This document shows, piece after piece, positions 1 through 64,000 of a stretch of DNA of 64,000 nt. A program made the translations under genes and the position numbers. Origin of the DNA: Actinopolyspora xinjiangensis (GTDB taxonomy: Bacteria > Actinomycetota > Actinomycetes > Mycobacteriales > Pseudonocardiaceae); assembly GCF_900104475.1 (NCBI RefSeq), contig NZ_FNJR01000006.1, positions 62,001 to 126,000 on the forward strand, read 5' to 3'. The notes beneath the pieces are model-generated. The model was not told the origin of the DNA and did not search any database. It saw only the letters and a program-made list of their open reading frames with translations. Every line of letters begins with the position of its first letter. Within the stretch, counting starts at the first letter, position 1.

Positions 1-50
1 GTGATCAACGGCCACAGCAGTGTGGCGATGGCGGTAATCAGCTCGGGCAT
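1..50 (-). CDS. Start of a possible membrane protein, cut by window edge
   Basis: Read on the minus strand, an ATG at position 50 opens MPELITAIATLLWPLI and runs off the left edge of the window. A GGAG sequence about 5-8 nt upstream is a good ribosome-binding site. The visible residues are hydrophobic, as expected for a signal anchor or first membrane helix. Only 16 codons can be seen, so no function is assigned. It would follow pepN on the same strand. Confidence 0.35.
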   Translation of the reverse strand, partial: MPELITAIATLLWPLI

Positions 51-278
51 CGGCCGCTCCACGACTCGCTGGACGGTGCGCGATCACAAGACTACGCGCG
101 GTGTCCGACAGGGTGAGGGGCAATGCTCCGCGAGTCACTCGCACGGGCGGGATCTCCCCGGCTCGGGGTATGTGCACGAGCACCGGTCACTCGAACCGTC
201 GAGATCCCGCCGGAGGATGGGGCCGACGGATGTGCTGTTCACCCGGTAACGACTCCCGCCGGGAGGGAACAGGAGGGT

Positions 279-299
279 GGAGCCCGCCGGGCGGGCCCC
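279..299 (-). terminator. GC-rich hairpin after pepN
   Basis: On the minus strand a GCCCGC/GCGGGC stem with a 3-nt loop, extendable by about three pairs, begins 25 nt after the pepN stop. It has no T tract, which is usual for actinobacterial hairpin terminators. Assignment rests on position and fold only. Confidence 0.4.
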
Positions 300-323
300 A
301 CCCGCAGGGAATCGGAACCGCTG

Positions 324-2897
324 TCAGGAGCGGTCGAACTCGCGGGCGGCCAGGGCGCGCACCACCCCGGCTCGTCCCTCGGAGACCAGTCTGCGCAGCG
401 CCGGAGGGTGTTCCTCCTCCAGCCACGAATCGGCAGTCCGGACTGTTTCCCGGTCCACCGACCATGAGGGGAACAGCCCGATCACCGTCGGTTGGGACCG
501 CTCACTGGAGCGCCGCTGCCACACCCCGTCGATCTCGTCGAAATAACGCCGGACATAAGGGGTGAGCAGTTGGTGCTGCGCTGGATGCTGGAAGCCGGAG
601 ATGATCGCCTCGTTGATGGCGTTCGGCAGTTCGTCGTCGTGCACCGCCCGCTGCCAGGCCCGTTCCTTGGCCTCGGCGGTGGGAATCAGCGCCCGAGCAC
701 GCTCCGCTCGCCGCCTACCGGTGGCGGTGGAGTCGGCGGCCAGCTCGGCGTCGATCTCGCTTTCCTCGGCCGCGCCGTGGGCGATCAGGGCCTGCAGTAG
801 CTGCCAGCGCAGATCGGTGTCGACCACCAGCCCTTCCAGTACCTCCGAACCGTCGAGCCAGCCGCGCAGCAGCGCGAGCTTGTCCGCGTCGAGCTTCGCG
901 GCCGTCAGCGCGGTGACGAAGACGAGTTGGTGATCCGAACCCGGCCGGGCGGCGCGCGCCAGTTCCACCAGCCGGTCGGTGTAGCGCTGCCACCCTTGCG
1001 GCTGCCAGTCCGGATCGGCATAGGATCCCAGCGCCGTGCGTGCCTGCAGCAGTACCCGCTGCACCACGCCGATCTCGGGTTCGCCCCCGATGCCACCGTC
1101 GCTGTCCTGGCCGAGCACGAGGCTCACGAAGTCGCGCGCCCGCATCTCCGCGTCCCTGGTCATCTCCCAGGCGGTGGACCAGCACAGCGCGCGCGGCAGC
1201 GACTGGTCGATGTCGGCCATCCGCTCCACCAGGGTGGCCAGTGACTCGGAGTCCAGCCGCATCGCGCAGTAGCTCAGGTCGTCGTCGTTGACGAGTACGA
1301 GCTTGCCGCGCCGCACCCCTACCAGCTCGGGGGCCTCGGTGCGCTCACCGGAGATGTCGAGCTCCGTCCGGTGGATCCGGACGAGTTTGCCCGTCCCGGG
1401 GTCGTCGTCGTAGATCCCCACCGCTATGCGGTGCGTGCGGTACTCACCCTCGCCGGGACTGGCCGGTCCCTGCACCACGGTGAACCCGGTGAACCGCCCC
1501 TGCTCGTCGGTCTCGAACTCCGGACGCACCGTGTTCAGCCCGGTGGTCTCCAACCACTGTGCGCTCCACCAGGACAGATCTCGCCCGGAGGCCTCCTCCA
1601 GCGCCGTGAGCAGATCGGAGAGCCGTGCGTTGCCCCAGGCGTGCCTGTCGAAGTAGATCTTGAGTCCGCTCAGGAAGTTCTCCAGGCCGACGTAGGAGAC
1701 CAACTGCTTGAGCACCGAGGCGCCCTTGGCGTAGGTGATCCCGTCGAAGTTGACCTCGACGGCTTGCAGGTCCTCGATGTCCGCCGCCACCGGGTGAGTG
1801 GAGGGCAGCTGGTCCTGCCGGTACGCCCAGGACTTCTCCACGTTGGCGAAGGTGGTCCAGGCGTGCGTGTACTCGGTGGCCGAGGCCTGCGCGAGCACGC
1901 TCGCCCAGGTCGCGAAGGACTCGTTGAGCCAGAGGTCGTCCCACCAGCGCATGGTGACCAGGTCGCCGAACCACATGTGCGCCATCTCGTGCAGCACCGT
2001 CTCGGCGCGACGCTCGTAGAAGTAACTGGTCACCCTGGACCGGAACACGTAGTCCTCGAGGAACGTCACGCACCCGGCGTTCTCCATGGCGCCCGCGTTG
2101 AACTCGGGTACGAAGCACTGGTCGTACTTGGCGAAGGGGTACGCGACGTCGAACGCCCGTTGGTAGAACTCGAATCCCTGCTTGGTCTCGGTGAACAGGC
2201 GTTCGGGATCCAGGTACTCGGCCAGTGAGGCCCGGCAGTAGAGCCCCAGCGGGATGTCGCCCTCCGGGCCGCTGTAGACGTCACGCCACTCCGCGTAGGG
2301 TCCGGCGACCAGTGCCACCAGGTAGGTGGAGATGGGGGGAGTCGCCTCGAAGGTGTGCGTGTCGAGGGTTTCGCTGGAGGCGGTGACCTCACCGGGCGAG
2401 TTCGAGACGACCCGCCAGCTCTTCGGGGCGGTCACCGTCAACTGGAAGCTCGCTTTGAGGTCGGGCTGGTCGAAGCAGGCGAACATGCGCTTGGCGTCGG
2501 CCGTTTCGAACTGGCTGTAGAGGTAGACCCCGCCGTCCACCGGGTCGACGAAGCGGTGCAGTCCCTCACCGGTGTTGGTGTAGGCGCAGTCGGCGCGGAC
2601 CACCAGTTCGTTCTGCTCGGCCAGGTCGGGGAGCGCGAGCCCTTTCTCCTCGTCGTAGTCGGACAGGTCCAGCTCGACGCCGTTGAGTGTGGCGTGGTGC
2701 ACCCGCGTGGCCATCAGGTCGATCCACGTGGAGGTGCCCGGAGCGGCGCCGAACCGTACTGTGGTCTTCGAGCCGAAGACCTCCACGTCCTCCCCGTTCG
2801 CGCCGTCGGAGAGGTCGAGCTCGACCGCGTAGGAGTGAACGCGCAGCAGTTCGGCGCGCTGCTCTGCCTGCTGGCGGGTCAGGTTCGGCGGAGCCAC
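324..2897 (-). CDS. pepN: Aminopeptidase N (M1 zinc metallopeptidase)
   Basis: Cytoplasmic zinc aminopeptidase that removes N-terminal residues from peptides, downstream of the Clp protease in protein turnover. The 857-residue protein has the M1 hallmarks: GAMEN (exopeptidase motif, about residues 268-272), the zinc-binding HEMAH (about 302-306), and the third zinc ligand in NESFATW about 19 residues later. Length matches actinobacterial PepN (about 860). The C-terminal half is the helical ERAP1-like domain. The GTG start at 2897 follows a GAGGTG ribosome-binding site. It is divergent from the DsbA-like gene, the same arrangement as Rv2467/Rv2466c in M. tuberculosis (from memory). Nothing unusual was seen in the catalytic motifs. 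Confidence 0.96.
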   Translation of the reverse strand: MAPPNLTRQQAEQRAELLRVHSYAVELDLSDGANGEDVEVFGSKTTVRFGAAPGTSTWIDLMATRVHHATLNGVELDLSDYDEEKGLALPDLAEQNELVVRADCAYTNTGEGLHRFVDPVDGGVYLYSQFETADAKRMFACFDQPDLKASFQLTVTAPKSWRVVSNSPGEVTASSETLDTHTFEATPPISTYLVALVAGPYAEWRDVYSGPEGDIPLGLYCRASLAEYLDPERLFTETKQGFEFYQRAFDVAYPFAKYDQCFVPEFNAGAMENAGCVTFLEDYVFRSRVTSYFYERRAETVLHEMAHMWFGDLVTMRWWDDLWLNESFATWASVLAQASATEYTHAWTTFANVEKSWAYRQDQLPSTHPVAADIEDLQAVEVNFDGITYAKGASVLKQLVSYVGLENFLSGLKIYFDRHAWGNARLSDLLTALEEASGRDLSWWSAQWLETTGLNTVRPEFETDEQGRFTGFTVVQGPASPGEGEYRTHRIAVGIYDDDPGTGKLVRIHRTELDISGERTEAPELVGVRRGKLVLVNDDDLSYCAMRLDSESLATLVERMADIDQSLPRALCWSTAWEMTRDAEMRARDFVSLVLGQDSDGGIGGEPEIGVVQRVLLQARTALGSYADPDWQPQGWQRYTDRLVELARAARPGSDHQLVFVTALTAAKLDADKLALLRGWLDGSEVLEGLVVDTDLRWQLLQALIAHGAAEESEIDAELAADSTATGRRRAERARALIPTAEAKERAWQRAVHDDELPNAINEAIISGFQHPAQHQLLTPYVRRYFDEIDGVWQRRSSERSQPTVIGLFPSWSVDRETVRTADSWLEEEHPPALRRLVSEGRAGVVRALAAREFDRS

Positions 2898-3260
2898 GGA
2901 TCACCTCGTTGATCGTCGTCGGGTAGGGACCGGGTCGTGCCCGTGCGGCGCCCGGAATCAATCATGCCGGAATGAAATCACGCTGCGGTACTGCTCCGCG
3001 CGTGGGCACGTACGTCCCCCGCCGGTGGATGGGGACGTTGCGCCCCAGGGGTACGGCGTCGGGAGCTGTGTTCGGAACCGCCGGTCGCGGTGTCCCGAGC
3101 CGCGCGCAGCTGACCGATCGGGTGAGTGAATCCCTCCGCCGGAGGGCGTCCGGTTCACGCTCCCGGACCGGGAAATCGACGGCTGCCGGGAACACAGCGC
3201 CCTCCTCGGGTGGTTGACCCATCGGAACCGTGACCACACGTGACGACGGAAGGCGTGTTG
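2898..3260. other. Divergent intergenic region pepN / DsbA-like
   Basis: About 360 nt without a credible gene. It must hold the promoters of both divergent genes. No good -35/-10 pair could be assigned. A short ACGTACGT palindrome lies near 3008. ORFs across it are GC-rich shadows. Confidence 0.5.
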
Positions 3261-3884
3261 ATGAGCACCGACAGCCAGCAGAGGAAGCCGGAAGTCTACT
3301 TCTACTTCGACCCCATCTGCCCCTTCGCCTGGGTCTCGTCCCGTTGGATGCTCGAGGTCGAGCAGGTTCGCGACATCGACCTGCGGTTTCGCGTCATGAG
3401 CCTGGCCGTGCTCAACTCCGGGCGCGAACTCGGCGAGCAGTACGACGAGATGATGCAGCGGGCCTGGAAGCCGGTGCGTGTCGCGATAGCGGCGGCCGAG
3501 CAGCACGGCGACGAGGTGCTGTCACCGCTCTACACCGCGATGGGGACCCGGTTCCACGACAACGGGGACAAGGACTTCGATCGGGTGATCGCGGAGTCCC
3601 TGGAGGAGGTCGGGCTGCCCGATTCGCTCGCCAAGGCGGCGAACAGCGACGAGTACGACGAGCGGCTGCGTGCCAGTCACCACGCGGGTATGGACCCGGT
3701 GGGGGACGAGGTGGGGACGCCGACCATCCACGTCGACGGTGTGGCGTTCTTCGGCCCGATCACGACCCGCATCCCGCGTGGGGAGCAGGCGGGCGAGTTG
3801 TTCGACGCCGCGCGCACGCTGGCGGGTTATCCGTACTTCTTCGAGCTCAAGCGGACCCGTACGGAGGCCCCTCGCTTCGACTGA
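3261..3884 (+). CDS. DsbA-family, mycothiol-dependent nitroreductase-like protein
   Basis: A 207-residue thioredoxin-fold protein closely resembling my recollection of M. tuberculosis Rv2466c, a mycothiol-dependent reductase. Shared blocks include the N-terminal FDPxCP active-site loop followed by SRW, the MSLAVLN block, and [10 protein letters not shown] with the cis-proline. The active site reads C20-P-F-A23 where Rv2466c has CPWC, so the resolving cysteine is replaced by alanine and only the nucleophilic cysteine remains. That suggests a monothiol mechanism using mycothiol (inference). The ATG at 3261 is preferred over an in-frame GTG at 3240 because GGAAGG sits about 8 nt upstream. Its place beside pepN supports orthology. 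Confidence 0.88.
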
Positions 3885-3897
3885 TCGCGGTTTCCGT

Positions 3898-3923
3898 GAC
3901 GCGAACGTCCCGACGTTCGCGTC
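3898..3923. terminator. Bidirectional hairpin terminator
   Basis: A perfect 11-bp stem (GACGCGAACGT / ACGTTCGCGTC) with a CCCG tetraloop starts 14 nt after the stop of the DsbA-like gene. The next gene is convergent and ends at 3989, so the hairpin can serve both strands. No T tract. Confidence 0.75.
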
Positions 3924-3988
3924 CCTACGCGTGACCTCGCTCGTGAGTTCCTGCCGGGCACCCGTTCCGATCCGGTCGGCCGGAACGG

Positions 3989-4738
3989 TCAGCGATGGCT
4001 GAACACTCCCGCGTGCAGCCGGGGGGCCGTCGAACTGGCGTTCCACGCGAGCGCCAGCTCGACATCCCTCTGGTACCCCTGGTCGGTGAGTTCGCGGCCG
4101 GATACGCACTCCCGTACCTCGCGCGCGAAGTCGTCGGACGCCTCGTAGGCGCGCGCGGCCATCCCCGCCTCGACCGAACGAGCGGAAACCGGCACGGGCA
4201 GCGCCGAGATTATCGCTCCGGCCCCGATCAGGTCCTCCGCCGCGAGGCGTAGCGACCCGTCGGCGCGACGCTCACCAGCCGCGATCACGCCGACCGGGCC
4301 GTTGTGGGCCGCCGAACCCGCTGCCGCCGCGACCGCGGCGGCATTGCGCAGGCAGCCGGTGAACACCACCGCGCCCAATCCGGCCGCCTCCGAGCACAGC
4401 GTCGCCCCGTTGGGGGAGGGAAGACCGATGAGCGTGCCGGTGGGCGCGTTCGCCAACGAAGCCGGACTCAACGAATACCCTCCGCTGCCCCGGTCACCCG
4501 CGAGCACCGCACCGGCCGCCGACGCGGCATCACCGGCCCGGTCGTCCCGGTAGGGGAGCGGAAGCACGTGGGCGCCCGCGGCCGTCGTCACGTCCACTGC
4601 CGTGGCGAAGGAGAGCACGTCCACCACCACCAGCACGGCGCACTGCTCCCCGAGAGAGCGAAGGCCCTCCAGCCCCCATTCGAACCTCACCGCGTGATCG
4701 GATTGCGCGGCCGGTGACATCACTTGTTCGTGTGGCAT
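3989..4738 (-). CDS. 2-phosphosulfolactate phosphatase family (ComB-like)
   Basis: A 249-residue protein with the ComB family layout: VVVDVLSFATAVD near the N-terminus, SPNGATLC in the middle, then GCLRNA and VIAAGERR. In archaea ComB dephosphorylates 2-phosphosulfolactate for coenzyme M synthesis. Actinobacteria do not make coenzyme M, so the true substrate here is unknown and the family name should not be read as function. The ATG at 4738 is preferred because AAGGG lies 6 nt upstream, whereas it abuts the alternative ATG at 4744. It is divergent from rpiB with a gap of only 56 nt. Confidence 0.8.
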   Translation of the reverse strand: MPHEQVMSPAAQSDHAVRFEWGLEGLRSLGEQCAVLVVVDVLSFATAVDVTTAAGAHVLPLPYRDDRAGDAASAAGAVLAGDRGSGGYSLSPASLANAPTGTLIGLPSPNGATLCSEAAGLGAVVFTGCLRNAAAVAAAAGSAAHNGPVGVIAAGERRADGSLRLAAEDLIGAGAIISALPVPVSARSVEAGMAARAYEASDDFAREVRECVSGRELTDQGYQRDVELALAWNASSTAPRLHAGVFSHR

Positions 4739-4782
4739 GTCCATCCCTTGACCGGGTGAGCAATGTACGCGAAGCGATTTGG

Positions 4783-4788
4783 CAGACT
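4783..4788 (+). promoter_or_regulatory. Putative -10 of leaderless rpiB
   Basis: CAGACT lies exactly 6 nt before the GTG start of rpiB, which has no Shine-Dalgarno sequence. The spacing matches other leaderless starts in this window. No clear -35 is visible. Confidence 0.4.
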
Positions 4789-4794
4789 ACACGT

Positions 4795-5265
4795 GTGCGC
4801 GTCTATCTTGGTTCCGATCACGCCGGTCTCGAAGTGAAAACACATCTGGTCGAACGCCTCGGCCGTCTCGGTTACGAGGTGGTCGACGTGGGCCCCGCCG
4901 TCTACGACGCCGAGGACGACTACCCCCCGTTCTGCGTGGAGGCCGCCCGCCGTGTGGTGGCCGACGCGGGCAGTCTGGGCCTGGTTCTCGGGGGTTCCGG
5001 CAACGGGGAGCAGATCGCGGCCAACAAGGTTCCCGGGGCGCGGGCGGCTCTGGTCTGGAACCAGGACACTGCGAAGCTCTCCCGGCAGCACAACAACGCT
5101 CTGCTCGCGGGGATCGGCGCCCGGATGCACAGCCTCGACGAGATCGACGGAATCGTCGACACCTTCCTGACCACCGAGTTCGAGGGAGGCAGGCACCAGC
5201 GCCGGATCGACATGCTGGCCGACTACGAGCGGACCGGAGAGCCCCCGGCACTGCCCGAGCGGTGA
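4795..5265 (+). CDS. rpiB: Ribose-5-phosphate isomerase B
   Basis: Interconverts ribose-5-phosphate and ribulose-5-phosphate in the pentose phosphate pathway. The 156-residue protein starts with the family signature RVYLGSDHAG, carries the catalytic loop GGSGNGEQIAANKV and ends with the HQRRIDMLADYE block. Glu72 in NGEQ matches the base of the mycobacterial enzyme (Glu75 in M. tuberculosis), which uses glutamate where other RpiB proteins use cysteine (recalled). The GTG at 4795 is chosen because family homology begins there. There is no ribosome-binding site and a -10-like hexamer lies 6 nt upstream, so translation is probably leaderless. It is upstream of nei, as in M. tuberculosis. Confidence 0.95.
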   Translation: MRVYLGSDHAGLEVKTHLVERLGRLGYEVVDVGPAVYDAEDDYPPFCVEAARRVVADAGSLGLVLGGSGNGEQIAANKVPGARAALVWNQDTAKLSRQHNNALLAGIGARMHSLDEIDGIVDTFLTTEFEGGRHQRRIDMLADYERTGEPPALPER

Positions 5266-5386
5266 CCGCGTCGCCCGCCCCGGTTCCAGCGACCGCCGAT
5301 CGTGGGGGTGGGTGCTCGGTGTCGGCGGTCGAACGGGAAGCGTTCGTGCCGCCGGGGCCGGTCCGGTGGTTGTGAGGGGAGGTTCG

Positions 5387-6193
5387 GTGCCGGAAGGACA
5401 CATCGTGCATCGGCTCGCCGAGCTGCATCGGCGTCGTTTCGCGGGTGAGCCGGTCCGGGTGGGGAGCCCGCAAGGACGGTTCACCGCCGCCGTGGAACTC
5501 GACGGCGCCGTGTTTCGTGACGCCCAGGCCCACGGCAAGCACCTGTGGCACCGCTACGGCACCGACCGCGTGGTGCACGTCCACCTGGGGCTGTACGGCA
5601 AGTTCACCGAAGCGCCCGTGCCGCTCGGGCAACCACGTGGCAAGGTCCGCATGCGCCTGGTGGGACCCACGCACGGGACCGACCTGCGTGGTCCCGCCGC
5701 CTGTGAGCTGCTGACCGAGGAGGAGCTGGCGCGGCTGCGCGCCCGGTTGGGCCCCGACCCGCTGCGCTCCGACGCCGATCCGGAGGCCGCGTGGCAGCGG
5801 GTGACTCGCTCGCGCTCCGCCGTCGCGGCGCTGTTGATGGACCAGTCCGTGCTTTCCGGCGTCGGCAACGCCTACCGGGCGGAAGTGCTGTTCCGGTGGG
5901 GAGTTCCGCCCCGCCTACCGGGGCACTCGTTACCCCGGCGGCACTGGGACGCGATCTGGGACGATCTGGTCGCACTGATGTCGGAGGGGGTCCGTACCGG
6001 ACGCATCGACACCGTGCGCGAGGAGCACTCCCCCGAGGTGACCGGACGGGAGCCCAGAAACGACCGCCACGGCGGTGAGGTCTACGTCTACCGGCGTGCC
6101 GGTGCCGCGTGCCTGGTTTGTTCCACACCGGTCGCCACCGCCGAGCTGCTCGGCCGCAAGCTCTACTGGTGCCCCCGGTGCCAGCGGGAGTGA
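5387..6193 (+). CDS. nei: Fpg/Nei-family DNA glycosylase (endonuclease VIII)
   Basis: Base-excision repair glycosylase/AP lyase that removes oxidised pyrimidines. The 268-residue protein begins PEGHIVHRL, which after Met removal gives the catalytic Pro2-Glu3 pair of the family. A helix-two-turn-helix region lies around residues 150-200 (SVLSGVGNAYRAEVLF), and a C-terminal zinc finger uses Cys242, Cys245, Cys262 and Cys265. The PEGH start and position next to rpiB point to Nei1 (Rv2464c-like) rather than Fpg. The GTG at 5387 follows a strong GAGGGGAGG ribosome-binding site. An in-frame start at 5312 is rejected because it would bury the catalytic proline. Confidence 0.94.
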   Translation: MPEGHIVHRLAELHRRRFAGEPVRVGSPQGRFTAAVELDGAVFRDAQAHGKHLWHRYGTDRVVHVHLGLYGKFTEAPVPLGQPRGKVRMRLVGPTHGTDLRGPAACELLTEEELARLRARLGPDPLRSDADPEAAWQRVTRSRSAVAALLMDQSVLSGVGNAYRAEVLFRWGVPPRLPGHSLPRRHWDAIWDDLVALMSEGVRTGRIDTVREEHSPEVTGREPRNDRHGGEVYVYRRAGAACLVCSTPVATAELLGRKLYWCPRCQRE

Positions 6194-6350
6194 GCCGTCC
6201 GACACTCGACTCGTTCGCCGCGTCGGTTCCCGAGCCCCACCTCCGGGGGCGTCGGATCGGCGTCCCCCGACAGGCACGGGCCGAGCGGCCCCAGCGGTGC
6301 CCTTACTGAGGGAGAAGCCCCCTTCCACGGGTTCCGGCCGACCCGCCGAC

Positions 6351-6380
6351 GCGGCCGTGCGGTTCGGACCGCACGGCCGC
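6351..6380. terminator. Strong bidirectional hairpin terminator
   Basis: A perfect 13-bp stem, GCGGCCGTGCGGT pairing with ACCGCACGGCCGC, closes a TCGG tetraloop. It lies between the convergent nei and 2H phosphoesterase-like genes, ending 6 nt before the latter's stop. The palindrome works on either strand. Confidence 0.8.
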
Positions 6381-6385
6381 ACCCG

Positions 6386-7009
6386 TCAGCCCGAGAGCTC
6401 GACCTCGCCCAGGACCTCCCACTCGTCGCAGGCGTGATCCCGGTTCAGTCGTACCAGCGAGATGCTCGGCATCCGCACCGTCGCCGGTTCCGCGCTGGTC
6501 GCCTCCAGTGTCGCCTTCGCGAAGACGGCGGGGCCGTCGGCTGTGGAGAAGGCCAGGCTCACGTGCTGGTCGATCTCCTCGGGGTCGCCGGGCAGTTCCG
6601 CTCCCACCACCGCTCCGGCGGCTTCGCGCAGTCGTGCCCGCAGGTCCGTCAGCGTGGCCTGCGGTTCGGCGGGCAGTGCCAGTGCTTCGGGTAGCACCAG
6701 TCCCCCGTGGAACGTCAACGACAGCGGTGCGAAGGAGGACAGGTGCCGTCGGGCGGCCTCCAGCAGTGCTTCCACCCGTCCCTGCGGAGCCTCGTCGTGG
6801 AATCCGTTCTCCTGCAGCAGGATGTGCATCCACTCCAGCGGGACGGGGTCGAAACCGGGCAGGTCACGTAGCGAATACTGGTACTGGTTGGCCAGCCTGC
6901 GCAGCTCCGGCTGATCACCGAGCGGTAGCAACCAGGCCAGGCTGCTACGGCCGGAGGACCATCCCTGGCGCCAGCGTGCGTGTTTGCGGACCTGGTCTGC
7001 GTGTGGCAT
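6386..7009 (-). CDS. 2H phosphoesterase / 2'-5' RNA ligase-like protein
   Basis: A 207-residue protein resembling the LigT/2H phosphoesterase superfamily of actinobacteria. The two half-motifs are probably MHILLQ (about residue 55) and QHVSLAF (about residue 150). The second fits the H-x-S/T consensus. The first keeps the histidine but has leucine where threonine is expected, so activity is uncertain. Members act on cyclic phosphodiesters or RNA ends, but the substrate here is unknown. The ATG at 7009 has GGAG 8 nt upstream. An upstream in-frame ATG at 7033 lacks a ribosome-binding site. A small gap separates it from the MFS gene on the same strand. Confidence 0.65.
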   Translation of the reverse strand: MPHADQVRKHARWRQGWSSGRSSLAWLLPLGDQPELRRLANQYQYSLRDLPGFDPVPLEWMHILLQENGFHDEAPQGRVEALLEAARRHLSSFAPLSLTFHGGLVLPEALALPAEPQATLTDLRARLREAAGAVVGAELPGDPEEIDQHVSLAFSTADGPAVFAKATLEATSAEPATVRMPSISLVRLNRDHACDEWEVLGEVELSG

Positions 7010-7121
7010 GTGGGTCACTCCAGGACGGCGCACCGTCCGCGACGGTGCGGGGCGGCTCTGACGGCGTTCGGTTCTCTGGGGGCAAGTCTGCCTCCCTGGG
7101 TGCGGACGGGTAGGGGCCGTG

Positions 7122-8576
7122 TCAGTTGATCGAGGAGCTCTCCCGCTGCGCCTCCGCTCGCCGGTCGAGCGTGGCCACCGCGTCCGAGTCGCGGACCCGG
7201 AACGTCAGCAGCAGCCCGAGCACCCCGAAGACCACCGGTACCAGGAAGGCGCCGTGGAACCCGCTCATCCGGGCCTGTGCCATCGCTTCGGGGCTCGCGG
7301 CCTCCAGTCCGCTCGTGGCCGCCTGGGTGAACATGACCAGCGCGCTGGCGACCACGGCCGTGGCCAGCGCCGTGGCCACCTGGCGACTCACGTTGAACAG
7401 CGAGGTCGCCTGCCCCATGGAAGCCCCGCTCATCTGGGCGAACGCCGCCGTCTGCAGGGGAGTCATCAGCATACCCATCGACGCGCCGAGCAGCACCAGT
7501 GATCCCACCAGGGCCCAGAGCGAGATCGACAGGCTCAGCAACTGCAGCGTGCCCGCGCTGACGAGCAGCATCGCGAATCCTCCCGCTATCAGTCGACGCG
7601 GCCCGACCCGGCCGTAGATCCGGCTGATCACCTGGGTGACCAGCAGCATGGAAAGCGCCTGGGGCATCAGGATCGCTCCCGCCTGTAACGCGGAGGTGCC
7701 GCGCAGGTTCTGTAAGTACAGCGGGATGAGGAACAGCACCCCGAACATCGCACCCGTCTGACACAGCAGCAGTACGTTACCGGCTCCGAAGATCCGGTTG
7801 CCGAGCAGCCGCAGGTCCAGCATCGGCTCGGCCGCGCGGAGCTCCCGCCAGACGAGCCCGCCGATCAGCACCGCGGCCAGCAGCAGGCAGCCCCACACGG
7901 GGAGAGCGGACCAACCGTCCTGGGCGGCACGGTCGAGGCCGAGCAGCAGCACGGCCAACCCACCTCCGGCGAGCACGAATCCGGGGAGGTCGAAACGCCC
8001 GGGACGTTGCCCCCGTTCCTCGACGAGGAACAGGATCGAGCAGAGCAGGGCCAGGGCCCCCACCGGTACGTTGATGAAGAAGATCCACCGCCAGTTGGCC
8101 ACCTCGATCAAGGTCCCACCGAGCAACGGGCCCAGCGCCGGTGCGGCGGTGATCGGTATGGCCAGGATCGCGGAGGCCTTGGCGCGTTCCTGCGCGGGGA
8201 ACGCCCGGAACAGCATCGCCTGGCCGACCGGGACCAGCATGCCCCCGCCGATCCCCTGCAGGAATCTCGCCGCTATCAGCGTCTTGATCCCCGGAGCCGC
8301 ACCGCAGATCACGGAGGCTCCGGTGAACATCAGTACGGCGAACTGGAAGGTTCGTTTGCTGCCGAATCGGTCGGAGAACCAGCCCGAGGAGGGTATGAAC
8401 ACGGCCAGGCTGATCATGTACGCCGTCAGGACCCACTGCAGCGTGCCTGCGCCCACGCCGAACTGCTTTCCCAGCGTCGCCAGCGCGACGTTCAGGATGG
8501 TCATGTCCAGGATCTGCATGACCAGTGCCAGCACGAAGGTTATCCCGACGAGCCACTTGTATTCGAGCCGTCGCAA
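7122..8576 (-). CDS. MFS multidrug exporter, DHA2 (14-TM) family
   Basis: Proton-driven efflux permease of about 484 residues, with roughly 14 hydrophobic segments and the DHA2 signature LDMTILNVAL in TM1. It also has SGWFSDRFGSKR (motif A) and a conserved GP-rich stretch in TM5 (PALGPLLGG). M. tuberculosis has an MFS exporter, Rv2459, at the equivalent place between clpP and clpX (recalled). Here the gene lies upstream of the tRNAs. The start is uncertain: homology begins around RRLEYKWLVG, and TTG at 8576 is the closest in-frame start, with GGAGG about 10 nt upstream. The reading frame stays open to 8825 but that extension is arginine-rich and looks non-coding. Confidence 0.85.
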   Translation of the reverse strand: MRRLEYKWLVGITFVLALVMQILDMTILNVALATLGKQFGVGAGTLQWVLTAYMISLAVFIPSSGWFSDRFGSKRTFQFAVLMFTGASVICGAAPGIKTLIAARFLQGIGGGMLVPVGQAMLFRAFPAQERAKASAILAIPITAAPALGPLLGGTLIEVANWRWIFFINVPVGALALLCSILFLVEERGQRPGRFDLPGFVLAGGGLAVLLLGLDRAAQDGWSALPVWGCLLLAAVLIGGLVWRELRAAEPMLDLRLLGNRIFGAGNVLLLCQTGAMFGVLFLIPLYLQNLRGTSALQAGAILMPQALSMLLVTQVISRIYGRVGPRRLIAGGFAMLLVSAGTLQLLSLSISLWALVGSLVLLGASMGMLMTPLQTAAFAQMSGASMGQATSLFNVSRQVATALATAVVASALVMFTQAATSGLEAASPEAMAQARMSGFHGAFLVPVVFGVLGLLLTFRVRDSDAVATLDRRAEAQRESSSIN

Positions 8577-8875
8577 CGGCGCATCGCCTCCGTAAGGTCT
8601 CGAGTGAACCGCGAAGCGTCCCCGGCGGCAACGGTCTCGGCCGGGGCGCGGGGACGAACGTTCAGGATGCGGGTGCCGCGCGAGGAGGGCCAACCGGTTT
8701 CGTCGATCCGCTGCTCGCGGCACGCTCGTGCGGTGAGTCGGCGCCCCGTGGAGCTCGCGGGCCGTACGAGGAGCCGCAGGCCGTGCCAGAAGGCGAGCGG
8801 GGGCGGGGCTGTCTGCGTCGGACACGAAAATCGGTGGTCACCCGCGATACGGATGACCACCGACTCGGCCGACAG

Positions 8876-8947
8876 AGCGGGTGACGGGAATCGAACCCGC
8901 ATAACCAGCTTGGAAGGCTGGGGCTCTAACCATTGAGCTACACCCGC
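8876..8947 (-). tRNA. tRNA-Gly (anticodon TCC)
   Basis: The minus strand folds into a cloverleaf: acceptor GCGGGTG/CACCCGC, anticodon stem CCAGC/GCTGG around the loop CTTCCAA (anticodon TCC), and a T arm containing GGTTCGATTCC. The discriminator is T, as usual for bacterial tRNA-Gly. CCA is not encoded. A TAGCAT -10 hexamer at 8965-8960 lies 12 nt upstream on the minus strand. Confidence 0.96.
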
Positions 8948-9092
8948 AGTGCGCCACCTATGCTACAACAGTCGATCCCGATGGATGATCCCCGGGGTCC
9001 CACCGATCTCGGTGACCGTGCGTGCCGTATTCTAGCCAACAGCGATAGAGTGCATGCGAAGACCCCTGCGGCGGAATCTCTCTCGGGGGTCA

Positions 9093-9166
9093 CGGGGTGT
9101 GGCGCAGCTTGGTAGCGCACTCGCTTTGGGTGCGAGGGGCCGTGGGTTCAAATCCCGCCACCCCGA
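9093..9166 (+). tRNA. tRNA-Pro (anticodon TGG)
   Basis: Cloverleaf with acceptor CGGGGTG/CACCCCG, anticodon stem CTCGC/GCGAG around the loop TTTGGGT (anticodon TGG), T arm GGTTCAAATCC and discriminator A. CCA is not encoded. It is divergent from tRNA-Gly, with about 145 nt of promoter DNA between them containing TATTCT at 9028 and TAGAGT at 9046 as -10 candidates. Confidence 0.96.
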
Positions 9167-9191
9167 CGTCTCGGCCGGGTGTCCCGTGGGG

Positions 9192-9216
9192 CGCCCGGCC
9201 CGTTTCGTTCCGGGCG
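9192..9216. terminator. Hairpin after tRNA-Pro
   Basis: CGCCCGG (9192-9198) pairs with CCGGGCG (9210-9216) across an 11-nt loop. It lies 25 nt after tRNA-Pro and 28 nt from the stop of a convergent gene, so it may end both transcripts. Confidence 0.55.
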
Positions 9217-9244
9217 TGCCGGGGCAGAAGTCGGCAGGGACTCG

Positions 9245-10177
9245 TCACTCGGGGTCCGGCGCCCGTCGGATCCGTTCCACCGTCCAGGTGTTCGCCTCGA
9301 CGGCGGCCTTGCCGCAGCTGTTCGGGCGGGGTGGCGGGGATGTGCTCCCGCGTACCAGGATGTTCCAGCGTCGACCGTCGCGGTGCCGCAGCACCACCTC
9401 TCCGTCCGTCTCCGAGACGACGTTCAGCGCCTCCCCGGCGTGCTCGCCGAGGTTCTCGCGCAGTACCAGCTCGGCGGCCTGCGCGGGCTGCGAGAAGGCT
9501 GAGCGCCCCCGGCAGTGCGCCGTGGTCATCTTGCCCGCCGTCGCGGCGGACAGCACCGCGTCCACCCCGTGCGGCGTGAGGCGGCCGTAGTTGTACCCGG
9601 AGGGGAGCGTCACGGCCGTCGGCGCGAACCTGTGTCCGCCGGTGTGTGTGGTTTCCCACAGTTTTCCTTCGTGGCGCCGGCCGACTTCTCGGAGCAGGGA
9701 GATGCCGCGCAGCGCGCAGCACTGGTCGCGTCGCCCGTTCGTGCACACCAGCAGCACCGGCTCGGTGGCGGGGAGTCCCCACCCGCCGTGTTCGCCTCGG
9801 GCGAATGCTTCGAAGTCGAGGTCGAGCAGTCGTGCCGGATCGGTCAGTTCCGCGCGGCGCAGCCAGCTCGCTCCCGGCCGGGTGTGGGCGAGGTAGACCG
9901 TGCGCGGGACGTCCGCGCCGGTGTCGGGGTGTCTGCCCGGTCTGCGGATGAGTTGGACGCGTACCCCGCTGGTCGCGGCGCGTTCGGCCAGCCGGGCTCC
10001 GATGCCGGGATCCAGGTGGCTCTCCAGCAGTGCGTCCCTTCCCCAGGGGCCCGGCTGCTCCAGGCACAACCAGCTCGCGGCTACGGCCGCCGTGCCCGCC
10101 ATCGATTCCGAAAGGGTCTCGGACCAGGCGGTGCACGTGTCCGGTACCGCACCGGCTCCCTCCTGTGGATCCTGCAC
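9245..10177 (-). CDS. Sucrase/ferredoxin-like (Apd1-type) protein
   Basis: A 310-residue protein of the sucrase/ferredoxin-like family (Pfam 06999 type), which has a thioredoxin-like [2Fe-2S] domain. The motifs seen are VCTNGRRDQCCA, carrying the paired cysteines near residue 145, and THTGGHRFAPT, whose histidines complete the cluster site in the family. The sucrase name is historical, and a redox role is more likely (established for fungal Apd1, inferred here). The GTG at 10177 is the only practical start, with a weak GGAAA upstream. It is convergent with tRNA-Pro and divergent from tig. Confidence 0.82.
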   Translation of the reverse strand: MQDPQEGAGAVPDTCTAWSETLSESMAGTAAVAASWLCLEQPGPWGRDALLESHLDPGIGARLAERAATSGVRVQLIRRPGRHPDTGADVPRTVYLAHTRPGASWLRRAELTDPARLLDLDFEAFARGEHGGWGLPATEPVLLVCTNGRRDQCCALRGISLLREVGRRHEGKLWETTHTGGHRFAPTAVTLPSGYNYGRLTPHGVDAVLSAATAGKMTTAHCRGRSAFSQPAQAAELVLRENLGEHAGEALNVVSETDGEVVLRHRDGRRWNILVRGSTSPPPRPNSCGKAAVEANTWTVERIRRAPDPE

Positions 10178-10368
10178 GTTTCCACTGAAGCACGAGGGTG
10201 TCGGAATTCGCCCGCTCGGGCGGGTCGGTACCCGGAACGGCCTTCCGTGAACTCAGGCCATAGAATCGGAGGTCAGCCCGGCACGGAAGGCGTTTCCCGT
10301 GGTGACAGCCGTGGGAAGTCGCTGGGAGGTCCGGGAGTCTTTCAAGCACGTTCGCACGAGGAGACCAC

Positions 10369-11775
10369 GTGAAGAGCACCGTCGAGCACCTGAGCCCGAC
10401 GCGCGTACGGCTCAACGTCGAGGTGCCGTTCGACGAGCTCAAGCCGAACTTCGACCGCGCGTACAAGGAACTGGCCAAGCAGGTCCGGATCCCCGGCTTC
10501 CGTCCCGGCAAGGTTCCGGCCAAGGTGCTGGAGAGCCGGATCGGCCGTGGACCCGTGCTCGACGAGGTCGTCAACGAGGCCGTTCCCTCCAAGTACACGG
10601 AGGCCGTCACCAGCAACGAGGTCCAGACCCTGGGGCGTCCGGAGATCGAGGTCACCAACATCGCCGACGGCGAGCAGATCGAGTTCTCCGCCGAGGTCGA
10701 CGTACGGCCGGAACTGACCGTTCCCGCCTACGACGACATCCAGGTCAGCGTGGACGACCAGGAGGTCACCGAGCAGGACGTCCAGGAACAGCTGGACGAG
10801 CTGCGCGCCCGTTTCGGGACGCTGACCGGAGTGGATCGGCCCGCGGCCAACGGTGACTACGTCAGCATCGACCTCTCCGCCACCGTCGACGGTGAGCAGG
10901 TCGAGGACGCTCAGACCAGCGGCCTGTCCTACGAGATCGGTTCGGGTGAGCTCGTCGAGGGCATCGACGAGGCGTTGATCGGCGCGAGCGAGGGCGAGAC
11001 CAAGCGTTTCACCACCACCCTGGTGGCGGGTGAGTACGCCAACCGCGAGGCGGAGGTCGAGGTCACGCTGAACTCGGTCAAGGAGCGCCAGCTCCCGGAG
11101 GCCGACGACGAGTTCGCCCAGATGGCCAGCGAGTTCGACACCATCGACGAGCTGACCGCCGATCTGCGTGAGCGCCTCGGCCGGGTCAAGCGGATGCAGC
11201 AGGGCATGCAGGCCAGGGACAAGGTCCTGGAGGCACTGCTGGAGAAGGTCGAGGTCCCGCTGCCGGAGAGCGTCGTCCAGTCCGAGGTCGAGATCCGCGA
11301 GCACGACGCGGTTCACCCCTACGACCACGACGAGGAGCGTTTCGCCGAGTCGCTGCGTGAGCAGGGCAAGACCCGCGAGGACTTCGACGCCGAGACGCGC
11401 CAGGAGGCCGAGCAGGCGGTCAAGACCCAGTTGGTGTTGGACACCATCGCCGACCGCGAGGAGCTCTCGGTCTCGGACAACGAGCTCACCGAGCGCATCA
11501 TCTACCAGGCGCAGCAGTCCGGCATCAGCCCGGACCAGTACGTCCAGCAGATCCAGCAGTCCGGACAGCTGGGGCGTATCTACTCCGACATCCGGCGCAG
11601 CAAGGCGCTGTTCTCCGTTGTCCGGCAGGCTTCCGTCACCGACTCGGCGGGAGAGCCGTTGGACATGGACAAGCTGCTGGGTACCCAGGACGAGGGCCAG
11701 GAGCAGGAGGAGCAGCCGGAGCAGGTCGAGGGCTCGGTGGCCGACGAGGAGCAGGAGCGTTCCTCCGCGCAGTGA
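10369..11775 (+). CDS. tig: Trigger factor, ribosome-associated chaperone
   Basis: Peptidyl-prolyl isomerase and chaperone at the ribosome exit tunnel. The 468-residue protein has the N-terminal ribosome-binding domain with the exit-tunnel loop signature (GFRPGKVP, residues about 44-51), a central FKBP-type domain around residues 160-245 (GDYVSIDLSA onward) and a helical C-terminal domain. The tail is rich in Glu and Gln (EGQEQEEQPEQVEG), typical of actinobacterial Tig. The GTG at 10369 is preceded by GAGGAG. It precedes clpP1-clpP2 as in M. tuberculosis, but a 466-nt gap with a large hairpin suggests separate transcription. Confidence 0.96.
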   Translation: MKSTVEHLSPTRVRLNVEVPFDELKPNFDRAYKELAKQVRIPGFRPGKVPAKVLESRIGRGPVLDEVVNEAVPSKYTEAVTSNEVQTLGRPEIEVTNIADGEQIEFSAEVDVRPELTVPAYDDIQVSVDDQEVTEQDVQEQLDELRARFGTLTGVDRPAANGDYVSIDLSATVDGEQVEDAQTSGLSYEIGSGELVEGIDEALIGASEGETKRFTTTLVAGEYANREAEVEVTLNSVKERQLPEADDEFAQMASEFDTIDELTADLRERLGRVKRMQQGMQARDKVLEALLEKVEVPLPESVVQSEVEIREHDAVHPYDHDEERFAESLREQGKTREDFDAETRQEAEQAVKTQLVLDTIADREELSVSDNELTERIIYQAQQSGISPDQYVQQIQQSGQLGRIYSDIRRSKALFSVVRQASVTDSAGEPLDMDKLLGTQDEGQEQEEQPEQVEGSVADEEQERSSAQ

Positions 11776-12241
11776 ACGACGCGTGGCGGGGCGCCGGTCG
11801 GCTCCGTTGACGGTTCCGCCCCGGTCGGGGATTCACAACTCAACAGGTCGTTTCGGAGTGCTGCTCCGGCTCGGCCCGGGCGGTCGGGTCTTTCCGGCGC
11901 GCGGGAAGGCGGGGAACGTTGGGGCGCCACTTGACGTGCCCGATGCCACGCGGCGAGGTGGTGGATCGCGTGCCGCCCCGAGCGGGTGAGCACGTCACTC
12001 CGCGATGAGTTCTGAGTTCGCCTCGCCGGTACCCGACCCACTTGGCGAACCGTTCCGGGCGGAGACTTAACAAGCTCTCAGCGAACGTGGGCGGCACCGG
12101 GAAGCTGGTGCCGCCCACGTTCGTTAGGGTCGGTTGTAACGGATCACCCGGACTCCGGCATCCCGGTAACGGGCAATACTTCAGGCGGGCCCGGTTCGAC
12201 GACGTGCTTACCGGGTCCATTGTGGAAGAAGGCAGGGAGAC
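11776..12241 (+). other. tig-clpP1 intergenic region
   Basis: A 466-nt stretch with no supported gene. It holds the 17-bp hairpin listed separately and an inverted pair, GTTCGCC (12016-12022) and GGCGAAC (12044-12050), that might be regulatory half-sites. Actinobacterial clpP1P2 promoters are often controlled by ClgR, but no site could be matched confidently. The minus-strand ORF across it has no homology or ribosome-binding site. Confidence 0.5.
12082..12123 (+). terminator. Perfect 17-bp hairpin upstream of clpP1
   Basis: CGAACGTGGGCGGCACC (12082-12098) pairs perfectly with GGTGCCGCCCACGTTCG (12107-12123) around an 8-nt loop. It lies 306 nt after tig and 118 nt before clpP1, with no T tract. 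It could be a terminator for readthrough from tig, or a regulatory structure or DNA palindrome of the clpP1 promoter. Confidence 0.5.
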
Positions 12242-12868
12242 GTGACCCAGCAACAGACTGTTCCGGCGTTCGACGCGCAGTCACCGCAGATGCGGACCGG
12301 TAGCAACGGGCTTTCACTCAACGACTCGGTCTACGAGCGGCTGCTGCGGGAACGCATCATCGTCCTCGGGTCCCAGGTGGAGGACACCATCGCCAACCAG
12401 ATCTGCTCGCAGATGCTGCTGTTGGCGGCGGAGGACCCGGAACGCGACATCGCCCTCTACATCAACTCGCCGGGTGGCTCGGTCCCCTCCGGGATGGCCA
12501 TCTACGACACGATGCAGCTCATCAAGCCCGACGTGGCCACGGTGGCGATGGGCTTCGCGGCCTCGATGGGGCAGTTCCTGCTCTCGGCGGGCGCCAAGGG
12601 CAAGCGTTTCGCTCTTCCGCACGCCCGGGTGCTGATGCATCAGCCCTCGGCGGGACTGGGCGGAACGGCCTCGGACATCGCGATCCAGGCCGATGTGTTC
12701 TCCCGGCAGAAGCGGGAGATGGCCGAGCTGATCGCGGAGCAGACCGGTCAGACGGTCGAGAAGATCACCGAAGATTCCGACCGGGACCGCTGGTTCACCG
12801 CGGACGAGGCGCTCGAGTACGGCTTCGTGGACCACATCGCCAACCGTGCAAACCTGCCGAGCAGCTGA
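12242..12868 (+). CDS. clpP1: ATP-dependent Clp protease subunit ClpP1
   Basis: Serine-protease subunit of the Clp barrel that degrades unfolded proteins with ClpX or ClpC. The 208-residue protein carries the triad Ser108 (GFAASMGQ), His133 (LMHQPSAG) and Asp182 (SDRDRWF). The GTG at 12242 follows AGGGAGA. In actinobacteria ClpP1 and ClpP2 form a mixed tetradecamer and both are usually required (established for mycobacteria). It is co-transcribed with clpP2, which starts about 50 nt downstream. Confidence 0.97.
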   Translation: MTQQQTVPAFDAQSPQMRTGSNGLSLNDSVYERLLRERIIVLGSQVEDTIANQICSQMLLLAAEDPERDIALYINSPGGSVPSGMAIYDTMQLIKPDVATVAMGFAASMGQFLLSAGAKGKRFALPHARVLMHQPSAGLGGTASDIAIQADVFSRQKREMAELIAEQTGQTVEKITEDSDRDRWFTADEALEYGFVDHIANRANLPSS

Positions 12869-12920
12869 TCCTACGAACCACCGAGCCCTGCCGGCATCAC
12901 AGTCACGAGGAGTCACCCCA

Positions 12921-13553
12921 GTGAGCTCATTCCAGCTCCCCCAGTCCCGGTACATGGTGCCGTCCTTCGTGGAACGCACCACGTACGGCGTCAAGGAGTC
13001 GAACCCGTACCAGAAGCTGTTCGAGGAACGGATCGTGTTCCTCGGGGTGCAGGTCGACGACGTATCGGCCAACGACATCATGGCTCAGCTGCTGTACCTG
13101 GAGTCCGATGATCCGGACCGCGAGATCCAGCTCTACATCAACTCGCCGGGCGGATCGTTCACCGCGCTGATGGCCATCTACGACACGATGCAGTACGTGC
13201 GGCCCGACATCCGCACCGCCTGCCTCGGACAGGCCGCCTCGGCCGCGGCCGTGCTGCTCGCCGCCGGTACTCCCGGCAAGCGGATGGCGCTGCCGAACTC
13301 CCGTGCGCTGATCCACCAGCCCGCCACCGAGGGCATCTACGGGCAGGTCTCCGACCTGGAGATCCAGTCCAACGAGGTGCAGCGCATGCGCAACCAGATG
13401 GAGGCGACGCTGTCCAAGCACACCGGGCGCGATCAGGAGCAGATCCACAAGGACGTCGAGCGCGATCTGATCCTGACCGCCGAGCAGGCCAAGGACTACG
13501 GCTTGATCGACGAGGTCATGCCGTACCGCAAGCTCTCGCAGAAGAAGTCCTGA
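12921..13553 (+). CDS. clpP2: ATP-dependent Clp protease subunit ClpP2
   Basis: Second ClpP ring subunit, 210 residues, with catalytic Ser107 (GQAASAAA), His132 (LIHQPATEG) and the aspartate of KDVERDLIL. The N-terminal stretch SRYMVPSFVERT is typical of ClpP2 in Actinobacteria and forms the axial loop that contacts the ATPase. The start is GTG at 12921, with GAGGAG upstream. In-frame codons back to 12846 overlap clpP1 and are not needed. It forms an operon with clpP1. clpX follows after about 400 nt. Confidence 0.96.
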   Translation: MSSFQLPQSRYMVPSFVERTTYGVKESNPYQKLFEERIVFLGVQVDDVSANDIMAQLLYLESDDPDREIQLYINSPGGSFTALMAIYDTMQYVRPDIRTACLGQAASAAAVLLAAGTPGKRMALPNSRALIHQPATEGIYGQVSDLEIQSNEVQRMRNQMEATLSKHTGRDQEQIHKDVERDLILTAEQAKDYGLIDEVMPYRKLSQKKS

Positions 13554-13951
13554 GGAACCGGCGGATCCTGTTCTTCGGGGCGGTGGTGAGGCGCCGGACG
13601 GCCCGGGGCTTCCGGTGGCCGGGTGACGCGTCGCGGTGCGGGGCACGTGGAGTGGCCGTAGGGCCGCTCGCTCTTCCCGCGGCGGGCCCCCGATCCGGTC
13701 CGGGCTCCGGCCGAGCCGCCGACACGCCGAGCTGGTCGATGTTTTCGACGTACTCGGCAGCGGCCAGGCAAGGTGCCGATCAGGCGGTACTTCGCTCCAG
13801 GGACGGGACGGACCGGAACCCGGTGAACGGATTCGGCTCCGTGCTCGTCCCCGTTGGGGCGGAACGGCGGGTACCGTCGAATGCAGAACCGACGGCGAAA
13901 ACGGCTTAGGCACGCACTCGGCTGCGTGTCGGAGGGGACGAGGTCAGCGGC
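13554..13951 (+). other. clpP2-clpX intergenic region
   Basis: 398 nt without a credible gene on either strand. No convincing terminator or promoter was recognised. The long minus-strand ORF that covers it is a GC-rich shadow of clpX. Confidence 0.5.
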
Positions 13952-15238
<1,287 letters not shown>

Positions 15239-15574
15239 GTTCGCTCGCCCGGGTACTGTGTCGATTTCCCACGAAATCCGTCACAGCCCGAGCCACCGTG
15301 GTCTGTCGGCGCGGCGGTTTCCCGAGAAGTCGACGCGCCTTCGGCTCTCCGAGGCCGAATCCCCACCGCTTACGCGATCGGTACCGCTGCGGGTTCTCTC
15401 GTGGTGCTCTCGCGAGGACGCCGGAGGCGTTGTTGACTACCCGAGGTCTCCGGACCCGCAGTGAGAGCCCGCGAGAGGTTCCGTCACTGAATCCGCCAGG
15501 CCACCGGAGCGTAGAGAGTCCCGGTTAACCGGATGGTGGCCTGCCCGCGTGTACTGCGGGCGTAGCATCCCCCG
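15239..15574 (+). other. clpX-hydrolase intergenic region
   Basis: 336 nt without a gene. It contains a CTCTCGCGAGGA palindrome-like element (15407-15418), a CCGGTTAACCGG palindrome near 15523-15534 and a small GCCCGC/GCGGGC hairpin just upstream of a TAGCAT -10 (15563-15568). It probably holds the promoter of the hydrolase gene. Confidence 0.45.
15563..15568 (+). promoter_or_regulatory. -10 hexamer before hydrolase gene
   Basis: TAGCAT lies exactly 6 nt before an in-frame ATG at 15575, the leaderless spacing seen elsewhere in the window. A second start with a strong ribosome-binding site lies 57 nt further down in the same frame. Confidence 0.5.
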
Positions 15575-15631
15575 ATGGGCAATCATGGGTGTCGTGACCA
15601 TCGTGATTGCCGTTTCGGGGAGGGGAACACG

Positions 15632-16270
15632 GTGAGTGAGATGCACGTCTTGCTGGTGCACGGTTTCGGTGGTTCCGGACCGTGGCACTGGCAGCAGTGG
15701 CTCAGTGGTCGGCTGGACGAACTGGGCGTGACCTGCGAGATGCCTCGGCTGCCCAAGCAGGACCAGCCGGTGCTGCAGGAGTGGCTGGCGGTGCTCCGCG
15801 CGCGGTTGGAGGACGTTCCGGCGGAGTCCGAACTGGTCGTGGCCGCGCACTCCTGCGGGGCGGCGCTGTGGCTGCACCACGCCGCGACGATCCACGGTAC
15901 CGCGCGTCGTGCCGATCGCGTGCTGTTGGTGGCCCCGCCGGGGCCGGACTGGCGTCATCCGGACGTGCAGGGCATCGTCCCCTACCCGGTTGATGCGCAC
16001 GCCTTGCGCAGGGCGGCGGGCTCGACCCGGCTGGTGATCGGCTCCGGTGATCCCTACCTGTCCGTGCAGGACGGCCATTACCTGGCCGAGAACATGCGGG
16101 TGGCGTTGGACGTGATCCCGGACGGCGAGCACCTCAACACCGACGCGGGCTACGGTCCCTGGCCGGCGGTGCTGCGCTGGGTCTCGCACGGCACGACTCC
16201 GGTGGCGGACAGGTTCGAGACGCAGCCCCAGACGGGAGGGGCCGCGCCCAGCACGTTCCGGTTGGTGTGA
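15632..16270 (+). CDS. Alpha/beta hydrolase, RBBP9/YdeN type
   Basis: A 212-residue serine hydrolase of the RBBP9/YdeN group. It starts with the oxyanion motif LLVHGFGGSGPWHW, and the nucleophile sits in AAHSCGAALW near residue 71. Likely acid and histidine residues are in GSGDPYLS and DGEHLN. Substrate unknown. The GTG at 15632 is chosen for its GGGGAGGGG ribosome-binding site and because homology begins at once. An in-frame ATG at 15575 with a -10 hexamer 6 nt upstream could give a 19-residue longer leaderless product. Its stop lies only 12 nt from the end of convergent fdhD. Confidence 0.83.
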   Translation: MSEMHVLLVHGFGGSGPWHWQQWLSGRLDELGVTCEMPRLPKQDQPVLQEWLAVLRARLEDVPAESELVVAAHSCGAALWLHHAATIHGTARRADRVLLVAPPGPDWRHPDVQGIVPYPVDAHALRRAAGSTRLVIGSGDPYLSVQDGHYLAENMRVALDVIPDGEHLNTDAGYGPWPAVLRWVSHGTTPVADRFETQPQTGGAAPSTFRLV

Positions 16271-16282
16271 GTCACTCGTCGC

Positions 16283-17125
16283 TCACGAGCCGGGTGTTTC
16301 GGTCACCACCAGTCTTTCCGCCCGGCTGTAGACGTTCATCGAGCAGCCGCGCAGGAACCCGATCAGGGTGATGCCCTGCTCCTCGGCCAGCTCGACGGCC
16401 AGTGACGAGGGGGCGGACACGGCCGCGATCAGTGGGACGCCCGCCATCGCGGCCTTCTGCACCAGCTCGAACGAGGCCCGCCCCGACAGCATCAGCACGC
16501 TGCTGCGCAGTGGTGTCCGACCGTCCAGCAGCGCCCAGCCGAGTACCTTGTCCACGGCGTTGTGCCTGCCCACGTCCTCCCGGGCCGCCAGCAGTTCGCC
16601 CGTCGCGTCGAACAGGCCCGAGCCGTGCAGTCCTCCCGTGGTGTCGAACACGCGCTGCGCGGCGCGCAGTTTCTCCGGCAGCCCGACCAGCGTCTCCGTA
16701 CCGATCCGGGTCTCGTCCGACTCCGGGGGGTGTGCGCTGCGCAGCCGCACGGCGTCCAGGGCCGCTTTGCCGCAGACCCCGCAGGAGGAGGTCGTGTAGA
16801 AGTTGCGCTCCACCGAGTTGTCCGGACGGGGGACGTGGGCAGCGAGGTGGACGTCTAGCACGTTGTAGGTGTTGCGCCCGTCGGGGCCCGGACTGTCGCA
16901 GTAGCGCGCCGCCGCGACGTCGTCCCGTGCGGTGATGACGCTCTCGGTCAGTAGGAAGCCGTGGGTGAGCTCCACGTCGTGGCCGGGGGTACGCATGGTG
17001 ACGGTCAGTGGTTTGCCGTCCAGCCGGATCTCCAGCGGCTCCTCGGCGGCCAGCGTGTCGGGGCGGGTGGTCTCGCCGTTCGGGCCGATGCGTCGCACCG
17101 GCCTGCGTACCGTGATCCGTCCCAT
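16283..17125 (-). CDS. fdhD: Formate dehydrogenase accessory sulfurtransferase FdhD
   Basis: Transfers sulfur from the cysteine desulfurase to the molybdenum cofactor of formate dehydrogenase. The 280-residue protein contains the active-site SCGVCG loop (two cysteines, near residue 115), the DVGRHNAVDK block and LSGRASFELVQKA, all characteristic. The ATG at 17125 has GGGAGG about 9 nt upstream. No formate dehydrogenase gene is in this window, so its partner must lie elsewhere. It is divergent from the AMIN-like secreted protein. Confidence 0.95.
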   Translation of the reverse strand: MGRITVRRPVRRIGPNGETTRPDTLAAEEPLEIRLDGKPLTVTMRTPGHDVELTHGFLLTESVITARDDVAAARYCDSPGPDGRNTYNVLDVHLAAHVPRPDNSVERNFYTTSSCGVCGKAALDAVRLRSAHPPESDETRIGTETLVGLPEKLRAAQRVFDTTGGLHGSGLFDATGELLAAREDVGRHNAVDKVLGWALLDGRTPLRSSVLMLSGRASFELVQKAAMAGVPLIAAVSAPSSLAVELAEEQGITLIGFLRGCSMNVYSRAERLVVTETPGS

Positions 17126-17436
17126 CCGGGTGGGCCTCCCGTCTCTTCCGATCGGTGCCCCGTGCGTCGGGAGTGGTCAGGATACGCCTCCGGGCGGGTG
17201 CGCGATCCGTGCGCCGACACGATCGTGGGTTTACCGGTGGCGGCGCGGGTATCGGTCTCCGTGCGGGAGCTCTCCGCAGAGGAGCGAGCGGAGAAGCGGT
17301 CAACCGTGCACCCAGCCGCCGAGGACGGAGAAATTCGATAAAAAGAATTCGCTCCGATGCTCAACCAATGTCGGTTCCGCGCGTCTCACGGGGTGCAAGG
17401 AGCAAACAGCCGAGACATAAGAAAGGCTGATCGACT
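17126..17436. other. Divergent promoter region fdhD / AMIN-like
   Basis: 311 nt between divergent genes. The 3' part (about 17325-17425) is clearly lower in GC and carries the likely promoter of the secreted protein. No RNA gene or ORF was supported. Confidence 0.45.
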
Positions 17437-18015
17437 GTGCGACTCCGTTCCAAACGAGCTCTTCTTTCCGGTGCGGCCGCGGTATTGGTGTTACCGCTCG
17501 CCGGATGGGGAGCGGGAACCGCTCTTTCCCAGGATTCGGAGGACACCACTCCGGACGGCTCCGGAAAGCCGAGCCGGGGAGTGGATCCGGCTACCGGGAA
17601 GAATCCCGCCGAGCTGAAGAGCATCGAGCTCAAGGCCGGGGACGAGGACTCCGACCGCGTGGTGTTCCACTTCAGTGACCCGAAGCAGAACGATTCGCTT
17701 CCCCAGTACGAGGTGAAGCACCTGGACGGCTCCCCGAAGAAGCCGGGTTCGGGCAAGCAGGTGGAGATGGAGGGACAGAGCGTCCTCGGGGTGACCTTCA
17801 CCCACGCCACCACCGACGGAAGTGTGCGCGAGGTCGTGGACAAGGACCTCCCCGTTGTCTCCGAGGTGCGCTACCTGGGTGGTTTCGAGCAGGTGCAGGA
17901 AGCCGCGATCGGGGTGAACGGTTGCCAAGGCGATTCGGCCGAGCCTTCCTATGACGTCAAGGTGCTCGACACCGACATCGTCGTGGACGTGAAGTCCTCC
18001 GACTGCTCCTCCTGA
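17437..18015 (+). CDS. Secreted AMIN-like domain protein
   Basis: A 192-residue exported protein of unknown function. A signal peptide is clear: MRLRSKR, then a hydrophobic stretch to about residue 30 ending near ALSQD. There is no lipobox cysteine. A flexible acidic/proline linker follows, then a beta-rich domain (residues about 60-190) with DRVVFHF and YLGGFEQVQ, resembling AMIN-like domains of actinobacterial envelope proteins that may bind cell-wall polymers (inference). Two cysteines near the end (NGCQG and SDCSS) could form a disulfide. The GTG at 17437 follows GAAAGG. Confidence 0.7.
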   Translation: MRLRSKRALLSGAAAVLVLPLAGWGAGTALSQDSEDTTPDGSGKPSRGVDPATGKNPAELKSIELKAGDEDSDRVVFHFSDPKQNDSLPQYEVKHLDGSPKKPGSGKQVEMEGQSVLGVTFTHATTDGSVREVVDKDLPVVSEVRYLGGFEQVQEAAIGVNGCQGDSAEPSYDVKVLDTDIVVDVKSSDCSS

Positions 18016-18401
18016 GCGTCGCGTTCGTGAAATCCCGCGAGTTTTCGGCGGGTAGATCCGTCATACGGTTGATTTTTCCGAGGGTCTCGGTGGCGGACTG
18101 ATTCATCGGAGTTGAAACGCGTTTCCGTATGGCCGATTCGGGCGACTCCGATGTTTGTGACGGGTGCTTCTCGCTGCCTTGAGCTGGATGCGTCCGATCC
18201 CGCGAATCGCTTTCTGTCGGTTTCCGGAAATCAGTGGAACCATGATGTTTCCCGGGGGTCAGGTGCTGATTTCTCCCGACGCGGGGCGCGGGTTTCCAGT
18301 GCCACTGGGGTCCCGGAACCGTGCTCGCTGTTTTCGCGACGGTTCCCCCCGCCGTTCGTCCGGCGTGTTCGAGCAGGCCGGGCGGACGCCGCGGGGGAGG
18401 T
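18016..18401. other. Intergenic region between two secreted-protein genes
   Basis: About 385 nt between the AMIN-like gene and the hairpin of the convergent peptidoglycan-binding gene. Parts near 18030-18130 are moderately AT-rich. No ORF with a plausible start and codon pattern was found. Confidence 0.45.
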
Positions 18402-18434
18402 CGCCGGGGGCGTTCGCGTGGAACGCCCCCGGCG
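18402..18434. terminator. Strong hairpin terminator
   Basis: CGCCGGGGGCGTTC (18402-18415) pairs perfectly with GAACGCCCCCGGCG (18421-18434) over a GCGTG loop. It lies 33 nt downstream of the stop of the peptidoglycan-binding gene on the minus strand. Confidence 0.7.
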
Positions 18435-18467
18435 CACTGGTCACCAGGTGCAGAAGCCGAACTCGCC

Positions 18468-18797
18468 TCAGGTCTCGGGGCCGGTGATTCCGTCGACCCG
18501 CAGCCCGTACCGGTGCTGGAAGTTGATCAACGCCGCTTCGGTCTTCGGGCCGTAGATGCCGTCCGCGACCAGGTCCGGGCCGGTGACCTCGTACGGATAG
18601 TTGTTCAGCGTGTTCTGCAGCGCCACGACCATCTCGCCGTAGTCACCGCGAGAGAGGGTGTCTGGACACTGCGCCGCTACTGCCAGTCGAGCAGTACTCT
18701 GCTGGGTGGTCTGGGAGCCCTGCGCGGCGGCGGTGGCGGTTGCCGGGGCGAGGATCAGCAGCGGCAGCATGACCGCCAACGACAGGATGCGTCTCAT
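18468..18797 (-). CDS. Secreted peptidoglycan-binding domain protein
   Basis: A 109-residue exported protein. The signal peptide (MRRILSLAVMLPLLIL, cleavage near ATATAAAQ) is followed by a single peptidoglycan-binding type 1 domain: RGDYGEMVVALQNTLN, then DGIYGPKTEAALINFQHR and DGITGPET, ending exactly at the domain border. With no catalytic domain it may anchor to the wall or act as a small binding module. The ATG at 18797 follows GGGAG. It lies alone between two gaps at the edge of the accessory island. Confidence 0.85.
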   Translation of the reverse strand: MRRILSLAVMLPLLILAPATATAAAQGSQTTQQSTARLAVAAQCPDTLSRGDYGEMVVALQNTLNNYPYEVTGPDLVADGIYGPKTEAALINFQHRYGLRVDGITGPET

Positions 18798-19215
18798 CGG
18801 TTCTCCCAGTGAAGTCGAAGTCTCGCTCGGAACTGAGGATCAGTCGAGCGGACCGGAACTCTAGCGAGCGGGGGCGGAGCGGATCCGCCGTTCGGCGATT
18901 CGAGGCTTGGGCAGGGGCGGATCGTTCCGAGGCGTCGCTGGGCTGGTTGTCCAGTGCTGACTCGTTCTCCCGGTCCTCGGCGGTTCTGCGCTCGGCCGCC
19001 TGTCCGGCGCCGGGGCGAAGCGGTGGGAGCACACTGGATCGTGCGTGACCAAACGTTCTTCGGGGTCAGCCTCCGACCGCCGAGCAGTCCCGGTTGGTCC
19101 AGCGGTCGTCGTCGGTGGACCAGCCCGGCGGCCTCCGTTGTTTCGGAACCGCCGGGTGGTCCGTCTTCATTCGTAGGGGCCGGGCTCTCGGTGCGTAAGG
19201 CGCTCACGCCTGGTT
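18798..19215. other. Gap at left edge of the WhiJ/TA island
   Basis: 418 nt without a supported gene. It must contain the promoter of the peptidoglycan-binding gene. ORFs here have arginine/proline-rich shadow composition. Confidence 0.45.
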
Positions 19216-19542
19216 TCACTCGATCCGGTTGGTTTCCCCGGGCCAGACCAGTACGACGTCGCGGATGATGCCGAACATGCGTCGCGCCCCTTCGGCCGAG
19301 CCGCAGTGGGCCAGCACGTGACCGTCGGACTGGAACACGTTGGCGCTCCCGCCCACCTCCACACCCCAGGCGTACAGCTCCAGCTCGCCGGACTCGGGGT
19401 CGGTTCTCTCCAGCAGGGCGAACACACGTGGGGCTGAGTCGTTTAGAGCAACATGGCTCTCGAAGTTTTCCACGCCGCTGTTCGACTGTGTGGTGAGCCG
19501 CTCCGGTTCAGAAGTGAGCCCGTTGGTTGATCCTCCCGGCAT
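19216..19542 (-). CDS. Hypothetical protein divergent from WhiJ-like regulator
   Basis: A 108-residue protein of no recognised family. Its first 40 residues are polar and look disordered. The remainder (SAPRVFALLERTD, ELYAWGVEVGG, LAHCGSAEGARRMFGIIRDV) looks like a small alpha/beta domain. The ATG at 19542 is preferred over an ATG at 19557 because GGGAGG lies 6 nt upstream. It is divergent from the XRE/DUF397 pair. In Streptomyces, WhiJ-like loci often carry an extra small gene, so it may belong to the same module (inference). Confidence 0.6.
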   Translation of the reverse strand: MPGGSTNGLTSEPERLTTQSNSGVENFESHVALNDSAPRVFALLERTDPESGELELYAWGVEVGGSANVFQSDGHVLAHCGSAEGARRMFGIIRDVVLVWPGETNRIE

Positions 19543-19688
19543 GGTTGCCTCCCGCAAGATGTAGCTTGCTGACTACGATGTGCAACATCAACGATGATGG
19601 TGGGATTGCATATAAAAAAGTGGTATCCCAGTTACTTCACTCGAAGGGAGGCACATCGTGCGGCGGTGTTCACCCAAGGAGGCGAATG

Positions 19689-20573
19689 ATGTCCCAAGGA
19701 AACGGCGAAGCGGTCAATGCGACCGTACGTAGGTGGCAGCTCACCGAGACGCTTCGGCGGTTGCGTGAAGAGGCCGGACTCACTATCGATCAGGCGGTCT
19801 CCCGGCTCAAAGCCAGCTCCGGTAAGTGGTCCAGCTCCAAGCTGTCTCGAATCGAGACACGTGACCAGGGAGTACGTTCTCGTGAGGTCATGCAGCTCCT
19901 CGACACTTACGAAGTAGGCGACGTGGCACTACGGGAATGGGTCCTCGAGCTGGCTGAGACCGCCCATGAACGTGGCTACTGGCTTGCCCTTCGCAAGGAT
20001 CTTCCTGAGGACTTTCACTCGTTCCTCGGTGTGGAAAGTTCGCTGATCGCGCTACGCCAGTTCGAGACGATGGTGATCCCGGGGCTGCTGCAGATCCCTG
20101 ACTTCACCCGTGCGCTCATCAACGGAGCCGATCCAGGCTTGGCGGAAGACGTGGTCGAACGGCGCGTTACCGCTCGGATGGCGAGGCAACAGGTGCTTAA
20201 CCGTTCGGAACCATTGCAATACCATGTGATTCTGGATGAAGCTGTGTTGGAGCGTCCTGTTGGAGGCAGCCGTGTCATGCGCAATCAGCTTCGTCGTTTG
20301 ATCGATGAAGCTTCCGGTGAGCACGTGACGATCCAGGTGCTTCCCAAGTCGGCCGGAGCGACACCAGCGCTGGACGGTCCGTTTTCGCTGCTTACGTTGC
20401 CCGACCCCATACCCGATTTTGGGTACACCGAAGGTCATGGCGGTGGTGTCTACATTGAGGACCGTTCTTCGGTGCGCAGCTGCACACTCAAGTTCGGAAT
20501 ACTCACGGAACGTTCCTACTCCCAAGCTACTTCGATGGATTTGTTCGAGCAGGCAGCGAAGAGTTACTCGTAG
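19689..20573 (+). CDS. WhiJ-like XRE regulator with DUF5753 domain
   Basis: A 294-residue transcriptional regulator. Residues about 10-70 form a lambda-repressor-type helix-turn-helix (LRRLREEAGLTIDQAV, then SSSKLSRIET). The rest matches the DUF5753 ligand-binding-like domain (FETMVIPGLLQIPDFTRAL, TARMARQQVL, LDEAVLERPVGG). Such proteins pair with DUF397 partners and affect development in Streptomyces (WhiJ/BldB neighbourhood, established). The ATG at 19689 lies 6 nt after AAGGAGG. The ATG at 19686 is too close to it. It is followed by DUF397 after 18 nt. The upstream DNA (19565-19688) is unusually AT-rich and shared with the divergent gene. Confidence 0.9.
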   Translation: MSQGNGEAVNATVRRWQLTETLRRLREEAGLTIDQAVSRLKASSGKWSSSKLSRIETRDQGVRSREVMQLLDTYEVGDVALREWVLELAETAHERGYWLALRKDLPEDFHSFLGVESSLIALRQFETMVIPGLLQIPDFTRALINGADPGLAEDVVERRVTARMARQQVLNRSEPLQYHVILDEAVLERPVGGSRVMRNQLRRLIDEASGEHVTIQVLPKSAGATPALDGPFSLLTLPDPIPDFGYTEGHGGGVYIEDRSSVRSCTLKFGILTERSYSQATSMDLFEQAAKSYS

Positions 20574-20591
20574 AGCTGTAAGGAGTGCGAC

Positions 20592-20807
20592 ATGATCAGT
20601 AATACTTTTCCACTGATAAGCGCCTGGCGGAAGAGCAGCCGTTCCGGTAGCGGTGGACCTGGCGGTGGCAACTGCGTCGAGGTCGCCTTCGGCGATGGTT
20701 TCACCGCTGTGCGGGACTCGAAGTCGCCCGAGACGGGTGTGCTCGCGGTCCCCACCGCCCAGTGGCGATCCTTCCTGGCGAGCGTCCGTGCCGGAGCGCG
20801 AGTGTAA
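20592..20807 (+). CDS. DUF397 small partner protein
   Basis: A 71-residue DUF397 protein: AWRKSSRSGSGG, then NCVEVAF and VRDSKSPETGVLAV ending in WRSFLASVRAG. DUF397 proteins are encoded beside WhiJ-like regulators in Streptomyces and are thought to modulate them, acting as toxin-antitoxin-like or anti-repressor partners (family knowledge, mechanism unsettled). AAGGAG lies ahead of the ATG at 20592. It is in an operon with the preceding regulator. Confidence 0.92.
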   Translation: MISNTFPLISAWRKSSRSGSGGPGGGNCVEVAFGDGFTAVRDSKSPETGVLAVPTAQWRSFLASVRAGARV

Positions 20808-20853
20808 TCGCACTGGTCATCCGGAATCCTGTCCGGAATCGACGGAGCGAGCC

Positions 20854-20985
20854 GAGTTCGAGGTGCCGACTGTCGAGAAGCTGTTCCCACGGCCGCATGG
20901 GCCGCTGCGACAGCGCTGCGACAGTGGGCAGCTCGTCCGCTCCGTGCGCGACGAGGAACGGTCCCGACTCCGGCTGCTCAGCTGG
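20854..20985 (+). pseudogene. Relic of a Phd-antitoxin/PIN-toxin pair
   Basis: Translated in one frame, this stretch reads EFEVPTVEKLFPRPHGPL, then DSGQLVRSVRDEER. That aligns with the C-terminal tail of the intact antitoxin at 22132-22404 (LPTVEGPMPRPRGPI, DSGQLVSEMRDEERY). Right after DEER the intact operon has the stop and toxin start. Here the frame continues into CTGCTCAGCTGG, identical to toxin codons for LLSW. The simplest reading is a decayed TA pair with an internal deletion joining antitoxin tail to toxin. No start codon, N-terminal DNA-binding part or PIN domain remains. Confidence 0.6.
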
Positions 20986-21077
20986 CGTGGCTGTGCGAAG
21001 TGCGATGACTGGCCTGGGCGGCACTTCTCGGTTGGGCTCGGGGGACGAGGTGGAGTTGTCCGGTGGCACGACTGGGT

Positions 21078-21431
21078 TCAGTCGGTGATGTTCGGATGCC
21101 CGGTTCCCGCGTGGACGACCCATACGATCCGGGTCTCCGGATCGGGGCAGTACCAGATTCTGCCGCTCGCGGTGACCTCGTACTGCCACTGCTCCAGCTC
21201 TCGTTGTCCGATCTTGCGGTATCCCAGTGATCCCCGCAGTCTGTGCTGGCGTGTCGGGTTCTCCGGTTCGGTCGGAAGTTCGGTCGGAACTACCCAGGCT
21301 TCCCAGGTGTTGGATCGGGCCTGGCGACACAGCTCTTCCCAGCCTTTCGCGGCGTCAGTGGTCGCGAATCGAGGTTCCCAGCCTCCCGGCCTGCCCGGCG
21401 GTGCGACTCGGTCGTTTCGTTTGGCGGGCAT
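21078..21431 (-). CDS. RelE/HigB-like toxin
   Basis: A 117-residue protein resembling actinobacterial RelE-superfamily cytotoxin-like proteins: GWEPRFATTDAAKGWEEL, then RQHRLRGSLGYRKIG, EQWQYEVTASGRIWY and VWVVHAGTGHPN at the end, the core beta-strands of a RelE fold. RelE-type toxins usually cleave mRNA on ribosomes. Activity here is inferred. Its ATG at 21431 overlaps the antitoxin stop by one base, a typical translationally coupled TA pair with the antitoxin first. Confidence 0.7.
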   Translation of the reverse strand: MPAKRNDRVAPPGRPGGWEPRFATTDAAKGWEELCRQARSNTWEAWVVPTELPTEPENPTRQHRLRGSLGYRKIGQRELEQWQYEVTASGRIWYCPDPETRIVWVVHAGTGHPNITD

Positions 21432-21892
21432 CAGTGTTCCGTCCCTGGAGGCGGAACAGCGCCGTGGTCCTCCTCCAGGGGTTCGGAGAGGGCTCGGTGC
21501 AGTTCGGGGTCGGCGTGCACTGCCGCCGTGGCGCGCCACTCGCGGATGGTCTGGGCGAGCACGTTCCAGCGTTCGAGTTCGGCAGCCGTCTCGAATGCCC
21601 TGGTGAACTCGGTGGCGAACCGGTGACGATCCTCTTCCGGCAGTACATCGGTCCAGGGGAAGGTCTCGGCGAGCATCTCGGCGATCCCGGTGGAGTCCAG
21701 GTGGTGCAGCATGTTGCGCATCGCCCGCGCCGCCGTGACCGCGCCCTCGCTGGCCACCGCCACCTCCTCCTCCTGCAACAGCAGTAACGGTGCCCGGCCT
21801 CTTCTGCGGACTCGAACGGCCCCCTGCTCGGCACGTTCCGCCACGGAACGCGGATCGCGTTGCAGTTCGCTCCACTGAACTTCGGTAGTCAC
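21431..21892 (-). CDS. Phd/YefM-like antitoxin with long C-terminal region
   Basis: A 153-residue protein whose first 40 residues fit the Phd/YefM prevent-host-death fold (VQWSELQRDPRSVAERAEQG, then RGRAPLLLLQ). The remaining 110 residues, helical and acidic, presumably neutralise the toxin encoded next. The start is set at GTG 21892: a promoter with a CATAAT -10 ends 6 nt upstream, and there is no ribosome-binding site. An ATG at 21922 would lie inside that promoter's -35. Autoregulation by binding its own promoter is typical of the family (inference here). Confidence 0.7.
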   Translation of the reverse strand: MTTEVQWSELQRDPRSVAERAEQGAVRVRRRGRAPLLLLQEEEVAVASEGAVTAARAMRNMLHHLDSTGIAEMLAETFPWTDVLPEEDRHRFATEFTRAFETAAELERWNVLAQTIREWRATAAVHADPELHRALSEPLEEDHGAVPPPGTEH

Positions 21893-21898
21893 GCCCGA

Positions 21899-21927
21899 AT
21901 TATGAACTAATTCAGAACTCATGGCAA
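21899..21927 (-). promoter_or_regulatory. Promoter of the Phd-RelE operon
   Basis: On the minus strand: -35 TTGCCA (21927-21922), a 17-nt spacer, then -10 CATAAT (21904-21899), each one base from the sigma-70 consensus. The GTG of the antitoxin starts 6 nt later, implying a leaderless mRNA. The spacer is AT-rich with near-palindromic GAATTA and CATAATTC blocks that could be antitoxin operators. Confidence 0.75.
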
Positions 21928-22003
21928 TTCGGGATCACGGCCGAGTGGTGAGAGCCCGCGGCGGGGAGTTGTGCGATGGTCGGCACGGGCGTCGATTTCG
22001 CGG

Positions 22004-22017
22004 GAAATCGCCGCGCG
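22004..22017. repeat. 14-bp direct repeat, left copy, flanking vapBC-like pair
   Basis: GAAATCGCCGCGCG occurs here and again at 22828-22841, bracketing the Phd/PIN operon. The left copy also sits in an inverted repeat, CGATTTC-GCGG-GAAATCG (21993-22010). Confidence 0.5.
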
Positions 22018-22119
22018 CCGAAGCGGTCCGCTGCTTGGGCGCAGTCGTCGATCAGGTGGTTCGCCTCGTCGCGTTGGGCTTGGTCGGTCTCGAACTGGCT
22101 GTGTCTGTCAAAGCTGTAG

Positions 22120-22125
22120 TACGCT
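22120..22125 (+). promoter_or_regulatory. -10 of leaderless Phd/PIN operon
   Basis: TACGCT lies exactly 6 nt before the ATG at 22132. There is no Shine-Dalgarno sequence, and no convincing -35 was found. Confidence 0.5.
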
Positions 22126-22131
22126 TCGGTC

Positions 22132-22404
22132 ATGAGTGAAGTGCCCATCCGTGTTCTCAATCAGGAGACCGCGCAAGTATTGGCTCGCGTGAAGCGCGGT
22201 GAGGAGATCGACATCACCGAGCGTGGTTCGATCGTTGCTCGATTGGTGCCCGCTACCTCGAATCCACTTTCCGAGATCGCTGAGAGCGGCAAGCTCAGGC
22301 TGCCCACGGTCGAAGGGCCCATGCCGCGTCCTCGTGGGCCGATTCGAGAGGACCAGGACAGTGGTCAGCTCGTCAGCGAGATGCGTGACGAGGAACGTTA
22401 CTGA
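22132..22404 (+). CDS. Phd/YefM-family antitoxin
   Basis: A 90-residue prevent-host-death antitoxin: VPIRVLNQETAQVLARVKRGE, the DITERGSIVARLVP strand-turn of the Phd fold, and a C-terminal tail (PTVEGPMPRPRGP, DSGQLVSEMRDEERY) that should bind and inhibit the PIN toxin. The stop overlaps the toxin ATG by one base (TGATG). The tail is repeated in degraded form at 20854-20985, indicating a second ancestral copy. The start lacks a ribosome-binding site, and a -10 hexamer 6 nt upstream suggests leaderless expression. Confidence 0.9.
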   Translation: MSEVPIRVLNQETAQVLARVKRGEEIDITERGSIVARLVPATSNPLSEIAESGKLRLPTVEGPMPRPRGPIREDQDSGQLVSEMRDEERY

Positions 22405-22802
22405 TGCTCTACGTCGACACCTCGGCTGTGCTCAAGCTGGTCCGGCGTGAAAGGGAGACCGACGAGCTGCTCAGCTGGCTCGACGCGCGGCACGATTCCC
22501 CGATCGTGTCCTCGGTGCTGTTGGAGGTCGAGGTTTCCAGAGCACTTCATCGCAACGCGCCCGAATCACTCGATTCCGTGCCCGCTGTTCTCGGACGCAT
22601 CGCCACCTACGAGATCGACGAGTTGGTGCGGGCCACAGCCGCTTCCTACCAGGATCCGAACCTGAGATCGCTCGACGCGATCCATCTGGCCACCGCCGCC
22701 GCGATCTTCCAAGAGCGGCTCAGCGCCTTCGTCACCTATGACAAGCGGCTACTCGCCGCGGCGGACGCTTTGGAGTTGCCTACCGCGTGTCCGGGTAGCT
22801 GA
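22404..22802 (+). CDS. VapC-like PIN-domain toxin
   Basis: A 132-residue PIN-domain ribonuclease. The metal-binding acidic residues are in place: Asp5 (MLYVDTSAVLKLV), a glutamate in LLEVEVSRALH, aspartates in LRSLDAIHLATA (near residue 95) and the YDKRL aspartate. VapC toxins cleave tRNA or rRNA. The target here is unknown. Translation is coupled to the upstream antitoxin by a one-base stop-start overlap. The pair sits alone between a conserved-order breakpoint and the MDMPI-like gene, bounded by a short direct repeat. Confidence 0.93.
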   Translation: MLYVDTSAVLKLVRRERETDELLSWLDARHDSPIVSSVLLEVEVSRALHRNAPESLDSVPAVLGRIATYEIDELVRATAASYQDPNLRSLDAIHLATAAAIFQERLSAFVTYDKRLLAAADALELPTACPGS

Positions 22803-22827
22803 CCGTGACCGGACGTGAACTTCTCGC

Positions 22828-22841
22828 GAAATCGCCGCGCG
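22828..22841. repeat. 14-bp direct repeat, right copy
   Basis: Second copy of GAAATCGCCGCGCG, 824 bp from the left copy at 22004 and 25 nt after the toxin stop. It lies next to a TTCTCGCGA palindrome-like element. Confidence 0.5.
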
Positions 22842-22907
22842 GCTCACGGTCAGGAGTGCGCGCTCAGCAGTTCACGGCCGGGAAGTTGGTCACGGCCAGC
22901 TGATCGA

Positions 22908-23585
22908 TCACGGCCAGGGCCCCAGCTCGGGCAGCGGGCCGTCACCGCTCGGGAGCTGTTGCGGGGTCCGCCCCGCCAGCCAGCACGCCAGCGAGGCGCC
23001 GGAACCCTCGACCTTCCGCTGTGGGGAGTCCCCGACTTCCCAGGTGCGCTCCAGGTCGCGGGGGACCAGCACGACCTCGCCGCCCTCCAGCCGCGGAAGC
23101 AGAAAGTCGATGGTGTGCTCGCAGAACTCCGGCGACCACTCCACCTCGGTGTGGCCCAGGTCCAGGTCCAGGGTGTGCAGCTCCAGCTCGCGCCACCGGC
23201 ACGACACCAGGTCGGCCACCGTGCCGTCGCGGAACAGCACCGGTCGCTGCCAGTCCCGCTCGGCCACCGAGTCCCAGACGATCTCCAGTTGTGCGTGCGC
23301 GGTGGCGGTCTGCTGCACCAACCCGATCGCGTCCTGGGCGGCGTCGCGCTCGATCGCCTCGTCGCGGTCACCGTCCGGATAGGGCTCGACCAGCTCGCCG
23401 CGTCCGGCGGCACTGGTCATGTTCGCCAGCGCGATCGCGTTGTGGGCGAGATGCGCCACCACGTGGGCACGTGACCACCCGGGCAGCCTGGAGGGTTCGC
23501 GGAGATCACTGGTTTCCAGCTCGCTGACCAGGTCCAACAGTCTGTGGTGGTCCTCGCGGACCCGGTCCAGCACGGCTTCGTCCAT
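22908..23585 (-). CDS. Mycothiol-dependent maleylpyruvate isomerase family protein
   Basis: A 225-residue DinB/MDMPI-fold protein. Residues 1-150 form the four-helix bundle with metal-binding histidines (HHRLLDLVSEL near residue 13; SRAHVVAHLAHNA near 45; the ELELHTLDLDLG histidine near 140). The C-terminal part matches the MDMPI C-terminal domain. Family members use mycothiol for isomerisation or detoxification. The substrate is not evident. The ATG at 23585 starts at the homology. The upstream ribosome-binding site is weak and distant. It is divergent from valS with an 88-nt gap. Confidence 0.85.
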   Translation of the reverse strand: MDEAVLDRVREDHHRLLDLVSELETSDLREPSRLPGWSRAHVVAHLAHNAIALANMTSAAGRGELVEPYPDGDRDEAIERDAAQDAIGLVQQTATAHAQLEIVWDSVAERDWQRPVLFRDGTVADLVSCRWRELELHTLDLDLGHTEVEWSPEFCEHTIDFLLPRLEGGEVVLVPRDLERTWEVGDSPQRKVEGSGASLACWLAGRTPQQLPSGDGPLPELGPWP

Positions 23586-23661
23586 GGTTCGCAGGCCGCC
23601 TTCCCACGCTCGGTTCCGCCGTTGAAGCCTAGCACCGTACAAGCATGCCCGAAGCGGTTCG

Positions 23662-23667
23662 TAGAAT
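23662..23667 (+). promoter_or_regulatory. -10 of leaderless valS
   Basis: TAGAAT ends 6 nt before the GTG start of valS, which lacks a ribosome-binding site. No good -35 was seen, and no T-box leader precedes the gene. Confidence 0.6.
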
Positions 23668-23673
23668 CCCGGT

Positions 23674-26322
23674 GTGACACAGACCAGCCCAGCACAGCCC
23701 CGTGAACTTCCGTCGACCTGGAACCCGGCCGACGTAGAGGCCGAGCTGTATCAGCGCTGGGTAGACGCCGGATACTTCACGGCCGACGCGAACAGCGACC
23801 GCCCGCCGTTCTCGATCGTCATCCCCCCGCCGAACGTCACCGGCAGCCTGCACATCGGTCACGCGTTCGAGCACACCCTGATGGACCTGCTCACGCGCCG
23901 TCGCAGGATGCAGGGTTACGAGGCCCTCTGGCTCCCCGGTATGGACCACGCCAGCATCGCGGTGCAGGCGCTGGTCGAGCGCCAGCTGCAGCAGGAGGGC
24001 ATCGACCACCGCGAGCTCGGCCGGGAGGGCTTCCTGGAACGGGTCTGGCAGTGGAAGGAACAGCACGGCGGGGCGATCCTGTCCCAGATGCGTCACCTCG
24101 GTGACGGGGTGGACTGGACCCGCGAGCGGTTCACCATGGACGCCGGGCTCTCCCGCGCGGTCAACACGATGTTCAAGCGGCTCTACGACGACGGGCTGAT
24201 CTACCGCGCCGAACAGCTGGTCAACTGGTCGCCGGAGATGCGCACCGCCATCTCCGACATCGAGGTCGAGCACCGCGAGGTCGAGGGCGAGCTCGTCACC
24301 ATGCGCTACGGCGACGGGGACTCGGCGCTGGAGGTGGCCACCACCCGCGTGGAGACCATGCTCGGCGACACGGCCATCGCGGTGCACCCCGAGGACGAGC
24401 GCTACCGCCACCTGGTCGGCACCGAGATCGAGCTCCCGCTGGCCGGGCGCAAGATCCCGGTCGTGGCCGACGAGCACGTCGATCCGGAGTTCGGCAGCGG
24501 TGCGGTCAAGGTGACCCCGGCCCACGACCCCAACGACTTCGAGATCGGTCGCAGGCACGACCTGCCGATGCCGACGATCATGGACGAGCGCGGGCGCATC
24601 ACCGCGACCGGTACGCGGTTCGACGGCATGGACCGGTTCGAGGCGCGCGTCGCCGTGCGGGAGGCGCTGCGTGAGCAGGGCCGCATCGTCGCGGAGAAGC
24701 GGCCCTACACGCACAGCGTGGGGCACAGCTCGCGCTCCAAGGAGCCGATCGAGCCGCGGCTGTCCATGCAGTGGTTCGTCAAGGTCGGCCCGCTCGCCAA
24801 GATGGCCGGGGACGCGGTGCGCGACGGCCGTGTCGAGGTGCACCCGCCCGAGCTGGCCAAGCGCTATTTCGACTGGATCGACAACCTGCACGACTGGGCG
24901 ATCTCCAGGCAGATGTGGTGGGGCCACCGCATCCCCATCTGGTACGGCCCGGAGGGCGAGGTCGTCTGCGTCGGACCGGACGAGCAGCCGCCCACCGGTG
25001 AGGGGTGGCGCCAGGACGAGGACGTGCTCGACACCTGGTTCTCCTCCGGGCTGTGGCCGTTCTCCACCCTGGGCTGGCCGGACGACACCGCCGACCTGCG
25101 CAAGTTCTACCCCACCAGCGTGCTGGTGACCGGCTACGACATCCTGTTCTTCTGGGTGGCGCGGATGATGATGCTCGGTCTCTACGGCATGTCCGACCGT
25201 GAGCCCGAGCAGGCCGTGCCCTTCCGCCGGATCGCGCTGCACGGCATCGTGCGCGACAAGCACGGCAAGAAGATGTCGAAGTCCTCCGGCAACACCGTGG
25301 ACCCGTTGCAGTGGATCGAGACCTACGGCACCGACGCCGTGCGGTTCACGCTCGCCAGGGGGGCCAACCCGGGCGCCGACGCCCCGATGAGCGATGAGTG
25401 GGTCGCGGGGGCGCGCAGCTTCGTGACCAAGCTGTTCAACGCCACCAAGTTCGCCCTCGGCAAGGACGCCCACGTGCCCGAGCGGCTGCCGGAGCGCGCC
25501 GAGCTCACCGATGCCGACCGCTGGATCGTGGACCGGGCGGACGCGTTGATCACCGAGGTGGACGAGCTGCTGGAGGACTTCCAGTTCGCCAAGTCGGTCG
25601 AGGCGCTCTACCACTTCACCTGGGACGAGTTCTGCGACTGGTACGTGGAGCTGTCCAAGGTCCAGCTCGACGAGGGCGGGCAGCGCGCCGAGACCACCCG
25701 GTCGGTGCTCGGGCACGTGCTCGACGTCCTGCTGCGGCTGCTGCACCCCACGGTCCCGTTCGTCACCGAAGCGCTGTGGACCGCGCTGACCGGCAGGGAG
25801 TCCGTCGTCATCGCCGACTGGCCCACAGCGACGCGGCATCAGGCCGACACCGCCGCGGCCGAGCGGATCGACGCGGTCCGCTCGCTGGTCACCGAGATCC
25901 GCAGGTTCCGCGCGGACCAGGGGCTCAAGCCCAACCAGAAGGTCGCCGCCGAACTGGCGGGCCTGTCCGAGGTCGGCATCGCCGAGCACGAGGCGGCGGT
26001 CCGCACGCTGGTCAAGCTCACCGAGCCGGGGGAGGAGTTCGACAGCTCCTCGGAGTTGCGGGTCGGGCTTTCCGGCGGCGACGTGACCGTGCGGCTGGAC
26101 CTGTCCGGAGCCGTGGACGTCGCGGCGGAGCGCAAGCGCCTGAACAAGGACCTGGAGGCGGCCCGGAAGGAACTGGCCGGCACCGAGCAGAAGCTGAACA
26201 ACCCCTCGTTCACCGAGAAGGCACCCGACGAGGTCGTGGACAAGATCCGTACGCGGCGTGCCAACGCGCTCGCCGAGATCGAACGCATCAACACCCGGCT
26301 GGAGTCACTTCCGGGGGCGTGA
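23674..26322 (+). CDS. valS: Valyl-tRNA synthetase
   Basis: Class I synthetase that charges tRNA-Val. The 882-residue enzyme shows [14 protein letters not shown] (HIGH motif near residue 62), the CP1 editing domain ([17 protein letters not shown], with the conserved [10 protein letters not shown]), the KMSKS loop (near 533) and the C-terminal coiled coil ([18 protein letters not shown]) typical of ValRS. The start is GTG at 23674. The -10 hexamer 6 nt upstream indicates leaderless translation, so growth-coupled control at this promoter is plausible. It leads the valS-folC-DUF4233 operon. Confidence 0.98.
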
Positions 26323-26377
26323 CCGTGTCCGGTGCGGCCACCGAGGCGGCGGCCGCACCTGGGAGGAGAGTGAATTC

Positions 26378-27745
26378 GTGGCCGACTCCGAGCCCGGCAA
26401 CCTGCAGGAGCTGCGGGTCGTCGAGTCCGAGCTCAACGAGCGCTGGCCGGAGACCAAGATCGAGCCCACGTTGGACCGGATCAGGGCGCTGACCGATCTG
26501 CTCGCCGAGCCGCAGCGTGGCTACCCGGTCCTGCACGTGGGGGGGACCAACGGCAAGTCCTCCACCGCCCGCATGATCGACGCGCTGCTGAGCCGCATCG
26601 GTCTGCGGGTCGGCCGCTACAGCAGCCCGCACCTGCAGCTGGTCACCGAGCGCATCAGCATCGACGGCGCTCCGATCAGTCCGGCGGGCTACGTCGAGGC
26701 CTACCGCGACATCGCGCCCTACGTGTCCATCGTGGACTCCAACAGCGAGGTCCCGATGAGCAAGTTCGAAGTGCTGACCGGGATGGCCTTCGCCGCGTTC
26801 GCCGAGGCCCCGGTGGAGGCAGCTGTGCTGGAGGTCGGGCTCGGGGGTGGCTGGGACGCCACCAACGTCGCCGACGCCCAGGTCGCTGTGCTGTGCCCGA
26901 TCTCGCTGGATCACGCGGAATACCTCGGCAACGACATCGCGGGCATCGCCGAGGAGAAGGCGGGCATCATCAAAGAGGGCTCGGTGGTGGTGCTGGCCTC
27001 GCAGACCTCCGAAGCGCAGGAACCCATCCTGCGGCGGGTGGCCGAGGTCGACGCCACCGTCGCCCGTGCCGGGCACGAGTTCGGCGTGCTGGAGCGCTCC
27101 GTGGCCGTCGGCGGACAGATGCTGCGGCTGCAGGGGCTGGGCGGCGTCTACGAGGACGTGTTCCTGCCCGTGCACGGTGAGCACCAGGCGCACAACGCCG
27201 CGCTGGCGCTGGCCTCGGTGGAGGCGTTCTTCGGTGCCGGGTCCGAGCGCCAGCTCGACGTCGAGCAGGTCAGGGACGCCTTCGCGGAAGCGATCACTCC
27301 GGGCCGCTTGGAGCGGGTGCGTTCGGCTCCGACGGTGCTGGTCGACGCCGCGCACAACCCGCACGGCGCGCGGGCGCTGGCCGACGCCGTCAGTTCCGAG
27401 TTCTCGTTCCGGCGGTTGATCGGGGTGGTCGGCGTCATGGCCGACAAGGACGCCAGGGGTATCCTCGCCGAACTGGAGCCGGTGGTCGAGGAGCTGGTCG
27501 TCACCCGCAACTCGGCGCCACGCGCCATGGAACCGGACGATCTGGCCGCGCTCGCCGAGGAGCTCTTCGGCAGGGACCGGGTTCACACCGAGCCGAGACT
27601 GGACGACGCGGTCGCCTCGGCGATCAGCCTCGCCGAGCACACCACCGATCCGAGCGAGTCCATCTCGGGCGCGGGAATCGTGATCACCGGTTCGGTGGTC
27701 ACGGCGGGCGAGGCCCGCGCCCTGTTCGGCAAGGAGCCCACGTGA
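26378..27745 (+). CDS. folC: Folylpolyglutamate / dihydrofolate synthase
   Basis: Mur-ligase-family enzyme that adds glutamate to dihydropteroate and tetrahydrofolate. Its 455 residues carry the P-loop GGTNGKSST (about 58-66), YSSPHLQLVTERI, LEVGLGGGWDATN with the magnesium-binding region, and the C-terminal LVDAAHNPHGARAL domain. The GTG at 26378 follows GGGAGGAG by about 10 nt. Upstream in-frame codons to 26258 overlap valS. The next gene's GTG overlaps the folC stop by four bases. The order valS-folC-DUF4233-ndk is conserved in actinobacteria. Confidence 0.96.
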   Translation: MADSEPGNLQELRVVESELNERWPETKIEPTLDRIRALTDLLAEPQRGYPVLHVGGTNGKSSTARMIDALLSRIGLRVGRYSSPHLQLVTERISIDGAPISPAGYVEAYRDIAPYVSIVDSNSEVPMSKFEVLTGMAFAAFAEAPVEAAVLEVGLGGGWDATNVADAQVAVLCPISLDHAEYLGNDIAGIAEEKAGIIKEGSVVVLASQTSEAQEPILRRVAEVDATVARAGHEFGVLERSVAVGGQMLRLQGLGGVYEDVFLPVHGEHQAHNAALALASVEAFFGAGSERQLDVEQVRDAFAEAITPGRLERVRSAPTVLVDAAHNPHGARALADAVSSEFSFRRLIGVVGVMADKDARGILAELEPVVEELVVTRNSAPRAMEPDDLAALAEELFGRDRVHTEPRLDDAVASAISLAEHTTDPSESISGAGIVITGSVVTAGEARALFGKEPT

Positions 27746-28206
27746 GCGGCGAGCGGGACTCCCACGAGGCGGAGTCGGAACAGCGGAAGCGGGGACTTCC
27801 CGAGGCCCCGCCCGACGTGCGCGATCCCTGGAAGGGGCTGCGCGGCATCATGGCGGGCACGTTGGTGCTGGAGTTCATCGTTTTCGGGTTGGCGCTGCCG
27901 GTGGTCTGGCAGCTCGGTTCCGGCGTGAGCAGCGTCGGGTTCGTCGTCGTGGCGGTCCTGACCGTGCTGCTGCTGGCGGCCAGCGGGGTGCAGGGCCGCC
28001 GCTGGGGACTCGGAGTGGCGCTGGCGCTGCAGCTGTGCCTGATCGCCTGCTACTTCGTGCACCCGGCGGTGGGGATCATGGGAGTGATCTTCGCCGCCAT
28101 CTGGGGCTACATCCTGTACGTGCGCCACGACGTGGCCAAGCGGATGCGGGAGGGGAGGCTGGCCGACCAGCTCGGCCACCCTCCCGGCCACCCGCCGGGG
28201 CAGTGA
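27742..28206 (+). CDS. DUF4233 membrane protein
   Basis: A 154-residue integral membrane protein of the actinobacteria-specific DUF4233 family. A 30-residue cytoplasmic N-terminus (DVRDPWKGLRGIMAGTLVLE is the family entry motif) precedes about four hydrophobic segments. The tail is basic and proline/glycine-rich. Function unknown. The GTG overlaps the folC stop (GTGA), implying translational coupling. In M. tuberculosis the same gene lies between folC and ndk (recalled), but here a broken TA pair and a dehydrogenase separate it from ndk. Confidence 0.88.
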   Translation: MSGERDSHEAESEQRKRGLPEAPPDVRDPWKGLRGIMAGTLVLEFIVFGLALPVVWQLGSGVSSVGFVVVAVLTVLLLAASGVQGRRWGLGVALALQLCLIACYFVHPAVGIMGVIFAAIWGYILYVRHDVAKRMREGRLADQLGHPPGHPPGQ

Positions 28207-28311
28207 GGCCGTTCGCGGTCGTCCTGCCCAGGAGCTTCGTTCGGGCTCTTTCAGGTTTCTCGCCTGTCCGAGCGATGCGCACCACTGCGCGTGGTGACCA
28301 TGCTTGGATGT

Positions 28312-28584
28312 ATGGCCACTACGAGGACGACGATCACGATAGACGAGCGGTTACTCGGTCAACTCGAATCACGTGCTCTCGAGCAGCAGACCACGGTCAG
28401 CGCGCTGATCGAACAGGATCTTCGTTTCGCCGAGCTGCAGCACGCTCGCATGAGCAGTGAAAGCGGTTCGGAATTCACGCTGCCGAGCTGTGACCTCGGC
28501 GGAGTGCGTCCCGGCGTCGATCTGAACGACAACGCCGCGCTGCTCGACATGATGGAGAACCAGGATTCATCATTTGTGACGTGA
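28312..28584 (+). CDS. VapB-like ribbon-helix-helix antitoxin
   Basis: A 90-residue antitoxin. The N-terminus (MATTRTTITIDERLLGQLESR, then QTTVSALIEQDL) is a ribbon-helix-helix DNA-binding fold. The C-terminus (GVRPGVDLNDNAALLDMME) is the typical toxin-binding tail of VapB. The ATG at 28312 is preferred to 28291 because RHH homology begins there. CATGCT 7 nt upstream may be the -10 of a leaderless start. Its stop lies just inside the first codons of the vapC relic, so the original pair overlapped. With the toxin broken, this antitoxin may be an orphan. Confidence 0.82.
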   Translation: MATTRTTITIDERLLGQLESRALEQQTTVSALIEQDLRFAELQHARMSSESGSEFTLPSCDLGGVRPGVDLNDNAALLDMMENQDSSFVT

Positions 28585-28994
28585 ACGTTCTGGTCAACTC
28601 GCAGAACGTCTCATTCGCCGAGCAACCCGAGTACTATCGTTGATTGCAGGATGCGTTGAACGGTCCGGTGCCGCTGGGCATACCTTCACTCGTGTTCAGT
28701 GGGTACGTGCGGATCGTGACGAACAAGAAGATCTTCGATCGCCCGCTGTCGGTCGAGTCGGCGCTCGACATGGTCGCCACCATCCGCTCCGAGCCCGCTT
28801 TCGTCCCCGCAGCCCCCGGCCCACGCCACTGGGAGATCTTCACCGAGCTGTGTCGCAAGGCCGAAGCCAAGGGGAATCTCGTTCCGGACGCCTACCTCGC
28901 GGCCATCGCCATCGAGCACGGCTGTGAATGGATTACCGCCGATCGCGGGTTCGCCCGCTACCCTGGACTCCGCTGGCGCCACCCGCTGGACTGA
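28569..28994 (+). pseudogene. vapC toxin disrupted by loss of start and an in-frame UGA
   Basis: In one frame this reads IICDVNVLVN, then AEQPEYYR, a TGA at 28641-28643, and LQDALNGPVPLGIPSLVF on to the end at WRHPLD. The stop falls where VapC relatives have tryptophan (YRRWL; TGG to TGA). No ATG/GTG start remains before the first catalytic Asp: codons there are ATC ATT TGT GAC. The 3' part (TTG at 28644 to 28994, 116 residues) keeps LVPDAYLAAIAIEHGCEWITADRGFARYPG with the C-terminal metal ligands. Any product would lack the first catalytic aspartate, so toxin activity is probably gone. Confidence 0.8.
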
Positions 28995-29159
28995 AGCTCT
29001 CCTTGCGAGTGTCGCGGATCCCCGATGGAAACCCCTCCTGCAGGTGTTCTTCGGCGCTCGCGATGGCCGCTACTCGACGTCGGGTCTCGCCGGAGCGCGA
29101 GCCGTCCGAGAGGTTCCGCCACTTCAAGCACCTTGACAGGTCGAAACCAGAAGCTCCGA

Positions 29160-30257
29160 TTACGCTACGTCGATCACGGCCCTCCCGCGGATCTCGCCCC
29201 GGTCCAGCGCCGCGAACGCCTCGGCGGCCTCCTCCAGCGGGTAGTGCCGGCTGATCGCGTCCTGCGGTCGCAGCAGCCCCCGGGCCACGAGGTCCAGCAG
29301 CACGGGCATGTCCCTGCGCGGTTTGGCGCCGTAGGAGCCCTTGACCTGCAGCTTGCGCCTGGCGATGGTGCCCAGGTTCAGCTCGCCGGTATCGCCCGGC
29401 GGCGCGATGCCGACCACGATCACCTGGCCGCCCTCGACCACCGAGTCCCGCGCCACCTCGAAGGTCCGTGACGAGCCCAGCGCCTCGAAGGCCACGTCCA
29501 CCCCGCGCCCGTCGGTGAGCTCCCGGACGGCCGAGGCCGGATCGGTCTCGGCCGAGTTGACCGTGCTGGTGGCGCCGAGCACCCGTGCGGCCTCCAGCTT
29601 GTCCGCCGCGACGTCCACCGCGATGATCTCCGCCGCCCCGAAGACGCGCGCCAGCTGGATCAGCGCCGATCCGACGCCTCCGGCCGCGATCACGGCCACC
29701 GTGTCGCCCACCCGCACGTCGGCGGCGTGACGTAGCGCCCCGTAGGCGGTCATGGTCGAACAGCCCAGGGCCGCCACATCGGCTAGCTCCACCCCGTCCG
29801 GAACCCGGTACACCGAGGTCGCGGGGGTGACCGCGCGCTGAGCCAACCCGCCCATCGAGTACATCCACACCGGCTCGCCGTCGCGGGACAGCCTGGTCTT
29901 CCCGTCGTAGAGCTGACCCTTGGCTCGGTTGTAGGCGAAGAACTCCAGACAGATCTCCTCGTTGCCCGCCGCGCACTGCGAGCACCTGCCGCACGGCATG
30001 ATGAAGCTGGTGACCACGCGGTCACCGACCTCCAACCCGCTGACCGAGCTGCCCAGTTCCCCGATCACTCCGGCCACCTCGTGTCCCAGCACGGCGGGGG
30101 TGGGGAAGGGCAGCTCCCCCTTGAGCACGTGCAGGTCCGAGTGGCACGCGCCGCAGGAGGTGACGTCGATGGCCACCTCACCCTCGGCGGGGCGCTCGAC
30201 TTCGATCTCCTCGATCCGCAACGGCTCGTTCGCTGCGGTGTGTACGGCGGCACGCAT
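29160..30257 (-). CDS. Zinc-dependent alcohol dehydrogenase (MDR family)
   Basis: NAD(P)-dependent medium-chain dehydrogenase, 365 residues. Catalytic zinc ligands are in [11 protein letters not shown] and GHEVAG. The structural zinc site has the [15 protein letters not shown] cysteines, and the Rossmann fold begins at [31 protein letters not shown] block is typical of Zn-ADH proteins. The substrate is not predictable from sequence. The ATG at 30257 has GAGGAG about 9 nt upstream. In-frame codons to 30368 are excluded. It is inserted between the TA relic and ndk, on the opposite strand from its conserved neighbours. Confidence 0.9.
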
Positions 30258-30466
30258 GCGGGGCTCCTCACCACTTCGGCGGCAGACCAGCCAGTCGGTA
30301 TGTTCCCCCCGGAAGCTATCGCGCCGATCGGGCGCGGACCAGACTTGACAGCGGTCGAAAAGACCCACCCCGCCGGGGCGGACCGGTGACGAATACCCTT
30401 GACCTCGAAGTACCGACCGTTGTCGACCGGGCCCGTGACGGCCCAGCGATCCAAGGAGAACACCCG

Positions 30467-30883
30467 TTGAGCGAGCGCACTCTCGTCCTCGTCAAACCCG
30501 ATGGCGTCGAGCGAGGCCTGGTCGGTGAGGTGATCAGCCGAATCGAGCGCAAGGGGCTCAAGCTGGTGGCGCTCGAGATGCGCCAGGTCGACCAGCAGCT
30601 CGCCGAGCAGCACTACGCCGAGCACGACGGCAAGCCCTTCTTCGGCTCGTTGCTGGAGTTCATCACCTCGGGCCCCGTGGTCGCCGCCGTGGTCGAGGGC
30701 CCCAAGGCCGTCGCCGCTTTCCGGCAGATCGCCGGCGGGACCGACCCGGTGGAGAAGGCCGAGGCGGGCAGCCTGCGTGGCGACTACGGACTGGAAGTGC
30801 AGTACAACCTGGTGCACGGCTCCGACTCCCCCGAGTCGGCCGAACGCGAACTCAAGCTGTGGTTCCCGGACCTGCAAGCATGA
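30467..30883 (+). CDS. ndk: Nucleoside diphosphate kinase
   Basis: Transfers the gamma-phosphate of ATP to NDPs. The 138-residue protein has the NDK core: [19 protein letters not shown], then [25 protein letters not shown] with the phosphorylated histidine in NLVHGSDS. The start is TTG at 30467, supported by AAGGAGAA 8 nt upstream. Upstream in-frame GTG codons have no ribosome-binding site. The stop overlaps the ATG of the GNAT gene. Confidence 0.97.
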
Positions 30884-31416
30884 CCGAAGCGGAATTCATC
30901 AGCGGTCCCCATCGGGTGGACCAGCCACACCCCGAACTCTCGCAGGCGCTGGCGGATCTGCTCGGGCGGGTGACCGTCTCGGGCGGTGCGACCGGTTTCA
31001 CCGCCGACACCGAGCTGGAGACGTTGACCGCCACCGCGCGGGCGATCGTCGACGACACCTCCACCAGGCCGAAGCGCCGTCACGTGCTCACGGCGGGCAA
31101 GCAGCACACCCTGGCCGGTGCGGTGGTACTGCGTCCGGGGGAGTTCCCGGTGGAACAGCACCGCGGCGAGCTGGAGTGGTTGCTCGTCGATCCGCAGGTG
31201 GTCGAGCGGGGCATCGGGGCACAGCTGCTGGACGCGGCCGAGTCCCATGCCCGCGCGCTGGGGCTCACTCGGCTGGAGCTGCGGATGCGTTCGGAGCCGG
31301 ACGCGGAGGCCTTCTACACCGGGCGCGGCTGGGTCGAGCGCGGACGCTGGCCCGCCTCGCTGTTGGTGGGCGAGGGTGAGCAGCGCGACGAGGTCTGGTT
31401 GACCAGGGAGCTCTGA
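30880..31416 (+). CDS. GNAT-family N-acetyltransferase
   Basis: A 178-residue acetyltransferase: a helical N-terminus, a [13 protein letters not shown] strand, then [28 protein letters not shown] (motif A, acetyl-CoA binding, with R/Q-x-x-G-x-G/A as RGIGAQ) and [15 protein letters not shown] (motif B). The acceptor substrate is unknown. The ATG at 30880 overlaps the ndk stop (ATGA), so it is translationally coupled to ndk. Confidence 0.85.
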
Positions 31417-31631
31417 CCGGCCGCGTGCTCTCGTGCCGCGGTGGCCGGGCCGGGCGGGGTACCGATTCCCGCGTGGCCCGGCCGTCCGGGGTGTGGGCGT
31501 CCCTTGGTTCTCGTGCCACGCGGTCGCCCTCCCCCGGATCCGGAATTCGTTCACTCTTTCGTGGTCACTGGATCGTGGCTCAACAGTGGTGTGCGGCGCG
31601 GTACCGTTGTTCCGGTGCGTCACCCGGTGGC

Positions 31632-31637
31632 TACCCT
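31632..31637 (+). promoter_or_regulatory. -10 before the radical SAM gene
   Basis: TACCCT ends 7 nt before GTG 31645. TTGTTC at 31607 is a possible -35 with a long 19-nt spacer. No ribosome-binding site is present. Confidence 0.4.
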
Positions 31638-31644
31638 GTGGCAC

Positions 31645-33618
31645 GTGCCTGTGGAATCCGTGTACCCCCGGTTGGAGCCGCTGCTTCCCCACGTCTCCAA
31701 ACCCGTGCAGTACGTGGGTGGTGAGCCCAACGCCACGGTCAAGGACTGGGACGAGACCACCGTTCGCTGGTGCCTGATGTACCCGGACGCCTACGAGGTC
31801 GGGTTGCCCAACCAGGGCGTGATGATCCTCTACGAGATCCTCAACGAGCAGCCCGGTGTGCTCGCCGAGCGCACCTACGCGGTGTGGCCGGACATGGAGG
31901 AGCTCATGCGGCGGCACGGGGTGCCGCAGTTCACCGTGGACGCCCACCGACCCGTGGCGGCCTTCGACGTGCTGGGGGTCAGTTTCGCCACCGAGCTCGG
32001 CTACACGAATCTGCTCACGGCGCTGGACCTCGCCGGCGTCCCGCTGCGCTCGCGGGAGCGCACCGACGAGCACCCGGTCGTGCTGGCGGGCGGGCACGCG
32101 GCCTTCAACCCGGAGCCGGTGGCCGACTTCGTGGACGCCGTGGTGCTGGGTGACGGCGAGCGGGCCGTGCTGGAGATAACCGAGCTGGTCCGTCGCTTCA
32201 AGGCGGAGGGACGCCCGGGCGGGCGCGAGCGGCTGCTGCGGCGCCTCGCCGAGCACGGGGTTTACGTTCCCGGCTTCCACGAGGTCACCTACCGCCCGGA
32301 CGGACACATCGAGCGGGTGCGCCCAACCCGTGAAGGAGTTCCGCACCGCGTGTTCAAACGCACCACCACCGATCTCGACGAGTGGCCCTACCCCAAGCAG
32401 CCCCTGGTGCCGGTGGCCGAGAGCGTGCACGAGCGCATGAGCGTGGAGATATTCCGCGGCTGCACCCGCGGCTGTCGGTTCTGCCAGGCGGGCATGATCA
32501 CGCGTCCGGTGCGCGAACGTTCCAAGCGCGGGGTCGAGGACATGGTCCGCCGTGGCCTGGAGGCCACCGGTTTCGAGGAGGTCGGCCTGCTCTCGCTGAG
32601 CTCGGCGGACCACTCCGAGATCGGTGAGATCACGAAAGGGCTCGCCGACCGCTACGAGGGAACCAACACCGGCTTGTCGTTGCCCTCGACCAGGGTGGAC
32701 GCCTTCAACGTGGACCTGGCCAACGAGCTGGCCAGGAACGGAAGACGATCCGGGCTGACCTTCGCCCCCGAAGGGGGAAGTGAGCGAATCAGGCGCGTTA
32801 TCAACAAGACGGTTTCCGAGCGGGACCTCATCCGCACCGTCTCCACCGCTTACGCGAGCGGTTGGCGGCAGGTCAAGCTGTACTTCATGTGCGGGCTGCC
32901 GACCGAGACGGACGAGGACGTGCTGCGGATCGCGACCATGGCCAAAGAGGTCGTCCGGGCCGGGCGTTCCGCCTCTGGGCGCCGGGACATCCGCTGTACC
33001 GTCTCGATCGGGGGGTTCGTACCGAAGCCCCACACCCCGTTCCAGTGGGCCGCGCAGGCCGATCCCGACACCGTCGACGCGCGGATGCGCGCCCTGCGGG
33101 AGGAGATCGGATCCGACCGGGAGCTGGGCCGGCGGATCGGGGTGCGTTACCACGACGGGAAGCCCTCGTTGATCGAAGGACTGCTGTCCAGGGGGGATCG
33201 CAGGGTCGGCCGCGTCATCGAGCGGGTCTGGCGCGAGGGCGGTCGTTTCGACGGCTGGAACGAGTACTTCTCCTACGAGCGCTGGGTGCGGGCGGCCGCC
33301 GAGGTGCTGCCGCCGCTGGGGGTGGACATGGATTGGTTCACCACGCGGGAGCGCACCCGTGACGAGGTGCTGCCCTGGGACCATCTGGACTCCGGACTGG
33401 ACCGGGAGTGGCTGTGGAACGACTGGCAGGATGCTCTCCAAGCCCGGGAGCAGGAGGACTGTCGTTGGACACCGTGCTTCGACTGCGGGGTCTGCCCGAC
33501 CACGGGAACCGACATCGAGATGGGGCCCTCCGGGCGGCCGTTGCTGCCGATCACTCCCGTCCGCGACGGTTCTCCCGTGCCGAACACGGCCTTCGACACT
33601 CCGTCCGGAGACCGTTGA
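31645..33618 (+). CDS. TIGR03960-type B12-binding/radical SAM protein
   Basis: A 657-residue radical SAM enzyme of the TIGR03960 family. The N-terminal region (LMYPDAYEVGLPNQG, VLAGGHAAFNPEP) is the B12-binding-like domain. The radical SAM domain has the cluster motif CTRGCRFC (Cys273, 277, 280). A C-terminal cysteine group, CFDCGVCP near 612-618, is also conserved. It is always paired with a TIGR03936/DUF2344 protein, encoded next. Function is unproven, and tRNA or rRNA modification is often suggested because of proximity to rne (inference). The GTG at 31645 begins at family homology (ESVYPRLEPLLPHV). Translation is probably leaderless. Confidence 0.92.
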   Translation: MPVESVYPRLEPLLPHVSKPVQYVGGEPNATVKDWDETTVRWCLMYPDAYEVGLPNQGVMILYEILNEQPGVLAERTYAVWPDMEELMRRHGVPQFTVDAHRPVAAFDVLGVSFATELGYTNLLTALDLAGVPLRSRERTDEHPVVLAGGHAAFNPEPVADFVDAVVLGDGERAVLEITELVRRFKAEGRPGGRERLLRRLAEHGVYVPGFHEVTYRPDGHIERVRPTREGVPHRVFKRTTTDLDEWPYPKQPLVPVAESVHERMSVEIFRGCTRGCRFCQAGMITRPVRERSKRGVEDMVRRGLEATGFEEVGLLSLSSADHSEIGEITKGLADRYEGTNTGLSLPSTRVDAFNVDLANELARNGRRSGLTFAPEGGSERIRRVINKTVSERDLIRTVSTAYASGWRQVKLYFMCGLPTETDEDVLRIATMAKEVVRAGRSASGRRDIRCTVSIGGFVPKPHTPFQWAAQADPDTVDARMRALREEIGSDRELGRRIGVRYHDGKPSLIEGLLSRGDRRVGRVIERVWREGGRFDGWNEYFSYERWVRAAAEVLPPLGVDMDWFTTRERTRDEVLPWDHLDSGLDREWLWNDWQDALQAREQEDCRWTPCFDCGVCPTTGTDIEMGPSGRPLLPITPVRDGSPVPNTAFDTPSGDR

Positions 33619-33691
33619 CGCTGTAGGGTGCCGGGTGTACCCGGGACTTCGTCCGGTTGGCCGGCCACGTCGATCGACTACGGAGGAAACG

Positions 33692-34528
33692 CTGAGTCAG
33701 TACCAGCCCGCGACCGTGACGGGGTGGAAGGTCCGTCTCCGGTACACCAAGCGGGATCGGTTGCGGTTCGCCTCGCATCGTGATCTGACGCGTGTTTTCG
33801 AACGCGCGTTACGCAGGGCCGGGGTGCCGCTGGCGTACTCGCGGGGCTACAGCCCTCACCCCAGGATCTCCTGGGCGGGAACGGCGCCGACCGGTGTCGC
33901 CAGTGAGGCGGAGTACGCGGAGTTACGCTTGGAGCGTGAGGTGCCGGTCGAAACGCTGCGGAACGAGCTCCGCGCGGCACTTCCCGAGGGGCTGGACGTC
34001 GCCGAGGCGGTCCCGGCGGGTGCCGGGTCGCTGGAGGAGCGGTTGCTGGCCAGCCGCTGGTGGTTGGAGCTCGACGGCGTGGCGCCCGGTGAAACGAGCG
34101 AGGCGCTGTGTCGCCTGCTGTCTCGGGACTCCGTCGAGGTCGAGCGGGTCACCCGGAAGGGGCGTCGTGTCCTCGACGTCCGGGCGGCGGTGGTGAGTGC
34201 CGACTCGGTGGATCCCACCGAGTACGGTGTCCACCTGGATGCGGTGCGTGACCGTCACTCGGTCGACGCCCCACATACGGACGATTGCCCGGATCGTGCA
34301 AGACAATATGGGATAATCGTAATGGTCGTACGGCACACTACTCCGGTCGTGCGACCCGACGACGTACTCAACGCCCTTCGCGTCGTCGCCGACCTGCCCG
34401 TGCCGGGGGTTGCGCGAGCCACACGGTTGGCGCAGGGTCGGCTCGACGAAGGAGGCGCGATCGCCGATCCGTTGGCCCAGGACAGGGCGGCGGCCGGATC
34501 TCGACAGGTGGGCTCCACCCTCGGGTGA
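33692..34528 (+). CDS. TIGR03936/DUF2344 radical SAM-associated protein
   Basis: A 278-residue partner of the preceding radical SAM enzyme: VRLRYTKRDRLRFASHRDLTR, then RRAGVPLAYSRGYSPHP and GVASEAEYAEL are diagnostic. The start is odd. GGAGG at 33682-33686 is followed 5 nt later by CTG (33692), in frame and giving LSQYQPATV, which aligns with usual MSQYQP-like starts. The next in-frame GTG (33716) has no ribosome-binding site. Either CTG is used or translation begins at 33716. The C-terminus continues past the family core into a low-complexity tail. It is upstream of rne by about 170 nt. Confidence 0.88.
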   Translation: MSQYQPATVTGWKVRLRYTKRDRLRFASHRDLTRVFERALRRAGVPLAYSRGYSPHPRISWAGTAPTGVASEAEYAELRLEREVPVETLRNELRAALPEGLDVAEAVPAGAGSLEERLLASRWWLELDGVAPGETSEALCRLLSRDSVEVERVTRKGRRVLDVRAAVVSADSVDPTEYGVHLDAVRDRHSVDAPHTDDCPDRARQYGIIVMVVRHTTPVVRPDDVLNALRVVADLPVPGVARATRLAQGRLDEGGAIADPLAQDRAAAGSRQVGSTLG

Positions 34529-34695
34529 CGGATTCGGCGGGGGCGCCGTCGACCCACCGTGTGGTTCCTGGATGTTGGCCAGGAATGCAGGGGAACGAAC
34601 AGAATTACCGCCACCAGTGGCGGAGGGCAGAGAACGTATGCAGACCCCCGTGTGGCCGCGTCCGCGCCGGACGCGCCCGGGGGTGAAGGAGCTGA

Positions 34696-37600
34696 ATGTT
34701 GAACAGGGAGACGTCCGCTGGTGAAGCCGGCGGATCCTCGGCTACATCCGGGCAGGATGAGCGGGCACAGGCCCAATCCGCTCAACGGACCTTCGAGATG
34801 CCCGCCAAGCTGCGGGTGCACGCGCTGGCCAAGATGCTGGGGGTCACCAGTCGTGAGGTCATCGCCACACTGGGTGAACTCGGTGAGGCCGTGCGCAGTG
34901 CGCAGTCCAACATCACCCGGGAGGTCGCGCTCGACGTGGTGCGCTCGTTGCGGCCGGACCGCATCCAGCCGGAGTCGTCCGGGGAGTCCGAACGGCCCAC
35001 CTCGGAGGAAAGCTCCTCCGAGGCGGGCTCCGCCGGGGGCGGCGCGGCCGAGGAATCCGGCGCGAACCGGGCGGGTGTCGCGGCGGAGTCCGTGAGCACC
35101 GCTGTCGCGGACACGAGTACAGCTACTACTGACGACGGCGAGGGTGCGGCAGTGACGGGCGACAACGCCGCCACCGGTGAGGTCTCCGCGACGGCGGAAA
35201 CGCGAACCGACGGCGCGACCACAACGGGTGACGGTGCTTCGGACAACAGTGCGCTGGCCCCGACCTTCGCCGCTCCGCAGGCCATGTTCCTGCCTCCGTC
35301 CGAGCCGAGTCGGGCAGCGCGGCCGAAGGCCTCCGAGGAGGAGCCCGAGCGGTCCGACTCCGAGCGGTCCGAAGCCTCCACCTCGGCCGAGGACGCCGAG
35401 CAGGAACAGCCCGAGAGCGGCTCCGCGCGTCGTCGTCGCCGTCGTGGCAGGCGGGGTCGCGGTCGAGGCCGTGGTGGTGAGGGCGAGTACGCCGATTCCT
35501 CGGCCGTTGTGAGCTCAGGGGAGACCACGGCCGAATCCGCCGAGGACGGGGAGGCCGCCGAGCGGACCAAGGGTTCCGACAAGTCCGGTCGGGACCAGAA
35601 GAAGGACAAGAAAAACAAGAAGGACAAGAAGGACAAGTCCGGCGAAGTGGATGCGAAACGATCCGCTCACCGAGGCGAGGGGGGCCGAGACTCCGGAACC
35701 GAGGATTCCGGTGAGACCGTCGGAGGCGGTGCCGAGCTCGGCGAGGCCACCGAGGAGGAGACCACCGACAGCGGTGCGGGGGGCACGAGCAGGCGCAGGC
35801 GCCGCAGGCGCCGCAAGAGCACGGGTGACTCCGACAACAACGCCCCCACGCGGGAGGACGACCCGCCGAACACGGTCGTGCACGTGCGGGAGACCTCGTC
35901 CGACAACGGCAGGCAGGAGGCCGAGGACGAGGTGCGCGCGATCAAGGGCTCCACGCGTCTGGAAGCCAAGCGGCAGCGCCGCAGGGACGGCAGGGAAGCG
36001 GGCCGCAAGCGTGCTCCGGTGCTGTCCGAGTCGGAGTTCCTGGCTCGTCGGGAGTCGGTCGACCGCAAGATGGTCGTGCGCGAGAACGAGGGGCAGACCC
36101 AGGTCGCCGTGCTCGAGGACGACATCCTGGTCGAGAACTTCGTGACCTCCTCGGGCAGCGACTCGCTCGTCGGCAACGTCTATCTGGGCAGGGTGCAGAA
36201 CGTGCTGCCCAGCATGGAAGCGGCGTTCGTCGACATCGGCAGGGGCCGCAACGCCGTGCTCTACGCGGGGGAGGTCGACTGGGAGGCCGCCGGTCTGGCC
36301 GGTAAGTCCCGCAGGATCGAGCAGGCCCTCTCCACGGGTGACAGCGTGCTGGTGCAGGTCACCAAGGACCCGCTGGGGCACAAGGGCGCCAGGCTGACCA
36401 CCCAGATCAGCCTGCCCGGACGTTTCCTGGTGTACGTGCCGGGAGGCGGCGCCACCGGCATCAGCCGCAAGTTGCCCGACAACGAGCGCAAACGGCTCAA
36501 GGAGATCCTCAAGCGGATCGTCCCGGAGGACTCCGGCGTCATCATCCGCACTGCCTCCGAGGGGACCAGCGAGGAGGCGCTGGAGCGTGACGTGCGTCGG
36601 CTGCAGGCGCAGTGGGAGGTCATCAGGGAGAGGTCCGAGGCCTCGGGTGCGCAGGCGCCGCAGTTGCTCTACGCCGAACCGGATCTGCTGATCAAGGTGG
36701 TCAGGGACCTGTTCACCGAGGACTTCTCCTCGCTGACGGTGCAGGGTGGCCAGGCGTGGGAGACGATCGAGGCCTACGTTCAGCACGTGGCTCCGGACCT
36801 GCTGAGCCGGTTGAGCAAGCACGTCGGTACCAAGGACGTCTTCACCGAGTACCGGGTCGACGAGCAGATCTCCAAGGCACTCGACCGCAAGGTCTGGTTG
36901 CCTTCCGGTGGTTATCTCGTCGTCGATCGCACCGAAGCGATGACGGTCATCGACGTCAACACCGGCAAGTTCACCGGCTCGGGGGGAAACCTCGAGGAGA
37001 CGGTGACCCGCAACAACCTGGAGGCGGCCGAGGAGATCGTGCGCCAGCTCAGGTTGCGCGACATCGGTGGCATCATCGTCATCGACTTCATCGACATGGT
37101 GCTGGAGTCCAACCGTGATCTGGTGCTGCGGCGGTTGACCGAGTGCCTCGGCAGGGACCGCACCCGACACCAGGTGGCCGAGGTGACCTCGCTCGGATTG
37201 GTGCAGATGACCCGCAAGCGGGTCGGTACCGGGCTCCTGGAGGCATACAGCAGCACCTGTGAGCACTGCCGCGGCCGGGGGGTTCTCGTCTCCACCGAGC
37301 CGATCGACCACAGTCAGCACATCCCCGCGGCCGGCGGTTCGCGGCGTGGCAAGCAACGGAGCAAGCCGAGTCAGCAGGCTGAGAGCGCGGCCGAGACGGA
37401 CGAGGCCGCGGTCGCGGCGGCCACCGCGAGTGCCGCCGAGTCGGATGGCGGAGCGGCCCGCACCGAGGGGGACGGTGGATCCGGTTCCAATTCCCGTTCG
37501 AGGCGGCGCCAGCGGCGGCAGACGGGCTCCTCCGCCGCGGAGCGGAACGACCGCCCGAGCACCGACACGAGCGAGAGCGGCGTCGGTGAACGGTCGGCCT

Positions 37601-37950
37601 CCAACGGCACTTCCGACCGGCCGGTGGAGCCGGAGGTGCCTTCCGCACCGGTGGCCACCGTGGAGCAGCCCGAGGAAGTGGCTCCAGCCGCCGAGAACGG
37701 AACCGCGCGCAACGGTGCCGTGCCGGAGACGCGGGGCAGGCGGAAGGCCAGCAGGCCCACCGGGATCGTCGGTTCCGATCCGCAGCCGGTCGTGCTCGAC
37801 TCCACCGAGCGGACCGCCGAGAGCGTCTCCGGATCGGCCGAGGCCGCGAACACGAGTTCTTTCGAGGTTTCCGTGGGACCGGTGAGGCGTTCGGGCCGCA
37901 GGGCCGCCGGACGTGCGGCGGGTCCTCCCGCCGGTTCCGAGGAGGAGTGA
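34696..37950 (+). CDS. rne: Ribonuclease E/G family endoribonuclease
   Basis: Single-strand endoribonuclease for rRNA processing and mRNA decay, and organiser of a degradosome. The 1084-residue protein opens with an LRVHALAKMLGVTSREV helical motif shared with IF2 N-termini. A 400-residue acidic/Arg-rich disordered region follows, including a KKDKKNKKDKKDK block near residue 300. The catalytic core begins near residue 450: S1 domain (NVYLGRVQNVLPSMEAAFVDIG), the DNase I-like site with TVIDVNTGKF (Asp near 751) and IVIDFIDM (near 797), and the Zn-link CEHC (855-858). The C-terminal 220 residues are disordered. GAAGGAG precedes the ATG. Confidence 0.96.
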   Translation: MLNRETSAGEAGGSSATSGQDERAQAQSAQRTFEMPAKLRVHALAKMLGVTSREVIATLGELGEAVRSAQSNITREVALDVVRSLRPDRIQPESSGESERPTSEESSSEAGSAGGGAAEESGANRAGVAAESVSTAVADTSTATTDDGEGAAVTGDNAATGEVSATAETRTDGATTTGDGASDNSALAPTFAAPQAMFLPPSEPSRAARPKASEEEPERSDSERSEASTSAEDAEQEQPESGSARRRRRRGRRGRGRGRGGEGEYADSSAVVSSGETTAESAEDGEAAERTKGSDKSGRDQKKDKKNKKDKKDKSGEVDAKRSAHRGEGGRDSGTEDSGETVGGGAELGEATEEETTDSGAGGTSRRRRRRRRKSTGDSDNNAPTREDDPPNTVVHVRETSSDNGRQEAEDEVRAIKGSTRLEAKRQRRRDGREAGRKRAPVLSESEFLARRESVDRKMVVRENEGQTQVAVLEDDILVENFVTSSGSDSLVGNVYLGRVQNVLPSMEAAFVDIGRGRNAVLYAGEVDWEAAGLAGKSRRIEQALSTGDSVLVQVTKDPLGHKGARLTTQISLPGRFLVYVPGGGATGISRKLPDNERKRLKEILKRIVPEDSGVIIRTASEGTSEEALERDVRRLQAQWEVIRERSEASGAQAPQLLYAEPDLLIKVVRDLFTEDFSSLTVQGGQAWETIEAYVQHVAPDLLSRLSKHVGTKDVFTEYRVDEQISKALDRKVWLPSGGYLVVDRTEAMTVIDVNTGKFTGSGGNLEETVTRNNLEAAEEIVRQLRLRDIGGIIVIDFIDMVLESNRDLVLRRLTECLGRDRTRHQVAEVTSLGLVQMTRKRVGTGLLEAYSSTCEHCRGRGVLVSTEPIDHSQHIPAAGGSRRGKQRSKPSQQAESAAETDEAAVAAATASAAESDGGAARTEGDGGSGSNSRSRRRQRRQTGSSAAERNDRPSTDTSESGVGERSASNGTSDRPVEPEVPSAPVATVEQPEEVAPAAENGTARNGAVPETRGRRKASRPTGIVGSDPQPVVLDSTERTAESVSGSAEAANTSSFEVSVGPVRRSGRRAAGRAAGPPAGSEEE

Positions 37951-37960
37951 GCCTCTTCGC

Positions 37961-37986
37961 GGTGCGACTCCTCCGGGAGTCGTGCC
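37961..37986 (+). terminator. Terminator after rne
   Basis: GGTGCGACTCC pairs with GGAGTCGTGCC (one G-T and one A-C/G-T position aside) around TCCG, 11 nt after the rne stop. No T tract. Confidence 0.65.
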
Positions 37987-38504
37987 GCCGCACCTCGCAC
38001 GTGCGACTGGCGATCGGCGTTGGCCCGCCGTTGGGGTGAGTCGTTTCGGGGGTGTGCACCGAGGCGGGGGCGGCCCCCGCGGAGCCGCTCCGGCGGTCGA
38101 GTCGTCCTGCTCGGCCGCCGGAGCCCTCGCGGTCGGTCCCTCCCCGGGGGTTGGATTCGGAAAAACCGGACACAACGTAGTTTTCACGGGTCCGCTTTCG
38201 TGCGGCGGTCGTTGACCGCGTTGGGAAATCGGCTGGGCGATCCCGGCCGACGATGTGCCGTGCCGAGTTCGTGACTTCTCAGGGTGGCCGGTGGTTTCGC
38301 TTTTCTCCCGCGTGGCACGGGAAGGGCTCGTTCCGACGAATTCTTTCGCGGGCGGTCGCCGACTTGTGAGCTGTTCCGGTCGCCGTTGATCTTCACTTGA
38401 TCGTGGGACACGAAGTGTCCGACCGGTTTCTTCTTTCGCGAGAGATTCTCGTAGTGCGGCCTGTCGTGGTTCCGGGGCAGGTGTGGTCGCTCTACCGGTC
38501 AAGC
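37987..38504. other. Long gap between rne and the DUF6230 operon
   Basis: About 520 nt with no supported gene. It contains a palindrome-like CTTTCGCGAGAG (38433-38444). Base composition begins to fall toward AT near 38350. The long minus-strand frame covering it is a shadow of rne. Confidence 0.5.
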
Positions 38505-38660
38505 CGAACACGTATAGTATCACAGAGTGACTAATTTCACGAAAATTATTCGTGTTTATCGTCACGGTATGGTGTTCGCTGTGATTTCCGTCTATGGTTA
38601 CTCCTCGGTAAGAGTAATTGAGATCACTCACTGTGTTTTACGTCCCATCGAGCGGGCGAG
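38505..38660 (+). promoter_or_regulatory. AT-rich leader of the DUF6230 operon
   Basis: This 150-nt stretch is far lower in GC than its surroundings. It contains a TATAGT -10-like hexamer (38513-38518), a CACGAA-AATTA-TTCGTG hairpin (38538-38554) and an inverted pair TTACTC/GAGTAA (38598-38603, 38612-38617). These suggest a promoter with operator or RNA structure controlling the downstream operon. A GTG-initiated ORF of 67 codons (38527-38730) runs through it into the first gene but has no coding character. Confidence 0.5.
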
Positions 38661-38698
38661 AACTGGGGTGATCGAGCACCGCACACCGAGGTGGTTCC

Positions 38699-39331
38699 AT
38701 GGCGGCGAATCGCGAACTCGAAACCGATGACGGCAACGCGCCCAACGGGCGCACCCGGTGGCGTGTCTTCGCGCTGATGCTGCTCGGAAGTTTTTCCGTG
38801 ATCGCATTGATGTTGACCGGGCTCTCCAAGGGGGCGATGGCCGCCAACTTCGCCGTCTCGGGGGTTACCTACAAGGCGTCGGCCGACAAACTCGTCGCCG
38901 AGGGGGTCGCTCAATTCGGGGCCTACGACGAGGGCTCGGGGGAGAAAAACCACCCGGTGTTGGTCAACGCGTTCAAACACGCCGAGTTGAGCGATTTCTG
39001 CCAGTCCTTCGTGATCCCGGACCTCCCCGGCATCGGGGACGCCACCGTCCGCATCGAGGCACCTGGCGGGATGGAGGCCCAGCGCCTCGTCCTCGGCGTG
39101 GAGAAGGTCAGCGGTGACCTCACCCTCAAGAACGTCCAGATCGGCAGAGACGCCTCCCAGCTGGACCTCGGTCCAGAGGGCGTGAGCGGCGCCGAGGGCG
39201 GCTTCGGCATCCAGGCCACCGGTGCCGAGATCGACGGTTTGCGGCAGCAGGCGTGGTCGACCACGGCCTCCACGCTCAACCTCCGGGACGTGGAGATCAC
39301 CACCAAGCCCGGTCATCACCCCTGCTTCTGA
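38699..39331 (+). CDS. DUF6230 family exported protein
   Basis: A 210-residue protein of the actinobacterial DUF6230 family, sometimes labelled cholesterol esterase without evidence. One N-terminal hydrophobic segment (residues about 24-48, FALMLLGSFSVIALML) acts as signal or anchor. The rest is beta-rich with ANFAVSGVTYKASADKL, AELSDFCQSFVIPDLPG and LTLKNVQIGRDASQLDLG, suggesting a beta-solenoid or sandwich outside the membrane. Two cysteines (FCQS and the penultimate PCF) may bond. GAGG lies 8 nt ahead of the ATG at 38699. It is the first gene of a three-gene operon with DUF6114 and a second secreted protein. Confidence 0.85.
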   Translation: MAANRELETDDGNAPNGRTRWRVFALMLLGSFSVIALMLTGLSKGAMAANFAVSGVTYKASADKLVAEGVAQFGAYDEGSGEKNHPVLVNAFKHAELSDFCQSFVIPDLPGIGDATVRIEAPGGMEAQRLVLGVEKVSGDLTLKNVQIGRDASQLDLGPEGVSGAEGGFGIQATGAEIDGLRQQAWSTTASTLNLRDVEITTKPGHHPCF

Positions 39332-39413
39332 TCACGGGTAGATGACCTCGCGTCCGATCGACCGGAAACACGATCCGCGCGCCGGCGGGGCGGCGGCACG
39401 GGAGGGGGGAAAC

Positions 39414-39971
39414 ATGAAGGGTAGTGCGGACGAACGCCGCGGCCTCTCGGCGGTGTTGGCCGGATTCCGAAACTGGCGCAGGACGAGACCCTTCTGGGGC
39501 GGGCTTTTCACCCTGCTCGCGGCGCTTCTGCTGCTGTATCCCCCCTACGCCTCGCTGAAGTTGGGCGACGTCGAGGTGTCGCTGCGCACGACAGCCGGGA
39601 TCTCGGCCCTGGTGATCGGGGTGGTGATGATCGCCTGTGCTCTCTCCTTCTGGGTCCGCCCCGAGTGGAGGTTGTCCGCGGGCATCGTCGCCCTGCTGCT
39701 GTCGCTGGTGGCGTTGGTGGTCGTCAACCTCGGCTCCTTTCTGGTCGGCACGACACTGGGGGTGATCGGTTCCTCGCTCGCGATCGCCTGGTCACCCCGC
39801 CGTGGATCGAGGAGCGGTGCCGCAGGGCAGCAGCGGCCCGGCGGCACCGCACCGCACTGGGAGTACCCGTCCGGGCGAAAGCCTTCCCCGGTCCCCAGGG
39901 AGCGAGGCTCGGAGGACGACGGAGCCACCGCCGTGGCAGAGGGCACGCGAATCGGCGAAGGAGACACGTGA
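39414..39971 (+). CDS. DUF6114 membrane protein
   Basis: A 185-residue membrane protein. After a short basic N-terminus with FRNWRRTRPFWGG, the family signature, there are about four hydrophobic helices between residues 30 and 130, then a Pro/Gly/Glu-rich cytoplasmic tail of about 55 residues. DUF6114 genes are found directly after DUF6230 genes in many actinomycetes, so the two products probably act together at the membrane (inference). The ATG at 39414 has GGAGGGGG just upstream. Its stop overlaps the GTG of the next gene. Confidence 0.85.
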   Translation: MKGSADERRGLSAVLAGFRNWRRTRPFWGGLFTLLAALLLLYPPYASLKLGDVEVSLRTTAGISALVIGVVMIACALSFWVRPEWRLSAGIVALLLSLVALVVVNLGSFLVGTTLGVIGSSLAIAWSPRRGSRSGAAGQQRPGGTAPHWEYPSGRKPSPVPRERGSEDDGATAVAEGTRIGEGDT

Positions 39972-40786
39972 GGGAGGAACACCGACGTCGGCCGGCCGCC
40001 ACCGCGAGGGGCCGGCGGGCTCGCTCACCGCGTACGAGCACCGTGGCTGCCCTGCTCGCCGGGCTGGCCGTGCTGGGCAGCGCGGTCGGTCTGACGGACC
40101 CCGCCCTCGTGGCGGCCCAACAGCCGGAGCCGTCGCGGGAACCGACACCGGCCGGGGCCAGCTCACCTGAACCCGCCTCTCAGTCCGCGGCACCCGAGGA
40201 GTCGGCCGAACCGAGCTCGACCCCGCCGGAGCGGCCAGCTTCCTCGAGCTCTCCGGAAACCGGCGAACGGACCACCCCCACCTCCGAAACCGGGGAGTCC
40301 GAGCTTCCGCTCGCCTCGGGGCGATCTTCGGACGTGCGGCCCGGTCCGGGACGCACCTGGACGCTCACCTCCAGCTCGCTGACGCTGCGGGGAGTGCGCT
40401 ACCAGGGTTTCGCGATGCGGGAGGTCGCAGGCGAGCAGGTGCGGACGATGCATTTCACCGTCGACGAGCTGCTGATCCGCGACCTCGTGCAGCGTGGTGA
40501 CCTGGGCAACGGCAAGGTGGCCCGGGTGGCGGCCGACCCGGGGAGCGTCTCCACGGTCACCGAGGGGCCCATCGAGCTCTACACCCGCAAGCTGACCGGC
40601 ACGCTCAACGTCGTCGGCTACCCGCTGGTGCCGGTGGAGCTGTCCCCGGAGGCGTTTCTGCTTCCCGACGTGGACCTCGGTTTCCTCGAGTTGCCCGAGC
40701 TGACGTTCAGCGACGCGGTGGTGCGCAATGCCGAGCTCAGTGGCGGTAAACTGTTCATACCGGGTGCTGAGATAGCCCTGGAGTGA
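39968..40786 (+). CDS. Secreted protein, third gene of the DUF6230/DUF6114 operon
   Basis: A 272-residue exported protein of unrecognised family. A basic start and hydrophobic segment (TVAALLAGLAVLGSAVGL, about residues 23-40) form a signal or anchor. Residues 48-120 are a Pro/Ser/Thr/Glu-rich stalk. Residues 125-272 form a beta-rich domain (SLTLRGVRYQGFAM, MHFTVDELLIRDLV, GPIELYTRKLTGTLNVVG) that resembles the DUF6230 product in style. The GTG at 39968 follows AAGGAG and overlaps the DUF6114 stop, so the two are translationally coupled. Together the three look like a surface-exposed complex with two extracellular beta-domain proteins and one membrane protein. Confidence 0.78.
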   Translation: MREEHRRRPAATARGRRARSPRTSTVAALLAGLAVLGSAVGLTDPALVAAQQPEPSREPTPAGASSPEPASQSAAPEESAEPSSTPPERPASSSSPETGERTTPTSETGESELPLASGRSSDVRPGPGRTWTLTSSSLTLRGVRYQGFAMREVAGEQVRTMHFTVDELLIRDLVQRGDLGNGKVARVAADPGSVSTVTEGPIELYTRKLTGTLNVVGYPLVPVELSPEAFLLPDVDLGFLELPELTFSDAVVRNAELSGGKLFIPGAEIALE

Positions 40787-41063
40787 GTAACCGTCCCGGT
40801 GTCCTCGGTACGCCGTGGCCCCTGCCGGAACGGCACCGGAGGTCGGACTGTACGATGGGCGGGAATTTCTCGCCGCCGGACGGGCGGTAGGGGTTCGACG
40901 CCCGTACGGCGAGGTCAACCCGGTAGGGTCGGCACTCGTCGCTGGGGCGGGAACCCCCTGTGACGCCGCCTGGTCGGCGTACTGGGATCTCCGGACAGCC
41001 GGGGAGGGCGTCCGTCGCAGACTGGTGAACTAGCGAAACCGAGCAGCAGGAGACTTCCGACTC

Positions 41064-41372
41064 ATGTACGCGATCGTCAAGACCGGCGGCAAACAGTACA
41101 AGGTGGCCGTCGGGGACGTCGTCGAGGTTGAGAAGCTCGAGGGCGAGCTGGGTTCCGAGGTCACCCTCCCGGCGCTGATGGTCGTCGACGGCTCCGAAGT
41201 CACCGCCGACGCCGAAGCGCTGCGGAAGGTCTCGGTGACCGGCAAGCTGGTCGAGCAGACCAAAGGTCCCAAGATCCGAATCCACAAGTTCAAGAACAAG
41301 ACCGGCTACCACAAGCGGCTGGGGCATCGGCAGAAGCTGACCCGCGTCGAAGTCACCGGCATCACCAAGTGA
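41064..41372 (+). CDS. rplU: 50S ribosomal protein L21
   Basis: Ribosomal large-subunit protein, 102 residues, full length: [18 protein letters not shown] at the start, then the conserved [21 protein letters not shown] and VTGITK at the end. An AGGAG sequence (GCAGGAGAC) precedes the ATG. The 277-nt upstream region probably holds the promoter. No L21-leader fold was recognised. It is the first gene of rplU-rpmA. Confidence 0.98.
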
Positions 41373-41386
41373 GGGCGTGAGAACAC

Positions 41387-41644
41387 ATGTCAACCAAGAA
41401 GGGCGCGTCCAACTCTCGGAACGGCCGTGACTCGAATCCCAAGTTCCTGGGAGTCAAGCGTTTCGGCGGCCAGAAGGTAAACGCAGGCGAGATCCTGGTG
41501 CGGCAGCGCGGCACCAAGTTCCACCCCGGCGGCAACGTGGGGCGTGGCGGTGACGACACGCTGTTCGCCCTCTCCGCCGGTTCGGTGGAGTTCGCGCGCA
41601 AGCGCGGCCGGAAGTTTGTCAACGTCGTACCGAGCGAGGCCTGA
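41387..41644 (+). CDS. rpmA: 50S ribosomal protein L27
   Basis: 85-residue ribosomal protein near the peptidyl-transferase centre: [19 protein letters not shown], then [22 protein letters not shown], and [14 protein letters not shown] at the C-terminus. There is no N-terminal extension of the kind cleaved in Firmicutes. It lies 14 nt after rplU, and a strong terminator follows it. Confidence 0.98.
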
Positions 41645-41755
41645 ACCGGCTTCGCTCAGCGGCCGGAGAGTGGGATCGTCCGTGTTCGAGCTCCCTCATA
41701 CGAGGTGATCGACTCCGCTCGGGCGGTTCGGACTTCGGGCGCACACTTGTTTTCC

Positions 41756-41807
41756 GCGAGGGGCGGGTCCGGTCTTTGCGCCGAGACCCGCCCCTCGCTT
41801 GGTTTTT
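41756..41807 (+). terminator. Rho-independent terminator after rplU-rpmA
   Basis: GCGAGGGGCGGGTC (41756-41769) pairs perfectly with GACCCGCCCCTCGC (41785-41798) across a 15-nt loop and is followed by TTGGTTTTT. This is the most classical terminator in the window and separates rpmA from obgE. Confidence 0.87.
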
Positions 41808-41829
41808 CGCTCCGGCCCTGGAGGTTTCC

Positions 41830-43320
41830 GTGTCGCGCTTCGTCGATCGTGTGACGATTCATGTCGCCGCAGGCGACGGAGGTAATGGTTGCGCATCGAT
41901 CCACCGGGAGAAGTTCAAACCGCTGGGGGGGCCGGACGGCGGCAACGGTGGCAGGGGCGGTGACGTCACGCTCGTGGTGGACCCGGGGGTGCACACCCTG
42001 CTGGACTTCCACTACCGCCCGCACCTCACCGCGACCCGGGGAACCCAGGGTCGGGGCAGTATGCGCAACGGTGCCGCCGGTGCGGACCTGGAGCTGCCGG
42101 TGCCCGAGGGAACGGTGGTCTCCACCCCTGACGGAGAAGTGCTGGCCGACCTGGTCGGCGAGGGCACCAGGTTCGTGGTCGCGCGTGGTGGCCGTGGCGG
42201 GTTGGGCAACGCCGCTCTGGTCTCCAAGGCTCGGAAGGCCCCCGGGTTCGCCCTGCTGGGCGAACCCGGCGAGCGCGGGGACGTGGTGCTGGAGCTGAAG
42301 TCGGTCGCCGACGTGGGACTCGTGGGTTTCCCCTCGGCCGGAAAGTCCTCACTGGTGTCGGTGCTCTCCGCCGCCAAACCCCGCATCGCCGAGTACCCGT
42401 TCACCACGTTGGCCCCCAACCTCGGGGTGGTCACCGCTGACGACAAGGTGTTCACCGTCGCCGACGTTCCCGGCCTGATACCCGGAGCCAGCGAGGGCCG
42501 TGGACTGGGGCTGGAGTTCCTGCGCCACATCGAACGCTGCGCCGTGCTGGTCCACGTGGTCGACTGTGCGACCTTCGAACCTGAGCGGGACCCGATGTCC
42601 GACATCGACGCCCTGGAACAGGAGCTCGCACGCTACACTCCCGCCCTCAGCGAGCAGCACGGTGCGGTGGACCTGGCGCGGCGACCGCGGCTGATCGTGT
42701 TGAACAAGATGGACATCCCGGACGCCAGGGCCATGGCCGATCTGGTGCACGAACAGGTGCGCGAGCGCGGCTGGCCGGTGTTCGAGGTCTCCACCGCGAC
42801 CCACGACGGGCTCCGGGAGCTGCGCTTCGCCCTGGCGGAGGAGGTCGAGCGGTTCCGGGCCAGTTTGCCCACCTCCGAGCCCTCCCGGGTGAAGGTGCGA
42901 CCGAAGGCGGTCGATGACGGTGGGTTCACCGTGGAACCCGACCCGGAGGTGCCGGACGCCTACGTGGTGCGGGGGGACAAGCCCGAGAGGTGGGTGAAGC
43001 AGACCAGCTTCGACAACGAGGAGGCCGTGGACTTCCTGTCCGACAGGCTCGCGAAGCTCGGGGTCGAGGAGGAACTGGCCCGTCAGGGGGCCCAACCGGG
43101 TAGCCAGGTCACGATCGGTTCGGTCACCTTCGACTGGGAGCCCACCACGCCGGAGGGCAACGCCGCCGTGCGTGGCGGCGGTGCACCGGGCACGGGACGT
43201 GTGTCGGCCGAGCAGCGCAAGGCGGCCAAGCGTGCCCGACGCACCGGCACCACCGACGAGTCCGGGCACCCCGTGGTCGAGGACGACGCGATCGAGGACG
43301 ACGAGGAAGACTCGCTATGA
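41830..43320 (+). CDS. obgE: Obg GTPase (CgtA)
   Basis: Essential ribosome-assembly and stress-related GTPase, 496 residues. The glycine-rich Obg fold spans about residues 1-160 ([32 protein letters not shown]). The G domain has G1 GFPSAGKSS near 165, [16 protein letters not shown] (G3), NKMD near 291 and an SxAx-like STATHDG. The OCT domain (about 345-425) is followed by an acidic/basic C-terminal tail, long in actinobacteria. The GTG at 41830 has GGAGG 6 nt upstream and starts at homology. Its stop overlaps the proB ATG. Confidence 0.97.
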
Positions 43321-44453
43321 GTTCCGGTGAACTCGTGGGTGTGAGCTCTCCGACGAGGAGAGCGATCTCGACGGCGCGCCGTGTCGTGGTCAAGATCGGC
43401 TCCTCCTCGCTGACCACGGCCGAGGGGGGGCTCGACGATCGCCGTCTGGCCGCCCTGGTGGAAACCGTCGCCGGACGGATGGCGGAGGGCGGTCAGCTCG
43501 TGCTGGTCTCCTCCGGGGCCATCGCCGCGGGGATCGCACCGCTGGCCCTGGGCGGCAGGCCCAGGGACCTGGCCACTCAGCAGGCGGCCGCCAGCGTGGG
43601 GCAGCAGGCGCTGGCACACGCCTACGCCGCGTCCTTCGCCCGGTTCGGGTTGACCGTGGGGCAGGTACTGCTGACCGCCGACGACGTCGTCCGCAGGTCG
43701 CACTACCGCAACGCGCACCGCACGTTGCACCGGCTGATCAACCTCGGTGCGGTCCCCGTGGTCAATGAGAACGACACGGTCGCCACCGCCGAGATCAGGT
43801 TCGGCGACAACGACAGGCTGGCCGCGCTGGTGGCACACCTGGTCGGTGCCGATGCCCTGGTGCTGCTCTCGGACGTGGACGCGCTCTACGACGGTGACCC
43901 GCGTGACGGTGGGGCCAGCGCGGTCCGCGAGGTCTCGGCCGCACACGACCTGGAGGGGATCGCGGTGGGCAGCACCGGTTCCTCGGGGCTGGGGACCGGT
44001 GGGATGGCCTCCAAGGTGCAGGCGGCCAGAGTGGCGTGTTCGGCGGGTATCCCCGCCCTGCTCACCTCGGCGGACCTGGCGCGCGAGGCACTCGATCGGG
44101 CCGAGGTGGGTACCGTGTTCGCAGCGACCGGGCCGCGGTTGTCGGCCCGGCGGTTCTGGCTGGCGCACGCCGCCGGGGCGCACGGCAGGCTCCACCTCGA
44201 CGAGGGGGCCGTCGACGCCGTGGTACGGCGGCGGCGCTCCCTGCTCGCGGCGGGCATCACCGGTGTCGAGGGAGTGTTCGAGGGAGGCGACGTGGTCGAA
44301 CTGGCGGGACCGTCCGGTGCCGTGGTGGCCAGGGGAGTGGTCTGCTTCGACGCCGCCGAGCTGCCCGGACTGATCGGCCGCTCCAGCCACGAGCTGCCCG
44401 TCGAGCAGCGGCGTGAGGTCGTCCACGCCGACGATCTCGCCCCTCTCACCTGA
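43317..44453 (+). CDS. proB: Glutamate 5-kinase
   Basis: First enzyme of proline synthesis: phosphorylates glutamate. The 378-residue protein has the amino-acid kinase domain ([57 protein letters not shown]) and a C-terminal PUA domain ([23 protein letters not shown]). Proline is a compatible solute, but no osmotic control is visible. The ATG lies inside the obgE stop (ATGA), so translation is coupled, an arrangement conserved in actinobacteria. Confidence 0.97.
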
Positions 44454-44796
44454 GGTGCGTATGCCGTCCTCTCGCTTTGCGTGGCTGGCTGGGCGGCGAA
44501 ACTTCTCGCGAGAGCCGCACGGGAGAACCCGCAGCGGTGCCGACTCCGACTGCGTGCTCGGTGATAAGCGGCTGGAGCCGCTTGGCGTGGTTCGGTCTTT
44601 CGGTCCGGTCTGGGTCTCGGTCGCGGGACCGTGCGCGTCGCAGCGCGCGAGGCCCCGGTGCGTGAGGCGGATGCATTGCGAGGCCGGGCCGCTCGCCGCG
44701 TAGGCCGCTACTCAAGAGCTGGCCCAACGCAGCAAGGCGCCGCCTCACGTGCCGGCTACCCGACCACCTCTGGCGATGAGCCCGACCAAAATCCCC
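44454..44796. other. proB-recQ convergent gap
   Basis: 343 nt between convergent genes. It includes an ACTTCTCGCGAGAG palindrome-like element (44501-44514) and a 10-bp inverted pair, CGTGAGGCGG (44661-44670) and CCGCCTCACG (44740-44749), with a 69-nt loop. No gene was recognised. Confidence 0.5.
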
Positions 44797-46911
44797 TCAC
44801 GTGCTGGCGAGGGTCAGGGGCAGCACTCCGGAGGCACCGGCCCGGCGCAGCATCCGGGCCACCACCGCCAGGGTCCAGCCGGTGTCGGCGTAGTCGTCCA
44901 CCAGCAGTACCGGTCCGCCCAGCTCGGTGAGGGGGAGTTCCTCCGGCAGGCTGAACCGTGACCACAGCCCGGCCAACCGCCGTGCGCTGTTGTGGCTGCG
45001 CTGCGGTCTCCTGGCCGGATCGTGCGCCACGTGTCCCAGCAGTGGGAGCCTGCCGATGGCCGCGATCCGCGTCGCCAGGCCTGCTACCAGCGTCGGCCGC
45101 GTCGACGATCCCATCGCGACGACCCCGGCGGGTCGCCGTGCCCAGTCCCACTCGGCGAGCACGCGCACACACGCCTGAACCAGTTCTTCCGGCACTTCGC
45201 TGTCGGGGGACTCCGACCCCAGCAGTTCGCGCAGCTTGCCGCCCCAGCCGATGTCGCTGAACCTGCCGAGCGCCCGCCCCGGCTCGTGCTGTTCCGACGG
45301 AGGGATCTTGCCGGACACCGGGATGTCGACCGCCCGCATGCCGTTCGGCCACATCTTGCGGGGGGCCAGCGTGACTCCCGCGCGCTCCAACCGCTGCCGG
45401 GCGGATTCCGAGGTCGCCGAGTCCACCTCGGTGGAGTACACCACCCCGGTGCAGTTGTCGCAGCGCCCGCACGGCTCGGCGTCGGGGTCGTCCAGTTCGG
45501 AGCGGAGGAACTCCATGCGGCATTTCGCGGTTCGCTGGTAGTCCAGCATCGACCGCTGCTCGGCCCGGCGTTGCCGGGCGATCCGCTCGTAGCGCTCTCC
45601 CTCGTACGACCAGGGCTGGCCCGTGGCGGTCCAACCGCCCTTCACCCGCTTCACCGCACCGTCCACATCGAGCACCTTGAGCACCATCTCCAGGCGGGAC
45701 CTGCTCAGTTCCACGTGTGGTTCCAGCGCGGCGGTGGAGAGCGGTTTGTCGGCGTTGTCGAGGGTGCGCAGCACCGCGCGCACGGTCGCTTCGTCCGGAA
45801 AGGTCAACGAGGTGAAGTAGTCCCAGATCCGCTGGTCCTCCTCACCGGGCAGCAGCACCACCTCGGCGCGTTCGACACCTCGCCCGGCGCGGCCGATCTG
45901 CTGGTAGTAGGCGATGGGGGAGGCCGGAGCACCGAGGTGGATCACGAATCCGAGGTCGGGCTTGTCGAATCCCATCCCCAGTGCCGAGGTGGCCACCAGG
46001 GCCTTGACCTCGTTGTTCAGCAGGGCGGACTCGGCGGCGGCCCGCTCGTTCGCCTCGGTGCGGCCCGAGTACGAGCTGACCGCGAAGCCCCGCTCGGCGA
46101 GGAACTCGGCGACCTCCTCGGCGGTGGCCACTGTCAGGGTGTAGATGATCCCGGAACCGGGAAGTCCTTCGAGGTGGTCGGCCAGCCAGCCCAGCCTCTC
46201 CCGCGTGGAGTGCAGCGGAACCACACCGAGGCGCAGGCTCTCGCGGTCCAGCGAGCCGCGCAGTACCAGTGGGGTGCTCGGGGCGTTCGAGTCATCGGTG
46301 ACCCCGAGCTGGTCCGAGACGTCCCGCACCACTCGGTCGTTGGCGGTGGCGGTCGTGGCCAGCACGGGTACGCCCTCGGGCAGTTCGGTCAGCAGGGTGC
46401 GCAGCCTGCGGTAGTCGGGGCGGAAGTCGTGTCCCCAGTCGGAGATGCAGTGGGCCTCGTCGACCACGACCAGGCCGGTGTTGCGGGTGAGCTCCGGAAG
46501 CACGTTCTCCCTGAAGTCCGGGTTGTTCAACCGTTCCGGACTGACCAGCAGCACGTCCACGTCGCCAACGGCGACCTCTTCCTCGATCGAGGCCCACTCG
46601 TCCGGATTGGCGGAGTTTATGGTGGCGGCCTGCACGCCGGCCGCCGAGGCGGCCTCGACCTGGTTGCGCATCAGCGCCAGCAACGGGGAGACGATGACCG
46701 TCGGGCCTTCGCCGAGATCGCGCAGCAGGGCCGTGGCCACGAAGTACACCGCTGACTTTCCCCAGCCGGTCCGCTGTACCACCAGCGCCCGACGCCGCTC
46801 CAGCACCAGTGCGCGGATGGCGCTCCACTGGTCCTCGCGCAACGTGGCGGTGGGCCCCGCCAGCGCGCGGAGGTGTTCCTCGGCCATTTCACGAAGCGCC
46901 TGTTCATCCAC
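44797..46911 (-). CDS. RecQ-family DNA helicase fused to phosphoribosyltransferase-like domain
   Basis: A 704-residue SF2 helicase. RecQ motifs are present: Q-motif region (LREDQWSAI), Walker A TGWGKS (48-53), DEAH (VVVDEAHC near 148-151), SDWGHDFRPDY, and GRAGRG in motif VI. A RecQ-type zinc site follows (CRMEFLRSEL, CGRCDNC). The last 150 residues form a second domain with GSSTRPTL and VLLVDDYADTGWT, the PRPP-loop signature of type I phosphoribosyltransferases. The substrate of that domain is unknown. It may be an RNA/DNA-linked or regulatory module. The GTG at 46911 lacks a ribosome-binding site, and AAGAAT ends 6 nt upstream. Confidence 0.88.
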   Translation of the reverse strand: MDEQALREMAEEHLRALAGPTATLREDQWSAIRALVLERRRALVVQRTGWGKSAVYFVATALLRDLGEGPTVIVSPLLALMRNQVEAASAAGVQAATINSANPDEWASIEEEVAVGDVDVLLVSPERLNNPDFRENVLPELTRNTGLVVVDEAHCISDWGHDFRPDYRRLRTLLTELPEGVPVLATTATANDRVVRDVSDQLGVTDDSNAPSTPLVLRGSLDRESLRLGVVPLHSTRERLGWLADHLEGLPGSGIIYTLTVATAEEVAEFLAERGFAVSSYSGRTEANERAAAESALLNNEVKALVATSALGMGFDKPDLGFVIHLGAPASPIAYYQQIGRAGRGVERAEVVLLPGEEDQRIWDYFTSLTFPDEATVRAVLRTLDNADKPLSTAALEPHVELSRSRLEMVLKVLDVDGAVKRVKGGWTATGQPWSYEGERYERIARQRRAEQRSMLDYQRTAKCRMEFLRSELDDPDAEPCGRCDNCTGVVYSTEVDSATSESARQRLERAGVTLAPRKMWPNGMRAVDIPVSGKIPPSEQHEPGRALGRFSDIGWGGKLRELLGSESPDSEVPEELVQACVRVLAEWDWARRPAGVVAMGSSTRPTLVAGLATRIAAIGRLPLLGHVAHDPARRPQRSHNSARRLAGLWSRFSLPEELPLTELGGPVLLVDDYADTGWTLAVVARMLRRAGASGVLPLTLAST

Positions 46912-47423
46912 GCGCCGATTCTTACCGCAGCGGGTCGCGGGCGGGACAACGGGTGGTGCCGCCCGGCGGTGAGAGCGGCTCCGGGGCGCGGAACGGGGTA
47001 GCGGTGCGGAGCGAACGCGGATCAGAACCGCACCAGTGCCCGTTCCAGTGATTCCGGCCGAACGGTGATCGGGACGAACGTTCCTGACGGCCGGTCGGCA
47101 TCGGGGAGAGGTGCGGTCCGTCGCGACCACACCCGGCACGACTCCCTCTCGCACCGTTCAGGGGAGGGTTCGCGTACCGCGCGGCGCTGTCGCATCCGTT
47201 CGAGGAGCTCGGCGCACACCCGTGGTGAGTGTGCGGCGGAGACCCGAGCGGGGCGATAGGGTGCTGGGGAGTGCGGCTGACCGTGTGAAGGCGACCACGA
47301 AACGGACACGGCGGAAGTGCGACCGGGGTGCCGGTGCCGCGGTGGCCCGAATCGGGATTTTCGCCGTTCGTGGGGCATTTCCGGCGATCGGATACCGTGT
47401 CGGCACCGTCTCGGGAGGCGGGT
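46912..47423. other. Divergent gap recQ / tetR
   Basis: 512 nt between divergent genes. The recQ -10 (AAGAAT on the minus strand at 46923-46918) lies at its left edge. No gene was supported. ORFs are arginine-rich shadows. No inverted repeat similar to the 48166 operator was noticed here. Confidence 0.45.
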
Positions 47424-48020
47424 GTGTGCGAGGACCGGCAGTCACGACGCAGGCGTGATCCCGCGGCGACCAGAACGGCGTTGCTGCGGGCCGCCGGTGA
47501 GTTGTTCGCCGAACGCGGTTTCGACCAGACCACGGTTCGCGAGGTCGCGTCCCGTGCCGAGGTCAACCAGGCGTTGCTCTTCCGCTACTTCGGTTCCAAG
47601 CAGGAGCTGTTCGCCGAGGTGCTCAGCCACAACAGCGAGGCATTGCTCGACGGCGGGTCGCCGGAGGAGTTGCCGCGCCGCATCCTGGAGAGTGTGCTGT
47701 CCGAGCACGTGGGGGCCGGGACCGAGCACACGCTGGTGGCGTTGTTGCGTTCGTTCAGCGACGAGCGGGCGGCCCGGTTGCTGCGCGACGAACTGGGGGG
47801 CGCCTACGCGGAGCGGCTGGCCCGGTTCACCGATGCGCCCGACGCCGAGCTCCGTGCGGATCTCGTGCTCGCCTGGTTCTTCGGCGTGGGCATGATGCGT
47901 TCGGTGCTGCGGAAGAGCCCGTTGGCCGAGGCGCCGACCGAGGTGGTCGTCGACCACCTGATGCGCGCCGTGTCCCTGCTGTTGGAGAAGAACTCGCCTA
48001 CTGGGGGAGACGAGGATTGA
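47424..48020 (+). CDS. TetR-family transcriptional regulator
   Basis: A 198-residue repressor-type protein. The N-terminal helix-turn-helix (RTALLRAAGELFAERGF, then TTVREVASRAEVNQALLFRYFGSKQEL) is classical TetR. The C-terminal part, helical and hydrophobic (LVLAWFFGVGMMRSVL), would bind an inducer. The GTG at 47424 follows GGGAGG by 5 nt. It lies 190 nt upstream of a P450 gene on the same strand, and an 18-bp palindrome sits between them, so it probably controls the P450/ferredoxin operon (inference). Confidence 0.9.
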   Translation: MCEDRQSRRRRDPAATRTALLRAAGELFAERGFDQTTVREVASRAEVNQALLFRYFGSKQELFAEVLSHNSEALLDGGSPEELPRRILESVLSEHVGAGTEHTLVALLRSFSDERAARLLRDELGGAYAERLARFTDAPDAELRADLVLAWFFGVGMMRSVLRKSPLAEAPTEVVVDHLMRAVSLLLEKNSPTGGDED

Positions 48021-48165
48021 CCTCCCGTTCGCCATGCGGAAGGCCCCGTCACTGCTCGCGGTCCTGGCCCCGAGTGGTTCGGGAAGCGGGGTGCGGGTGG
48101 CACGGGCTTGATCTCCACCTGTTCGGCGGAATGCGTCCTCGGTGACGCGCGCTTATTATGCGAGT

Positions 48166-48183
48166 AGTAAGCAGCTGCTTACT
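48166..48183. promoter_or_regulatory. Palindromic operator upstream of P450
   Basis: AGTAAGCAGCTGCTTACT is a perfect 18-bp palindrome, 26 nt ahead of the P450 ATG. A TATTAT -10-like hexamer (about 48153-48158) lies just upstream, so the palindrome would cover the transcription start and could block it. Size and symmetry fit a TetR dimer site. Confidence 0.7.
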
Positions 48184-48209
48184 TGTCGTCTCGTGTGCGG
48201 GAGCCGAGC

Positions 48210-49409
48210 ATGACCACCATCGACCCGACGCCGCGGACCTATCCGTTCAGTGAGCCCGACCGACTTCGGTTGGATCCGTTCTACGCGGAGTTGCGCAAGC
48301 AGGAACCGGTGTCGCGGGTGCAGCTTCCCTACGGCGAAGCGGCGTGGCTGGCCACCAAGTACTCCGACGTGCGGACGGTGTTCGCCGACCCGCGGTTCAG
48401 CCGTGCCGCCACCGTGGGCCGTGACGAGCCGCGCGCGCGTCCGAACTCGCAGCAGACCGGTATCCTGACCATGGATCCACCTGAGCACACCAGGCTGCGC
48501 AAGCTGGTGGCCAAGGCGTTCACCGCGCGCAGGGTGGAACAGCTGCGCCCGCGTGCGCAGCGGATCGCCGACGACCTGAGTCGCGCCATGCTCCGCAAGG
48601 GGCCTCCGCTGGACCTGGTGGAGGAGTTCGCGTTGCCGCTGCCGATCACCGTGATCTGCGAACTGCTCGGGGTCCCCTATGCGGACAGGACCGATTTCCG
48701 GGTCTGGTCGGACGCCTTCCTGTCCACGAGCAAGCTCTCCGAACAGCAGGTCAACGACTACATCGAACAAATGCGCGCCTACATGGCCGGTCTCATCGAG
48801 CGACGACGTGATCAACCCGCCGACGACCTGCTCAGCGCGCTCATCCAGGCCAGGGACGAACAGGACAAGCTCTCCGAGACCGAGCTGCTGGACCTGTCGG
48901 TGGGGTTGCTCGTCGCCGGGCACGAGACCACGGCTACCCAGATCCCCAACTTCGTCTACGTGCTGCTGACGCACCCCGAAGAGCTCGAGTGGCTGCGCGC
49001 GGATCCGGAGCGGATCCCCGGGGCGGTCGAGGAGCTGATGCGGTTCGTCCCGCTGGGGGTCAACGCGGCCTTCCCCCGCTACGCCCTGGAGGACGTCGAA
49101 CTCGGCGGTGTGCTGATCCGGAAGGGGGAACCAGTGCTGGCCAGCCTGGCCTCGGCGAACCGGGACGAGTCGGTCTTCGATGAACCCGACCAGCTCGACC
49201 TGCGACGCGATTCCGGCTCCCACATCGGTTTCGGGCACGGGCCGCACCACTGCCTGGGGGCTCAGCTGGCGCGGATGGAACTGCAGGTGGCGCTGGGCAC
49301 GCTGCTGCGGGACTTCGAGGATCTCCGGTTCGCGGTGAACGAGCAGGACGTTACCTGGAAGACAGGAATGTTGGTGCGCGGGCCGCAACACCTCCCGGTG
49401 ACGTGGTAG
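48210..49409 (+). CDS. Cytochrome P450
   Basis: Haem monooxygenase, 399 residues, soluble actinobacterial class (CYP107/CYP105-like by appearance). Landmarks: I-helix AGHETT (about 236-241), K-helix EELMR, the meander, and the haem-binding FGHGPHHCLG with Cys348. The TMDPPEHTRLRKLVAKAFT block is typical. The substrate is unknown. Electrons probably come from the [3Fe-4S] ferredoxin encoded 110 nt downstream. The ATG at 48210 has GGGAG upstream. An in-frame start at 48183 lies inside the operator and is rejected. Confidence 0.95.
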   Translation: MTTIDPTPRTYPFSEPDRLRLDPFYAELRKQEPVSRVQLPYGEAAWLATKYSDVRTVFADPRFSRAATVGRDEPRARPNSQQTGILTMDPPEHTRLRKLVAKAFTARRVEQLRPRAQRIADDLSRAMLRKGPPLDLVEEFALPLPITVICELLGVPYADRTDFRVWSDAFLSTSKLSEQQVNDYIEQMRAYMAGLIERRRDQPADDLLSALIQARDEQDKLSETELLDLSVGLLVAGHETTATQIPNFVYVLLTHPEELEWLRADPERIPGAVEELMRFVPLGVNAAFPRYALEDVELGGVLIRKGEPVLASLASANRDESVFDEPDQLDLRRDSGSHIGFGHGPHHCLGAQLARMELQVALGTLLRDFEDLRFAVNEQDVTWKTGMLVRGPQHLPVTW

Positions 49410-49519
49410 GCGGTGGAACACCGCCCGCGGTTTTCTGGGCGCGTGAACGGCGGAGCGCCCGTGGAGTGGAACGAACCCCCGGGCCCGGTCATCGGGTCCG
49501 GATCGTGGAAGGTGGCTGG

Positions 49520-49741
49520 ATGAGCTGGCAGATCGAGGTCGACGGCGACACGTGCATCGGTTCGGGGATGTGCTCGGCCATAGCCGAGGAGCACTTCGAA
49601 CTGGTCGACGGTGTCTCACGGCCGTTACGAACGGACATCGACCCCGATGACGACGTGGTGGACGCCGCGGAGTCCTGCCCGGTGGAGGCTATTCTCGTGC
49701 GTGACGCGCAGTCGGGGCGCACCCTCGCACCCGAGCCGTGA
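49520..49741 (+). CDS. [3Fe-4S] ferredoxin
   Basis: 73-residue ferredoxin of the kind encoded beside actinobacterial P450s. Cluster ligands: Cys12 (DTCIGSGMC), Cys18 and Cys53 (ESCPVEAI). The C-x5-C...C-P pattern, with a missing fourth cysteine, indicates a [3Fe-4S] cluster. It should carry electrons from a ferredoxin reductase to the upstream P450. The ATG at 49520 has GGAAGGTGG upstream. Confidence 0.94.
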   Translation: MSWQIEVDGDTCIGSGMCSAIAEEHFELVDGVSRPLRTDIDPDDDVVDAAESCPVEAILVRDAQSGRTLAPEP

Positions 49742-49891
49742 CGCCCGGATGGTCCGCACCGGCGGGGTGAGGCAGCCAGGGGTGCGCTTTCCCGCCCGGT
49801 GCATCCCCGGTGTTCCCGGCGTTCTCGGCGTTCTCGGTGGGGTCGATCACTGCTCCGCCCCAGGTTCGGGATCTCTGCCGCCAGGAGCGGT

Positions 49892-49897
49892 TATGCT
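49892..49897 (+). promoter_or_regulatory. -10 before nadD
   Basis: TATGCT ends 8 nt before the ATG of nadD. No ribosome-binding site is visible, so the mRNA may be leaderless or nearly so. Confidence 0.4.
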
Positions 49898-49905
49898 GGG
49901 GCACC

Positions 49906-50529
49906 ATGTCGCGTCCTCGCCGAATCGGCGTCATGGGGGGCACCTTCGACCCCGTCCATCACGGCCACCTCGTCGCAGCGAGTGAGGTACAGGCCCAGTT
50001 CGGCATGGAGCAGGTTCTGTTCGTGCCGACCGGCCAGCCCTGGCAGAAGGGGCACGAGGATGTGAGCCTGGCGGAGGACCGCTACCTGATGACGGTGATC
50101 GCCACCGCCTCCAACCCGCGCTTCTCGGTCAGCAGGGTCGACATCGACCGGGGCGGTCCCACCTACACCATCGACACGCTCTCCGATCTGCACCGGCAGT
50201 ACCCGGACGCGGAGCTGTACTTCATAACCGGCGCGGACGCGTTGGAGCAGATCCTCTCCTGGCACCGCGTGGAGGACCTGTTCGACCTGGCCCACTTCAT
50301 CGGCGTCACACGGCCGGGGTATGCGTTGGACGACGAGCACCTGCCGCGTGGTTCGGTCAGCCTGGTCGAGATTCCGGCCATGGCCATCTCCTCCACCGGG
50401 TGCCGCCAGCGCGTCGCCTCCGGCATGCCGGTCTGGTACCTGGTCCCGGACGGGATCGTGCAGTACATCAGCAAACGCGGCCTCTACCGCCGATTCGGGC
50501 AGTCACCAGCACCGGAGTGGGGGCCATGA
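49906..50529 (+). CDS. nadD: Nicotinate-nucleotide adenylyltransferase
   Basis: Makes nicotinate adenine dinucleotide in NAD synthesis. 207 residues with the nucleotidyltransferase motif [11 protein letters not shown] (11-21), PTGQPWQKG, the [15 protein letters not shown] block and [10 protein letters not shown] (ISSTxxR) near the C-terminus. The ATG at 49906 aligns with known mycobacterial starts. It is first in nadD-rsfS-gpgP-degV, though 317 nt separate it from rsfS. Confidence 0.97.
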
Positions 50530-50846
50530 TCATCCGGTGCAACACGGGTACGACTCGGATCACTTCACCCGTTCGCTCCGCCCTCGGGAGTCGAGCCCGA
50601 CGTCGAATCGGCCGGTGATCGGAGATCGTGCGAGATGCGCCGACGGCGATTTTCTCGTGACGTCGCTCGGTGGGGCGGCGATGGTGCCGCCACTCTCGGC
50701 CGTCCGCTCAGCGCCGGTCCCGATCGGCCCGCTCCGGTTCCGAAGGTGGGTGGCTCGGTACGATCCGGCGGATTCCGTCTGCCGTGTGGCGGGCGGTTAT
50801 CCTCATCCGAGTGGGGTGGTAGACCGTGACCACCGAGAGGAGCGAT
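50530..50846 (+). other. nadD-rsfS intergenic region
   Basis: 317 nt with no supported gene. It contains TATCCT near 50799 as a possible -10 for rsfS. An in-frame GTG at 50826 precedes the chosen rsfS start. Confidence 0.4.
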
Positions 50847-51260
50847 GTGGCAGCCAGTGAAGACGCCCGTGGGCTCGCGTTGGTGGCCGCGCGGGCGGCG
50901 GCGGACAAGAAGGCCGAAGAACTGCTTCTGCTGGACGTGTCCGACCGACTCATCATCACCGACTGTTTCGTGATCGCCTCCGCCTCCAACGAGCGGCAGG
51001 TCGGGGCGATCGTCGAGGCCGTCGAGGAGAAGATGCGGGCCGCCGGGACGAAACCGGTCCGCAGGGAAGGCACCCGGGAGGGACGTTGGGTGCTGCTCGA
51101 CTTCGTGGACGTCATCGTGCACGTCCAGCACTCCGATGAGCGGGCCTTCTACGAGCTGGAACGCTTGTGGAAGGACTGCCCGGTCATCGAGTTCGACCAC
51201 GAGGGCACCGGTATCGAGGAGTCCGCCGAGCGACACAGTGAAGAGGGCAGTCAGGCGTGA
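50847..51260 (+). CDS. rsfS: Ribosomal silencing factor RsfS
   Basis: Binds ribosomal protein L14 and blocks subunit joining under starvation. The 137-residue protein has the core ELLLLDVSDRLIITDCFVIA, SNERQVGAIVEAVEEKM and GRWVLLDFVDVIVHVQ. The GTG at 50847 is preferred over GTG 50826: GAGAGGAG precedes it and it aligns with the mycobacterial N-terminus (recalled). The stop overlaps the GTG of the next gene by four bases. Confidence 0.95.
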   Translation: MAASEDARGLALVAARAAADKKAEELLLLDVSDRLIITDCFVIASASNERQVGAIVEAVEEKMRAAGTKPVRREGTREGRWVLLDFVDVIVHVQHSDERAFYELERLWKDCPVIEFDHEGTGIEESAERHSEEGSQA

Positions 51261-51871
51261 CCCTGCAACGGCTGGTGCTCTGGCGGCACGGCGAGACCGA
51301 CTTCAACCTCGCGGGACGCATCCAGGGCCACCTCGACTGCGAGCTCACCGAGCTGGGCCTGGAGCAGGCCAAACGCACGGCACCGCTGGTCGCCGGGTTC
51401 CGCCCCGAGGTGCTGGTCAGTTCGGACCTGCGCCGCGCCAGCACCACGGCCGCGGCCCTGGCCGAGGTGACCGGCCTGGAGGTCCGGCTGGACGAGCGGT
51501 TGCGCGAGACCCAGCTGGGGCAGTGGCAGGGGCTCAGCGGGGCCGAGGTCGAGCAGGGCTGGCCCGGTGCGATGGCGACTTGGCGCGCCCAGCCGACCTG
51601 GGCGCCCCCGGACGGTGAGACCAGGGTCGAGGTGGCCGAACGTGCCCACGAGGTGGTGCGCGAACTCGACGAGACCGTGGAGGGCACGGCTCTGTTGTGC
51701 GCGCACGGTGGCCTGATAACCGCACTGACCGCCAGGTTGTTGGAGTGGCCGACCGAGACCTGGTCCAGCCTCGGCGGGGTGAGCAACTGCGGTTGGGCCG
51801 TGCTCTCCCGCAACGCCGTCGGCAGGCAGGGGTGGCGACTGGTGACCTACAACGGCGGGCTCGTCGAATGA
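51257..51871 (+). CDS. gpgP: Histidine phosphatase, glucosyl-3-phosphoglycerate phosphatase type
   Basis: Histidine-phosphatase superfamily protein, 204 residues: LWRHGETDFN (catalytic His11), SSDLRRASTTAAALA, LRETQLGQWQGL and LLCAHGGLITALTARLL. The position directly after rsfS matches M. tuberculosis Rv2419c, GpgP, which dephosphorylates glucosyl-3-phosphoglycerate in methylglucose-lipopolysaccharide synthesis (recalled). The substrate here is inferred from synteny, and a general phosphoglycerate-mutase-like phosphatase is the alternative. The GTG overlaps the rsfS stop. Confidence 0.85.
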   Translation: MTLQRLVLWRHGETDFNLAGRIQGHLDCELTELGLEQAKRTAPLVAGFRPEVLVSSDLRRASTTAAALAEVTGLEVRLDERLRETQLGQWQGLSGAEVEQGWPGAMATWRAQPTWAPPDGETRVEVAERAHEVVRELDETVEGTALLCAHGGLITALTARLLEWPTETWSSLGGVSNCGWAVLSRNAVGRQGWRLVTYNGGLVE

Positions 51872-51959
51872 CTCCTCTCCTCCTCGGAGGTCGTCGGCCG
51901 CCACGGCACCGCCGAAGTGGCCGTTGCCCGTTCGGTTCGCCCGGCCGGTCGGTGCCACG

Positions 51960-52880
51960 TTGAGCGTCGCCGTGGTGACCGACTCCACCGCATACCTGCC
52001 GGCGCGTCGGGTCGAGCACTACGGCGTGCGCGTGGTTCCGCTGCACGTGAGCACCGGTCCCGAACACTCCCTCGCCGAGACCTCGTTCGACCCGGAGCTG
52101 CTGACCGAGCGGTTGCGAGCGGGCAGTCGGGTCACCACGGCGGGAGCCGGTGTGGCCGAATTCGCCGACACCTACCGTGCGGCGCTGGAGTCGGGCGCCG
52201 ACGGGGTGCTCTCGGTCCACCTGTCCGGCGAGCTCTCCGGCACGTTGGACGCCGCCCGGACCGCGGCGCGCCAAGTGGCCCCCTCGGCCATCAGCGTGGT
52301 CGATTCCCGCTCGGTCGCGATGGGGCTGGGATTCGCGGTGCTGGCGGCGGCTGAGTTGGCCGCCACCGGCGCTGAGCTGGCCGAGGTCACCGAAGCGGCC
52401 CGGCGGGTAGCCGCGCGCGGCACCATCCTGTTCTCGGTGCAGACACTCGAATACCTGCGCCGTGGTGGACGTATCGGCACCGCCTCGGCGTTGTTGGGCA
52501 CCGCTCTGGCGATCAAACCGCTGTTGCACCTGCGTGACGGGGTGATCGAGCCCCTGGAGAAGGTGCGAACCACCGGCGCTGTGGTTCGGCGACTGGAACA
52601 GCTGGCCGTTGACGCGGCCACGGGCCCCGCACCTTCGGGAACCCCCTCCGAGGTGGACACTCCGCGTCCGCCCGCGCTGGCGGTGCACCACCTGGCGGCC
52701 CCGGAGCGGGCCGAGGCCCTGGCCCGGCGTGTCCGCGAGCGCCTCCCCGGGCACTCCGACTGCGTGGTCTCCGAGGTCGGGGCCACCATCGGGGCCCACA
52801 TCGGGCCGGGGTCGGTGGGCGTGGTCGTGCTGCCCGGTGGTTGGAGCGCCACCGCTGGCGCACCGCATGACGAGTGGTAG
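51960..52880 (+). CDS. DegV family fatty-acid-binding protein
   Basis: A 306-residue DegV protein (the FakB fold): VAVVTDSTAYLPARRVEHYGV, the VLSVHLSGELSGTLDAAR ligand loop, VVDSRSVAMGLGF, LRRGGRIG and LLHLRDGVIEPLEKVRT. DegV proteins bind fatty acids for phosphorylation in Firmicutes. The actinobacterial role is unclear. The start is uncertain: TTG at 51960 gives LSVAVVTDST, matching family starts, with only weak upstream purines. The frame is open to 51924. A Pro/Ala insertion (GPAPSGTPSEVDTPRPPA) lies around residues 222-240. Confidence 0.88.
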   Translation: MSVAVVTDSTAYLPARRVEHYGVRVVPLHVSTGPEHSLAETSFDPELLTERLRAGSRVTTAGAGVAEFADTYRAALESGADGVLSVHLSGELSGTLDAARTAARQVAPSAISVVDSRSVAMGLGFAVLAAAELAATGAELAEVTEAARRVAARGTILFSVQTLEYLRRGGRIGTASALLGTALAIKPLLHLRDGVIEPLEKVRTTGAVVRRLEQLAVDAATGPAPSGTPSEVDTPRPPALAVHHLAAPERAEALARRVRERLPGHSDCVVSEVGATIGAHIGPGSVGVVVLPGGWSATAGAPHDEW

Positions 52881-53020
52881 GGCCGTCGCCCTCACCGGTG
52901 TGCTGGGAACGCGTGGTGAGAACGGCCGTCGCTACGGGATCGCGCATGCGGTTCGTCCACAACGTCTCCACCTCTCCACAAAAGGTGCTTTCCGGTGTTC
53001 CCGTGAGGAGGTCACACGGC

Positions 53021-53026
53021 TAGCTT
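53021..53026 (+). promoter_or_regulatory. -10 of leaderless comEA
   Basis: TAGCTT ends 7 nt before the ATG of comEA. No ribosome-binding site lies next to the start. GAGGAGG at 53005 is too far (about 22 nt). Confidence 0.5.
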
Positions 53027-53033
53027 CGCCGGT

Positions 53034-53834
53034 ATGACCGATCTTTTCCGCTCCTGGAACGGGGACACCCCGGGGCGGACCGTCTCGGAAGCCGACGACG
53101 AGCGGTCGCCTGCTCGTCGGCGGTTGCGGGAGCTGATGTCTTCCGAGTCTCGGGCGACCGAGGTGGATGCCAAGGACGAGGAATCTGCCGCGAGCCTCGT
53201 GGAGCGAGTGCGACGGTGGTTGCCGCGAACACCGCGCGATGTGCTGTTGGATCCCGGTCGTGCGGGATGTCTCGGTGTCGTGCTCGTGGCGGTGATCGGT
53301 TGCGCGGTCCTGCTGGTCACCCGTGATCCCAGCGGTGAGACCAGGGCTGTTCCCTCGCGACCGCTCCCCGCGCCGACCCCCACGAGCGCGACCACCTCGC
53401 GGGTCTCGGAGCTGGTGGTCAGCGTGGTGGGCAGGGTACGCGAACCGGGGCTGGTCACCCTGTCGGCCGGTGCGCGGGTCGCGGACGCGCTGCGAGCGGC
53501 GGGCGGCCCGCTGCCGGACACCGACACCATGGCGTTGAACCTGGCTCGTGAGCTCTCCGACGGGGAGCAGCTCTACGTCGGTGTTCCGGTTCCCGAACGC
53601 GCCTCGGCGTCGGGTCCTGGGGAGACAACCCCCACCACCTCCTCGAAGGTCGACCTCAACCGGGCCGACGAACAGCGGCTGCGGGAACTGCCCGGCATCG
53701 GTCCCGTCACCGCCGATGCGATTCTGCGCTGGCGTTCCGAGAACGGCGGGTTCGAGTCGGTGGCGCAGTTGCGGGAGGTCGACGGGATAGGACCCGTGCG
53801 GTTCGACCGGCTGCGCGAGCTGGTGCGGGTGTGA
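53034..53834 (+). CDS. comEA: ComEA-like helix-hairpin-helix DNA-binding protein
   Basis: DNA-uptake-type receptor, 266 residues. An N-terminal cytoplasmic region of about 75 residues precedes one transmembrane helix (CLGVVLVAVIGCAVLLV, about 80-97). A SLBB-like domain (VVSVVGRVREPGLVTLSAGARVADAL) follows, and a C-terminal double helix-hairpin-helix (KVDLNRADEQRLRELPGIGPVTADAIL, then VDGIGPVRFDRL). It is followed by comEC. Natural competence is unproven in most actinomycetes. Confidence 0.93.
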   Translation: MTDLFRSWNGDTPGRTVSEADDERSPARRRLRELMSSESRATEVDAKDEESAASLVERVRRWLPRTPRDVLLDPGRAGCLGVVLVAVIGCAVLLVTRDPSGETRAVPSRPLPAPTPTSATTSRVSELVVSVVGRVREPGLVTLSAGARVADALRAAGGPLPDTDTMALNLARELSDGEQLYVGVPVPERASASGPGETTPTTSSKVDLNRADEQRLRELPGIGPVTADAILRWRSENGGFESVAQLREVDGIGPVRFDRLRELVRV

Positions 53835-53840
53835 GAGGTG

Positions 53841-56219
53841 ATGACCGACCGATCCGGAGCGGTGGCCGAGGAGTCGACGGCGCGGCCGCTGGACCTCCGA
53901 CTGGTACCCGCCGCGCTCGGTGTATGGGGGGCCACCCTGCTCGGGCTGTACTGCGGGTGGGGCACCGCCGTCGCGCTGTCGTGCTGCGGCGTCGCCACCG
54001 CCGGGGCGGGACTGGTTCTCGTGCGTCGGAGGTGGGCGGCAGGGATGGTCATGTGCTCGGTGCTGGTGGCCACGGTGAGCTTCGGGGTCGCGGTTCGGCT
54101 GTGGCCGGTCGAGAACCATCCGCTCCGCGAGCCGACCTCCCGCGGGGAGAGCCTGCGCGTACGCGTCGAGCTCACCGAACGCCCCACTCCGACGAACGGT
54201 GCCGGTGCGCACGGTGCGCTCGGTGAGCGAGCGGTGCTGCGTGCCCGGCTCACCGCGGTGCGGCAGAACCGGCGATGGCACCCCACCTCGGGTGCCGTGC
54301 TGCTGCTGGTGCCCGCCGAGTCCTGGAGCGGCCTGCTGCGGGGACAACGAGTCACCACCACCGGTGCGGCGCTTCCTCCCAGCGGAGCCGGTCTGCTGGT
54401 CGTCGTACTCGCGGTTCACCAGCCACCGGAGGACGTGACCCGCCCGCCCCCGGCACAGCGATTCGCCGAGCGGCTGCGCGACGGGTTGCGCACGGCCTCG
54501 GAGTCCGTGCTCTCCCCACGCGCCGAGGGACTGCTGCCGGGACTGGTGGTGGGAGACACCAGCGGGTTGCTCGACACGGTGCGCCGCGACTTCGGGAAAG
54601 CCGGACTCACCCATCTGACGGCGGTTTCCGGGGCCAACCTGGCTATCGTGTGCGGTGCGGTGCTGCTGCTGTTCCGCGCGGTGCGCGCTCCGCCGGTACT
54701 CGCCGCCTGCGCCGCCGGGGTGGCTCTGGCGGGCTTCGTGGTCCTCGCGGGAGGCGAACCGAGCGTGCTGCGGGCGGCCGTCATGGGGGCGCTGGGACTG
54801 CTCGCGCTCGTGTTGGGGCGGAACAAAACGACCCTGCCCGCACTGGCGGGCTGCGTGATTCTACTGGTGTCGTGGCGGCCGGAGCTGGCCGTGAGTGCCG
54901 GTTTCGCGCTGTCGGTGGCGGCCACGGCCGCCCTGGTACTGCTCGCCCCGCCCTGGTCGGAGTGGCTGCGGCGACGTGGCATTCCCTTCCGACTCGCGCA
55001 AGCCCTGGTGGCACCGGCAGCCGCGCAACTCGCCACGGCTCCGCTCGTGGTGGCGCTGTCCGGGGAGTTCAGCCTGGTCGGCATCCTGGCGAACCTGCTG
55101 GTCGAACCGGTGATCGCTCCCGCCACGGTGCTCGGCTTCGCCGCGACGTTGCTCACACCCTGGGCCGCTCCGCTGGGAGAGCTCCTCGTACTGGGGGCGG
55201 CCCCCGAGCTGGAGTGGGTGTTGTTCGTGGCCCGCTGTGCGGTGAGGGTGCCCCTGGCGACCCTCCCGTTGCCTTCCGGGATGGTGGGGGCCTCGTTGGG
55301 TGTGATGCTCGTGCTCACCGTCCTGCTCCTGTTGTGGTTCCGCGGTGGCCGAGTGCTGCTGGGAGGTTCGTTGCTGGCGGTGCTGCTGCTGGTGGCGACC
55401 ATCGGGGTGCGGCCGGGCGGATGGCCGGTCGCCGAGTGGAGCGTCGTGGCGTGCGATGTGGGGCAGGGCGACAGCCTGGTGCTGGCCACCGGGACCAGCG
55501 GCAGCGCCGTCGTGGTGGACACCGGTCCCAGCGCGGCGCTGGTCGACGGATGCCTGGACCGGCTCGGGATACGGCGTGTCCCGCTGTTGGTGCTGACCCA
55601 CCCCCACGCGGACCACTTCGCCGGGCTGGCCGGGGTGCTGGTGGGACGCGAGGTGAACACGGTGGCCACGGGCGTGACCACCCCCTCCCGTTGGGCGGAT
55701 ACCGGGATCGAACGACGGACACGCGAGGGCGGCGCGCGGCTGGTGCGGCTCTCGGCCGGGCAGCGGATGCGGTGGCCGGAACTGGCGATCGAGGTTCTGG
55801 CCCCGCCGGAGGGGTCGGGTTCCGAACCTCCCGCGGAGCGGGTCAACGACGCCTCGGTGGTGCTGCGGGCCAGAACCCCGGTGGGGCGGGTACTGCTGAC
55901 CGGGGACATCGAGCTGTCCGGGCAGCGCCGGTTGCTCTCCTCCGGAGCTCGGCTGGACGCGGAGGTGCTGAAGGTGCCGCACCACGGTTCCCGCTACACC
56001 AGTGTCGAGTTCCTCCGGGCGGTCTCCCCGCGACTGGCGTTGATCAGCGTGGGCCACGACAACGACCACGGCCATCCGAGCACCGAGATCATCGAGACCC
56101 TGCGCGGGCTCGGGGCCTCGGTGCGCCGCACCGACCGCCGCGGCGACATCGCCGTGCTCGAGGGGAGGACCGGAATGCGCACCGCCAGCACCGGGGACCC
56201 GTTCCGCCCCGGCGACTGA
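53841..56219 (+). CDS. comEC: ComEC/Rec2 DNA internalisation channel
   Basis: A 792-residue multispanning protein. An N-terminal soluble domain (residues about 90-220) precedes the Competence region (GLVVGDTSGLLDTVRRDFGKAGLTHLTAVSGAN is diagnostic; only its pieces GLTHLTAVSG and DFGKAG are cited as motifs). About ten hydrophobic helices lead to a metallo-beta-lactamase-like domain (CDVGQGDSLVL, THPHADHFAG, HHGSRYTS). ATG 53841 is preferred over the adjacent GTG 53838. A GAGAGG lies very close upstream. It is separated from comEA by only 6 nt, so the two are co-transcribed. Confidence 0.94.
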   Translation: MTDRSGAVAEESTARPLDLRLVPAALGVWGATLLGLYCGWGTAVALSCCGVATAGAGLVLVRRRWAAGMVMCSVLVATVSFGVAVRLWPVENHPLREPTSRGESLRVRVELTERPTPTNGAGAHGALGERAVLRARLTAVRQNRRWHPTSGAVLLLVPAESWSGLLRGQRVTTTGAALPPSGAGLLVVVLAVHQPPEDVTRPPPAQRFAERLRDGLRTASESVLSPRAEGLLPGLVVGDTSGLLDTVRRDFGKAGLTHLTAVSGANLAIVCGAVLLLFRAVRAPPVLAACAAGVALAGFVVLAGGEPSVLRAAVMGALGLLALVLGRNKTTLPALAGCVILLVSWRPELAVSAGFALSVAATAALVLLAPPWSEWLRRRGIPFRLAQALVAPAAAQLATAPLVVALSGEFSLVGILANLLVEPVIAPATVLGFAATLLTPWAAPLGELLVLGAAPELEWVLFVARCAVRVPLATLPLPSGMVGASLGVMLVLTVLLLLWFRGGRVLLGGSLLAVLLLVATIGVRPGGWPVAEWSVVACDVGQGDSLVLATGTSGSAVVVDTGPSAALVDGCLDRLGIRRVPLLVLTHPHADHFAGLAGVLVGREVNTVATGVTTPSRWADTGIERRTREGGARLVRLSAGQRMRWPELAIEVLAPPEGSGSEPPAERVNDASVVLRARTPVGRVLLTGDIELSGQRRLLSSGARLDAEVLKVPHHGSRYTSVEFLRAVSPRLALISVGHDNDHGHPSTEIIETLRGLGASVRRTDRRGDIAVLEGRTGMRTASTGDPFRPGD

Positions 56220-56232
56220 GCGATTTCAGTCG
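56213..56232 (+). terminator. Possible weak terminator at comEC stop
   Basis: CGACTGA (56213-56219, overlapping the stop) pairs with TCAGTCG (56226-56232) across a 6-nt loop. The stem is only 7 bp, so the call is tentative. The rest of the gap to thrC (to 56513) shows no gene. Confidence 0.3.
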
Positions 56233-56513
56233 GACCGAAACATCCCTGGTGGCCGGAACAACCGCATGACCACCGGTTTTTCGGTGTGGTCATCGTTGCG
56301 CGTTCGAGTCGGCGCGGCAGCGCCGAGACCACCACCTACGCGGCCCGCACCGCAGCGGGTTCTGCCGCGTGCGTTCCCGGGAGGAAGGCCCGACGTGGTG
56401 CGGGTCGCTACCCGATGTCGGACCTCCCCGGGGCGAGAGCGGGGCGAGAGGTTACGCCACGCGGGCACCTGCGCGGGCCGAGGAGGCACGGTTCAGCGCC
56501 TCAGATCAGTGCC

Positions 56514-57785
56514 TCAGAGGTCCAGCACCTCGTCCACGGCTTCGGTGCTCGGCGCCACGGTAGCCTTCGGCCCGAGGTGCTCCTGCAACGAGTCCATCGT
56601 CTTGAGCCCGTCACCGGTGATCATCAGTACCGTCTCGGCGTCGGGATCCAGTTGTCCGGACTCGATGAGCTTCTTCGTGGTGGCGACGGTGACCCCGCCC
56701 GCCGTCTCGGCGAATATGCCCTCCGTGCGCGCCAACAGCCGGATGCCCTCGACGACCTCCTCGTCGCTGACGTCCTCGATCGCGCCGTTGGTGCGGCGCA
56801 CGGTGTCGAGCACGTACGGACCGTCGGCGGGGGCACCGATGGCCAGCGAACGCGCGATGGTGTCCGGTCGTACCGGCTGCACCACGTCGTGGTTCTGCTT
56901 GAAGGCACTGGCCACCGGAGAGCAGCCGGAGGCCTGCGCACCGAAGATCCGGTACGGACTCTGCTCCACCAGCCCGACCTCACCGAGCTCGCGGAAACCC
57001 TTGTCGACCTTGGTGAGCTGCGACCCCGAGGCGATGGGGACCACGACCTGTTCCGGAATGCGCCAGCCGAGCTGCTCGGCCACCTCGAAGGCCAGGGTCT
57101 TGGAGCCCTCGGAGTAGTAGGGTCGCACGTTGACGTTGACGAAGGCCCAGTCCTCGTGCTCGCCCGCCAGCTCGGTCGCCAGCCGATTCACGTCGTCGTA
57201 GTTGCCGTCGACGGCGAGCAGCGAGCCGTCGTAGACGGCGGTCATCAGCACCTTGGCGCGTTCCAGTGAGGACGGGACGAGCACCACGGAGTCCCATCCC
57301 GCCCGTGCGGCGGCCGCGCCCACGGCGTTGGCGAGGTTACCGGTGGACGGGCAGGCCAACACCTTGAAGCCGAACTCGCGCGCGGCGGCCAACGCGACCG
57401 CCACCACGCGGTCCTTGAAGGAGTGAGTGGGGTTGCCCGTGTCGTCCTTGATCCAGACGCGCCTGACGCCCAGTGCGTCGGCGAGCGCGTCGGCCCGGAC
57501 GAGCCTGGTACAGCCGGGATCGGTGTTCGGGTGCCGCTCCACATCGGACGGAACCGGCAGCAGACTCTTGTAGCGCCAGATCGAACGCGGGCCGGATTCG
57601 ATGTCCTCCCTGCGCACACGGCCGAATTCGTAGGCCACTTCCAGCGGTGAGAAGTCCTCCAGGCAGACGAACTCCGGAGCCAGAGGTTGCCGATGTCCCT
57701 CTTCCTTGGAGACGAGCTCGGCGGCTGGGCCGAGGTCGAGCTTCCGGTCGGTCGTCTCGGACTGTGTTCGGGCGGCAGCTGTCAT
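56514..57785 (-). CDS. thrC: Threonine synthase
   Basis: PLP enzyme converting O-phosphohomoserine to threonine, 423 residues. The PLP lysine is in NPTHSFKDR (near 122). The phosphate loop ACPSTGNLANAVG, GSQLTKVDKGFRELGE and AETAGGVTVATTKKL (C-terminal) fit the actinobacterial long ThrC. The ATG at 57785 is preceded by GAAGGA. A SAM riboswitch fills its leader, linking threonine/methionine branch-point flux to S-adenosylmethionine (family knowledge plus inference). It is monocistronic here, convergent with comEC and divergent from holA, unlike the thrA-thrC-thrB cluster of M. tuberculosis. Confidence 0.95.
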   Translation of the reverse strand: MTAAARTQSETTDRKLDLGPAAELVSKEEGHRQPLAPEFVCLEDFSPLEVAYEFGRVRREDIESGPRSIWRYKSLLPVPSDVERHPNTDPGCTRLVRADALADALGVRRVWIKDDTGNPTHSFKDRVVAVALAAAREFGFKVLACPSTGNLANAVGAAAARAGWDSVVLVPSSLERAKVLMTAVYDGSLLAVDGNYDDVNRLATELAGEHEDWAFVNVNVRPYYSEGSKTLAFEVAEQLGWRIPEQVVVPIASGSQLTKVDKGFRELGEVGLVEQSPYRIFGAQASGCSPVASAFKQNHDVVQPVRPDTIARSLAIGAPADGPYVLDTVRRTNGAIEDVSDEEVVEGIRLLARTEGIFAETAGGVTVATTKKLIESGQLDPDAETVLMITGDGLKTMDSLQEHLGPKATVAPSTEAVDEVLDL

Positions 57786-57800
57786 CGCGAGGTCCTTCCC

Positions 57801-57927
57801 CTCATCTGTCCCGCTGGCGGGTCGGAATTGGCACCGTTTTCGTCGTCCCGCGCCACGAACGCGATCGCGGTTTCGACGCTGGTTGCCGGGGCTTCGTCGG
57901 GCCGGTCCCTCTGCCCCTCTGGATGAG
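57801..57927 (-). ncRNA. SAM riboswitch (S-box, SAM-I class)
   Basis: The minus strand shows the SAM-I core in order: CTCATCC (5' P1), AGAGGGGCAGAGGGACCGG (P2 kink-turn side), GCCCGACGAAGCCCCGGCAACC (cited in part: GACGAAGCCC and GGCAACC), a variable arm, GGTGCCAATTCC, and ACAGATGAG closing P1 (57806-57801). P1 ends only 15 nt before the thrC ATG, and the ribosome-binding site GGGGAAGGA starts immediately after it. There is no room for a terminator, so control should be translational. Confidence 0.9.
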
Positions 57928-58023
57928 CTATCCAAGTCGTGGCGGCAACGCTACGGCATGAACCCGTCATCCGACCACTGTGATCCAGCATCCGGGACGG
58001 GGTCGACCTTCACCGCCGGGTGG

Positions 58024-58029
58024 GAGAAT
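58024..58029 (+). promoter_or_regulatory. -10 of leaderless holA
   Basis: GAGAAT ends 7 nt before ATG 58037. No ribosome-binding site is visible. The spacing agrees with other leaderless starts in the window. Confidence 0.4.
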
Positions 58030-58036
58030 GCGGGGC

Positions 58037-59017
58037 ATGAACTCGGCTCCCGCCCCGCTGCATCTCGTTGTCGGTGACGAAGAACTGCTGGTGGAGCGCG
58101 CCGTCTCCGAGTCCCTCGCCGCCGCCAGGCATGCCGATCCCGAGGCCGAGCTCCGCCGCGCGAAGGTGAGTGACCTCACTCCTCCCGAACTCGACGAGAT
58201 GCTGAGCCCCTCGTTGTTCGCGGAGGGGCGCGTGGTCGCGTTGGACAGCGCGCAGGACGCGAGCAAGGAGATCGCCGAGGCGGTGCTTCGGCACGCCCGT
58301 GCCCCCGCGGAGGGAGTGGTTCTCGTGGTGCTGCACAACGGTGGTGGCAGGGCCAAGCACGCCAAGGAACTTCCCGGTGAGCTGCGCGGCTTGGGGGCGG
58401 TCGTCACCGAGTGCAACCGGATCACCCGTCCCTCGGAGCGCGAGAGCTTCGTGCGTGCCGAGGCCACGCGGGCGGGCGGGCGGATCGACTCGGCCGCCGT
58501 GAGCGCCCTGGTGGAAACGGTCGGCAACGACCTGCGCGAGCTGTCCTCCTCCGTCTCCCAGCTGGTGGCCGACACCGACGGCAAGGTCGACGAGGCGGCG
58601 GTGCGGCGTTACCACCAGGGGAAGGCCGAGGTCACCGGCTTCGTCGTGGCCGAGAAGGCGGTGATGGGTGATCGGGCCGGGGCACTGGAGGCGCTGCGCT
58701 GGGCGTTGCAGCTGGGCGTGCCGCACGTGCTGATCGCGGATGCGCTGGCCGACGCCGTTAGAACCATCGGGAGGGTGGCCAGTGCCGGGGGTGGTGACCA
58801 GTACCGTCTCGCGCGTGAGCTCGGCATGCCCGCGTGGAAGGTGAAGAAGGCCCTCTCGCAGGCCCGTGGTTGGAACGCTGCCGGGATCGCCGAGGCGATG
58901 CGGCTGGTCGCGGCGCTGAACGGGGAGGTCAAGGGGCAGGCGGCCGATGCCGATTACGCGCTGGAGCGCGCCGTGCTGGGGCTGGTCGCCACCCGTGGTT
59001 CCCGGAACTCGGGCTGA
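58037..59017 (+). CDS. holA: DNA polymerase III delta subunit
   Basis: Clamp-loader delta subunit that opens the sliding clamp. The 326-residue protein has the delta N-terminal AAA-like domain without Walker motifs (LHLVVGDEELLVERAVS, VVALDSAQDASKE), LVETVGNDLRELSSSVSQLV and the C-terminal helical collar (AGALEALRWALQLGVPHVLIADALA, AWKVKKALSQARGW). It fits actinobacterial HolA. The ATG at 58037 is preferred to 58028. It is convergent with rpsT, an arrangement conserved in M. tuberculosis. Confidence 0.95.
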   Translation: MNSAPAPLHLVVGDEELLVERAVSESLAAARHADPEAELRRAKVSDLTPPELDEMLSPSLFAEGRVVALDSAQDASKEIAEAVLRHARAPAEGVVLVVLHNGGGRAKHAKELPGELRGLGAVVTECNRITRPSERESFVRAEATRAGGRIDSAAVSALVETVGNDLRELSSSVSQLVADTDGKVDEAAVRRYHQGKAEVTGFVVAEKAVMGDRAGALEALRWALQLGVPHVLIADALADAVRTIGRVASAGGGDQYRLARELGMPAWKVKKALSQARGWNAAGIAEAMRLVAALNGEVKGQAADADYALERAVLGLVATRGSRNSG

Positions 59018-59066
59018 GGGGTTCCAGGGTTCTCCGGTCGGAGGTGGCCCTGGGGACCGCAGACAA

Positions 59067-59114
59067 GCACGGGCCTCTCCGTCGGGTGTTCACCGCGTGC
59101 GAAGAGGCCCGTGC
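59067..59114. terminator. Bidirectional terminator holA / rpsT
   Basis: GCACGGGCCTCT (59067-59078) pairs perfectly with AGAGGCCCGTGC (59103-59114) across a 24-nt loop, between two convergent genes. Confidence 0.7.
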
Positions 59115-59173
59115 CGGGGTTCTCGGCCACGGCCTGCGCGGTGCGCTGCCGTCGCCGGAGCCGGAGCTTCCGC

Positions 59174-59434
59174 TCAGAGCTGGTTGAGCTGCCTGGCCAT
59201 CGAGGACTTCTTGTTCGCCCCCTGGTTGCGGTGGATGACGCCCTTCTTGACGGCCTTGTCGACCAGACGGGTGGCGGCGCGCTCCATCTCGGCGGCCTTT
59301 GCCTTGTCGCCGGTGGCAGCGGCCTCGCGGAACCGGCGCATCGCGGTCTTCATCGACGTCTTGACCGCCTTGTTGCGACGACGGTTGCGCTCGTTGATCA
59401 GGACTCGCTTCTTGGAGGATTTGATGTTGGCCAC
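59174..59434 (-). CDS. rpsT: 30S ribosomal protein S20
   Basis: 86-residue ribosomal protein: VANIKSSKKRVLINERNRR at the start, then MKTAMRRFREAAATGDK and KGVIHRNQGANKKSSMARQL. The GTG at 59434 follows GAGAGG by about 8 nt. Six upstream in-frame codons are not used. It is convergent with holA, with a shared hairpin. Confidence 0.97.
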   Translation of the reverse strand: MANIKSSKKRVLINERNRRRNKAVKTSMKTAMRRFREAAATGDKAKAAEMERAATRLVDKAVKKGVIHRNQGANKKSSMARQLNQL

Positions 59435-59634
59435 TGTTGCGCCTCTCTTCACTGATCGACCGGAGTGTCGCTACCGCGCTCGAACGGCGCTGCCTCCGTC
59501 GCGGAGCGCTTCGGCTCACCGGGTGTTCCGGCACGACGGTTCGCGGGCAGCCTTCCTCCACGTCGGAAATGCCGCGCGGTGCGGTGGGCCATCCTAGCAA
59601 CGCCCCGCCGCGCGCCCGCGAGCGGTTCCGCTGG

Positions 59635-59856
59635 TCAGGAGTTTTCCCCGGCGGCACCGTCCTCGTCCTTGCGGGGTCTTCCCCTGCCGCGTTGCCGTGC
59701 GGTCCCGCCCGGCAGTCTGCCCGCGTCGCGCAGCGCCTCGCGCAGCAGGAACTCGATCTGCGCGTTCGTGCTGCGCAGTTCGTCACCGGCCCAGCGCGCG
59801 AGCGCGTCGTGCACCGCCGGGTCCAGCCGGAGCAGGAAGCTCTTGCGGGATGCCAC
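59635..59856 (-). CDS. Ribbon-helix-helix (Arc-like) protein
   Basis: A 73-residue DNA-binding protein. [18 protein letters not shown] is the strand and first helix, and [15 protein letters not shown] is the second helix of an Arc/ParG-type RHH. The tail is basic ([12 protein letters not shown]). The stretch [10 protein letters not shown] is characteristic of toxin-antitoxin-like Arc proteins that accompany SPFH genes in actinomycetes. It starts 9 nt after the SPFH stop, so it is co-transcribed and may regulate the shared promoter with the phased repeats (inference). Confidence 0.88.
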
Positions 59857-59865
59857 GTGCCTTCC

Positions 59866-60783
59866 TCACTGGTACAGCGAGCCGGTGTTGACCACGGGTT
59901 GGGTCGCCTTGTCGCCACACAGCACGACGAGCAGGTTGCTGACCATCGACGCCCTGCGCTCCTCGTCCAGCTCGACGATCTGGTCCTCGGCGAGTTGCCC
60001 GAGCGCCGACTCGACCATGCCCACCGCGCCCTCGACGATGCGTTGCCGTGCTGCCACGACCGCGTCGGCCTGCTGGCGCTGCAGCATCGACTGCGCGATC
60101 TCGGGAGCATACGCGAGGTGGGTGAGCCTGGACTCGATGACCTTCACGCCCGCGGAGTGCACGCGCTCGGCGATCTCCTTGGACAGCTTGGCGGTGATCT
60201 CCTCTGCGTTCTCGCGCAGCGACAGTTCCCGGCCGCCCCGGCTGTCGTAGGCGTAGTTGGTCGCGATGTGGCGCACCGCCGTCTCCGCCTGGGTCTCGAC
60301 GAATTCCACGAAGTCGTCGACGCTGAAGGATGCCTGCGCGGTGTCGTCCACCTGCCAGACCACCACGGCGGCGATCTCGATGGGGTTGCCCTCGGCGTCG
60401 TTGACCTTCATGACGCTGGTCTCGTGGTTGCGGATCCGGGTGGAGACGCGTGTCCGGTCGGTGGTCAGCGGATTGACCCAGTGCAGTCCCTGTCGGCGCA
60501 GGGTTCCGGTGTAGCGCCCGAGGAACTGCAGTACCCGTGCCTCGCCGGGTGAGACCGTCACCAGCCCGGCCAGGCCGACCAGGGTGACGATCCCCAGTGC
60601 GATCCCGAGCGCGAGCAGCCACCAGGTGGAGCTCGCGCCACCGAGGGCGGTCAGCGCGGCCGCCGCGAGCAGCAACAGGATGCCGAGCCCGAGCATCGGC
60701 AGCCCCGGCGCCCGGTTCGCGGCGCGTTCGCGGATCTCCGGCTCCGGCATGGCCGCTTCCTCGCCAGTGTTCTCGGTGCTCAT
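59866..60783 (-). CDS. SPFH/Band 7 membrane protein
   Basis: A 305-residue stomatin/prohibitin-flotillin-HflK/C family protein. Two hydrophobic segments (about residues 30-75, [19 protein letters not shown] and [20 protein letters not shown]) anchor it. The SPFH domain follows ([41 protein letters not shown], then [16 protein letters not shown]), then a helical tail. Such proteins organise membrane microdomains, with the partner unknown. The ATG at 60783 has AAAGGAAG upstream. It heads the operon with the RHH gene. Confidence 0.9.
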
Positions 60784-60807
60784 CCGCTTCCTTTCGCGGT
60801 CGCTTAC

Positions 60808-60839
60808 CACTGATTTCTCAGTGACATCTTAGTGATATC
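60808..60839. promoter_or_regulatory. Operator array upstream of the SPFH operon
   Basis: Plus-strand reading: CACTGA-TTTC-TCAGTG (60808-60823) is an inverted repeat. Overlapping it, TCAGTGACATC (60818-60828) and TTAGTGATATC (60829-60839) are 11-bp tandem repeats, one helical turn apart. This AT-rich stretch lies 25-56 nt before the SPFH start, where a regulator would act. Confidence 0.6.
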
Positions 60840-61012
60840 AATTTTTGGTCGGGGTTTCAATTCGTCGAGCGCCGGATGATCTCGGTTACTCGTGGGGGAC
60901 CCGCGGAGGAACACGCGGTTAAGCTTCCTCCGCCCGCGATGGGCCGAGCACAGCGTCGAGGGCTTCGCGTCGTGGCGCGTGACGGACCGCGATTCGTCGG
61001 AGGGGAGTTCGG

Positions 61013-61879
61013 ATGGGGCCGACAGCCTTACTGCTCGTCGTCGTCGCGGCGGCCGCTCACGCGGGTTGGAACTACTTCGCCAAGCGGGTCGCCTCGGGCG
61101 GAGCCGCGTTCGTGTGGCTGACCGCCGCCTGCTCCACCGTGCTGTACCTGCCCCTGGCGGCACTCGTGGTGCTGCGCGCCGGACTGCCGCCGTTGCACGT
61201 CGGCTTGCTGGGGGTCGTCGTCAGCGCCGCTCTGCACCTCGCGTACTTCGTACTGCTGCAGCGGGGCTACGCGGTCGGGGACATGTCCGTGGTCTACCCG
61301 CTCGCGCGGGGGACCGGCCCGCTGCTCGCCCTCCTGATCGCGGTGCTGCTGCTGGACGAGCGCCCCGGCGTCACCGGAGTGGCTGGAGGGCTGCTGGTGG
61401 TGCTCGGAGTGCTGGTGATCACCTCCGGAGGAGGCGACACCCGACCCCGTGCCGGACAGCTGGCCGGGATCGGGTTCGGCTTGCTCACCGGCGGCATGAT
61501 CGCGCTGTACACCGTCTGGGACGCCTACGCGGTCACAGCGCTGGCGCTGTCACCGCTGCTGTTCGACTGGGCCAACCAGCTGGCCCGGGTGGTGCTGTTC
61601 GCGCCGTACGCCTGGGGGAGGAGGGATCGGATCGCCGGTGTCTGGGCGAAGAACCGGCGGGAGGTGGTGCTGGTGGGGTTGTTGTCCCCGTTGGCTTATC
61701 TGCTGGTGTTGTTCGCGATGCGGTTGGCTCCGGTCAGTCTCGTGGCTCCCGCTCGGGAGTTGAGCATCGTGTTGGCGGCTCTGCTGGGGTGGTGGTTGTT
61801 GCGGGAGGGCGATCCCGGGCGGCGGATCGCGGGGTCGGCGGTGGTGGTCAGCGGCGTGGTGCTGCTGGGGATCGCCTGA
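61013..61879 (+). CDS. EamA/DMT family transporter
   Basis: A 288-residue permease with ten predicted hydrophobic helices and two EamA-type halves (AHAGWNYFAKRVASGG and VVYPLARGTGPLLALL in the first; GMIALYTVWDAYAV and APARELSIVLAALLGWWLL in the second). Substrate unknown. GGGGAG precedes the ATG at 61013. The 3' third (from about 61650) uses TTG and GCT codons far more than the rest. Its last 198 bp are duplicated at 63046-63243 beyond a TA module. This suggests replacement or duplication of the gene end by recombination. Confidence 0.88.
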   Translation: MGPTALLLVVVAAAAHAGWNYFAKRVASGGAAFVWLTAACSTVLYLPLAALVVLRAGLPPLHVGLLGVVVSAALHLAYFVLLQRGYAVGDMSVVYPLARGTGPLLALLIAVLLLDERPGVTGVAGGLLVVLGVLVITSGGGDTRPRAGQLAGIGFGLLTGGMIALYTVWDAYAVTALALSPLLFDWANQLARVVLFAPYAWGRRDRIAGVWAKNRREVVLVGLLSPLAYLLVLFAMRLAPVSLVAPARELSIVLAALLGWWLLREGDPGRRIAGSAVVVSGVVLLGIA

Positions 61880-61882
61880 GCG
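61682..61882 (+). repeat. 201-bp direct repeat, left copy (end of EamA gene)
   Basis: Matches 63046-63246 at 200 of 201 positions by direct reading. The single difference is at 61874/63238 (G versus A, changing the last Ala codon to Thr). It covers the last 66 codons of the transporter gene plus the stop and 3 nt. Offset between copies is 1364 bp. Confidence 0.93.
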
Positions 61883-61901
61883 GAGATTCGCCCGTGTGGG
61901 G

Positions 61902-62450
61902 TCACCGTTGGTGGCGCGGGACCTCGGCGGCGAACTTCGGCAGGCCGGTCCGTTCGAGGCGGTTCATCAGGCCCGCGATCGTGGTGGGTTCCCTGGTGTA
62001 CGCGCTGACCTGTCTGTTCAAGCTGGCCATGACCCGTGCCGGATGGAGATCGAGCTGGTCGAGCAGGAACTCGTCGGGGTGTACCGCCTCGATCTCGTAC
62101 GGTTTCAGCGCGTGCTCGGGGAAGTGACGCAGGTTCGCGGTGACGATCACAGCGGCGTTTCCCCGTACGGCGGCCGCCAGCACGTGGCGATCGTCCGCGT
62201 CGTTGGTCATGCTGGGGAGCAAGGACTCGTACCCGGTGACCTCGGCGTCGGTGAAGTGCTGACGCATGTTGCGCAGCCGGTGGTCGGCTTGTGCCGTCGA
62301 CGTCATCCTGGCCAGATTGCGGTGCAGCTCCTCGAGTACGTCGGCTGACCACAGTGGACGATATATCTCCGCCGAGGCCAGCCGCAACAGGGTGTCGTTG
62401 AGATACCCGGGAACGAGTACGCACGTGTCCAGGAAGGCGGGGAAGGACAC
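61902..62450 (-). CDS. PIN-domain toxin (VapC-like)
   Basis: A 182-residue PIN protein: SFPAFLDTCVLVPGYL with Asp8, SADVLEELHRNLARM carrying an acidic residue, NDADDRHVLAAAVRG and VTANLRHFPEHALKPY. A C-terminal extension of about 50 residues follows the PIN core. It is encoded after an HTH antitoxin with an 8-nt gap, forming a TA operon. The GTG at 62450 is supported by AGGAG. The target RNA is unknown. Confidence 0.88.
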   Translation of the reverse strand: MSFPAFLDTCVLVPGYLNDTLLRLASAEIYRPLWSADVLEELHRNLARMTSTAQADHRLRNMRQHFTDAEVTGYESLLPSMTNDADDRHVLAAAVRGNAAVIVTANLRHFPEHALKPYEIEAVHPDEFLLDQLDLHPARVMASLNRQVSAYTREPTTIAGLMNRLERTGLPKFAAEVPRHQR

Positions 62451-62458
62451 CGAGGCTC

Positions 62459-62938
62459 CTATTCCTGTGGTAGCGGGCGCAGGGTGTCTTCGTAGAAACC
62501 GGTTTCCTGACCGGCCGCGGCCATCTCGTCGAGCGCTTCCTCCCGCTCTTGCCACGTGCGGTGCTGGTAGGCCACGACGTCTTTCAGACGCATCTTCCGG
62601 TGACGACCGTGGCGCACGTAGGGGATCTCGCCCGCCTCGAGCCGTTTGATCAGCGTCGGTCGTGAGATCCCCAGCAGGTCGGCCGCCTCCTGGGTGGTGA
62701 GCATCGTGTTGTGCGGAGCCACCGTGATGGCCAGTCCTTGCGACATCGCGCTGACGACATCGCGCAGAGCCTGGAACACGGGGCCGGGCAACTCCAGCTC
62801 GCTGCCGTCCGGCCCCAGCAGCACCGCGTGCCCGCCTTGCTGCTCGGTGGCGAGTTGCTTGGCCAACACGCCAAGCAGGTTCTGCTCCTCGTCCGCGTCC
62901 GGAGGCAACACGGTCTGTTCCTGCATCGTCGCGGTCAC
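62459..62938 (-). CDS. HTH (excisionase-like) antitoxin
   Basis: A 159-residue protein. Its C-terminal half is an excisionase/MerR-like helix-turn-helix (MLTTQEAADLLGISRPTLIKRL, then GEIPYVRHGRHRKMRLKDV). The N-terminal half is acidic and helical. The gene precedes a PIN toxin, a known antitoxin arrangement in actinobacteria. The GTG at 62938 follows GGGAGGG by 8 nt. The operon's promoter region holds an interrupted palindrome at 63012-63026. Confidence 0.85.
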   Translation of the reverse strand: MTATMQEQTVLPPDADEEQNLLGVLAKQLATEQQGGHAVLLGPDGSELELPGPVFQALRDVVSAMSQGLAITVAPHNTMLTTQEAADLLGISRPTLIKRLEAGEIPYVRHGRHRKMRLKDVVAYQHRTWQEREEALDEMAAAGQETGFYEDTLRPLPQE

Positions 62939-62997
62939 GGGTCGACCCTCCCTCGATGCACAGGCCCGCGAAGGCCACTCGTTCCCTGGTGGACGCC

Positions 62998-63026
62998 AGT
63001 CTACACACCTGTTCGAAAAACTCGAA
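62998..63026 (-). promoter_or_regulatory. Promoter/operator of the HTH-PIN operon
   Basis: On the minus strand, TAGACT (63003-62998) is a good -10. TTCGAG (63026-63021) lies 17 nt upstream as a weak -35. The palindrome TTCGA-AAAAC-TCGAA (63012-63026, plus strand) overlaps the -35, consistent with autorepression. The region is AT-rich compared with its surroundings. Confidence 0.55.
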
Positions 63027-63045
63027 ACTTCTGGATCTGGCGGAA

Positions 63046-63243
63046 TTGTCCCCGTTGGCTTATCTGCTGGTGTTGTTCGCGATGCGGTTGGCTCCGGTCA
63101 GTCTCGTGGCTCCCGCTCGGGAGTTGAGCATCGTGTTGGCGGCTCTGCTGGGGTGGTGGTTGTTGCGGGAGGGCGATCCCGGGCGGCGGATCGCGGGGTC
63201 GGCGGTGGTGGTCAGCGGCGTGGTGCTGCTGGGGATCACCTGA
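63046..63243 (+). pseudogene. 3' fragment of the EamA transporter gene
   Basis: Duplicate of the end of the EamA gene (61682-61879), in frame to its own stop and ending GIT instead of GIA. It lacks the first 222 codons. An ATG at 62956 would prepend unrelated residues, but there is no sign it is expressed. It marks the right border of the TA insertion. Confidence 0.85.
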
Positions 63244-63246
63244 GCG
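63046..63246 (+). repeat. 201-bp direct repeat, right copy
   Basis: Right copy of the repeat at 61682-61882. Together they bracket 1163 bp holding the HTH-PIN operon. No integrase, transposase or terminal inverted repeats are present in the bracketed DNA. Confidence 0.93.
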
Positions 63247-63405
63247 ACCCGCGTTCCGGAGGCCCCGGCTCCCGCCAATCTCACGGGGAATCTACGTCCG
63301 GGACACGTGGGTGAGGTGGCGCTGTCCTGGTGATTTCGTGGGAGATCGACACCGCCGGGGGACGCGTGCTCGGCGATTCCGGACGCGATCGGGTAGGACG
63401 GGGGC

Positions 63406-63789
63406 ATGGAGGTTCTCAGTAGCAGGATGATTCTGCGCCCCCGTGACCACGACCGTTCCGTCCGGTTCTACCGCGACACGCTCGGGCTGGCGATCCACCG
63501 CGAGTTTCCCGGCGGCACCGTGTTCTTTCTCGGACAAGGGCTGCTGGAGGTCTCCGGCACCGGCAGCAGCGGCCCCAGCCAGGACCAGATGCTCTGGCTG
63601 CAGGTGCGCGACGTCGCCGAGAGCGTTCGTCAGCTGCGCGAGCGCGGTGTGGAGGTGCTCGCCGAACCCGAGCACCGGCCGTGGGGGCTGATCGAGGGCA
63701 CCGTGGCCGATCCCGACGGGACGCGGCTCGTGCTGGTCGAGGTGCCTGCCGAACATCCGCTGCGCGGTGACGTTCGCCAGCATCGCTGA
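63406..63789 (+). CDS. VOC (glyoxalase/bleomycin-resistance) family protein
   Basis: A 127-residue vicinal-oxygen-chelate fold protein: LRPRDHDRSVRFYRDTLGLAI, FFLGQGLLEV, MLWLQVRDVAESVRQL and VADPDGTRLVLVE. The pattern of one metal-ligand position per module is visible but not enough to predict substrate. GGACGGGGG precedes the ATG at 63406. It stands alone after the repeat, and no conserved neighbour could be recognised. Confidence 0.88.
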   Translation: MEVLSSRMILRPRDHDRSVRFYRDTLGLAIHREFPGGTVFFLGQGLLEVSGTGSSGPSQDQMLWLQVRDVAESVRQLRERGVEVLAEPEHRPWGLIEGTVADPDGTRLVLVEVPAEHPLRGDVRQHR

Positions 63790-63979
63790 GGCCTCGTCCC
63801 CGCGATCCCGGTGGGGAGGACGGGTCTCCCGGCTGCCCACAGCTCGGCCACCACGCGTGGCGGGAGCGGAGGCCGTGTGACCGCATCCCCAGGTTGGGGT
63901 CGGGCATTCCGCACTTTCGTGGGACCATGGGCGCAAGCCCTGCCCGTACGCGAGTCGACATCCCGCGAGGAAGACTTCA

Positions 63980-64000
63980 GTGAGCACCTTCGCAGACACG
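63980..64000 (+). CDS. Start of a gene cut by window edge
   Basis: GTG at 63980 opens MSTFADT and runs off the window. AGGAAG lies 6 nt upstream, a convincing ribosome-binding site. Too few residues are visible to name it. Confidence 0.4.

Follow-up and report, generated by a model that had tools for sequence, protein, structure and literature searches.

A predicted toxin–antitoxin (TA) operon in Actinopolyspora xinjiangensis lies between two nearly identical copies of the 3′ end of an EamA-family transporter gene (Table 1). We consider it probable that the operon entered this gene through an insertion that duplicated a long stretch of the target and that the two copies subsequently recombined with each other by gene conversion and/or crossing-over. 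As judged from sequence, the evidence comprises the duplication itself, the existence of empty thiG and rraA sites, similar arrangements at many other genes and beyond a single TA family, concerted evolution of the repeat copies, and a tandem VapBC array. Throughout, the window refers to the whole 64,000-nucleotide stretch of DNA that was analyzed.

Table 1. Features of the EamA locus, in positions of the window
Feature	Position	Strand	Basis
EamA-family transporter gene, intact target, 288 aa	61013..61879	+	ORF list; PF00892, E 1.3e-16
Repeat copy 1, continuous with the intact gene: final 198 nt of EamA and a further 3 nt	61682..61882	+	
Predicted PIN-domain toxin ORF (PIN_3), ~182 aa from a putative GTG start	61902..62450	-	PF13470, E 3.4e-13
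Predicted antitoxin ORF, 159 aa, HTH_17/excisionase-type (MerR-like) DNA-binding domain at residues 79–125	62459..62938	-	PF12728, E 4.7e-13; TIGR01764
Operon upstream region, putative promoter/operator and module edge	62939..63045	-	TTCGA-n5-TCGAA inverted repeat at 63012–63026
Repeat copy 2, an orphan EamA 3′ end	63046..63246	+	Self-comparison of the window
Glyoxalase-family gene, native downstream neighbor	63406..63789	+	PF00903

Self-comparison of the window confirmed the original prediction of 201-bp direct repeats derived from the end of EamA, with a single mismatch (G at 61874, A at 63238). The interval that they enclose contains just two ORFs with a family match, PIN_3 and HTH_17, both on the minus strand, together with ~107 bp upstream of the antitoxin. 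As had also been stated, no transposase or recombinase match was found between the two copies (ORF list and Pfam families). No inverted repeat of at least 18 nt pairs the module ends and, with its 201-bp duplication, the unit does not resemble a transposon- or IS-borne module. The upstream region is alike at three different insertion sites, and homology between these sites stops near 63042. Copy 2 is followed by an intergenic region and then by the glyoxalase-family gene, which also follows the locus in relatives; positions 63300–64000 were matched in all 10 genomes of the genus Actinopolyspora. A single crossover between the copies was computed to leave an intact 288-codon EamA gene, as foreseen. 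Across the 64 kb, this is the only pair of direct repeats of at least 40 bp and at least 85% identity spaced 0.5–6 kb apart. The same screen of 11 other loci of 19–20 kb found one pair in each of seven, always around a related module, and none in four, among them L023, which has a related module without a repeat. Since the pair is the only one in the window and pairs elsewhere occur only around related modules, the repeat is far above chance, the background of such repeats away from TA sites being that of the window and these 11 loci.

The operon has the composition expected of a type II TA module of the PIN family, in that a PIN nuclease ORF shares an operon with a small DNA-binding protein, and we infer toxin and antitoxin activities for the two products. 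Invariant acidic residues are present in A1 for the PIN ORF, which also matches the NCBIfam NF046100 RSP_2648 family with a score below the family cut-off. PIN toxins paired with truncated MerR-like HTH antitoxins were predicted previously (Makarova 2009; PMC2701414) and, in the part of that account available to us, the family appears to share with the window a PIN toxin and a MerR/excisionase-type HTH antitoxin with an extra N-terminal part; the HTH_17 and excisionase-type assignments at residues 79–125 are domain matches. A search of solved structures gave no match at E 0.01. Relatives of the PIN ORF occur in 213 plasmid records, with identity below 60% among the 20 matches listed, and in 3 phage records and 53 viral contigs, two of the latter with flanking repeats. 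As none of the plasmid, phage or viral-contig relatives listed is close, we rejected a phage or plasmid origin.

How old is the insertion? A sister species (G003, a single contig), ~94% identical at the locus, carries the same EamA insertion with junctions that match those of the window. Thus, the insertion predates the split of the two species and is not recent, which disposes of the suggestion that it might be a strain-level duplication or other recent event. The copies are nevertheless nearly identical within each genome: they differ at 1 of 201 positions in the window and 1 of 194 in G003, while copies from the two genomes differ at 11–13 of 194. The relative has the same arrangement, and its repeats have not diverged from each other within its genome, as they would need to have done to count against the original prediction. 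Of the two explanations originally offered for the near identity, a recent event or gene conversion, it is conversion that the comparison within and between genomes shows. Similarly, the rraA copies show 0 and 1 differences within genomes and 5–6 between them over 99 shared columns (the G002 copies differ at 5 of 250 over their full length), and the last 94 nt of the thiG copies show 0–4 differences within and 9–15 between genomes in five of six genome pairs. The sixth pair, G001 and G008, is too close to tell (0–4 within, 3–4 between) and gives no conversion signal. On this sequence evidence, the copies are homogenized within each genome by gene conversion.

The genus also holds information on the site before insertion. 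The unfilled locus of G004 keeps an ~105-nt, 81%-identical remnant of the EamA 3′ end; this end is therefore native to the site, and we rejected the idea that the element brought it in. The intact empty EamA site that the original prediction proposed to look for in related genomes was not found in the genus, as EamA is degraded or absent wherever the TA operon is missing. Truncated EamA remnants stop at 61698 in G001 and 61683 in G008. We did not accept these as the ancestral empty site, since EamA has other deletions in these genomes, and the end points could equally have arisen by chance or mark an old scar.

Operons related to this one, in this genus and in other actinobacteria, are bracketed by copies of quite different gene ends. 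These include the ends of rraA (G002 and G004, repeats of 251 and 99 bp), thiG (G001, G003, G007 and G008, 94–254 bp), a histidine kinase gene (83–342 bp) and the gene for an NAD-binding protein (289 bp); overall, repeats at other sites span 25–342 bp. Sites without a module hold one copy joined to the native flank, at thiG in 6 of 10 genomes and at rraA in 8 of 10. On the tree, one ancient gain of the thiG module followed by three losses costs about the same as several independent gains. The rraA cassette contains ~130 nt of extra, unexplained sequence past the PIN stop codon. In all nine target genes identified at 3′-end sites, the inner boundary of the repeat is close to the stop codon (-3 to +24 nt), a uniformity that random breaks would not predict unless there were also a site preference or the non-coding edges had eroded. 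Some duplications cover the 5′ end of a gene rather than the 3′ end, and six repeat-bearing loci lack a confidently identified target gene (L091, L109, L187, L213, L222 and L227). The original idea of a recombinase-free cassette is thus supported by related modules between copies of other genes. Because these modules occupy many different genes and some duplications involve 5′ ends, the accompanying proposals, that the cassette carries the 3′ end of its target or integrates by homology through a carried gene fragment, find no support as a general mechanism.

Flanking repeats exceed the expectation from mismatched flanks. In the family set, 19 of 69 loci have a match of at least 50 bits between left and right flank, and at 18 of these the repeats directly adjoin the module; only 5 of 600 mismatched pairs reach this score, and three of these five pair loci at the same NHL/thioredoxin gene. 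Loci with a common insertion site are not independent. Of 80 named loci, 20 have a flank match of at least 38 bits, as do 5 of 400 mismatched pairs; seven of the 20 are from genomes already in the first set, six have repeats not adjacent to the module and seven are new. No repeat was detected at 50 of the 69 family loci (50 bits) and 60 of the 80 named loci (38 bits), nor does one flank the module of G009. We assume that repeats at such loci have decayed. By eye, repeat loss showed no relation to a broken toxin across the 69 loci.

VapC-type loci of the genus carry repeats as well, which led us to reject the idea that only this TA family is marked by them. In G007 (a single contig), a VapBC module from a different family is present as a tandem array of three 1180-bp units with four 152-bp repeats (R-TA-R-TA-R-TA-R), in which R is 152 bp of a DUF397 gene. 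This array, seen for the VapBC module and not for that of the window, has the form expected of a product of unequal crossing-over. Since the VapBC module became a tandem array, recombination between such repeats appears to be a real process.

How might the module have entered? The target would in effect have been opened at two points ~200 bp apart, one inside EamA and one just past its stop codon, and the module joined between them so that the intervening stretch ended up on both sides. Because that stretch was duplicated, the gene would have stayed whole, with an orphan end beyond the module. The copies have since exchanged sequence by gene conversion, which keeps them nearly identical despite the age of the insertion, and crossing-over between them could either excise the module cleanly or amplify it into (repeat-TA)n-repeat. 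Post-segregational killing would act against such deletion, and this addiction may select against module loss; it is plausible that the repeats and the TA operon together are self-stabilizing. For the insertion step, our favored guess, in which we have somewhat less than even confidence, is a staggered break repaired by end joining; Ku was found in all 10 genomes.

A small circle carrying a piece of the target gene could instead enter by a single homologous crossover (Campbell-type), with the repeat representing the carried homology. The resulting structure would be the same, the circles would arise by crossing-over between existing repeats, which the VapBC array suggests does happen, and this route could explain how a single insertion passes from strain to strain while staying in one gene. 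However, related modules in many unrelated genes would require a fresh gene piece each time, no free circle was seen, and the plasmid PIN relatives are distant among the matches listed. We regard this route as improbable.

Another possibility is a non-autonomous integrative element that uses gene ends as attachment sites and depends for its movement on a recombinase supplied in trans by the host or a phage. Many integrases favor gene 3′ ends as targets and restore the gene, as occurs here; moreover, the antitoxin HTH is of the excisionase type and, upstream of the antitoxin, homology among the three sites breaks off at almost identical positions. However, recombinase core sites are unlike duplications that vary from 25 to 342 bp, the targets are unrelated genes and include a gene 5′ end, and the window's copies enclose no recombinase or integrase. 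This explanation is very unlikely. Slightly less likely still is that the operon inserted without duplication, after which the gene end and module were duplicated in tandem and one module was lost. Although the VapBC array reveals that duplications of repeat plus module occur, two precise events would be required at each of many sites, and the native sequence picks up again shortly after the orphan thiG copies of G001, G003 and G007, where we saw no remains of a second module. An assembly artefact, conceivable since the genome is a draft of 33 contigs (the locus is internal to one of 279,622 bp), has almost no chance of being correct: the same structure is present in the single-contig G003, repeats around modules in other genes come from independent assemblies, and the array is in the single-contig G007.

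Insertion with a long target duplication can be compared with several known systems. Integrative elements can restore the 3′ end of a target gene, and the window shares with them an intact target with its 3′ end on both sides; however, its unit has no integrase, the repeats are long and variable, and the targets are many and include a 5′ end. Transposons, plasmids and integrative elements also carry TA modules as passengers, and these modules are likewise addiction genes that benefit from being mobile and are not easily lost. Here, in contrast, the bracketed unit lacks a transposase or integrase, and what moves appears to be the module by itself. It has long been asked how chromosomal TA modules that lack a transposase reach new sites. 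Makarova 2009 (PMC2701414) treats TA mobility in general; in the part available, flanking repeats are not mentioned and "direct repeats" does not occur. Among the matches listed, no title or abstract opening described a TA module that had inserted with long target duplication, in a literature set that mostly excludes subscription papers.

A close parallel is with restriction-modification (R-M) systems, insertions of which with long target duplication were reportedly described by Nobusato in 2000 and Furuta in 2010. In the parts available of two summaries (PMC3874152; PMC3031569), these systems insert with long, variable target duplications of the order of 100 bp, are addiction modules without their own recombinase, and, as here, were inferred to have inserted by comparing related genomes; their direct-repeat form is expected to amplify by unequal crossing-over. 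The TA modules agree in that direct repeats directly flank the inserted genes, and single-copy empty sites exist at thiG and rraA, those at EamA being degraded. The module of the window thus works like the R-M insertions without counting among them, since the inserted genes are TA genes (PIN_3 and HTH_17) and not R-M genes. Moreover, the TA duplications mostly end at the stop codon, so that the gene survives, and the TA case adds concerted evolution between species and an actual tandem array (VapBC).

Our comparisons suggest that modules of this kind are able to insert in the absence of a transposase, keep the host gene intact and afterwards recombine through the copies. As a tentative and rather unlikely generalization, TA modules as a class could be minimal mobile elements free of a recombinase, which insert by duplicating a host gene end at no cost to the gene. 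That end would be a built-in recombination site, held identical by conversion, allowing clean exit, multiplication in place or re-entry into the same gene elsewhere; addiction would counter-select losses, making repeats and toxin one self-maintaining system. Since the scars of arrival are readable here, as long duplications, empty sites in sister species, homogenized repeats and one tandem array, the spread and addiction of chromosomal TA modules become testable. The finding links TA modules to R-M systems, which among the matches listed are the sole addiction genes with this mode of insertion.

The predicted toxin–antitoxin (TA) module, a PIN_3 ORF with an HTH_17 ORF upstream of it, both on the minus strand, sits between two direct copies of a gene end, the 3′ end of EamA (a transporter gene; table below). 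As the original prediction held, these copies differ by a single mismatch over 201 nt, no recombinase accompanies the two ORFs between them and, as we computed, a single crossover between the copies would leave EamA intact. Inverted repeats of at least 18 nt pairing the module ends are also absent between the copies. A screen for direct repeats (at least 40 bp, at least 85% identity, spacing 0.5–6 kb) found no second pair anywhere in the 64-kb window and, applied to 11 further loci of 19–20 kb, found exactly one pair in seven, always around a related module, and none in four. Two more PIN (VapC-like) matches in the window lack long flanking repeats in this screen. By eye, TTG codons seem commoner in the last 200 nt of EamA (61660–61879) than in the rest of the gene.

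Modules, target genes and flanking direct repeats (window positions unless another sequence is named)
Feature	Location	Strand	Size, identity	Remark
EamA transporter gene	61013–61879			
Repeat copy 1	61682–61882		201 nt	last 198 nt of EamA + 3 nt; mismatch at 61874
PIN_3 toxin ORF	61902–62450	−		predicted
HTH_17 antitoxin ORF	62459–62938	−		predicted
Repeat copy 2	63046–63246		201 nt	orphan; mismatch at 63238
PIN (VapC-like) match	22410–22763	+		
PIN (VapC-like) match	28575–28967	+		in-frame TGA
rraA repeats	G002		251 bp, 98.4%	
rraA repeats	G004		99 bp, 99.0%	
thiG repeats	G001		111 bp, 94.6%	
thiG repeats	G003		94 bp, 97.9%	
thiG repeats	G007		96 bp, 95.8%	
thiG repeats	G008		254 bp, 98.8%	
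Histidine-kinase 3′ end	Streptomyces atratus OK807		342 bp, 98.5%	
Histidine-kinase 3′ end	S. griseus		83 bp, 97.6%	
NAD-binding protein gene 3′ end	Microcella alkalica		289 bp, 97.2%	
VapBC array	L334 (G007:C1:3046000-3056000), 2919–6610			three units, four 152-bp repeats
PIN/partner pair repeats	L252, 2015–2099 / 3779–3864		86 bp, 89.5%	54-kb viral contig

The window comes from a draft genome (5,036,579 bases, 33 contigs), which we compared with nine others of the genus (ten Actinopolyspora genomes in all, G000–G009). Since the same EamA insertion is present in G003, a single contig, an assembly artefact is ruled out. A strain-level duplication fails as well, as G003 is 94% identical across the region, has the same 1364-nt spacing and has homologous junction sequences on both sides. 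Its toxin ORF is frameshifted past about residue 48. The original prediction allowed for a recent event or gene conversion, and the shared insertion removes the first: the EamA insertion is old. Diverged repeats in relatives had been named as evidence against a recent mobile cassette; the copies differ at only 1/201 positions within the window and 1/194 within G003, and at 11–13/194 between the species. As independent evolution after one old insertion predicts the opposite, sequence has been exchanged within genomes, and the near identity of the copies is due to gene conversion. The other eight genomes lack the module at this locus, and since EamA is degraded or absent in all of them, the intact empty site sought in relatives was not found. 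The EamA remnants of Actinopolyspora alba (G001) and A. mzabensis (G008) (L012/L013) end at the equivalents of 61698 and 61683, the start of the window's repeat.

Homologues of the operon occur at rraA in A. biskrensis (G002) and G004; those at thiG, carried by G001, G003, G007 and G008, make up a second subfamily (RraA identified by NCBIfam, ThiG by Pfam). Each of these is bracketed by copies of its target's own 3′ end; in G009 a module with a truncated PIN has no repeat. The rraA copies differ at 0 and 1/99 positions within a genome versus 5–6/99 between G002 and G004 (5/250 within G002 over full length). For the last 94 nt of thiG, 0–4 differences within genomes compare with 9–15 between them in five of six genome pairs, G001/G008 being too close to tell (3–4 between, up to 4 within). 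Since the antitoxin-side rraA junction is identical in G002 and G004, the two share one insertion, its orphan copy having decayed to differing extents. The module's upstream edge is at nearly the same position across three insertion sites; next to the PIN ORF, the rraA site has some 130 additional nt.

Empty sites are found at both genes: rraA is empty in the other eight of the ten genomes, and in G000, G002, G004, G005, G006 and G009 a single thiG copy runs into a native convergent gene. That gene follows the orphan copy in G001, G003 and G007 and is lost in G008. On a tree of 1403 columns from three loci, the thiG pattern is about equally costly under a single gain followed by three clean losses and under several gains; the shared orientation and gene-side junction favor the single gain.

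TA modules are placed in this way repeatedly in actinobacterial genomes, the window's being one example. Antitoxin homologues (E 1e-15) are present in 113/297 genomes of the family. Comparing 2 kb before the antitoxin with 2.8 kb after it at 69 loci (the window, eight genus loci and 60 further stretches chosen among the matches listed), we found a direct repeat of at least 50 bits at 19, versus 5/600 mismatched left-right control pairs, three of the five pairing loci inserted at the same NHL/thioredoxin gene. As 15 of the 69 loci lie near this gene, they are not independent. All but one of the 19 repeats adjoin the module (≤500 nt from the antitoxin start, ≤900 nt from its end). Of 80 named loci, 20 have a repeat scoring at least 38 bits, versus 5/400 mismatched pairs; seven belong to genomes of the first set, six lie away from the module and seven are new. 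Those of Streptomyces atratus OK807, S. griseus and Microcella alkalica (table) stand out as the strongest of the new ones. Most homologues have no repeat (50/69 at 50 bits, 60/80 at 38 bits), and these we read as decayed. A full-length, single-frame PIN match accompanies 49/69 antitoxins, with 13 partial and seven lacking, suggesting that antitoxins often outlive toxins, although a contig end truncates one of the partial loci and other toxins may serve the seven.

The Streptomyces histidine-kinase locus (L238, L244, L241, L232) looks like a hotspot, since two close strains carry different extra inserts between native neighbor and TA module: judged by eye, one has ORFs resembling a substrate-binding protein and a membrane protein, and its counterpart has ORFs resembling a Ser/Thr kinase and a regulator. 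Of the two repeats around the PIN/partner pair on the viral contig, one is close to the 3′ terminus of an ORF that we take to be integrase-like.

Flanking target repeats are not confined to the PIN_3/HTH_17 family. In a control search of the genus covering VapC-type PINs (PF01850) and ParE, 7/32 loci had a flanking direct repeat of at least 38 bits, some weak (26–62 bp) and two being parts of one array. This array, in the single-contig G007, repeats a VapBC pair (PIN and FitA-like RHH antitoxin) three times in 1180-bp units that are 99.85–100% identical. Its repeat comprises most of a DUF397 gene and runs to 2 nt beyond the stop codon; the first copy is part of the intact gene, and the sequence following the last copy is different. 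Such alternation of four repeats with three modules is the product made by unequal crossing-over between flanking repeats. In G003, a VapC-type PIN gene and a YunG-like ORF, with no antitoxin identified beside them, are bracketed by a duplicated 5′ end (178 bp, 90.4%) from an NHL/thioredoxin gene, whose protein is 64–68% identical to that of the gene targeted by PIN_3 modules in Lentzea, Saccharothrix and others. Homologous NHL/thioredoxin 5′ ends are duplicated at L335, L338 and L347 and at L116, L121, L124, L132 and L133. Their use by PF01850 and PIN_3 modules in different genera points to a shared insertion hotspot.

Nine 3′-end targets were identified: EamA, rraA, thiG, DUF397, histidine kinase, NAD-binding protein, MFS transporter, metallo-beta-lactamase-fold protein and an aminotransferase-fold enzyme (presumably kbl; repeat just 25 bp). 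In all nine, the inner duplication edge falls −3 to +24 nt from the stop codon; a stop placed at random in each duplication would bring all nine edges into a 27-nt span with a probability of ~7e-7, a rough value that excludes six loci with an unnamed target. At the NHL/thioredoxin gene the 5′ end is duplicated instead, and the gene is still whole on one side. Either gene-breaking insertions are weeded out, with later erosion of non-coding edges, or insertion prefers gene borders.

Target duplication, recurrence and homogenization are observed, as is amplification in one case. Insertion itself may proceed by repair of a staggered break, with the module captured between the ends. As the window's copies enclose no recombinase, no inverted repeat of at least 18 nt pairs the module ends, duplication lengths vary (~25 to 342 bp) and the target genes are unrelated, such repair is a better fit than either site-specific integration or transposition. 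All ten genus genomes encode Ku. The behavior usually claimed for such modules is addiction, the killing of cells that lose them.

PIN modules with truncated MerR-like antitoxins were predicted by Makarova 2009 (PMC2701414). Among the matches listed by our literature search, none described TA modules entering a site with long target duplication, and the consulted passages of the review PMC3874152 do not name them as doing so. Some restriction-modification (R-M) systems are described there as inserting with long, variable target duplications, on the order of 100 bp; such duplications are also described in PMC3031569, in a direct-repeat form able to amplify by unequal crossing-over. The TA insertions resemble them in how they work, the unit here being toxin-antitoxin genes instead of R-M genes. 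Given this precedent, we see the TA insertion as a known R-M-type insertion with new cargo.
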